Assembly: GCA_026709365.1 (NCBI GenBank)
Contig: JAPOTD010000037.1
Span: 23,696 to 56,748, forward strand
Source of the DNA: Gammaproteobacteria bacterium
Lineage (GTDB): Bacteria > Pseudomonadota > Gammaproteobacteria > Pseudomonadales > Azotimanducaceae
DNA: 33,053 nucleotides
Reading direction: 5' to 3'
Below the pieces are notes generated by a model that was given only the letters and a program-made list of their open reading frames with translations, ran no database searches and had not been told where the DNA came from. Made by a program: the position numbers and the translations under genes. Within the stretch, counting starts at the first letter, position 1, and every line of letters starts with the position of its first letter. This document shows positions 1 through 33,053 of this stretch, piece by piece.

Positions 1-341
1 GCTGCCCCAGTACCGTTCCCTTTTCCGCTATAAACGAATGACCGGACGCCCTCGATGCGCACCGCGGCGCTCTCGGCCGATGCCCCGCCGGCCACCCAAG
101 CGATGAGTTCCGTCATGGACCCCCGTACGACCGCATCCGCCTCGCCAAGGGTTTCCGCCGAAACCGCGATGCGCGAGCGCTGCACGGTCAGCGTGGCCGA
201 CTTCCTCGGCAGCAGGCATTCGATGCGGATGCATCGGCCCTCTAGGTCGGCGAGGCGCGCCTTGGCATCGGCGTCCAAGTTCAGCAGGGCGTTGCCGAGC
301 GTTTCCGCCAAGTCGGCCAACAAAGCGTCGAGCGGATTCAT
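1..341 (-). CDS. ubiJ: UbiJ, SCP2-domain ubiquinone biosynthesis accessory factor (3' end outside window)
   Basis: UbiJ is a lipid-binding SCP2-domain protein of the cytosolic complex that makes ubiquinone. The visible 113 residues begin MNPLDALLADLAETLGNALL and continue with a segment typical of the family (LDADAKARLADLEGR) and an SCP2-like core containing WVAGGASAES. The ATG overlaps the ubiE stop by 4 bp (ATGA), which decides the start and implies translational coupling. The gene order ubiE-ubiJ matches the common gammaproteobacterial order, with ubiB expected next. Odd point: after the motif VRIEG the last ~16 residues (VRSFVYSGKGNG...) do not resemble the family, where an acidic residue and a helix would be expected. 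This may be divergence, an insertion, or an end-of-sequence artefact. Identification rests on context plus partial similarity. Confidence 0.75.
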   Translation of the reverse strand, partial: MNPLDALLADLAETLGNALLNLDADAKARLADLEGRCIRIECLLPRKSATLTVQRSRIAVSAETLGEADAVVRGSMTELIAWVAGGASAESAAVRIEGVRSFVYSGKGNGTGA

Positions 342-1081
342 GCCAAGGCGCGGTGAATGGCAGCGATGCCGCCGAGCAGGTCGTGATGCTCGACCTCGCT
401 GAAGCCGCCGTCGGCCAGCATCAGCTTGAGCGTCTCCTGGTCAGGATGGACCCGGATGGATTCGATGAGGTAGCGGTAGCTCGCCGCGTTGCCCGCCACC
501 AGCTGGCCGAGCGTCGGCCAGACGCTTTGAAAGGCTTGGTAGGCTGAGTCAAGCCAAGGGTTGACGGGCTTGGAGAACTCCAGCACCAATAGGGCGCCGC
601 CGGGCTTGAGCACCCGCTTCAATTCCCGCAGCGCTTGGTGCTTGTCCGTGAAGTTGCGCAGGCCGAAGCCGATGGTGGCGCTGTTGAACAGGTCGTCGGC
701 GAAGGGCAGGGCTTCCGCCTTGGCGCAGCAGCACTGCACTTGGGCAAGGCCCGAGTCGAGCATCCGATCCTGCCCGATGGCCAGCATGTCGGGGTTCATG
801 TCGGCCAGCACCACCCGGCCGGCATGGGTCACGGCAGGCGCCAGAAGCCTGGCGATGTCGCCGGTGCCGCCGGCCAGGTCAAGGATCCGGTGGCCGGGCC
901 TGGCGCCGGACATCTCCACCAGCATCCGCTTCATCAGCCGGTGGCTGCCCAGCGACATGAGATCGTTCATCAGGTCGTAGCGGTTGGCCACCGAAGTGAA
1001 CACGTCGCCAACCAGCCGCGTCTTCTCCTGTGCGGCAACCGCCTTGAAGCCGAAGCTCACTCGCTCATCGGACTTGGCCAT
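338..1081 (-). CDS. ubiE: Ubiquinone/menaquinone biosynthesis C-methyltransferase UbiE
   Basis: UbiE is the SAM-dependent C-methyltransferase that methylates the 2-polyprenyl-6-methoxy-benzoquinol ring (and demethylmenaquinol where present). The 247-residue product has the family N-terminus (VSFGFKAVAAQEK, VFTSVANRYDLMND). The SAM-binding motif I is ILDLAGGTGD at residues 66-75, and the C-terminal part holds FGLRNFTD and LKPGGALLVLEFS, all characteristic of UbiE. Length matches the usual ~250 residues. It lies 9 bp downstream of the DUF971 gene and overlaps ubiJ by 4 bp, so it is within the priA-to-ubiJ minus-strand operon. No irregularity seen. Confidence 0.96.
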   Translation of the reverse strand: MAKSDERVSFGFKAVAAQEKTRLVGDVFTSVANRYDLMNDLMSLGSHRLMKRMLVEMSGARPGHRILDLAGGTGDIARLLAPAVTHAGRVVLADMNPDMLAIGQDRMLDSGLAQVQCCCAKAEALPFADDLFNSATIGFGLRNFTDKHQALRELKRVLKPGGALLVLEFSKPVNPWLDSAYQAFQSVWPTLGQLVAGNAASYRYLIESIRVHPDQETLKLMLADGGFSEVEHHDLLGGIAAIHRALA

Positions 1082-1090
1082 GGCGCGAGT

Positions 1091-1474
1091 TTAGCCCGGC
1101 TTCGGCGTGAAGTGGCGCACCGGAATGCTCGGCAGGCGCGAGGCGTTGGCGGCCTTGAGCTCGGCCAGGTACTCCTGCCAGTAGCGGTCTTGGTTGTCGG
1201 CCAGGTCGCGCAGGTAGCCCCAGGCGTAGATGCCGGTGTCGTGGCCGTCGTCAAAGCTGATGCGCACGCCGTAGTTGCCGACCGGCTCCAGGGCGTTGAT
1301 CCGCACCTGCTTCTTGCCAGTCTGCAGTTGTCGCTCGCCGGGGCCGTGGCCGCGCACCTCCGCGGATGGGGAATAGACGCGCAGCAACTCCGCCGGCAGG
1401 CTGGCGTTGCCGCCGTCGAACTCCAGTTCCAGCAGGCGGCTGCGCTTGCGGTAGGTGATGTGGTTGGGCCGCAT
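1091..1474 (-). CDS. DUF971 / gamma-butyrobetaine hydroxylase-like N-terminal domain protein
   Basis: This 127-residue single-domain protein belongs to the DUF971 family (GBBH-like N-terminal domain). It starts MRPNHITYRKRSRLLELEFD and carries the family pattern LPAELLRVYSPSAEVRGHGPGE followed by VGNYGVRISFDDGHDTGIYAWGYL. The related domain in eukaryotic gamma-butyrobetaine hydroxylase binds zinc, but the cysteine/histidine set needed for that is not evident here. Function of the stand-alone bacterial form is not established. In Gammaproteobacteria it commonly sits between hslU and ubiE, exactly as here (25 bp after hslU, 9 bp before ubiE). The call is confident for family, not for role. Confidence 0.9.
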   Translation of the reverse strand: MRPNHITYRKRSRLLELEFDGGNASLPAELLRVYSPSAEVRGHGPGERQLQTGKKQVRINALEPVGNYGVRISFDDGHDTGIYAWGYLRDLADNQDRYWQEYLAELKAANASRLPSIPVRHFTPKPG

Positions 1475-1499
1475 GGGGTGTTGGGCAGGTTGGAGCAGG

Positions 1500-2816
1500 T
1501 TAGAGAATGTACCTCGACAGGTCCTGGTCCTTCACCAGCTCCTCCAGATGCCGGTCCACGTAATCGGCGTTGACCAAGGTGTTGCCGCCTTCGTTTTCCG
1601 AAGCGCTGAACGAGACTTCGTCGAGCAGGCGCTCCATCAGGGTGTGCAGCCTTCGGGCGCCGATGTTCTCGGTGCTTTCGTTGACCCGCCAAGCCAGCTC
1701 CGCGATGCGCTTCAGGCCCCCTTCCTCGAATTGGATGGCAAAGCCCTCGGTATCCATCAGCGCTTCATACTGCTCGGTGAGCGAAGCGTCCGGCTCCACG
1801 AGGATGCGCTGGAAGTCGCCGGGCGTCAGCGCCGCCAGCTCCACCCGGATGGGCAGGCGGCCCTGCAGCTCCGGGATCAGGTCCGACGGCTTGGCCAGAT
1901 GGAAGGCGCCGGAGGCGATGAACAGGATGTGATCGGTGCGCACCATGCCGTACCGGGTGGAGACGGTGCAGCCCTCGATCAGGGGCAGCAGATCCCGCTG
2001 CACCCCCTCCCGGGACACGTCCGCCCCCAAGGTCTCGGAGCGCCTGGTCACCTTGTCGATCTCGTCAAGGAACACGATGCCGGTCTGCTCGACGGCAGCG
2101 ATGGCCTGCGCCTTCACCTCATCCTCGTTGATGAGCTTGGACGCCTCCTGTTCACTGAGCCGCCGGTAGGCATCCTTGATCTTCAGCCGCATGCGGCGGG
2201 TTCGCTCGGAGCCCAGATTGCTGAACATGCTCTGCAGTTGCTGGGTCATCTCCTCCATGCCCGGCGGCGCCATGATTTCGACGCCCACCGGGGCGGCGTC
2301 CACCTCGATTTCGATCTCCTTGTCGTCGAGTTCGCCCTCGCGCAGCTTCTTGCGGAACACTTGGCGGGTCGATGAGTTGGCGGGCGGCGGGTTTTCGCCA
2401 GCCTGTCGGGGCGCCGGCAGCAGCGCGTCCAGGATGCGCTCCTCGGCGGCGTCATCGGCCCGGTGCCGCACTCGCACGACCTGGGCTTCCCGCTGTTGCT
2501 TGACCGCAACGTCGGCCAGGTCGCGGATGATGGACTCCACATCGCGGCCCACGTAGCCGACCTCGGTGAACTTGGTGGCTTCCACCTTGATGAACGGCGC
2601 GCCGGCCAAACGGGCGAGGCGGCGGGCGATCTCGGTCTTGCCGACGCCGGTGGGGCCGATCATCAGAATGTTCTTGGGCGTGATCTCATCGCGCATCTCC
2701 TCGTCGAGCTGCATCCGCCGCCAGCGATTGCGCAAGGCGATGGCCACCGCCCGCTTGGCGGCGTCCTGGCCGATGATGTGCTTGTCGAGCTCATGCACGA
2801 TTTCCCTAGGGGTCAT
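1500..2816 (-). CDS. hslU: HslU, ATPase subunit of the HslVU protease
   Basis: HslU is the AAA+ unfoldase that feeds substrates to the HslV peptidase in the cytoplasm. The protein opens [20 protein letters not shown], has Walker A GPTGVGKT, the family stretch [20 protein letters not shown], Walker [10 protein letters not shown], and ends DLSRYIL, the C-terminal tail known to insert into HslV and activate it. About 438 residues fits the family (~440-450). The reading frame stays open upstream to 2909, but that would overlap hslV by 29 bp and add 31 non-conserved residues. The double ATG at 2819 and 2816 follows AGGAAAAG and is the better start. It is co-oriented with hslV 61 bp upstream. Confidence 0.96.
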
Positions 2817-2880
2817 CATTGTGGTCTTTTCCTGCGCCTGATGCTGGTGTCGGGAGGCCGCCGCGACGGCGGAGCGCTCA

Positions 2881-3429
2881 TCATTGTCCATCGCTGGCCA
2901 GAACTTCAATGCTCCGACTGTGGTTGGTGTACACGCAGATGTCGGCGGCGATGGTGAGCGCCCGCTCGACGATGTTCCGGGCGCCCAAATCGGTGTTTTC
3001 CAGCAGCGCCCGGGCGGCGGCTTGGGCGTAGGGGCCTCCGGAGCCGATGGCGATCACGCCGGACTCCGGCTCGATCACGTCGCCGGTGCCGCTCACCAAC
3101 AGGGTGGCGCCTTGGTCGGCAACGATCAGCATCGCCTCGAGGCGGCGCAGCGCCCGGTCGGAACGCCAGTCCTTGGCCAACTCGACCGCGCTGCGGGTCA
3201 AGTTGCCGGAGAACTTGTCCAGCGCGGCCTCGAAGCGCTCGAACAGGGTGAAGGCGTCGGCGGTGCCGCCGGCGAAGCCGGCCAGCACTCGGCCCTGATG
3301 CAGACGCCGCACCTTGACGGCGTTGCCCTTCATGATGGTCTGCCCGGCGCTGACTTGGCCGTCGCCGCCGAGCGCGACCTCATCGTCGCGCCGGACGCCG
3401 AGGATTGTGGTTGCGTGAATGGGTTGCAT
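2881..3429 (-). CDS. hslV: HslV, peptidase subunit of the HslVU protease
   Basis: HslV is the N-terminal-threonine peptidase (Ntn hydrolase, proteasome beta-like) paired with HslU. The 182-residue product contains the family signatures [46 protein letters not shown] and [20 protein letters not shown]. The catalytic threonine should be Thr7 in [10 protein letters not shown]: the protein carries a six-residue leader instead of the single Met of E. coli HslV, so maturation would need removal of a short propeptide, as in many alphaproteobacterial forms. It lies downstream of a MITE-like element (3461-3623) that separates it from the SPOR-domain gene. Confidence 0.96.
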
Positions 3430-3460
3430 GGTGGGGGCTGGCTTCCCGGGTGCGCGGCTT

Positions 3461-3623
3461 TAGCGTCCTGTCCGATTAATTCGTGTGATTGTTCGTGGCC
3501 CTTTCACTCCTCGGCCGCGTTGCTCCGCCTTGTGTGGGGCCTGCCACACGGCGTTGTCGCGCCGTGCCAAGGAGCGAAATGGGCTAGCGCCTAAAGCCCA
3601 CGAGTTAACCGGACAGGACACTA
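3461..3623. mobile_element. 163-bp MITE-like element with imperfect terminal inverted repeats
   Basis: The two ends are inverted copies of each other: left TAGCGTCCTGTCCGATTAAT... and right (reverse complement) TAGTGTCCTGTCCGGTTAAC..., 22 of 25 positions identical. The similarity resumes further in (CCCTTTCACTCCTCGGC versus CCCATTTCGCTCCTTGGC), so the element is a long imperfect palindrome. No transposase is encoded, which suggests a non-autonomous miniature element. Each end begins with TA, so a TA target duplication is possible but cannot be told from the repeat itself. The right end supplies the TAG stop of the SPOR-domain gene. Parent family not identified. Confidence 0.7.
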
Positions 3624-4187
3624 GCTGCGATTGATCCATATGGCGTCCGGCCTCTGCTCGCGCAGATTGTTCATGACGCTCTCGGCTTCCTTGGCCGACT
3701 CGATGGGGCCGACGATGACTCGATACCAAGTGCCGCTGTTGAGGTCCACCCGCATGGTGGCCGCCTCGAAGTCATCCAGAATGAGCTGGGCGCGCAGACT
3801 TTCAGCGACGTCCAGATCTTGAAAGGACGCCGCCTGAATGTAGATGGGCAGCCGCTGATCGGCTTCCGGCGCGGCGCCTGCGGACGGCCCGGAGGCGGGC
3901 GGCTGCGCGGGGCGGTACTTCTCCGGATGGACGGGCACTTCGCTGCCCTCTAGCAGATCGATGAACTTGAAGTCGAGCTGCTCGGCTTCCTCGCCGCCCG
4001 CAGCGGCGTTCGGGGTCGGCAGCTTGGCTATGCCATCCGAAAAGTAGTCCGGCGCTTGGGTCACCAACGCGAAGCCGGCCGCGGCGAACAGGACGCCGGC
4101 CATGAAGCTGGGCGCATGCCACGACGGCCGTGCGCGGCGGGCCGCGGTTCGCGGCTTGCGCTTGGCGGTTTTGGTGAGCTTGGCCAT
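3621..4187 (-). CDS. SPOR-domain cell-division protein (FtsN-like)
   Basis: A 188-residue bitopic protein with a basic cytoplasmic N-terminus (MAKLTKTAKRKPRTAARRAR), one membrane segment near residues 27-45 (FMAGVLFAAAGFALV), a Pro/Ala-rich linker, and a C-terminal SPOR domain (about residues 112-188: LPIYIQAASFQDLDVAESLRAQL ... GTWYRVIVGPI). SPOR domains bind denuded septal peptidoglycan, and FtsN is the classic example. The position between priA and hslV is usual for this protein in Gammaproteobacteria. A good RBS (GAGGGTC) precedes the ATG, 9 bp after the priA stop. The TAG stop lies in the terminal repeat of the adjacent MITE-like element, but the SPOR domain looks complete. Confidence 0.88.
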   Translation of the reverse strand: MAKLTKTAKRKPRTAARRARPSWHAPSFMAGVLFAAAGFALVTQAPDYFSDGIAKLPTPNAAAGGEEAEQLDFKFIDLLEGSEVPVHPEKYRPAQPPASGPSAGAAPEADQRLPIYIQAASFQDLDVAESLRAQLILDDFEAATMRVDLNSGTWYRVIVGPIESAKEAESVMNNLREQRPDAIWINRS

Positions 4188-4196
4188 GACCCTCTA

Positions 4197-6326
<2,130 letters not shown>

Positions 6327-6368
6327 GGCAAGCTTAGTGTGGTGCTGTCGGCGATGAAGCGCAACATG

Positions 6369-6450
6369 CGCACCCGCTTTGCGGGTGCGTTGGAGTTTCG
6401 CTTGCGCGAAACTCCGCGCTCGCGTCGGTCGGACTCGATATGTTTGTGAA
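6369..6450. repeat. Compound palindromic repeat, copy 1
   Basis: First hairpin: CGCACCCGC (6369-6377), loop TTT, GCGGGTGCG, a perfect 9-bp stem. Second hairpin: GGAGTTTCGC (6392-6401), loop TTGC, GCGAAACTCC, a perfect 10-bp stem. It is followed by CGCGCTC...GGTCGGACTCGATATGT, which closely parallels the sequence after the same two hairpins at 26896-26975. The shared architecture over about 80 bp shows these are two copies of one element rather than independent terminators. Confidence 0.8.
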
Positions 6451-6456
6451 CCGGCG

Positions 6457-6639
6457 GGTAGTGGCTCAGTTTAACTTTGGCTGGGCTTTAGCGGCAGGCG
6501 CTTTGACGGGCGTCACTGCGAGGGCAGGATGCCCTCGCTCCGGGGCGAAACGCCCACCTCAGGTGAGACCCCCCGGAGCGAGGGCGTCCCGCCCTCGACC
6601 GAATCACGACGGCGACGTGAGTCAAAATGAGCCACTACT
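6457..6639. mobile_element. 183-bp MITE-like element flanked by an 8-bp target duplication
   Basis: The ends are inverted repeats (GTAGTGGCTCAGTTTAACT at left, GTAGTGGCTCATTTTGACT as reverse complement at right, 2 mismatches in 19). A second, internal inverted repeat of 27 bp with 2 mismatches pairs 6519-6545 with 6571-6597. The element is bracketed by a perfect direct repeat AACCGGCG at 6449-6456 and 6640-6647, as expected of a target-site duplication. It has no coding capacity for a transposase. The intact duplication suggests a fairly recent insertion. It ends 15 bp before the candidate rpmE -35 box. Parent IS family not identified. Confidence 0.8.
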
Positions 6640-6654
6640 AACCGGCGTTTTACC

Positions 6655-6682
6655 TTGTCGCCAGTCTCCCTTCTGCTAAACT
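6655..6682 (+). promoter_or_regulatory. Candidate sigma-70 promoter for rpmE
   Basis: TTGTCG (6655-6660) and TAAACT (6677-6682) are separated by 16 bp and lie 28 bp before the rpmE start. The spacing and -10 are reasonable and the -35 is partial. Prediction by eye only. Confidence 0.45.
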
Positions 6683-6710
6683 ACGCGCCTTTTGCCCGCC
6701 GGGAAAGACC

Positions 6711-6926
6711 ATGAAGCAAGGCATCCACCCACCTTACCAAGCCATCAAGGCCACCTGTAGTTGCGGCAACGTCATTGAGACCTATTCCACCTTGGCCGAA
6801 GACATCCACATCGACGTCTGCTCGGCCTGCCATCCCTTCTACACCGGCAAGCAGAAGATTCTCGACTCCAGGGGCCGGGTGGAACGGTTCCACCGGCGCT
6901 TCGGCAAACGCACCGTCGTCGGCTAA
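6711..6926 (+). CDS. rpmE: 50S ribosomal protein L31, zinc-binding form
   Basis: L31 is a protein of the large ribosomal subunit that bridges to the small subunit. The 71-residue product has the typical start [10 protein letters not shown], the body [25 protein letters not shown] and a basic tail (FHRRFGKR). The four zinc-ligand cysteines of the C+ form are present (C16, C18, C37, C40), so this is RpmE rather than the zinc-free RpmE2 paralogue. The gene stands alone between repeat-rich gaps, close to and divergent from priA, an arrangement common in Gammaproteobacteria. A candidate promoter sits just upstream, directly after a MITE-like insertion. Confidence 0.97.
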
Positions 6927-6956
6927 CCGACGCCGCGCTCAAGACCGGCCACCCCA

Positions 6957-7111
6957 GAGTTTCGCATCAGCGAAACTCCACGAACCGAAGGTTCGCTTTC
7001 GCGCCAGCAAAACTCCACCCCGACCCGCGCAGCGCGTCCACGTTGCCGCGGCGGCCCAAGCGCGGAGTTTCGCCCCAGCGAAACTCCAACCGGACCCGCG
7101 CAGCGGGTCCG
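6957..7111. repeat. Compound palindromic repeat, copy 2 (two units in tandem)
   Basis: Four hairpins follow one another after rpmE. GAGTTTCGC/GCGAAACTC (6957-6978, 9-bp stem, loop ATCA) is followed by CGAACC/GGTTCG (6981-6995, loop GAA). After a degenerate stretch come GGAGTTTCGC/GCGAAACTCC (7064-7087, 10-bp stem, loop CCCA) and CGGACCCGC/GCGGGTCCG (7091-7111, 9-bp stem). The first pair matches the arrangement at 22882-22918 and the second matches copies 1, 4 and 5 in type. A hairpin here could also act on rpmE mRNA ends, but no U-tract follows. Confidence 0.8.
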
Positions 7112-7173
7112 CGTTCAGCACCCATTCATCCGATTCCCGTTAGAATCAGCGTTCCGACCGCGAGCCAGACTCG

Positions 7174-8631
7174 ATGGCGCAGACCATGCACAAGCCGGTT
7201 CCCACCTTCGCGCCAAAGAAGGGCCCGACGCGAACCCGCGTGGCGGCTTCGCGTTGGTTCAAGCTGGTCCTGGTCTTTGCCGCCGCCGGCGCCTTCGGCG
7301 CGGGCGATGGCGAAAAGATGTACAACGACCTGCGCGAAAGGAACGCCCTGTACCGGAACGTCGAATGGCAGGACTACATCACTGAAATTGGCGAGCGCCT
7401 GCTGGCGGCGTCGCCGGATGCCGGCAGGAACTACACCTTCGTTGTGGTTGACAATTCAACGGTCAACGCGGCCGCCACCCAGGACGGCTACATCTTCATC
7501 CATCGGGGCATCATCGCGCATTGCCGCAGCGAGGACGAGCTGGCGGCGATCATCGGCCACGAAATCGGCCATGTGGTGGCGCGCCACGTCCAGCGCTCGA
7601 AGGGCCTCAACCGCCTTGGCGGATTGCTGGGCTGGATTGGCCTCATCGGCACCTCCAGTTGGGGCATGAAGGACTTGGGCAACACCCTGACGGCCACCGC
7701 GGTGAGCCGCGAGGCCCGCGAGCACGAGCTGGAAGCCGACGCCATCGGCGCCCAGCTCCTGGTGCGCGCGGGCTACGATCCCTTGGCGATGATCAACGTC
7801 ATCTACGTGCTTAAGGAGCATGAGCTGTTCGCCAAGACGGCCTCGAATCGGCCCAGCGTTTACCATGGCCTGTTCGGCAGCCACCCGCGCAACGACAAGC
7901 GTTTGCACGACGTGGTGGGGGAGGCCGTTCCCTTGGCGGGCATCGATACCCGTCCGCCGGAGCGCGACTTCTGGGCCATGCTCGATGGGCTGACCTTTGG
8001 CGATGAAGCGGCCACCGGGCTGGTGCAGGGCAGCACCTACTACCACAGCGGCCTGCGCATCGTGGTGCGGTTCCCGGAGGGCTGGGATCTGGGCAACACG
8101 GCCGCGGAGGTTTTTGGGCGGGACATCAGCGGCGCATCGGACGCCCGCATCACCGTGCAGCGGCAGAAGCCGGCCGCCAAGGGGCAGACGCCGGAAGGCT
8201 ACATTCGCGAAACCCTCAAGCGCGACGACATCGAAAACGGCCAGGCCATCGACGTCAACGGCTATGCCGCCTATGTGGCGGACGTGACCATTTTGGCGGG
8301 CGACGCCCAAGGCAGAAAGATGGCGGTGGTGTTCAAGGATGGCGCCGTCTATCTGTTCAAGGGCGAGCTCGGCCCGGTGGGCGACCCGGCGCGCTTTGAG
8401 CGCGACTTCGACGAAACCCTCGCCTCGTTTCGGGCGATGACCGCCAGCGATCTCGACGCCGCCAATCGGCAGCGCATTCAAGTGGTCATGGCCAACCCAG
8501 GCGATACCTATGCCGTGCTGGCCCGAAAGTCCTCCCTGAAGTCCTTTCCCGAGGAAACGCTAAGGGTGATCAACGGACATTACCCCCGAGGCGAGCCCCG
8601 CGCGGGCGACTACATCAAGCTCGTGCGCTGA
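7174..8631 (+). CDS. M48-family metalloprotease with C-terminal LysM-like segment
   Basis: A 485-residue zinc metalloprotease of the M48 family, probably exported or membrane-anchored (hydrophobic stretch WFKLVLVFAAAGAFGAG near residues 28-44). The HEXXH motif is HEIGH at 129-133, and the third zinc ligand is E187 in LEADAIGA. The region NSTVNAAATQDGYIFIHRGII is typical of BepA/LoiP-like M48 proteases. The last ~45 residues (DTYAVLARKSSLKSFPEETLRVINGHYPRGEPRAGDYIKLV) look like a LysM-type peptidoglycan-binding segment. This architecture suggests envelope protein quality control, which is inferred from relatives. TAGAAT at 7141-7146 may be a -10 element. Convergent with mrcA, with 25 bp between the stops. 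Confidence 0.9.
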   Translation: MAQTMHKPVPTFAPKKGPTRTRVAASRWFKLVLVFAAAGAFGAGDGEKMYNDLRERNALYRNVEWQDYITEIGERLLAASPDAGRNYTFVVVDNSTVNAAATQDGYIFIHRGIIAHCRSEDELAAIIGHEIGHVVARHVQRSKGLNRLGGLLGWIGLIGTSSWGMKDLGNTLTATAVSREAREHELEADAIGAQLLVRAGYDPLAMINVIYVLKEHELFAKTASNRPSVYHGLFGSHPRNDKRLHDVVGEAVPLAGIDTRPPERDFWAMLDGLTFGDEAATGLVQGSTYYHSGLRIVVRFPEGWDLGNTAAEVFGRDISGASDARITVQRQKPAAKGQTPEGYIRETLKRDDIENGQAIDVNGYAAYVADVTILAGDAQGRKMAVVFKDGAVYLFKGELGPVGDPARFERDFDETLASFRAMTASDLDAANRQRIQVVMANPGDTYAVLARKSSLKSFPEETLRVINGHYPRGEPRAGDYIKLVR

Positions 8632-8656
8632 TCTCACTCGCGTCGTTCAGCCGCCT

Positions 8657-11137
8657 TCAGAACAGGTCCTCGGGGCGGATGTCGGGGGCGCTGTCATCGT
8701 TGTCGGCATTCAGGCGTTGCGGCTTGGGCGCATGCTCCGCCAGGAAGTACTCAAAGATCGCATCGTCCTGGGCGCCCGAGGCCAAGGTCCCGGTCCTGGC
8801 ATCGATCTTCATGGTCAACACTCCGGGCGGCTGCGCGGGGTGGGACTCGGGTAGGCCATCCAAGGCGGCGCGCATGTAGTCGATCCAGATGGGCAGGGGG
8901 TTGTTGGATCCGTACTCCCGCTCGCCCAAGGGCGCGTGGTCGGGAAAGCCCACCCAGACGCTGGTGACCACGTCCGGGCTGTAGCCGTTGAACCAGGTGT
9001 CGGCGGCGTCGTCGGTGGTGCCGGTCTTGCCGGCGATGTCGGTGCGTTCCAGCGTCCGCGCCCGGCGTCCGGTGCCGCGCTGGATCACGTCCTTGAGCAT
9101 CTGGTGCATGATGAAGGCGTTGCGTTCGTCGATGGCCGGCGCCGCCGGCGCGGCCGGCGACTGGGCCAGCAGATCCTCAAGGTTGGTCGGCTCCTCGGCG
9201 GGCAGCGCCGGGGATTGCGCCTTGCCGCAGGGGCGGCAGACGGCGGCGTGCTGCGGTTCGAAGACGATGGCGCCGTCAATGTCCGCCACCCGGCGGATGA
9301 TGTGCGGCTGCACCCGGTATCCCCCATTGGCGAACACGGCGTAGGCCGCCGCCATGTCGATGGGCGTCACGGCCATGGTGCCGCCGCCGATGGCCAGTTG
9401 GGTGTTGCGGGGAAATGATTCGGTGTCGAAGCCGAAGCGCTGGGCATGGGTGAGGACGTTGCCCGCCCCGACCCGCATCAGCACCCGCATCGACACCAAA
9501 TTGATCGAGCGGTAGAGCGCTTCCCGCAGCCTCGTGGGGCCGTTGTAGCGGTTGTTGTCGTTTCGGGGCCGGTACTGGGACTCCAGGTTGGCATCGTCAT
9601 GCACCAAGGGCGCATCCATGAAGATCGAGGCAGGCGTCGCGCCCTGTTGCAGGGCGGCGGAGTAAACGAAGGGCTTGAACCCCGAACCCGGCTGGCGGGC
9701 CGCCTGCAAGGCGTGGTTGTACTGGCTGGTTCCGAAGTCGAAGCCGCCCTCCAGGGCCAACACTGCGCCGGTGGCGGGATCGAGGGACACCAAGGCGCCT
9801 TGGACCGCCGGCAGCTGCGCCAGCCGCCAGCCTTCCTCAGTGGCCTGAACCCGAATCAAGTCACCCGGCCGCACCACGTCCCTCGGGCGCTTGGGCGCCG
9901 GCCCGCGAACGTCCGTGTCGATGTAGGGACGCCAGCGCAGCGCGGCCATCTCCAAGGTGATCGATGCGCCGTCGGCCAAGGTGGCGGTGGCCCGGTCATG
10001 GCTGACGCCGGTCACCAGGGCCGGCGCCAAACCGCCCAGGACTGATCGGTCCGCCAACGCTGCCAGCCCCTGCTCCTGATCGTCGAACCGGGCTTCCGGG
10101 CCGCGGTAGCCGTGACGGCGATCGTAGGCAATCAGCCCGTTGCGCAGGGCTCTGGTGGCGGCGGCCTGGTTGCGGCTGCTCAGGGTCGTGTAGGCGGCGT
10201 AGCCGCCCGAATAGAGGTCCGGGAAGCGGTCAAGCAGTTGTTGGCGCACCCACTCCGCTGGGAAAGGCGCGGGCACGTCGAGATCGCGCCCGTGCAGCCC
10301 GGCGGTTATGGGCGCCGCCACGGCGTCGTCGTGCTCGGCATCGGTGATGGAGCCTTGGGCGCGCATTCTCGACAGCACCAGGTTGCGGCGCCTGAGCGCC
10401 CGTTCCGGGCCATTGATGGGATTGCCGGCGGTGGGCGCCTGCAGCACGCCGGCGAGCATCGCGAGTTGGGCGATGTTCAGTTCGCCCAAGGGCTTGCCGT
10501 AGTAGGTGCGGGCTGCGGCCTCGGCGCCGTAGGCGCGCTTTCCGAACGGCATTTCGTTGATGTAGAGCGCCAGTATCTCGTCCTTCTTGAGCTCCGTTTC
10601 GATCTTCAGCGCCAGCAGCATCTCCTTGAACTTGCGGAGGAAGCGCCGCTCCAGGCTGAAGGAGATGTTGCGCGCCAATTGCATGGTGATGGTGCTCGCG
10701 CCCGGGCCCAAGGAGCCTTCGAGCAGCAGGCTCTTGGCCAGGCCGAAGGTGTCATTGGTCAAGGATATGAAGTCGATGCCGCGGTGTTGGTAGAAGCGCT
10801 TGTCCTCGGTGTCGAGCAGCGCATTGATGAAATGGCGCGGCACTTGGTCGAAGCGGATCGGGATGCGGCGGCGCTCGCCGAACTCAGCGATCAGCGCCTC
10901 ATCCCCGGTGAACACTCGCAGGGGGGTTTCCAGCTTGACGTGCCGATAGGACTCCGCATCGGGGATTTGCGGGTTCAAATAGAGAAAAACGGCGGCCAGC
11001 GTAAGCGATAACGTACAGATTCCGGTCAGCGCGATCCAGATAATGGTGCGCGTCAGCGATCTTTGGCGAGGTTGGGCCGTGTTGGGTGTGTTGAGGTTGT
11101 TCAAGGGAAAGCCTGCCGGTTTGGTCGGGGTGGACAT
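8657..11137 (-). CDS. mrcA: Penicillin-binding protein 1A (bifunctional class A PBP)
   Basis: PBP1A polymerises glycan strands and cross-links peptides in the periplasm. Residue numbers count from the upstream ATG at 11173. After a short cytoplasmic tail and a membrane anchor (~41-66), the GT51 domain shows LDTEDKRFYQHRGID with catalytic E123 and GASTITMQLARN. An OB-like insert follows, then the transpeptidase motifs S497-G-F-K500, SIN (556-558) and KTGTT (716-720). Length of 826-838 residues is normal. The ATG at 11137 is chosen over 11173; a TTG at 11104 is also possible. All options overlap the 5' end of divergent pilM, leaving no free intergenic promoter region, which is unusual for this pair. 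Confidence 0.95.
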   Translation of the reverse strand: MSTPTKPAGFPLNNLNTPNTAQPRQRSLTRTIIWIALTGICTLSLTLAAVFLYLNPQIPDAESYRHVKLETPLRVFTGDEALIAEFGERRRIPIRFDQVPRHFINALLDTEDKRFYQHRGIDFISLTNDTFGLAKSLLLEGSLGPGASTITMQLARNISFSLERRFLRKFKEMLLALKIETELKKDEILALYINEMPFGKRAYGAEAAARTYYGKPLGELNIAQLAMLAGVLQAPTAGNPINGPERALRRRNLVLSRMRAQGSITDAEHDDAVAAPITAGLHGRDLDVPAPFPAEWVRQQLLDRFPDLYSGGYAAYTTLSSRNQAAATRALRNGLIAYDRRHGYRGPEARFDDQEQGLAALADRSVLGGLAPALVTGVSHDRATATLADGASITLEMAALRWRPYIDTDVRGPAPKRPRDVVRPGDLIRVQATEEGWRLAQLPAVQGALVSLDPATGAVLALEGGFDFGTSQYNHALQAARQPGSGFKPFVYSAALQQGATPASIFMDAPLVHDDANLESQYRPRNDNNRYNGPTRLREALYRSINLVSMRVLMRVGAGNVLTHAQRFGFDTESFPRNTQLAIGGGTMAVTPIDMAAAYAVFANGGYRVQPHIIRRVADIDGAIVFEPQHAAVCRPCGKAQSPALPAEEPTNLEDLLAQSPAAPAAPAIDERNAFIMHQMLKDVIQRGTGRRARTLERTDIAGKTGTTDDAADTWFNGYSPDVVTSVWVGFPDHAPLGEREYGSNNPLPIWIDYMRAALDGLPESHPAQPPGVLTMKIDARTGTLASGAQDDAIFEYFLAEHAPKPQRLNADNDDSAPDIRPEDLF

Positions 11138-12083
11138 CGGCCCGGCATCGGTCAAGTTGGTTGAGCTGTCCAAGCAAGCGCATGGATGCCGGGTCGAGGC
11201 CTATGGGATGGAGCCGCTGCCTCCCAATGCTTGGGTTGATGGCCAGTTTAGTGATGTGGAGCGCATTGGTGAAGCCATTCGAGAACTGAAGCGCCATTGC
11301 GGCTGCCGGTCGAATCGGGCGGCGCTGGCCTTGACCGGGCCGTCGGCGGTCATTAAGACCCTTGCGGTGGATGCGGCCTTGGCGGATGCGGACTTGGCCG
11401 CCACCATTGAGGTTGAGGCCGAGCGTCACCTGCCCGGTCCGCTTGACGAGGTGGCTTATGACTTTGAAGTTCAAGGTTTGTCGCCCCGCGATCCCCAGCA
11501 GGCGGAGGTGGTGTTGGCGGCCTGCCCGAAGACGCAGCTGGCGCAGGGCGCAGCCGTTCTGCGGGCAGCGGGGCTGCGGCCCACTATTGTCGAAGTCAGG
11601 GAACTGGCGCTGGCGCGAGCGTTGGCCGAGGCGCGCGCCGCCCTGGCTCGGGACGATGCGGGACTTACTGCGCTGTTCGATGTTGGCCCCGGTGCGGCCA
11701 AGCTCAGGGTGTTCGAGCGCGGGTTCTGCATCCACCAGGCGACTGAGGCTCTTGACCGGTCGGTTGACCTGCCGGTCGCAGCGGATGGCGAAGTTGTGGG
11801 GGCGGGCATCGACCCCGGCGCTTTGGCGCGAGCGGCTGCCCAAGCCCTGGAGCGCTTTGCAGCGTCCGCAGCCCCGGCCCGGGTCGGCGTGGCGCTGTTC
11901 GCCGGCGATGTCGCGGCCACAGCCTTGCTCGATGCCGTGAGTGAACGCCTGTCGGTGCGCGTCGCCGTTGCCAACCCTTTTGGGGGCATGTCCCTGGCGC
12001 CGCCAATCGACCGCCAGGCGCTGTATCGGGACGCCCCAGGCCTGCTCGCGGCCTGCGGCTTGGCGTTGCGGAGGGGCCTGTGA
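11079..12083 (+). CDS. pilM: PilM, cytoplasmic actin-like type IV pilus assembly protein
   Basis: PilM is an actin-fold ATP-binding protein that links the inner-membrane PilN/PilO complex to the pilus motors. The N-terminus GVDIGPASVKLVELSK is the family nucleotide-binding phosphate-1 motif. Further family features are IRELKRHCGCRSNRAALALTG and VEAERHLPGPLDEVAYDFEV. The frame opens at ATG 11043, but conserved sequence begins only at VLRLFKGKPAGLVGVDIG. GTG at 11079 with GAGG seven bases upstream is the preferred start, GTG at 11088 the alternative. It begins the pilMNOPQ operon and its GTGA overlap with pilN implies coupling. It overlaps mrcA on the other strand by up to ~60 bp. Confidence 0.92.
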   Translation: MLGVLRLFKGKPAGLVGVDIGPASVKLVELSKQAHGCRVEAYGMEPLPPNAWVDGQFSDVERIGEAIRELKRHCGCRSNRAALALTGPSAVIKTLAVDAALADADLAATIEVEAERHLPGPLDEVAYDFEVQGLSPRDPQQAEVVLAACPKTQLAQGAAVLRAAGLRPTIVEVRELALARALAEARAALARDDAGLTALFDVGPGAAKLRVFERGFCIHQATEALDRSVDLPVAADGEVVGAGIDPGALARAAAQALERFAASAAPARVGVALFAGDVAATALLDAVSERLSVRVAVANPFGGMSLAPPIDRQALYRDAPGLLAACGLALRRGL

Positions 12084-12730
12084 TTCCGGCCGTAAACCTG
12101 TTGCCTTGGCGGGACCGGCAGCGTCGCCGCCGCAACCAGGTGTTCGGCCTGCAGTTGGGCGGCGCATTGACCGCGGCCTTGGCGTTGATCGGGTCATTCG
12201 CGTTGCACCTCAACGCCGTGGCTGATGGCCAGCGCCAGCGCAATGACTTTCTCCAAGAGAGGATCGCTCAATTTGACCGGCGGATTGAAGAGGTCGAGCG
12301 CCTGCGTCACCAACAGCGCGAGTTGAGCGTTCGCATCGAGGCAATTCAGGCGCTTGCAGCTCGACGCGGCGCTTTCGCGCGCCTGTTGGAGGGGTTTGTC
12401 AGCACGCTGCCCGCCGGCGTTTACTACCAAGCGATGGACCTGCGCGGGGATCTGCTCACCCTGCGCGGCGTGGCGTCGAGCAACCAGGAGGTCTCGGCGC
12501 TCATGCGCAATCTGCAGGAGCACGTCTGGTTTGCGGAGCCGAGGCTGCTCAACCTCAAGGACGCCATGCTGGGCGGGCTGTCCGGAGGCAGTGCCACAAA
12601 TGGCCCAGGCAGCGCCATAAATGGCCAGGGCAGCGCCTTCAGCATGACCGTTCTTCGGGCGCCCTTGAGTCCCGTCCGGCAGTCCGCCCTGAACTCAGCC
12701 GTGGCGGCTGCCTCAGCGTCGAGCCAGTGA
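12080..12730 (+). CDS. pilN: PilN, inner-membrane type IV pilus alignment protein
   Basis: PilN is a bitopic inner-membrane protein that binds PilM through a short N-terminal motif and pairs with PilO. The sequence starts MIPAVNLLPWRDRQRRRRNQ, which contains the conserved INLLPWR-type PilM-binding motif. A membrane helix follows (about residues 25-45), then a coiled coil and a ferredoxin-like periplasmic domain (LPAGVYYQAMDLRGDLLTLRG). GTG start, 4-bp overlap with pilM. Odd: residues ~169-187 read GGSATNGPGSAINGQGSA, encoded by 2.4 copies of a 21-nt tandem repeat (12587-12637). This appears to be an insertion ahead of the last strand and is shared with the pilP/pilQ junction. Confidence 0.93.
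   Translation: MIPAVNLLPWRDRQRRRRNQVFGLQLGGALTAALALIGSFALHLNAVADGQRQRNDFLQERIAQFDRRIEEVERLRHQQRELSVRIEAIQALAARRGAFARLLEGFVSTLPAGVYYQAMDLRGDLLTLRGVASSNQEVSALMRNLQEHVWFAEPRLLNLKDAMLGGLSGGSATNGPGSAINGQGSAFSMTVLRAPLSPVRQSALNSAVAAASASSQ
12587..12637 (+). repeat. 21-nt tandem repeat block inside pilN
   Basis: Two full units (12587-12607 and 12608-12628) and a 9-nt partial unit (12629-12637) fit the consensus GGCAGCGCCATRAATGGCCA plus one base. In frame they encode GSATNGP-GSAINGQ-GSA. An equally long block of the same consensus lies at 13862-13912. Confidence 0.9.
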
Positions 12731-13329
12731 TCATGGAACACCCCGATTGGTTGCGCGTTGACTTGGCCAGCCTCGACTGGCGCGACCTTGGCACTTGGCC
12801 GGCTTGGCTGCGGGCCGCGCTCGTGACGGGGCTGTCTGCCGCAGTTCTGGCGGTTGGCGGTTGGGCACTGCTCAGCGGCATGGCGGCCAGGAACGAGGCG
12901 CTTGAGGCCGAGGCGCGGACGTTGCGCGCCCGGCTGGCCTCCGGCGCGGCGCAGGTGGCTGATCTGGACCAGCTCAGGACTCAGGAAGAAGCGCTTGAAG
13001 CGACCTTTGCGAACTGGCGTGAGCGGCTCTTCGCCAACTCTGAAACAGCCGCCTTGATCGAACACATCACCGAAGCGGCCGAGGGCAGCCATCTGGCCAT
13101 TGCGGGCATCGACCTCGCCGACAGCCGTCGCCTTGACCACTACGCTGAACTGCCGGTGAGCCTTCGAGTCTTGGGCACCTATCACCAAGTCGGCGCATTC
13201 GCAGGCCGCTTGGCCAACCTTTCCCGCATTCTTACCCTGCACGACTTCGATATCGAATCCGCGGAACCGGGCCCTGAGCTCAGGGTGCGCATTGACCTGA
13301 AAGCCTATCTGCGCTTGGAGGAGCCATGA
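12727..13329 (+). CDS. pilO: PilO, inner-membrane type IV pilus alignment protein
   Basis: PilO forms a heterodimer with PilN in the periplasm and contacts PilP. The 200-residue protein has a short N-terminus (EHPDWLRVDLASLDWRDLGTWP), one membrane helix (about residues 27-50), a coiled-coil stretch (NEALEAEARTLRARLASGAAQVADLDQLRTQEEALEATF) and a C-terminal domain with YAELPVSLRVLGTYHQVGAFAGRLANLSRILTLHDF, a well-conserved PilO segment. Start is GTG at 12727, overlapping the pilN TGA; an in-frame ATG lies at 12733. Its ATGA overlap with pilP continues the coupled operon. Confidence 0.95.
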   Translation: MIMEHPDWLRVDLASLDWRDLGTWPAWLRAALVTGLSAAVLAVGGWALLSGMAARNEALEAEARTLRARLASGAAQVADLDQLRTQEEALEATFANWRERLFANSETAALIEHITEAAEGSHLAIAGIDLADSRRLDHYAELPVSLRVLGTYHQVGAFAGRLANLSRILTLHDFDIESAEPGPELRVRIDLKAYLRLEEP

Positions 13330-13874
13330 AGCTCATGACAAAAGCCTGCGCCCTTTGCGTCCTGGCCTTGGCCGCTTGCGGCGGCGGTCAACTCGACGAT
13401 GTCGAGCGCTACGTCGCCGAACTTGAAGCGGACGCCGACGGGGCACTGGCGTCATTGCCGGCGTCCGCCCAACCGCCGCCGGCTGCCTATGAGGCGGGAA
13501 GCGGGCGCAGCCCATTCGACCTGTCGGCGTTTGGCGCAGAGTCGGGTACACGACAGGGCGCCCGCGAAGTTGCGCCCGACTTCAGCCGAGCCAGGCAGCC
13601 GCTGGAGGCTTTTCCGTTGTCCGCCTTGGGCATGGTCGGCACCATCGCCAAGGGAGGAGTTCGCTCGGGTCTGGTGGTCGATGGCGATGGCGCGGTCCAC
13701 GAGGTGGGTGCCGGCGACTACATGGGCCTTAGTCATGGCCGCATCCAACGGATTGGGGAGGCAGCCATCGAATTTGTGGAGATGCTGCCCGACGGCGATG
13801 GCGGCTGGGTGGAGCGCCAGCGCAGCTTGGTGTTGGCTGAGACGGATCCATTGACGGCCGGGACAGCGCCATGA
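13326..13874 (+). CDS. pilP: PilP, type IV pilus inner-membrane lipoprotein
   Basis: PilP is a lipoprotein that joins the PilNO complex to the PilQ secretin. The N-terminus MKLMTKACALCVLALAACGG has a lipobox LAAC, with Cys18 as the expected lipidated residue. A proline/alanine-rich flexible linker follows, including RSPFDLSAFG. The C-terminal beta domain spans about residues 95-170 (LEAFPLSALGMVGTI, VHEVGAGDYMGLSHGRIQRI). The 182-residue length is normal. The final codons and stop lie in a 21-nt tandem repeat block that also provides the pilQ start, and the two genes overlap by 4 bp. Confidence 0.95.
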   Translation: MKLMTKACALCVLALAACGGGQLDDVERYVAELEADADGALASLPASAQPPPAAYEAGSGRSPFDLSAFGAESGTRQGAREVAPDFSRARQPLEAFPLSALGMVGTIAKGGVRSGLVVDGDGAVHEVGAGDYMGLSHGRIQRIGEAAIEFVEMLPDGDGGWVERQRSLVLAETDPLTAGTAP

Positions 13875-13912
13875 GTGGCCAAGGCAGCGCCATGAACGGC
13901 CAGAGCGGTGCC
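13862..13912 (+). repeat. 21-nt tandem repeat block spanning the pilP stop and pilQ start
   Basis: Two full units (13862-13882, 13883-13903) and a 9-nt partial unit (13904-13912) match the consensus seen in pilN. Here the repeat carries the TGA of pilP and the ATG of pilQ. In the pilQ frame it encodes MSGQGSAMNGQSGA. Both blocks in the operon are 51 nt long. Confidence 0.88.
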
Positions 13913-15325
13913 GTGACGATGCGCAGTGCCTGCAAGATGCGCAGCGCCTGCAAGCTGGGACGATGGTTTGGCGCAGCACTCGTCCTATTGGTCCTGACGC
14001 CGGCTGCCGCCGAGCCGCCAGCTCCTACCGATGCCGAGCCGCTGTCCCTGAACTTCCAGGACATCGATGTCCGCGCTGCGCTGCGCGTCATTGCCAATGC
14101 CGCCGACTTCAATCTGGTGGCCAGCGAAGCGGTGTCGGGCCGGGTGACGCTGCGGCTCAAGGACGTGCCTTGGGAGCAGGCCCTTGACCTGGTGCTGCAA
14201 GTGGCCGGGCTCGACCAGCGGCGTTTGGGCGATGTGGTCTATGTGGCCCCGGCGGCGGAAATCGCCGCCGCCGAGCAGCTCCGCCGACGCACGGAGCAGC
14301 AGGCCGCAGCGCTGGCGCCGGTGCACACGGAGCACATTCAAATCGGCTACGCCAAGGCGGCTGACATCTGGTCCCTGTTCAACGACGGCGGACCGCCGGA
14401 AGGCGCCTTTGCCGATCGCGGCCACGCCATGATTGACGAGCGCACCAACGTCATTCTCTACACCGGCACCGCCGCCCAGATTGCGGATTTCCGGCGCATC
14501 GTCAAAGCCCTTGATGTGCCGGTTCGCCAAGTGCTCATCGAGTCCCGAATCATCACCGTCAACAACAATCTTTCGGAGCAATTCGGCATTCGCTGGGGCG
14601 GTGGCGGGATCGACGGCGGCGACGGCAGGGCGTTGCGCTTCGGCGGCTCCTTGAAGACCTTGGGGGAATTGCAGAACGCCTTGGCCAACCCGGCCGGCGT
14701 TGGCGAGATATCGAGCCCGGAAGATCTCGTGGTTGACTTGGGCGTATTGAGCGAAGGCGCGTCGAGCTTAGGCTTGGGCATCACGGGCAACAGCTACTTG
14801 ATCGACTTGGAAATCTCGGCGCTGGCCGCCGAAGGCAAAGCCGAGATCATGGCCCGGCCCAAGGTCATCACCGCCGACAAGTCCCGGGCCCGAATCGAGT
14901 CCGGGGTTGAGATCCCCTACCAGGAAGCCAGCAGCAGCGGCGCCACCTCCACCTCGTTCAAGGATGCGGTGCTGTCCTTGGACGTGACGCCGCGCATTAC
15001 CCCCAACGACCGCATCATCCTGGAAATCAACGTCAAGCAGGACAACGTCGGACGGGTGTTCAACGGCGTGCCTTCGATCAACACCAACGAAATCGAGACC
15101 GAAGTGCTGATCGATGACGGTGAAACGGTGGTGTTGGGCGGCATCTTTCAGACCGATCGCAACTTTGCCACCGAAAGGACCCCGCTGCTGGGCAATCTGC
15201 CCTTGCTGGGACGCCTGTTCAGCCGCACCTTCGAGCGCGACGACAAGCAGGAACTGCTGATCTTCATCACCCCGCGCGTCCTGGCGCCCGACCCGGCCGC
15301 TGGCGATGAAATGAAGCCGGGCTAG
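13871..15325 (+). CDS. pilQ: PilQ, type IV pilus outer-membrane secretin (short form)
   Basis: PilQ forms the outer-membrane pore for the pilus. Domains: a signal peptide best read from the later methionines (M17 or M23: CKLGRWFGAALVLLVLTPAAA), an STN domain (about 56-125: LSLNFQDIDVRAALRVIANAADFNLV), a secretin N domain (~155-220), and the secretin core (about 310-475) ending LLGNLPLLGRLFSRTFERDDKQELLIFITPRVL. At 484 residues it is short: the AMIN peptidoglycan-binding domains usual before STN in PilQ (~700 residues) are absent. The first 27 residues come from repeats: the 21-nt block, then an 18-nt tandem duplication (13919-13954) encoding MRSACK twice. The true start is therefore uncertain (13871, 13919 or 13937). 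Confidence 0.94.
   Translation: MSGQGSAMNGQSGAVTMRSACKMRSACKLGRWFGAALVLLVLTPAAAEPPAPTDAEPLSLNFQDIDVRAALRVIANAADFNLVASEAVSGRVTLRLKDVPWEQALDLVLQVAGLDQRRLGDVVYVAPAAEIAAAEQLRRRTEQQAAALAPVHTEHIQIGYAKAADIWSLFNDGGPPEGAFADRGHAMIDERTNVILYTGTAAQIADFRRIVKALDVPVRQVLIESRIITVNNNLSEQFGIRWGGGGIDGGDGRALRFGGSLKTLGELQNALANPAGVGEISSPEDLVVDLGVLSEGASSLGLGITGNSYLIDLEISALAAEGKAEIMARPKVITADKSRARIESGVEIPYQEASSSGATSTSFKDAVLSLDVTPRITPNDRIILEINVKQDNVGRVFNGVPSINTNEIETEVLIDDGETVVLGGIFQTDRNFATERTPLLGNLPLLGRLFSRTFERDDKQELLIFITPRVLAPDPAAGDEMKPG
13919..13954 (+). repeat. 18-nt tandem duplication near the pilQ start
   Basis: ATGCGCAGTGCCTGCAAG (13919-13936) is followed directly by ATGCGCAGCGCCTGCAAG (13937-13954), one mismatch. 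It encodes MRSACK twice and duplicates a possible start codon for pilQ. Confidence 0.9.
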
Positions 15326-15342
15326 CCTGGGCAGCTCCCGAT

Positions 15343-15369
15343 TTGCCGGTGCGGCATCCGGGCTACAAT
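15343..15369 (+). promoter_or_regulatory. Candidate internal promoter for aroK-aroB
   Basis: TACAAT (15364-15369) is a good -10. TTGCCG (15343-15348) is a possible -35 but with a short 15-bp spacer. The aroK ATG at 15376 is only six bases past the -10, so a transcript from here would be leaderless or nearly so. By-eye prediction. Confidence 0.3.
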
Positions 15370-15375
15370 TCGCGC

Positions 15376-15903
15376 ATGGCGCAGAGCATTTACTTCGTCG
15401 GCTTGATGGCCGTGGGCAAGACCTCGGTCGGCCGTCATCTCGCTGCCTCCCTGGGCAGGGAGTTCTTCGACACCGATCAGGTCGTCGAGGAGCGGACCGG
15501 GGTGCCGATCGCTTGGATGTTCGATGTGGAGGGCGAGCAAGCCTTCCGCGACCGGGAGCAGGCGGTCATCGACGAGTTCACCGCCAAGGAGAACATCGTG
15601 CTCGCCACCGGCGGCGGCGCGGTGCTGCGGCCGGCCAATCGGCGGGCGCTGCGCAGCCGAGGCTGCGCGGTGCATTTGTACAGTCCGATAGACCGGCTGC
15701 TCGAACGCGCCGCCAAGGACCGGCGGCGTCCCCTGCTGCAGCAGGGCGATCCCCGTGAGACCTTGGAACAGCTCTGGCAAGAGCGCAAGCCCCTCTATGA
15801 CGAGGTGGCCGACTATCGAATTCTGACCGCTGGCCAAGGGGCGCGGGCGCTCGCCGAGGACGTGGAGCGCGTCTTGCGCAGCGAGGGCGTGATTCGTGAT
15901 TGA
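15376..15903 (+). CDS. aroK: Shikimate kinase
   Basis: AroK phosphorylates shikimate at the 3-hydroxyl in the chorismate pathway. The 175-residue product starts MAQSIYFVGLMAVGKTSVGR, a P-loop GLMAVGKTS (family usual GLMGAGKTT). It has the shikimate-binding DTDQVVEERTG and the GGGAVLR segment, and the lid region KDRRRPLL. The frame extends upstream to 15343, but the ATG at 15376 gives the conserved N-terminus. It lies 50 bp after pilQ and overlaps aroB by 8 bp. The pilQ-aroK-aroB order is classic for Gammaproteobacteria. Confidence 0.96.
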   Translation: MAQSIYFVGLMAVGKTSVGRHLAASLGREFFDTDQVVEERTGVPIAWMFDVEGEQAFRDREQAVIDEFTAKENIVLATGGGAVLRPANRRALRSRGCAVHLYSPIDRLLERAAKDRRRPLLQQGDPRETLEQLWQERKPLYDEVADYRILTAGQGARALAEDVERVLRSEGVIRD

Positions 15904-16969
15904 GCTCAAGGTGGAACTTGGAACGCGCAGCTATCCCATACTGATCGGCGACGGTCTGCTGGGCAGGCCCGATCTGCTCCTCCCCCACATCGGCGCCCAC
16001 CAAGTGGCGGTCATCACCAACACCACGGTTGGCCCGCTGTTCCTCGACAAGCTGATGGCGAGCCTGGGCGACCTGGCCGCTGACGTAATCGAACTGCAGG
16101 ACGGCGAGCGCTTCAAGACCCTCGATGCCTACGCCAGCATCATCGATGCGCTCATGGAAAAACGGCACCACCGCACCACCACCTTGGTCGCGCTCGGCGG
16201 CGGCGTCATTGGCGATCTCGCCGGCTTTGCTGCCGCCACCTTCCAACGGGGCGTTGCCTTCGTGCAAGTGCCGACCACGTTGCTTGCGCAGGTGGATGCC
16301 TCGGTCGGCGGCAAAACCGGCGTCAACCATCCGGCCGGCAAGAACATGATCGGCGCCTTTCACCAGCCCCGCTGCGTCCTGGCCGACACCGCCGCCTTGG
16401 CTACGCTGCCGGAGCGCGAGTATCGGGCCGGGCTGGCTGAGGTGGTGAAGTACGGCGTCATCTGGAGCGCCCGGTTCTTCGCCGAGCTTGAGCGACGCAC
16501 CGACGCGCTGAACCGACGCGACGCGGCAGCGCTCGCCGAGGTGATCCGCTGCTCCTGCGCCATCAAGGCGGAGGTGGTGGGGCAAGACGAACGCGAGCTC
16601 GGTCGGCGCGCCATCCTGAACTACGGCCACACCTTTGCCCACGCCTTGGAGACCCTGACCGGCTACGACCAACTGCTGCACGGCGAGGCGGTGGCCATCG
16701 GCATGGTTTTGGCCGCCGACTGCGCCTGCCGCCACGACCTGCTGGACCGGGCATCCGTGCAGCGCATCCGCGGCCTGCTGGGTGCCTTGGGCCTGCCGAC
16801 GGCCATGCCCGCCGCCATGGACCCGTCCGCAGCGCTTGCTGTCATGGGCATGGACAAGAAGGTGGTGGATGGCCGACTGCGGCTGGTGCTCCCGGAGCGC
16901 ATCGGCGCGGTGCGGGTGACGGACCAGGTGGAGCAGGCCGCCGTGCTGGCAACGCTGGAGGCTGGCTAG
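15896..16969 (+). CDS. aroB: 3-dehydroquinate synthase
   Basis: AroB converts DAHP to 3-dehydroquinate using NAD and a divalent metal, the second step of the shikimate pathway. The 357-residue protein shows the NAD-binding GGGVIGDLAGFAAATFQRGV, the stretch QVPTTLLAQVDASVGGKTGVNH, and metal/substrate residues in GLAEVVKYGVI, NYGHTFAHALE and LHGEAVAIGM. GTG start inside the 3' end of aroK. Its TAG stop overlaps the stop of the convergent vsr-like gene in the tetranucleotide CTAG. The damX/dam genes often found downstream are absent, replaced by an endonuclease pair. Confidence 0.97.
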   Translation: MIELKVELGTRSYPILIGDGLLGRPDLLLPHIGAHQVAVITNTTVGPLFLDKLMASLGDLAADVIELQDGERFKTLDAYASIIDALMEKRHHRTTTLVALGGGVIGDLAGFAAATFQRGVAFVQVPTTLLAQVDASVGGKTGVNHPAGKNMIGAFHQPRCVLADTAALATLPEREYRAGLAEVVKYGVIWSARFFAELERRTDALNRRDAAALAEVIRCSCAIKAEVVGQDERELGRRAILNYGHTFAHALETLTGYDQLLHGEAVAIGMVLAADCACRHDLLDRASVQRIRGLLGALGLPTAMPAAMDPSAALAVMGMDKKVVDGRLRLVLPERIGAVRVTDQVEQAAVLATLEAG

Positions 16970-17436
16970 CTCGAAGCGGAGGGGTTGCCGTCAAGAAACC
17001 CTCGAATCCGCTCTTCAAGCGCCTCCAGATCCTTGGTTTCGCACTCCCAGACCACCAACACCTCCCACCCGAGCGCCCGCAGCTGGGCTTGGTTCTCGCC
17101 GTCGCGCTCCACGTTGCGCCGCAGTTTGTGGGACCAGTAGGCGCGGTTGGTCCTCGGCGTTCGATTGCCCTTCGCGCAATCGTGCTGATGCCAGAAGCAG
17201 CCGTGAACGAAGATCACCTTGCGCCGCGGCCGGAACACCAGGTCCGGCCTGCCCGGCAGCCCCCGCCCATGCAGGCGGTAACGGAACCCCATCCCGTGGG
17301 TCAATCGCCGAACCCGCATTTCCGGCCGGGTGTTGGCTCCCTTGATGGCCCGCATGATGCGGCTGCGCATCTCGCTGGGCGGCTCGGTCATTTTTGGGGG
17401 TGCGGGTTCGGACACGGGAGCGCTTTGCGACGGCAA
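16966..17436 (-). CDS. vsr: Very-short-patch-repair (Vsr) family DNA endonuclease
   Basis: Vsr nicks DNA at T:G mismatches that arise when a methylated cytosine deaminates. The protein keeps the catalytic and metal residues known from E. coli Vsr: D65 in GRPDLVF, H78 and H83 in HGCFWH, and zinc ligands C80, H85, C87 and C132 (VWECE). The frame starts at TTG 17436, directly abutting the upstream HNH gene. The ATG at 17391 (MTEPPSEMRSRIMRAIKG) matches the family start better and would give ~141 residues. No cytosine methyltransferase gene, its usual partner, is adjacent. It could instead act as a nuclease of the neighbouring HNH system. Convergent with aroB. Confidence 0.9.
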   Translation of the reverse strand: MPSQSAPVSEPAPPKMTEPPSEMRSRIMRAIKGANTRPEMRVRRLTHGMGFRYRLHGRGLPGRPDLVFRPRRKVIFVHGCFWHQHDCAKGNRTPRTNRAYWSHKLRRNVERDGENQAQLRALGWEVLVVWECETKDLEALEERIRGFLDGNPSASS

Positions 17437-18630
17437 TCAAATGCCTGCGATCTGCTTCGCATGCCAGCGCAGCGCGCCGGCATCAGGTCGGTCGGCGTGA
17501 GAGGCGGGCACTCTCAGCGGATTGCCGTCAAACTGCATGAGCCATTGATTGCGCAAGGCTTGGCTTGCGTAGGTGGACACCATGAGGCGCAGGTCGTCGT
17601 CAATCCAGATCATGCCGCGATCAAAGGCCCAATGCAGGGTTCGGCTGAGGGCCAGTCCGTTTTGCACCACGTCCTTGCCGCCCCTGTGTACTGGAACGAG
17701 GTGAGCTGCATCGACCTCGAAAGCGCTCGATGCGTCAGCCAGCCCGAGTCCGGAGACCGCGCACGTGGAGCCGTAGGCGCCTGGAATGCGGCAGCGAAAG
17801 AGGTCGGAACGAACTCGGATTTGCCGCGGCTCCAGCTCGCGGGCGTTTAGGTCCTGCAGAACGCTGTCCAGGTTTCCTGGGGTCGGCGTCAAGTGACTGC
17901 CTGGCTCCCGCCCGGCCCAAGAGTCGAATTCCTCCGGCAGCATGGCCACGATGGTGTCGGCAGACAGTTCGGTGAGGTTGAAGTGCGCGGGCAGGCGGGT
18001 CACGAACTTGCAAAATGCCCGCAGACCGTTGGATTCGTTTGAATAGCCGCGCTTCGGCTGGCCCGTAACGTTGTCGAAGTAGAGTCGGCTCGCCGCGCTG
18101 AGGGCGCCCTGACTGCTCATGAGCCTGCCTTGTCGCTCGCCCAAGGCAGTCGCCGCCACGCCATACTTGTGAAGCGGGTAGGCCAAAAGGAGGCCCAGTT
18201 CTCCATCGACACCCCCGGCGTGCTCGCGGTACAGCAGATAGGAGCCGCGCAGCAGATGGCGGCGGCCTTGCCGCCGGATGGCACGATTCACCAAATGCCG
18301 CGCGTCGTCGTAGGGCCTGCGCACTCCGGTGCTGGTTTCGGGGCAGACCGCATCGAAATAGAAGAGCGACAGCCACTCCCACAGCCCGGACTGATCCACG
18401 TCCTCGGCTATCCCGGCGTTGCGGAACTGATGATCAACATACCTCGCAAAGGCGTGCCGGTTTTTGAAGTTGCGGGGTTCGACTGAAGCCTCGCCGGGTT
18501 CAAACCGCATCGAGTGTTTGGGGTGGGTCAGCAACTCCGTCGGTGGCGGCGTCCGTCCGTCTTCGCGCAACCGCGTCAAGTAGTCTTTGAAATGGCCAAT
18601 GCCGCTTTCTGTTAAGCACCTGACTTTCAT
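17437..18630 (-). CDS. HNH endonuclease (HNH_2-type), putative restriction or defence nuclease
   Basis: A 397-residue protein whose C-terminal part (about 285-355) is an HNH nuclease domain: CAVSG, DAAHLVPVHRGG with H310, QNGLALSRTLHWAFDRGMIWID with N324 and H333. The layout resembles the HNH_2 family common in restriction-like endonucleases. The N-terminal ~270 residues show no domain I recognise and may provide target recognition. It is transcribed with the vsr-like gene, with no gap between the stop and the next possible start. No methyltransferase is seen on either side, so a conventional restriction-modification pair is not demonstrated. Substrate unknown. Confidence 0.82.
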   Translation of the reverse strand: MKVRCLTESGIGHFKDYLTRLREDGRTPPPTELLTHPKHSMRFEPGEASVEPRNFKNRHAFARYVDHQFRNAGIAEDVDQSGLWEWLSLFYFDAVCPETSTGVRRPYDDARHLVNRAIRRQGRRHLLRGSYLLYREHAGGVDGELGLLLAYPLHKYGVAATALGERQGRLMSSQGALSAASRLYFDNVTGQPKRGYSNESNGLRAFCKFVTRLPAHFNLTELSADTIVAMLPEEFDSWAGREPGSHLTPTPGNLDSVLQDLNARELEPRQIRVRSDLFRCRIPGAYGSTCAVSGLGLADASSAFEVDAAHLVPVHRGGKDVVQNGLALSRTLHWAFDRGMIWIDDDLRLMVSTYASQALRNQWLMQFDGNPLRVPASHADRPDAGALRWHAKQIAGI

Positions 18631-18721
18631 GTCTTGCGCATCATCCGCCCACCTGCATCAGGGCACTTTAGGCCATGCCCCGCATTGTGCCAACACTCAC
18701 CATCCGTCTGTGAAACTCAGC

Positions 18722-18727
18722 CATAAT
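18722..18727 (+). promoter_or_regulatory. Possible -10 element for lptFG
   Basis: CATAAT lies six bases before the lptF ATG. No convincing -35 is seen 16-18 bp upstream. If used, the transcript would be nearly leaderless. Weak prediction. Confidence 0.22.
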
Positions 18728-18733
18728 GGCTTG

Positions 18734-19828
18734 ATGATCGCCGCGAGGCACATCAACCGCGAGTTGCTCGCCGTTTTCGTGGCCACCCTGCTGGTGCTGT
18801 TTGCCGTGGCGGTCGGCGGGCGCTTCATTGGCTACTTGCAGGAGGCGGCTGCGGGCAAGTTCGCCGCCAGCGACCTAGTGGCCATCATGGCGCTGCGGCT
18901 GCCGGGCTTCATGCAGCTCATCGCCCCTTTCGCCTTCCACATCGCCGTGCTGCTGACCGTCGGCAGGCTGCACGCCGAGCAGGAGATGGCGGTTTTGCGT
19001 AGCAGCGGTGCGGGAACTTGGCAGCTGCTGGTTTGGATCCTGCCGTCCGCAACGCTGCTGGCTGTCGGCGTCGGCGCCCTTTCGCTTTGGATAACGCCGG
19101 ACCGCAACGCCGCCTTGGACCGCTTCCTCATCGAGCTACGCGCCCAAGCGACTTTCGATCGGATGAGCGTTGGCACATTCAACCCCTTTGGCCGGGGCCA
19201 GCGCACGCTCTACGCCGAAACCGTCAGCGACGACGGCCAAACCCTGGGCGGCGTGTTCATCTTCGAACGCGGCAAGGGCGAGTCGCTGGTCACGATCTGG
19301 GCCGAGCAAGCCTCACGTCATGTGGATGAGCGCACGGGCAGCCAATTTCTGGTGCTCGGGGACGGCGTCAGACACAGTCAGGAGCCTGTCAGCGATCCAA
19401 GCCGGCGCACGGAGGGCCTGCGGCGCCAAGTGATCGAGTTCTCCGCGTTAAGCCAGAAGATCGACACCGACGTGGCGGCTTCGAGGCGCGTTAAGCCCGA
19501 AGCCCTGCCCTCGGCCACCTTGTGGCAGCGAGCCGACGCCGCAGCGGCGGCGGAACTGCACTGGCGCTTGGCCCTGCCTGCGTTTACCCTCATCAGCGCA
19601 CTCATCGCCATGGGACTTGCGCCGGTCAAACCCCGCCAAGGCCGATTCGGCCGGGTGCTGCCCAGCATGGCGATGCTGGTGGCCTACTACCTGGCGCTGC
19701 TGGCCAACCAGAACGCCGTTCTGTCCGGCCACCTGCCCGCCGTTGCCGGCCTATGGCCCGCCCATGCCCTGTTCGCCGCCATTGCCGCTGCCGCCTTGGC
19801 GCACAGCGCCAAGCCAGCCCGTCAGTGA
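18734..19828 (+). CDS. lptF: LptF, permease of the LPS export ABC transporter
   Basis: LptF with LptG forms the membrane core that, powered by LptB, extracts lipopolysaccharide from the inner membrane. The 364-residue protein begins MIAARHINRELLAVFVATLLVLF and has three N-terminal helices, the conserved LHAEQEMAVLRSSG cytoplasmic coupling segment, a periplasmic beta-jellyroll domain (FNPFGRGQRTLYAETVSDDGQTLGGVFIFER) and three C-terminal helices. The frame is open upstream to 18587, but those 49 residues are not family-like. The chosen ATG gives a normal length. It overlaps lptG by one base (TGATG). The usual neighbour pepA is replaced upstream by the HNH gene. Confidence 0.95.
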   Translation: MIAARHINRELLAVFVATLLVLFAVAVGGRFIGYLQEAAAGKFAASDLVAIMALRLPGFMQLIAPFAFHIAVLLTVGRLHAEQEMAVLRSSGAGTWQLLVWILPSATLLAVGVGALSLWITPDRNAALDRFLIELRAQATFDRMSVGTFNPFGRGQRTLYAETVSDDGQTLGGVFIFERGKGESLVTIWAEQASRHVDERTGSQFLVLGDGVRHSQEPVSDPSRRTEGLRRQVIEFSALSQKIDTDVAASRRVKPEALPSATLWQRADAAAAAELHWRLALPAFTLISALIAMGLAPVKPRQGRFGRVLPSMAMLVAYYLALLANQNAVLSGHLPAVAGLWPAHALFAAIAAAALAHSAKPARQ

Positions 19829-20913
19829 TGCCCCTGTCTCGGATCGACCGCTATCTGTGCCGGACCATGCTGAGCGCCGCTGCGGTGGTGCTGCTGGCGC
19901 TCACCGCCTTGGTCGCGGTCTTCGCCCTCATTGAGGAGCTCGGCGAAGGGCACAGCGCCTACGGGCCGCTTGAAGCAGCTTGGTACGTCATCCTGACCCT
20001 GCCGCGGCGGGCGTGGGAAACGCTGCCCTACGTCCTGTTTCTCGGCAGCTTGATCGGCCTGGGCAAGCTGGCCAGCCAGTCGGAATTGGTGGTTCTGCGG
20101 GCCGCCGGGATGTCTGTGCGCCGCTTGGCCGGCGCCACGGCTTGGGCGGTCGCCTTGGCTTGGACGCTCGGCATGGCGACGGGTGAATGGATCGCGCCGG
20201 CCACCGAGGCCGCGGCGGAAGCCCACAAGGCGCGCATCCTGCGGGGCAGCGCAGGCATCGAGTTCAATGACGGCCATTGGTACCGCGAAGGCTCGCTTTA
20301 CATGCATGTCGAGGCATTGGATGGCAGTGGCGGCTTGCTGGGCGTGCGCCAGTACTGGCTTGATGACCGCGGCCGCCTGTCGCTGATTCGGGAAGCCGCG
20401 CGCGCCGAGCATCTGGGCGCAGCGGATGCGGGCGAGGAGTGGATTCTGCACGACGGCCTGGAAACCCGGCTGGGCGACGACGAGCTTGTGGCGCAGCCGT
20501 TTTCGGAACGGGTTTGGCACAGCCGGATCGAACCCGGCCTGATCAGCGAGCGGCTGCGTCTCGATGCCCGCAAGCTGTCCCTGCTGGACCTGCGCCGCCA
20601 GATCAGCTACCTGCAGCGCGAGGGCTTGGACGCCACTTCCCAGCTCATCGCGTTCTGGAGCAAGTGCCTGCAGCCGGCCGCCCTGTTCGGCCTGGTCCTG
20701 CTGGCCTTGGCTTCGGTGCTCGGCCCCTTGCGCGACGTCGGCATTGGGGTGCGGATCAGCGCCGGGATCGTGGCCGGCCTGTCGTTCAAGTACCTGCAGG
20801 ATCTGTTTGCGCCGATGGCTGCGGTCTATGGGTTGGCGCCGTCCTTGGCAGTCAGCATCCCCATCGCCCTGTGTTGGGCGCTCGGCATCCTGGGGCTGCG
20901 GCGGGTCGGTTAA
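19828..20913 (+). CDS. lptG: LptG, permease of the LPS export ABC transporter
   Basis: Partner of LptF. The 361-residue protein has the family N-terminus (LSRIDRYLCRTMLSAAAVVLLALTALVAVFALIEEL), LPRRAWETLPYVLFLGSLIGLGKLASQSELVVLRAAGMSV, the periplasmic domain, and C-terminal helices with FWSKCLQPAALFGLVLLALASVLGPLR. The frame is open far upstream to 19522, but that overlaps lptF. The ATG at 19828, sharing one base with the lptF stop, gives the correct N-terminus. The TAA stop overlaps the convergent RDD gene in TTAA. Confidence 0.96.
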   Translation: MPLSRIDRYLCRTMLSAAAVVLLALTALVAVFALIEELGEGHSAYGPLEAAWYVILTLPRRAWETLPYVLFLGSLIGLGKLASQSELVVLRAAGMSVRRLAGATAWAVALAWTLGMATGEWIAPATEAAAEAHKARILRGSAGIEFNDGHWYREGSLYMHVEALDGSGGLLGVRQYWLDDRGRLSLIREAARAEHLGAADAGEEWILHDGLETRLGDDELVAQPFSERVWHSRIEPGLISERLRLDARKLSLLDLRRQISYLQREGLDATSQLIAFWSKCLQPAALFGLVLLALASVLGPLRDVGIGVRISAGIVAGLSFKYLQDLFAPMAAVYGLAPSLAVSIPIALCWALGILGLRRVG

Positions 20914-21338
20914 TCCGCGTAGCGCTCCACCCGGGAGTGGCTGGCGAGGTCCGGCCAGGTTCGGCCTTGGCGATCAATCAACGCCCAGAGGTAGCCGATG
21001 CCGAGGCCCCCGAAAGCAGCCAACGCCACCGCAAAGCGCACCGTCGCCTGGTGCAGGCTGATGCGTCCGCCGGCGTTGGACACCAAGCGGAGCCGCCACG
21101 CGCGCATGCCGGCCGTTTGGCCAGCTGCGGTCCAAAAGTACGCGAAGAAAGCGAAGGCCTCCAAAAAAAGCAGGGTTTGCACGGGTGCGCCAAGCACGGG
21201 CTCGCCGCCGTTGGCGACCACCATGGCCAGCAAGGTGATCATCCAGATCGCCAGAATCAGCAGGGCGTCATAGAACATCGCGGCCAGACGGCGCGGCAGC
21301 CCCGCGCCGGGCGGTTCAGAAGCGGGCTTCGCCGGCAT
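20910..21338 (-). CDS. RDD family membrane protein
   Basis: A 142-residue small membrane protein. The start PPGAGLPRRLAAMFYDALLILAIWMITL carries the RDD-family Arg and Asp pattern at the head of the first helix. Further helices lie near residues 55-75 and 100-118, with AGQTAGMRAWRLRLV between them, a family hallmark. Some RDD proteins have been linked to ion exchange, but the role here is unknown. It lies downstream of the thiolase-like gene, overlapping it by 23 bp on the same strand, so the two are probably cotranscribed. Its stop overlaps the lptG stop. Confidence 0.87.
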   Translation of the reverse strand: MPAKPASEPPGAGLPRRLAAMFYDALLILAIWMITLLAMVVANGGEPVLGAPVQTLLFLEAFAFFAYFWTAAGQTAGMRAWRLRLVSNAGGRISLHQATVRFAVALAAFGGLGIGYLWALIDRQGRTWPDLASHSRVERYAD

Positions 21339-22788
21339 TCAAGCTCATCGAACGGCCGCAGAACTCCTGTTGGATCATGGCGTCCAGGGTGTCGGCGTCC
21401 CGGCAGTTGGCCCAGGTTCGCTCGCCCCCGCCGAGGCGCCCGGCGATGTGGGCCACTTCGGGGCCTTCCGGGCCGTACATCACCGAGTATCCCTCGACGG
21501 TGGCCTGGCCCTTGTGGTCGGCGACTAGGTCACGGGCCGGCAGGGCATCCACCTCCGCTTGGGGCGCCTCGTGGCGGAAGGGACGCGGGGGTGGCTGCGT
21601 GCTGTACAAGCCAATGGCGTGCTTGGTGAGGTAGCCGCCGTTGGCCGACACCAGGCCCTTCCCGCCCGGGTCGCCGCGCAGCACTTCCGCCATGCGGGCG
21701 ATGGCGTGCATCACGTAGTTGTTCAGGGGGCCGCCGGCAAAGGTCAAGCCGCCGGTGACGGTCAGCGGCAGCTTTGCATCGGAGCCGTTGGAGCCATTCA
21801 AGCCGACTTCGGCAGCCGCCACCTGGACGGCGATGGGAAAGCAGCTGTAGAGGTCCACGTGGTCCAGCGCCGCAGGCTGCCAGTCGGCCCACTCCAATGC
21901 CCGGCGGGCTGCGAGCCGGATGGCTGGGGAACTGTGCAGGTTGTCCCGGTTGGAGACGAGATAGTGGTCGTGGGCGTCCGCTCCCGCCCAGGGATAGACC
22001 CACTTCCGGCGCGGAACGCCCAAGGCTTGCGCCTTGCGCTCGGAACACAGTATCAGCGCGGCGCCTTGATCGACATTGCTGTTCGAGTTCATGAACTTGG
22101 GGTACGGGAAGGAAACCGGTCGGTTGGCTGCTGAGTGGCTGCGGATCTCCGCGGCGGTCTTGGCCTGCCGCAACCAGGCATGGGGGTTTTCCGCAGCTAC
22201 TGCGGAAAAGCTCGCCCAGAGCTCGGAGATGCGCGCTATGTGGGCATCCACCGCTTCGCCGAGATGGTGACGGCGCGCGGTCTCCATGATCGGATACATG
22301 CGGATGGGCCGGTCGATGCCCAGAGCCAACTCCGCCGGATGCCCCATGGTCACGTCCTCGCCGATGTGCAGATCCGGCGTACCGTCGATGCTGCGCCAAT
22401 CCGGCTTGGCGCCTGCCCGGCGCAGCCGCGCTCGAGTATGGCCGCATTCCGCGCCGGTGATGAGGATGACCTCATGGGAACCCGCCTGGATGTCGAGGAC
22501 GGAGCGGTTCACCACCGTTTGCACGAAGTTGCCGCCGAAGGGCGTCAGGGCCGTCTCGGCCGCGGCGCTGCCGAGCGCTTCGCCGACGGCCCGGGCTGGA
22601 TTTTGGTAGGGCCAGTAGCCCCGAATGACGCGAATCGAGCCCGCTTGAGCCGCCAACTTGGGACAGCCGGCGTCCTCTGCCGCCGCCCGGCTTGCGTCGA
22701 TCATCAGGTCAACGGGTTCCTTGCGTTCGTCGAGCGCCTCGGTGCGCTGGCTGATCTGCGCCACGCCCACGAGCACCGGTGTTTCCAT
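21316..22788 (-). CDS. Thiolase-superfamily protein (acetyl-CoA acetyltransferase, SCP-x-like)
   Basis: A ~490-residue thiolase-fold protein beginning METPVLVGVAQISQRTEALDERKEPVDLM. It has the segments VVNRSVLDIQAGSHEVILITGAECGHTR, MYPIMETARRHHLGE, VDLYSCFPIAVQVAAAEVGL and GGLTFAGGPLNNYVMHAIARM, typical of the acetyl-CoA acetyltransferase/SCP-x-like subgroup. A C-terminal extension (QATVEGYSVMYG) resembles the OB-fold domain of that subgroup. It probably acts in fatty-acid or sterol side-chain degradation, but substrate is unknown. The frame opens at 23025 in a repeat region; the ATG at 22788 has GGAG six bases upstream and gives the conserved start. It overlaps the RDD gene. Confidence 0.87.
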   Translation of the reverse strand: METPVLVGVAQISQRTEALDERKEPVDLMIDASRAAAEDAGCPKLAAQAGSIRVIRGYWPYQNPARAVGEALGSAAAETALTPFGGNFVQTVVNRSVLDIQAGSHEVILITGAECGHTRARLRRAGAKPDWRSIDGTPDLHIGEDVTMGHPAELALGIDRPIRMYPIMETARRHHLGEAVDAHIARISELWASFSAVAAENPHAWLRQAKTAAEIRSHSAANRPVSFPYPKFMNSNSNVDQGAALILCSERKAQALGVPRRKWVYPWAGADAHDHYLVSNRDNLHSSPAIRLAARRALEWADWQPAALDHVDLYSCFPIAVQVAAAEVGLNGSNGSDAKLPLTVTGGLTFAGGPLNNYVMHAIARMAEVLRGDPGGKGLVSANGGYLTKHAIGLYSTQPPPRPFRHEAPQAEVDALPARDLVADHKGQATVEGYSVMYGPEGPEVAHIAGRLGGGERTWANCRDADTLDAMIQQEFCGRSMSLNAGEARF

Positions 22789-22843
22789 TGCCATCTCCAG
22801 CTGCGGGGAAAAGTGGACGCCCATGATAACTGAGCGGGCTGAG

Positions 22844-22941
22844 GAAACATTTCGGAATCCGATCCACGCAACGGTGGCGGAGTTTCGCGTAGCGAAACGC
22901 CAACGAACCGTAGGTTCGCCGCGCCCGCCTCGCCGGCGCGC
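22844..22941. repeat. Compound palindromic repeat, copy 3
   Basis: A 31-nt signature at 22844-22874 (reverse complement contains TTGCGTGG and TTCCGAAATGT) matches 28212-28242 at about 26 of 31 positions. It is followed by a GTTTCGC/GCGAAAC hairpin (22882-22898, loop GTA), a CGAACC/GGTTCG hairpin (22904-22918, loop GTA) and a GCGCC...GGCGC arm pair. It fills most of the 184-bp gap between the transglutaminase-like gene and the thiolase-like gene, both on the minus strand. No other feature is seen in that gap. Confidence 0.8.
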
Positions 22942-22972
22942 AATAGCTGGCGCCGCAATTCGTTGGCATCGC

Positions 22973-24370
22973 TCAATCGCGGCGGGCGTAGTCCACCTCA
23001 GCCACTCGGAATCGAAGCCCGCCACCGCCTTGCATCAGGCGCAGCAGAGCGGCCGCGTCGCCCCGCAGCGGAATGTGGCTGGCATCGGCGCGAAGTTGGT
23101 TCCATGTGGGATCAACCGTGCGCCAGAAGCCGTCCAAGGCCACTTCATTCCAGGCATGGAAGGCCAAGGCCGGCTCCTTCCGTCCTGAATACGCCAAGCC
23201 GACCACCGTTCGGGCCGGCCAGCCCAAGGATCGGGCCAAGGTGGTGAGCAGGTCCGCATATTCGGTGCAGTCGCCGGTTCGGCGCTTGATGGTCTCCAGG
23301 ACGCTGGTTGGCGGCGCATCCGGCTGATAGTCAATGTAGGCATGTACGAAGGCCACCAAGGCGGCCAACCGGCCCTCGTCGGTTTCGGCGGATCCCACGC
23401 CCCGCTTGGCCAAGCGAGCCACCTGTTGATGTTGGATGGGAAAGCGCAGCGTCTCGCCGAGGAAAGCGGTCGCATCGGTCGCCGCCACGGGCTTGGCTTC
23501 GAGTTCAAGGCGCCAGCCGCCAAGGCCCCGGCGCGCCTGCGGCCAGATGGCGTCAAGCCGCTCCGCGTCGTCCGCGATCAGCACCAAACGCTTAATCTCG
23601 CCGTGGTTGGGCAGGTGCCGATCCAAGGCGATCCGATGGTCGGTCAGGTGCAGCGGTGGGCGTGCCTTGAGGGCCTCGGCCTCGGTCGTGCGGGTTAACG
23701 AGAACAGGCCCGACATCGAAAACGCCACCGGCACGTAGTGGCTGTCCAGCTGGATTTCCGTGGCGCGCAAGGGCGCGGGGCTGGCGAAGCGATAGCCGAC
23801 CGCATTCCTTTCCAGGACTTTGAAGGGCTTGTTGACCAGCTTGGCTGCGTTGAAGTCCAGGCTCCTGACCCGGAAACGGGCTCCGCTTGGCGGCTGTTCA
23901 GCGGCCAGCCAGGATTCCAGCGCCAAGTAGTCGCCCAACGAATAGGCCCAATCGACGGAATGCTCCCGGACCGCATCGCCGCGCCGGAACTGCGCCCGTC
24001 CGCCGTCGTCCGACCACTCGAGGACGACGCCCTCCGTGGCCGATCCGGCTAGGTCACTCCAATGCTCGGCGCGAATCAGGCGATACGGCGGCAGCGGATC
24101 GAAGGTCAAGGATTCACTGATGCTGACCGGTGCCGTGCCGTCAACGGAAAAGAGCATGAATGACCGAAACCGCCACCCGCCCTGCAGATCGCGCCCAGCT
24201 TCCGTGGTGAGGTGGCCGATCGGCGCAGCGCCCATGCTGAGCGCATACCAGTGGACGCCGGAGAGTGCGTCGGCCCGTTGCGCTTCGGGGGGGCGGGCGT
24301 TGGCCAGCCACTCCGCAAAGGCGAGCAGCAACGCCAGCGCCAAGACTCCGGCTGAGAGCCGCAACAGCAT
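22973..24370 (-). CDS. Transglutaminase-like (papain-fold) exported protein
   Basis: A 465-residue protein with an N-terminal signal or anchor (MLLRLSAGVLALALLLAFAEWLANA), a long central region without recognised domains (about 40-330), and a C-terminal transglutaminase-like domain. The catalytic triad is visible: C368 in RRTGDCTEYADLL, H405 in AFHAWNEV and D420 in TVDPTWNQ. Bacterial members act as proteases or peptide-modifying enzymes in the envelope, and the specific reaction here is unknown. It is divergent from glnS with 178 bp between the starts. The central part may match the DUF3488-type or similar accessory domains, but I cannot confirm that. Confidence 0.87.
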   Translation of the reverse strand: MLLRLSAGVLALALLLAFAEWLANARPPEAQRADALSGVHWYALSMGAAPIGHLTTEAGRDLQGGWRFRSFMLFSVDGTAPVSISESLTFDPLPPYRLIRAEHWSDLAGSATEGVVLEWSDDGGRAQFRRGDAVREHSVDWAYSLGDYLALESWLAAEQPPSGARFRVRSLDFNAAKLVNKPFKVLERNAVGYRFASPAPLRATEIQLDSHYVPVAFSMSGLFSLTRTTEAEALKARPPLHLTDHRIALDRHLPNHGEIKRLVLIADDAERLDAIWPQARRGLGGWRLELEAKPVAATDATAFLGETLRFPIQHQQVARLAKRGVGSAETDEGRLAALVAFVHAYIDYQPDAPPTSVLETIKRRTGDCTEYADLLTTLARSLGWPARTVVGLAYSGRKEPALAFHAWNEVALDGFWRTVDPTWNQLRADASHIPLRGDAAALLRLMQGGGGLRFRVAEVDYARRD

Positions 24371-24509
24371 GGGAAGCTTCCGCCCTGTCCCGGAAAGGAC
24401 ACCAGATCAATGCGGCTGAGTTTACCAAAGACCCATCCCTGCCGTGGCTGCCCCCATCGGCACCACCGACGACGGGCTTGAGCCCGCGCCGTGCGGGGGC
24501 TTGTGCGGC

Positions 24510-24515
24510 TACAAT
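24510..24515 (+). promoter_or_regulatory. Possible -10 element for glnS
   Basis: TACAAT in the context GCGGCTACAAT, 33 bp before the glnS ATG. The aroK -10 candidate has similar surroundings (GGGCTACAAT). No clear -35 at 16-18 bp. Confidence 0.25.
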
Positions 24516-24548
24516 AGGCTTTTCGCCGCAAAACGCGCCCAACCCGCA

Positions 24549-26189
24549 ATGGACCGATCCCCATCCGACTTCATCAGGCAGCAGATCGACCGGGACATCG
24601 CCAAGCCCGGCGGCTCCAAGGACGTCGTCACCCGTTTTCCGCCCGAGCCGAACGGCTACCTGCACATTGGCCACGCCAAGAGCATCTGCGTGAACTTCGG
24701 CATCGCCGAAGAGTACGGCGGCCACGCCTACCTGCGCTTTGACGACACCAATCCCTTGGCCGAGAGCCATGAGTACGTCAAGGCGATTGAACGGGACGTG
24801 GCTTGGTTGGGATTCGATGTTGGCGGCCGGGTGACCTTCGCCTCAGACTACTTCGAGGCGCTCTACGACAGCGCCTTGGAGTTGATTGGCAAGGGCAAGG
24901 CGTTCGTCTGCAGCCTCTCCCAGGACGACATCCGCGCCACCCGCGGCACACTGACCGAGCCCGGCAGCGACAGCCCGTACCGCAATCGCCCGGTCGATGA
25001 GAGCCTCGACCTGTTCGCCCGCATGCGGGCCGGCGAGTTCCCTGACGGCGCCCATGTGCTGCGCGCCCGAATCGACATGGCCTCGCCGAACCTGAACATG
25101 CGCGACCCGGTGCTGTACCGCATTCGCCATGCCGCCCACCACAACGTCGGCGAGGCTTGGGTGATCTACCCGACCTACGACTTCACGCATTGCATTTGCG
25201 ACGCCTTGGAGAGCATCACCCATTCGCTGTGCACCCTGGAGTTCGAGGATCACCGGCCGCTCTACGACTGGGTGTTGGACAACCTGAGCCTGAACGCCCG
25301 GCCACGGCAAATCGAGTTTTCGCGCCTGGAACTGGAACATACGGTAACGAGCAAGCGGCTGCTGCAGCGGCTGGTGGCCGACGGCGTGGTCGAGGGCTGG
25401 GACGACCCACGGCTGCCCACCTTGGCCGGCTTGCGCCGCCGGGGCGTCACCCCAGGCGCGATCCGCGACTTCTGCCGGCGCGCCGGCGTCACCAAGCAGA
25501 AAAACCAGCAGGAAATCGAGCTGCTGGAGTTCTGCATTCGCCGCGACCTTGAGGATTCAGCGCCGCGCGCCCTGGGGGTGGTCAAGCCATTGAAGGTGCG
25601 GCTGACCAACTACCCCGATTCCGAGGAGACGCTTAAGGCCCCTTGGCATCAGCGCCGCCCCGAAATGGGCGCTCGCCAACTGCCCTTCGGCCCGGAACTC
25701 CACATCGACCGCGACGACTTCGCGCTTTCGCCCCCGCCGAAGTGGAAACGGCTTTCGCCGGGCGCCCACGTGCGCCTGCGCTACGCCTACATCATCCGTT
25801 GCGACGAGGTGGTCACCGATGCCGACGGGGAGGTTGCGGAACTGCGGTGCGCCTACCTGCCTGATTCCAGGAGCGGCAGCGACACCAGCGGCGTGAAGCC
25901 CGCCGGCGTGATCCACTGGGTGGCCGCCCATGCGGCCGAGCCGGTGCGGATGCGGCTGTACGACCGCCTGTTCCGGGTGCCCAATCCGCAGGGCGGCTCG
26001 TTGATGGACGACCTCAATCCAGCATCCCTTGTGACCGCTTCCGGGTATCTGGAGCCAGCCGCCGCAACGGGCCGGCAATCCCGCTTTCAGTTCGAGCGCG
26101 TCGGCTACTTCCACCGGGACCCGGCTGCGCCCCGCACCTTCAACCGGATCGTCTCACTGCGGGACTCTTGGCGGCCCCGGCAGGCCTAG
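24549..26189 (+). CDS. glnS: Glutaminyl-tRNA synthetase
   Basis: GlnRS charges tRNA-Gln with glutamine, a class I synthetase of the Proteobacteria/eukaryote type. The 546-residue protein has the HIGH motif at 39-42 in TRFPPEPNGYLHIGHAK, the acceptor-stem domain (YPTYDFTHCICDALESITHSLCTLEFEDHRPLYDW) and the C-terminal anticodon-binding beta barrels. The KMSKS-type loop reads VTSKR with K269, where E. coli has VMSKR; this is a conservative change. The frame continues upstream to 24444, but the ATG at 24549 gives the family start MDRSPSDFIRQQIDRDI. The TAG stop overlaps that of the convergent transglycosylase-like gene in CTAG. Confidence 0.97.
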   Translation: MDRSPSDFIRQQIDRDIAKPGGSKDVVTRFPPEPNGYLHIGHAKSICVNFGIAEEYGGHAYLRFDDTNPLAESHEYVKAIERDVAWLGFDVGGRVTFASDYFEALYDSALELIGKGKAFVCSLSQDDIRATRGTLTEPGSDSPYRNRPVDESLDLFARMRAGEFPDGAHVLRARIDMASPNLNMRDPVLYRIRHAAHHNVGEAWVIYPTYDFTHCICDALESITHSLCTLEFEDHRPLYDWVLDNLSLNARPRQIEFSRLELEHTVTSKRLLQRLVADGVVEGWDDPRLPTLAGLRRRGVTPGAIRDFCRRAGVTKQKNQQEIELLEFCIRRDLEDSAPRALGVVKPLKVRLTNYPDSEETLKAPWHQRRPEMGARQLPFGPELHIDRDDFALSPPPKWKRLSPGAHVRLRYAYIIRCDEVVTDADGEVAELRCAYLPDSRSGSDTSGVKPAGVIHWVAAHAAEPVRMRLYDRLFRVPNPQGGSLMDDLNPASLVTASGYLEPAAATGRQSRFQFERVGYFHRDPAAPRTFNRIVSLRDSWRPRQA

Positions 26190-26833
26190 ACCTGATCGAG
26201 CTTGGACCGGTAGCGCTCGACTCGGGAGACGTAGCGTAGGCCCGACTGCCGCTGCCGCGCGTTGAAGCCGACGTTGTAGCTGGCCAATGCGCAGGCCAAG
26301 GTGCCGCAACGCTCCTGAAGATGGGCCAGCACTTGGGCGCCGCAATGGATGTTCTGCTCCGGATCCCATAGGTCGCGCACCCCGCAGAAGTCAGCCCAGT
26401 AGCCGGGCTTGACTTGGGCCGGGCCAATGGCCCCGGTGCGGGAGCGCGCCTGCTTGCGGAAGGAACTCTCCGTGAACACGAGGCTGGCGATCAATTCCGG
26501 CGCCAGTTGCTGGCGGTCGGCGGCCTCGAGTATCCAGCCGGCGAACTCAATGGCGCGATCCAAGGGAATGTCGAAGGCCTCGTGCACCCGCCAGCCAAAC
26601 GTCTCCCGTCGCTGCCTCCAAGACTGGCTGGCATGGTAGGGCTTGGCTACGGGAAAGGTCTTGAGCCCAGGAGCTTGGGCGCCGTCCAACGCGGAAGGAG
26701 CCGTTGGCGAAACGCTCCCGGCGCTACCGACAATCAAGGCGGCCAAGAGGCCCGCCAACAGGCAACCGGCGAAAACAAGGCTGCGGCGCTCCGAACTCAC
26801 GATCATGAAGCCGGTCTTCTCCACAACAGACAT
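26186..26833 (-). CDS. SLT-type lytic transglycosylase-like protein
   Basis: A 215-residue exported or membrane-anchored protein: N-terminal hydrophobic stretch (SLVFAGCLLAGLLAALIVGSAG, about 18-40), a linker, and a C-terminal lysozyme-like fold. ASLVFTESSFRKQARSRTGAIGPAQVKPGYW matches the SLT motif with catalytic E122, and CALASYNVGFNARQRQSGLRYVSRVERYR is the typical end with the AxYN motif. It probably cleaves peptidoglycan between MurNAc and GlcNAc. ATG 26833 is used; a second ATG nine residues in is an alternative. Compound repeats lie upstream. Convergent with glnS. Confidence 0.9.
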   Translation of the reverse strand: MSVVEKTGFMIVSSERRSLVFAGCLLAGLLAALIVGSAGSVSPTAPSALDGAQAPGLKTFPVAKPYHASQSWRQRRETFGWRVHEAFDIPLDRAIEFAGWILEAADRQQLAPELIASLVFTESSFRKQARSRTGAIGPAQVKPGYWADFCGVRDLWDPEQNIHCGAQVLAHLQERCGTLACALASYNVGFNARQRQSGLRYVSRVERYRSKLDQV

Positions 26834-26895
26834 GACGCTGACCTCCTCGGCAAAAGGGCGGCGAGTCTATCAAAGAAGAGCGAAAAAAGTGAAGG

Positions 26896-26975
26896 CGCGC
26901 CCGCAAAGCGGGCGCGTTTCTAGTTTCGCTGGCGCGAAACTCCGCGCTCATCGCGCAGGTCAGATTCGGAAATGT
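26896..26975. repeat. Compound palindromic repeat, copy 4
   Basis: Hairpin CGCGCCCGC/GCGGGCGCG (26896-26916, 9-bp stem, loop AAA), then AGTTTCGC/GCGAAACT (26922-26941, loop TGGC), then CCGCGCTC and, after a spacer, GATTCGGAAATGT (26963-26975). Order and trailing sequence parallel copy 1 (6369-6450). It lies in the 252-bp gap (26834-27085) between the transglycosylase-like gene and the 3' end of the oxidoreductase gene. Nothing else is apparent there. Confidence 0.8.
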
Positions 26976-27085
26976 ACTTTAAGCCCTCGCAAGTCCGGCG
27001 AATTCGCCGCAGGATCGTTGTCCGGGAACGGCAAGGCAACTCGGATGCATCTTCGTCGGCAAGCCGCGGCCTCGCCGCTAAGGCT

Positions 27086-28093
27086 TCAGGCCGCCGTCAA
27101 TTCAGCGACCAGCCGCCGCTGCTGATCGACCGGAATGCCCCCGTATGCCGCCGCCGTGCGATCCACCAAGTCACCGTAGCGGGCCTTGATCAGCCCCGGA
27201 ATGGCGTTGGGTTCGCCGCTCACCGCGAAGGCGCCCAGCATCTCATCGCTGATCAGCGAGCCCATTTCCACCCAACGGCCCTGCTTGGACATGCGGTTCA
27301 GCTCCGGCTGCAAATCGCCGGCGCCGATGCTGTCGAGCACCGGCTTGTAGGCCGGGGTCGAGCCGTAGAAGGCAATCTGCTGCCGGGTGGCGGCCTCGGC
27401 TTTGGCGGTTTCCTCCTCATTCTGGCCGGTCACCACGAACAACGGATAGCTGATCTCGAATTCGCTGCGCTGCTTGCCCGCCTTGGCGAAGCCCCGCTCC
27501 AAGGCCGGCAGGGTGGTTTCCCGCAGGTAGCGTTCGGTGGTGAAGGCATGGACGATCACCCCATCGGCCACTTCGCCGGCCACCTCCGTCATCCGCGGCC
27601 CCACCGCGGCGAGAAACACCTTCGGCGGGCCGTAGTCGTTGTTGGTGGGGGTGAAGAAGGGCGTCATCAGCGTATGCTGGTAGAACCGCCCGGCGAACTG
27701 CAGCGGCTCGCCCTGATGCCAATTGGCCCAAATGGCCCGCATGGCCAAGATGAACTCCCGCATCCGCGGCGCGGGATTCGACCACGGCATGCTGAAGCGC
27801 TTGGTGATGTGGGCGCGAATCTGGGAACCGATGCCCAGCGCGAAACGCCCCTTGGAGACGGCGTTCAGATCGTGGCCAATATTGGCCAAGGTCATCGGTG
27901 AACGGCCGAAGGCGACTGCGATCGAGGTCATCAGCTCGACGCGCTCGGTGTTTTGCGCGGCAACCACCAGAGGGAAAAACGGATCGTGGGCGGTTTCCGC
28001 CGTCATCAGGCCTGAATAGCCAAGCTCCTCCAGCGTCCGCGCCTGCTCGCCCACCTTGTCCAAGTCCCAACCGATTCCACCATCTACTTTCAC
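27086..28093 (-). CDS. LLM-class (luciferase-like) oxidoreductase, probably F420-dependent
   Basis: A 335-residue TIM-barrel flavin/F420 oxidoreductase of the bacterial luciferase-like superfamily. Typical segments: LEELGYSGLMTAETAHDPFFPLVVAAQNTERVELMTSIAVAFGRSPMTLANIGHDLNAVSKGRFALGIGSQ and VFLAAVGPRMTEVAGEVADGVIVHAF. It resembles the subgroup annotated as F420-dependent (TIGR03617-like), but cofactor use cannot be read from the sequence. It starts with GTG at 28093, decided by a strong RBS GGGAGG five bases upstream (28099-28104). It stands alone, divergent from argC across a hairpin-rich 277-bp gap. Substrate unknown. Confidence 0.88.
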   Translation of the reverse strand: MKVDGGIGWDLDKVGEQARTLEELGYSGLMTAETAHDPFFPLVVAAQNTERVELMTSIAVAFGRSPMTLANIGHDLNAVSKGRFALGIGSQIRAHITKRFSMPWSNPAPRMREFILAMRAIWANWHQGEPLQFAGRFYQHTLMTPFFTPTNNDYGPPKVFLAAVGPRMTEVAGEVADGVIVHAFTTERYLRETTLPALERGFAKAGKQRSEFEISYPLFVVTGQNEEETAKAEAATRQQIAFYGSTPAYKPVLDSIGAGDLQPELNRMSKQGRWVEMGSLISDEMLGAFAVSGEPNAIPGLIKARYGDLVDRTAAAYGGIPVDQQRRLVAELTAA

Positions 28094-28155
28094 TTAAACC
28101 TCCCAACAGGGTTGTCAGCCAACTCGTCACGCAGCCATCGCTGCGGCTGCGAATT

Positions 28156-28212
28156 GTTCCAGCTTGGAACACGGGACGCAACGGCGCCTCTCGCCCGGAG
28201 GGCGAGAGGCGC
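28156..28212. repeat. Strong hairpins upstream of the LLM oxidoreductase gene
   Basis: GTTCCA/TGGAAC (28156-28170, loop GCT) is followed by a long perfect stem: left arm GCGCCTCTCGCC (28184-28195), right arm GGCGAGAGGCGC (28201-28212), 12 bp, extendable to 13. It abuts the 31-nt signature of compound repeat copy 5. It could be part of that repeat or a structured leader or terminator between divergent promoters. Confidence 0.7.
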
Positions 28213-28295
28213 AGTTGCGTGGGTGGGGTTCCGAAATGTCTCTGGGCCCGCGCACCCGCGAAGCGGGTGCGATTGAGTTTCGCTAACGCGAAACT
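28212..28295. repeat. Compound palindromic repeat, copy 5
   Basis: The 31-nt signature (28212-28242, shared with 22844-22874 in reverse orientation) is followed by CGCACCCGC/GCGGGTGCG (28251-28271, 9-bp stem, loop GAA) and AGTTTCGC/GCGAAACT (28276-28295, loop TAAC). The hairpin arms are identical to those of copy 1, but the signature lies on the other side, so the modules are shuffled between copies. Confidence 0.8.
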
Positions 28296-28370
28296 TCACG
28301 CCAGATGTCTTCTGCCTGCGGCTATTTTCCCGGCAGTGCAATAGAATGGGGCGTTTGCGGAGAGCCAACA

Positions 28371-29318
28371 TTGACGGCGAAGGTATTCATCGACGGCCAA
28401 GCCGGCACCACCGGCATTGAAATTTTCGAGCGCCTGCGCCAGCGGCCTGACATCGAACTCCTGTCGGTGGCCGAAGCGAAGCGCAAGGACCCGAGTGCGC
28501 GAGCGCACCTTTTCGACCAAGCGGACATCGCCATTCTTTGCTTGCCGGACGATGCCGCCCGCGAAGCGGCGGCGCTGGCGGAAGGGCGCTGCCGCCTGCT
28601 CGACGCCAGCACGGCCCACCGCACGGCGGACGGCTGGACCTACGGCTTGCCGGAGCTCGCGCCCAGCCAAACGGACGCCATCGCCGCCGCCGATCGGGTC
28701 AGCAATCCGGGCTGCTATCCGCAGGGCTTCGTGCTGTGCGTCCGCCCGCTGGTCGATGCCGGCCTGCTCCCACCGGAGGCGAACTTGACCCTGCATGCCA
28801 TTTCCGGGTACTCCGGGGGTGGCCGGAAGATGATTGAGGCCTATGAGGCGGCCGACGCCGCGCAACGGGACCAATGGGGCGCCCGACCCTACGCCTTGAA
28901 CCTGCGCCACAAGCACCTGCCGGAGATGCAGCGCTACTCGGGCTTGACCAGCCCACCGTTGTTCTCGCCCACCGTGGGCGCTTTTCGCAAGGGCATGGTC
29001 ACCTTGGTGCCGCTGTTCAGGGAGCAGCTGGAAGGCGGCGGCCAAGCTGGGGACGTGGTGGATGTCCTGACCCGAGCCTACCGGGACAGTCCTTTTGTGG
29101 CGGTGTCGCCCTACGGCGATTGCCGTGGCTTGGAAGGCGGCTTCCTGAGCCCCGGTGGCTGCAACGGAACCAACCGCATGGAAATCAGCCTGCTTGGCAA
29201 CGCTCGGCAACTCCTGCTCGCCGCCCGCTACGACAACCTGGGCAAGGGCGCCGCCGGCGCCGCCGTTCAGAACCTCAACCTGATGCTTGGCTGCGAGCAG
29301 ACGCGGGGTTTGGCGTGA
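28371..29318 (+). CDS. argC: N-acetyl-gamma-glutamyl-phosphate reductase, type 2
   Basis: ArgC reduces N-acetylglutamyl phosphate to the semialdehyde in arginine synthesis, using NADPH. The 315-residue length and sequence (VFIDGQAGTTGIEIFERL, LLDASTAHRTADGWTYGLPEL) fit the shorter type 2 (AGPR2) family. The catalytic cysteine is C115 in SNPGCYPQGF and the proposed catalytic histidine is H182 in HKHLPEM. The start is TTG at 28371, preceded by GGAGAG. The frame runs on to 28305 but that part is not family-like. A TAGAAT at 28342-28347 could be a -10 element. GTGA overlap with the aminotransferase gene suggests cotranscription. Confidence 0.94.
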   Translation: MTAKVFIDGQAGTTGIEIFERLRQRPDIELLSVAEAKRKDPSARAHLFDQADIAILCLPDDAAREAAALAEGRCRLLDASTAHRTADGWTYGLPELAPSQTDAIAAADRVSNPGCYPQGFVLCVRPLVDAGLLPPEANLTLHAISGYSGGGRKMIEAYEAADAAQRDQWGARPYALNLRHKHLPEMQRYSGLTSPPLFSPTVGAFRKGMVTLVPLFREQLEGGGQAGDVVDVLTRAYRDSPFVAVSPYGDCRGLEGGFLSPGGCNGTNRMEISLLGNARQLLLAARYDNLGKGAAGAAVQNLNLMLGCEQTRGLA

Positions 29319-30673
29319 AGACCCTCGACGAGATGACCGCAGCCGAACTCGGCCAAGTCGGTGAGCGGGTCGAGCGGGAGCTGGCCCTGCAGCGCGCCAA
29401 CAAGCTCGCGTTGGACTTAAGCCGCGGCAAGCCCAGCCCTGAACAGCTTGACCTAAGCGCTGAACTCAACGCGCCCTTGCCCAGCTTGATCGCCGAGGAC
29501 GGCACCGACGCGCGCAACTACGGCGCCCTGCGCGGCATCCCGGAAGCGCGGGCCTTGGGCGGCGAACTCATGAACGTGGCCGCCGACAGAGTGTTGGCGG
29601 CGGGCAACTCCAGCCTGTTCCTGATGTACCAAGTGGCCGTCACCGCCCTGCAGCGCGGCCTCTGGGGAGACGAGCGCCGCTGGTCCCGCACTCCGCAACC
29701 GGCCAGCTCAAACGCACGAGTTTCGCCAGCGGCGAAACTCGAACGCGCCGCTGGCGGCGCGCCGCCGCCGCGCATGCTGACGCCAGTGCCCGGGTACGAC
29801 CGCCACTTCACGATCTGCGAATCGCTCGGCATCGAAATGATCAACGTGGCCATGCTCGACGACGGGCCGGACATGGACCAAGCCCGGCGGCTCGCCGCCG
29901 CAGATGCTTCGATAAAGGGCATCTGGTGTGTGCCCAAGTACGCCAACCCCACCGGCTGCATCTACGCCGACGAGACGGTGGCGGCCATGGCCGAACTGCC
30001 GCGGATTGCGGCGGCGGACGACTTCGTCGTCTTTTGGGACAACGCCTACGCCGTGCATGACTTCGAGTTTCCCGCAGCCCCCCTGGCCAACCTCTACGAG
30101 TTGGCCTTGGCGGCGGGCACCGCTCGGCACGTGGCCTTGTTCTCATCCACCTCAAAAATGACCTACGCCAGCGGCGGGCTCGGCTTCTGCGGCGGCTCCG
30201 AGGCACTGCTCAACGCCTTGGAGGGAACCTTGAGCCTGATGTGCATCGGCCCGGACAAGGTGGCCCAACTGCGCCACGCCCGCTTCCTGTCCGGCCGCAT
30301 CGAAGAGCACATGGCCGGCCATGCGGCGCTGCTCAAGCCGAAGTTCGCCATCGTTGACCAAGTGCTTGAGGAGGAGCTTGGCGGCTTGGGGCTGGCCCGA
30401 TGGACGCGGCCCAAGGGCGGCTACTTCGTCAGCCTGACCACACCGCCGGGAACCGCCGCCGACATCGTCAAGCAGGCGGCCGACGTGGGGCTCAAGCTGA
30501 CGCCTGCCGGCGCCCCCTTCCCCTACGGACGAGACCCCAACGACGACAACATCCGCATCGCCCCCAGCTTCGCGCCGCTGGACGAACTGGAGGCCGCCAT
30601 CAGAGTGCTGGCCGGCTGCGTTAAGCTGACCGCAATCACCCATCTTCTCGGCAAGCGCCCGGACGGAGGCTGA
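29315..30673 (+). CDS. PLP-dependent aminotransferase (AspT/PF12897-like) with an in-frame palindromic insert
   Basis: A 452-residue fold-type I aminotransferase resembling the Corynebacterium AspT group of aspartate aminotransferases. Family segments: LALDLSRGKPSPEQLDLS, RNYGALRGIPEARALGGEL, TPVPGYDRHFTICESLGIEMI, VPKYANPTGCIYADE and FWDNAYAVHDF, with the PLP lysine K281 in SSTSKMTYASGG. GTG start at 29315 overlaps the argC stop; ATG at 29333 is an alternative. Odd: between LWGDERRW and RMLTPVPGYDRHF there is an extra Ala/Pro/Arg-rich stretch. It is encoded by the same palindromes found intergenically (29717-29761, residues ~135-149, with flanks perhaps 128-151). The frame is preserved and the rest looks intact. 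Confidence 0.9.
   Translation: MKTLDEMTAAELGQVGERVERELALQRANKLALDLSRGKPSPEQLDLSAELNAPLPSLIAEDGTDARNYGALRGIPEARALGGELMNVAADRVLAAGNSSLFLMYQVAVTALQRGLWGDERRWSRTPQPASSNARVSPAAKLERAAGGAPPPRMLTPVPGYDRHFTICESLGIEMINVAMLDDGPDMDQARRLAAADASIKGIWCVPKYANPTGCIYADETVAAMAELPRIAAADDFVVFWDNAYAVHDFEFPAAPLANLYELALAAGTARHVALFSSTSKMTYASGGLGFCGGSEALLNALEGTLSLMCIGPDKVAQLRHARFLSGRIEEHMAGHAALLKPKFAIVDQVLEEELGGLGLARWTRPKGGYFVSLTTPPGTAADIVKQAADVGLKLTPAGAPFPYGRDPNDDNIRIAPSFAPLDELEAAIRVLAGCVKLTAITHLLGKRPDGG
29717..29761. repeat. Compound palindromic repeat, copy 6, inside a coding sequence
   Basis: Arm CGAGTTTCGCC (29717-29727), loop AGC, arm GGCGAAACTCG (29731-29741), a perfect 11-bp stem. It is followed by CGCGCCG/CGGCGCG (29744-29761, 7-bp stem, loop CTGG). 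The core is the same GAGTTTCGC palindrome as in the five intergenic copies. Here it is translated as part of the aminotransferase, without a stop or frameshift. Confidence 0.88.
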
Positions 30674-30682
30674 ACGACGCTC

Positions 30683-31897
30683 ATGGCTGAACCACGCGAC
30701 GATGAGGCTTCGAGTCCCGACGGCGAGGAACTGCACCGCTTTTCCGAGTACGCCCTGCCTGAACCCCTCATGCAAGCCATCAATGACTTGGGCTATCAGC
30801 GCTGCACCCCGATTCAAGGCCAAGTGCTGCCGCTCAGCTTGGCCGACTACGACATCACCGGCCAAGCGCAAACCGGCACCGGCAAGACGGCCGCCTTCCT
30901 GATCACCATCCTGACCCACCTCTGGGAGCAGCCGCGAAAGCATGCGCCCGGCAGCCAATTGCCCACCCCTAGGTCGCTGGTGCTGGCGCCGACCCGGGAG
31001 TTGGCGATGCAGATCGAGGCGGACGGGGAGGAATTGGCCCGGCACATGGACCAGAGCGCCCTGTGCGTGGTGGGCGGCATGGACATCCAAAAGCAGGTCA
31101 ACCGGCTCAACGCGGAGCGGCCCAACATCCTCATCGCCACCCCCGGTCGGCTGATCGACCTGCTGCAGCGGGGCTGGGTCGATATCGGCGGGGTGGAGAT
31201 CCTGGTCATTGACGAGGCCGACCGAATGCTGGACATGGGCTTCATTCCCGACGTGCGGCGCATCGTTTATCGCACGCCGCACAAGCATCGGCGGCAAACG
31301 CTGTTCTTCAGCGCCACCTTCAATGATGACGTGATGCGCTTGGCGCAATCCTGGACCTTGGAGCCCGAGCACATCGCCGTCGCCCCGGAGCAGGTGGCGG
31401 TGGAGACGGTGGAGCAGCTGTTCTGGCTGACCAGCCGGGAGGGCAAGCGGCAACTGCTGCGCGACTTGCTGAGGACCGAGCAGCCGGAGCGCGCGCTGAT
31501 CTTCACCAATCGGCGCGACCAGACCCATCGCCTGAATGAGTGGCTGAACGGCAAGGGCATCAACAGCGAAGCCCTGGCGGGCGACGTGCCCCAGAACAAG
31601 CGCACCCGAACCCTCAACCGATTCAAGGAGGGCGGGGTTCGCTACGTGGTGGCCACCGACGTGGCCGGGCGCGGCATTCACGTCGATGGCGTCAGCCACG
31701 TCATCAACTACGACCTGCCGGAGGACGCGGAGGATTACGTGCATCGCATCGGGCGCACCGGCCGGGCCGGGGCCTCCGGGGTGAGCATCAGCTTCGTCTC
31801 CGAGGACGACGCCTTCAACCTGCCGGCCATCGAGGAGTTTCTGGGGGCTCCGGTGAAGTGCGTCCAGCCCAGTCTGGACGGTCGCCAGAAGGCTTGA
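30683..31897 (+). CDS. rhlB: RhlB-like DEAD-box RNA helicase
   Basis: An ATP-dependent RNA helicase of 404 residues. Motifs in order: Q motif CTPIQ near 41-45, Walker A AQTGTGKT (62-69), PTRELA, TPGRLID, DEAD (177-180), SAT (210-212), and in the second RecA domain IFTNRRDQ, VATDVAGRGIHVDGV and HRIGRTGR. The N-terminus HRFSEYALPEPLMQAINDLGYQRCTPIQGQVLPL and lack of long extensions resemble RhlB, a partner of RNase E in the degradosome. Other DEAD-box paralogues (RhlE, SrmB) are less likely but not excluded. It starts 9 bp after the aminotransferase gene. Confidence 0.87.
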   Translation: MAEPRDDEASSPDGEELHRFSEYALPEPLMQAINDLGYQRCTPIQGQVLPLSLADYDITGQAQTGTGKTAAFLITILTHLWEQPRKHAPGSQLPTPRSLVLAPTRELAMQIEADGEELARHMDQSALCVVGGMDIQKQVNRLNAERPNILIATPGRLIDLLQRGWVDIGGVEILVIDEADRMLDMGFIPDVRRIVYRTPHKHRRQTLFFSATFNDDVMRLAQSWTLEPEHIAVAPEQVAVETVEQLFWLTSREGKRQLLRDLLRTEQPERALIFTNRRDQTHRLNEWLNGKGINSEALAGDVPQNKRTRTLNRFKEGGVRYVVATDVAGRGIHVDGVSHVINYDLPEDAEDYVHRIGRTGRAGASGVSISFVSEDDAFNLPAIEEFLGAPVKCVQPSLDGRQKA

Positions 31898-31899
31898 AC

Positions 31900-32775
31900 A
31901 TGGCCGCCGCCGACGTCCGGGCCGTTCAGGTGGCGGCCATTCAGCATTGCGCGACCGCCGATGTGGCGGGCAACCTCGACCTAGTGGAGCGGCTGGCCTT
32001 GGCCGCGAGGGATGCGGGCGCCGAGGCCGTGATGACCGCCGAGGCGTTTGCCTACATCGGCCCGGATCGAGGCAGGCGCGACCTGCTTGAGCCGCTTCCC
32101 GCCGGCGGCCCCATACTGGACCGCTGCCGGCAGCTGGCCGTGCGCCTCGGCTGCGACCTCGTGCTCGGCGGCTTTCACGAGGCCGCTCCGGACGCGGGCA
32201 AGGCCTTCAACACCTGCGTGCATCTCGACGCCCGCGGCGAAGTGGCGGCGCTGTACCGCAAGATCCACCTGTTCGACATCGAGCTGGCCGACGGGACGAA
32301 GCTGCACGAATCGCGAGGCACGTCGCCGGGCGACGCGCTGGCCACCACCCGGCTGCCATTCGGCCTGCTGGGCTTGACCATCTGCTATGACCTGCGCTTT
32401 CCCTACCTTTACCAAGCGCTGGCCAACCAGGGGGCGGTGGCCCTGACCGTGCCCTCCGCCTTCACCGCCACCACCGGCGCGGCCCACTGGCACACCCTGC
32501 TGCGAGCTCGCGCCATCGAGTGTCAGTGCTACGTCATCGCGCCCGCCCAGCATGGTCGGCACAACGCCCGGCGGCGCTCCTTCGGCCACTCGCTCATCGT
32601 CGATCCCTGGGGCGAGGTGATTGCCGAATGCGATGGCGGCGACAGCTTCGCGCTGGCCTGCATCGACCCGGCGCGGGTGGCCGAAGTCCGCAAGCAGTTG
32701 CCGTGCCTGGGGCATCGGGTGGCCATGAGGTCGCTGCGGCAGCAGCCTGGAGACCGCTGCAAGGCATCTCCATGA
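31900..32775 (+). CDS. Nitrilase-superfamily amidase (deaminated glutathione amidase / omega-amidase type)
   Basis: A 291-residue carbon-nitrogen hydrolase. The catalytic triad is visible: E48 in MTAEAF, K121 in [11 protein letters not shown] and C162 in [12 protein letters not shown]. The [24 protein letters not shown] segment resembles the Nit1/Nit2 branch, whose members hydrolyse deaminated glutathione or alpha-ketoglutaramate-type amides, a metabolite-repair role. The exact substrate is not determined. The frame is open upstream through rhlB, but the ATG at 31900, just after the rhlB stop, is the natural start. ATGA overlap with the next gene. Confidence 0.92.
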
Positions 32776-33053
32776 CAGCGGGCATGGGCGCGGGCAGGGG
32801 CATTGTCATCGTTGCAGCGTTGATCGTCGTCACCGCCGGGCTGAAGGCGGCGGCGGACCTCGCCGTTCCCTTTCTGCTGGCCGTCTTCGTCGCCACCATC
32901 GCCGCCACTCCCATGTACTGGCTGGAGCGGCGCGGCGCCCCCGGCTGGCTGGCCATCACGCTGGTGATGGCGGCCATTCTGGTGGCGCTGGTCGGGGTGG
33001 GCGCCTTGGTGGTTCAGTCTGCCAACGCCTTCACCGCCAAGCTGCCGTTCTAC
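32772..33053 (+). CDS. AI-2E transporter (PerM) family membrane protein, 5' part only
   Basis: The 94 visible residues ([20 protein letters not shown]...) contain two to three membrane segments. AAADLAVPFLLAVFVATIAATPMYWLERRGAPGWLAITLVM is the characteristic N-terminal region of the AI-2E/PerM family (TM helix, P-x-W/Y-L-x-RR-x-x-P). Family members are eight-helix transporters, some acting as Na+/H+ antiporters or autoinducer-2 exporters. Substrate here is unknown. The ATG overlaps the amidase stop by 4 bp. The gene runs off the window end. Confidence 0.85.
   Translation, partial: MTAGMGAGRGIVIVAALIVVTAGLKAAADLAVPFLLAVFVATIAATPMYWLERRGAPGWLAITLVMAAILVALVGVGALVVQSANAFTAKLPFY

Follow-up and report, generated by a model that had tools for sequence, protein, structure and literature searches.

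The gene for a PLP-dependent aminotransferase in a gammaproteobacterial MAG carries an in-frame insertion of a palindrome from a dispersed repeat family, here called family A, a conclusion that we consider true and well supported. The gene occupies 29315..30673 on the plus strand of the window, that is, the whole 33,053-nt stretch of DNA analysed, which comes from the 3.70-Mb MAG G000; its 452-aa product matches PF12897 (Asp_aminotransf) over residues 7-446 (Pfam 2.8e-130, 435 bits). DNA and protein alignments, with the eight genus mates and with 24 loci, showed that the insert is lacking in all eight genus mates examined. Relative to G002, the closest relative for this gene (90% identical), G000 has 57 additional nt (29690..29746, plus strand), which encode TPQPASSNARVSPAAKLER, and 3 nt further 3', amounting to 20 extra codons in a frame that stays open. 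An exact family A palindrome, GAGTTTCGC-CAGCG-GCGAAACTC, lies at 29718..29740; a search for this palindrome (up to 3 mismatches, 5-nt loop) gave 1 match versus 0.05 expected in shuffles. A second hairpin with perfect 8-bp arms, CGCGCCGC-TG-GCGGCGCG, follows at 29744..29761. The sequence-only reading had proposed just this arrangement, a palindrome inserted without loss of frame and succeeded by another hairpin, and it was borne out on both counts.

The second hairpin occupies the place of hairpin 1 of family A, the element being read on the minus strand, and the 3-nt spacing between palindrome and hairpin is, by eye, that of other family A copies. Aligned to a 103-nt family A profile, the in-gene copy covers model positions 25-56 (minus strand, E 0.0014 in the window), a match confined to the edge of hairpin 1 and the palindrome, and it misses the E<=1e-3 cut of the profile census described below. 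The 28 nt at 29690..29717 (minus strand), which the profile leaves unaligned, may by eye be a diverged family A tail. Counted from NSSLFLM to PVPGYD, the stretch that holds the insert is 52 residues long in G000, the longest of the 63 loci measured, and 21-40 residues long in the other 62 (median of all 63, 29); 64 loci had been tried, one without a match, and some genomes entered twice under different locus ids. The length of this loop varies naturally and none of the homologues measured is equally long; an equally long segment in homologues without the palindrome, which the sequence-only reading had named as refuting, was thus not found.

The fold of the enzyme is that of the Rv3722c-type aminotransferases (TM up to 0.95 on the target), the closest solved structures being 6u78, 5c6u and 3d6k. 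An AlphaFold2 model built from 25 sequences has a mean pLDDT of 90, falling to 47-59 across the ten-residue blocks that span residues 121 to 150. This segment lies between helix 100-113 and strand 153-158, and a short helix (138-144), its own confidence being low, is drawn within it. The structural check suggested earlier thus returned a low-confidence loop on an otherwise confident fold. NG86 dN/dS was 0.14-0.21 for G000 against four genus mates and 0.10-0.19 for pairs within those four, indicating that purifying selection still acts on the aminotransferase with its insert. We infer that the enzyme is functional with the longer loop. Because the G000 pairs lie at or above most pairs of relatives, its constraint may perhaps be slightly relaxed in G000.

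We searched 58 genomes for family A using the pattern GAGTTTCGC-N0-12-GCGAAACTC with exact arms. This returned 186 copies in G000, 45 in G007, 39 in G002, 32 in G008, 25 in G006 and 1 in G004; none were found in genus mates G001, G003 and G005, none in 49 genomes each of another genus, and none with the pattern written backwards. Among the genomes searched, family A is limited to one genus and is most numerous in the species of G000. The loop begins with T in one orientation in 170 of the 186 copies (84 loops of 3 nt, 86 of 4 nt), and copies oriented in this way have a common layout: first a G+C-rich hairpin, which comes in several sequence types, then a GTTG-like spacer, followed by the palindrome and by a tail that is near CGCGCTCGTTGCGTGGGTCAGGTTCCGAAATGTTTCTGAGCCCGC. 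Neighbouring pairs less than 200 nt apart number 33 and are spaced at 73-136 nt. The profile found 204 matches at E<=1e-3 in 999 kb of G000 (reversed-sequence control: 0 at this cut, 2 at E<=1), and a 96-nt consensus is open in four of its six frames. Variant arms, GAGTTTGGC..GCCAAACTC, occur 6 times in G000, 6 in G002, once in G006, 11 times in G007 and 8 in G008; we rejected them as a species marker, as they represent a paired arm change found as a minority in five members of the genus.

The window itself holds six further family A copies (near 6393, 6957, 7065, 22880, 26921 and 28276), three of them with one arm mismatch, and these occupy five intergenic gaps, as had been noticed from the sequence. 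The profile placed them at 6364..6455 (plus strand, E 9.9e-20), 6950..6980 (minus, partial, E 1.7e-6), 7057..7115 (minus, E 2.8e-12), 22835..22945 (minus, E 7.8e-18), 26889..26985 (plus, E 3.5e-21) and 28246..28308 (plus, E 7.5e-13); a degenerate copy lies near 6997-7033. At the place aligned to 28246..28308, G002 and G008 carry the variant GAGTTTGGC..GCCAAACTC. Two palindromes of a second family (B, CGAGGGC..GCCCTCG type) are also intergenic, at 6519..6597. Rfam gave no match in the window at gathering scores, and the reading of the repeat as an RNA family was rejected on that account. Short direct repeats around CAGCGCCAT..GGCCA/GGGCAG are present at two places of the window within 12589-13921.

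Gene positions were predicted with a home-made hexamer gene finder in 80 stretches of G000 (~1 Mb, predicted coding fraction 0.834), which were picked for holding copies, so that densities do not extrapolate. Of 192 family A copies counted at up to 3 mismatches, only 4 fell inside predicted genes and 188 outside, an extreme shortage given that predicted coding sequence makes up 83% of the sample (binomial P about 10^-139). In the profile census, 6 of 204 matches overlapped a predicted gene by at least 25 nt, partial overlaps at gene ends being counted. Copies occupied 14 of 63 convergent, 60 of 252 unidirectional and 63 of 131 divergent intergenic spaces of 60-1500 nt (9/33, 50/134 and 55/105, respectively, for spaces of 150-600 nt). 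Family A was thus twice as frequent in divergent spaces as in unidirectional or convergent ones in these 80 stretches. A terminator role for the family was not favoured, since copies are not concentrated in convergent spaces.

The sequence-only reading had made its case depend on the repeat also occurring in other genes of the genome, and it does: the four hosts are the aminotransferase, an alpha/beta hydrolase, dnaE2 and, at its 3' end, a phosphopantetheinyl transferase gene. The hydrolase of G000 is 30 residues longer than those of G006 and G007 and 21 longer than that of G002 (the site was readable in five of the eight genus mates), and the extra residues precede the LLLIHG motif, around a 90-nt stretch with a family A element; dN/dS was 0.17-0.19 for its G000 pairs and 0.14-0.17 for the others. 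The dnaE2 product is 46 residues longer in G000 than in G003, with a dN/dS of 0.23 in the one pair computed. Family A peptides differ between hosts (RVSPAAKL, RGVSRQRN and EFRQRETP in three of them) because different frames or strands are read. A further element stands at the N terminus of the gene L105:13297-14445, whose start codon is uncertain and which was hence set aside.

The reading that we hold to be very probable is that family A is a short, non-autonomous dispersed element filtered by selection, of which one copy persists in frame in a tolerant loop of the aminotransferase. The element would be about 95-105 bp long and consist, in order, of a variable G+C-rich hairpin, a short spacer, the GAGTTTCGC palindrome and a tail of ~45 nt. 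Most insertions into genes would be purged by selection; the rare survivors would be those that keep the frame, have one of the stop-free frames of the element read and sit where extra residues are tolerated, for instance in a loop. The copy in the aminotransferase would be such a survivor, lengthening a loop that is already variable in relatives. Its copy number, its restriction to one genus and the existence of filled and empty sites suggest that family A moves, probably by transposition with an enzyme that would act in trans, and selection rather than target choice is probably behind its rarity in genes. No target duplication could be pinned down: a duplication of 3-7 bp would be possible at the hydrolase site, but by eye these bases overlap the element's own end.

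The search for RAYT-type transposases (PF01797) found none in either G000 or G007; the PF01797 ORFs of G002, G006 and G008 stand among palindromes of family B, so that RAYT mobilisation of family A was rejected; G003, which is without family A, has two such transposases. As a check for an autonomous partner, the spaces of 350-2600 nt that separate neighbouring copies were tabulated; in the one contig read (L148, with a copy pair with matching loops) nothing transposase-like was seen by eye.

Could the palindrome instead have been born locally, by template switching or hairpin-directed mutation from a hairpin already in the gene? Four genus mates without the insert do bear short perfect palindromes at the same codons, with differing sequences and arms of 7 bp in G002, 8 bp in G008 and G006 and 6 bp in G007; among the stems of the gene this one ranks first by length in G002 and G008, joint first in G006 and fourth in G007, and no stem of 5 bp or more was found at these codons in G001, G003, G004 and G005. 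The four are also those having 25 or more family A copies, and their palindromes may either be what is left of an older palindrome or have arisen by chance in G+C-rich DNA. Yet the two 9-nt arms in G000 are those of a family present in 186 exact copies in the genome, the second hairpin stands by eye at the same distance as in other copies, and a local event would not be expected to hit on the genomic consensus, all of which makes a local origin improbable. The same stems in genus mates, together with the perfection of the palindrome within a coding region, could also speak for a functional insert, that is, an mRNA hairpin or peptide segment kept by selection for regulation, binding or stability. 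This we regard as quite improbable, as genus mates do without the insert, the segment is of low confidence in the model save for the short helix, itself poorly supported, and the peptides vary among host genes with the frame used.

An assembly or binning artefact is worth considering in a single MAG of 144 contigs (95.7% complete) studied from its assembly, without reads. However, the frame is open across the insert, long homologous flanks lie on both sides of it on one contig, and the same phenomenon recurs in the hydrolase, in dnaE2 and in coaBC, which renders an artefact extremely unlikely.

Two further palindrome families, B and C, co-occur with family A. With up to 1 mismatch allowed, family B gave 58 matches in 999 kb; predicted genes held 9 of these, the majority of which resemble chance matches in coding DNA. 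RAYT-like ORFs stand among CGAGGGC..GCCCTCG palindromes at L095, L096 and L097, and mobilisation of family B by RAYT is plausible.

Family C is a 45-nt (15-codon) unit with a GCGAGGGG..CCCCTCGC palindrome. G000 has 33 exact cores, seven of the eight genus mates have 13-51 each and G003 has 0; outside the genus there were 35 in G014 and 1 in G011 (where the backwards control also gave 1), while G018 and G031 had 0, with 1 in the backwards control. A family C profile found 28 matches at E<=0.05 in 999 kb of G000, forming 14 arrays (reversed control, 1). Predicted genes contain eight of the 14, one of these genes being a doubtful 103-aa ORF; seven of the eight are on the coding strand, and three frames are used. 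The share in genes is far above that of family A (8/14 versus 4/192, Fisher P 2e-8), the C arrays being few. Their hosts by Pfam are an enoyl-CoA hydratase, DFP (coaBC), a PF00144 serine hydrolase, MIP, a NUDIX-like protein (match below cut-off) and DnaG, the unit being at the C terminus in MIP and the NUDIX-like protein. The enzyme and transporter genes in which the 45-nt tandem unit is read in frame, internally or terminally, are L160:5725-6642, L153:12139-13509, L159:1635-2846, L135:4692-5573 and L140:4700-5536.

Two family C hosts were compared with relatives. For coaBC, each of the eight genus mates matches the sequence flanking the insert on either side and none matches across it; the G000 protein is 64 residues longer than that of G002, and dN/dS was 0.17-0.20 for G000 pairs and 0.08-0.21 for others. 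DnaG of G000 has 15 more residues than those of G007 and G008, exactly one unit's length and located where family C matches; nearly the whole protein is matched in each of the eight genus mates, the search pattern having missed the six besides G007 and G008. A family C unit has likely been inserted into dnaG of G000. Families meet in dnaE2: at one site G000 has the family A copy and a family B-like palindrome, G008 and G007 have another sequence, palindromic by eye, whose peptide starts with EPSAGEREG, as encoded by family C, and G003 and G004 have no insert (the site was read in these five genomes, L173, L174 and L176 being among the loci, and not in G001, G002, G005 and G006).

The earlier suggestion of a repeat family that creates protein segments does not describe the main behaviour of family A, which is outside predicted genes in 188 of 192 cases and encodes varying peptides, and fits family C better. 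Tentatively, and with somewhat less than even confidence, we propose that the genus has an RPE-like system of its own, in which unrelated families repeatedly enter tolerant loops, family C being frame-neutral and dnaE2 a shared hot spot. If so, tandem expansion of the 15-codon unit would keep the frame while generating added protein segments, those in coaBC, enoyl-CoA hydratase, the dnaG linker (one unit) and others being examples.

Our literature search (titles and starts of abstracts, few subscription journals) found no description of family A or of repeats in this genus. The novelty that had been supposed for gammaproteobacteria does not hold: in-frame REP/MITE insertions have been published for Xanthomonas recB and for dnaE2, the species of the latter not being named in the passage concerned (PMC3733652), and for enterobacterial RU elements, intergenic units of 103-168 bp that sometimes form part of annotated genes whose products retain the RU-encoded residues (PMC2759123). 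Many of the genes reported to hold REPs serve DNA synthesis and repair, dnaE2 among them, and two Xanthomonas species carry different REPs at about the same recB site (PMC3733652). ORFs also run through intragenic ERIC and Coxiella QMITE1 elements, and nearly half of the Rickettsia palindromic elements (RPEs) reviewed lie in ORFs, with a conserved peptide (PMC10969869); RPEs measure 100-150 bp, and different RPE groups occur near each other in orthologues (PMC3767692). In-frame palindrome insertion is thus a known, uncommon route to longer proteins, already published for RPEs and REPs. What the present case adds is a lineage for which we found no earlier report, the presence of several families together and a 15-codon unit.

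To the short list of selfish palindromes that lengthen proteins, this clade adds clean filled and empty sites between close relatives, and the lengthened proteins are apparently still used. How such inserts affect the enzymes can be tested directly by comparing related species that have each insert with others that lack it. In one genome, family A has ~2% of its copies in genes and family C about half of its few arrays, a contrast that could help to tell insertion preference and selection apart.

Compared with known systems, family A resembles REPs in being made of short, mostly intergenic palindromes with a minority in genes, dnaE2 included (PMC3733652). Unlike REPs, it has no GTAG or CGTC tag at the stem, the consensus flanks being GTTG and CGCG, and it is commonest in divergent spaces, whereas REPs are reported to favour unidirectional and convergent ones (PMC3733652). 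It also differs from the GTAG class in that no RAYT was found with it in G000 or G007, the PF01797 loci of G002, G006 and G008 holding family B; CGTC REPs, for their part, are described in the same source as being without a dedicated transposase (PMC3733652). To the enterobacterial RU and ERIC MITE-like elements it can be likened, by description, as ~100-bp units that are intergenic and sometimes in genes (PMC2759123). Unlike RPEs, it belongs to a different bacterial class and has ~2% of its copies in genes with a peptide that is not conserved; family A is set beside RPEs by description, not by sequence. Family C has 8 of 14 arrays in genes, one of them in the doubtful ORF, and uses three frames. 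What it shares with RPEs and their Wolbachia counterparts is the presence of dispersed palindromes both between and inside genes, in frame and in unrelated proteins (PMC3767692, PMC10969869), and, as in the RPE case, the aminotransferase, alpha/beta hydrolase and dnaE2 genes stay open across the insertion.
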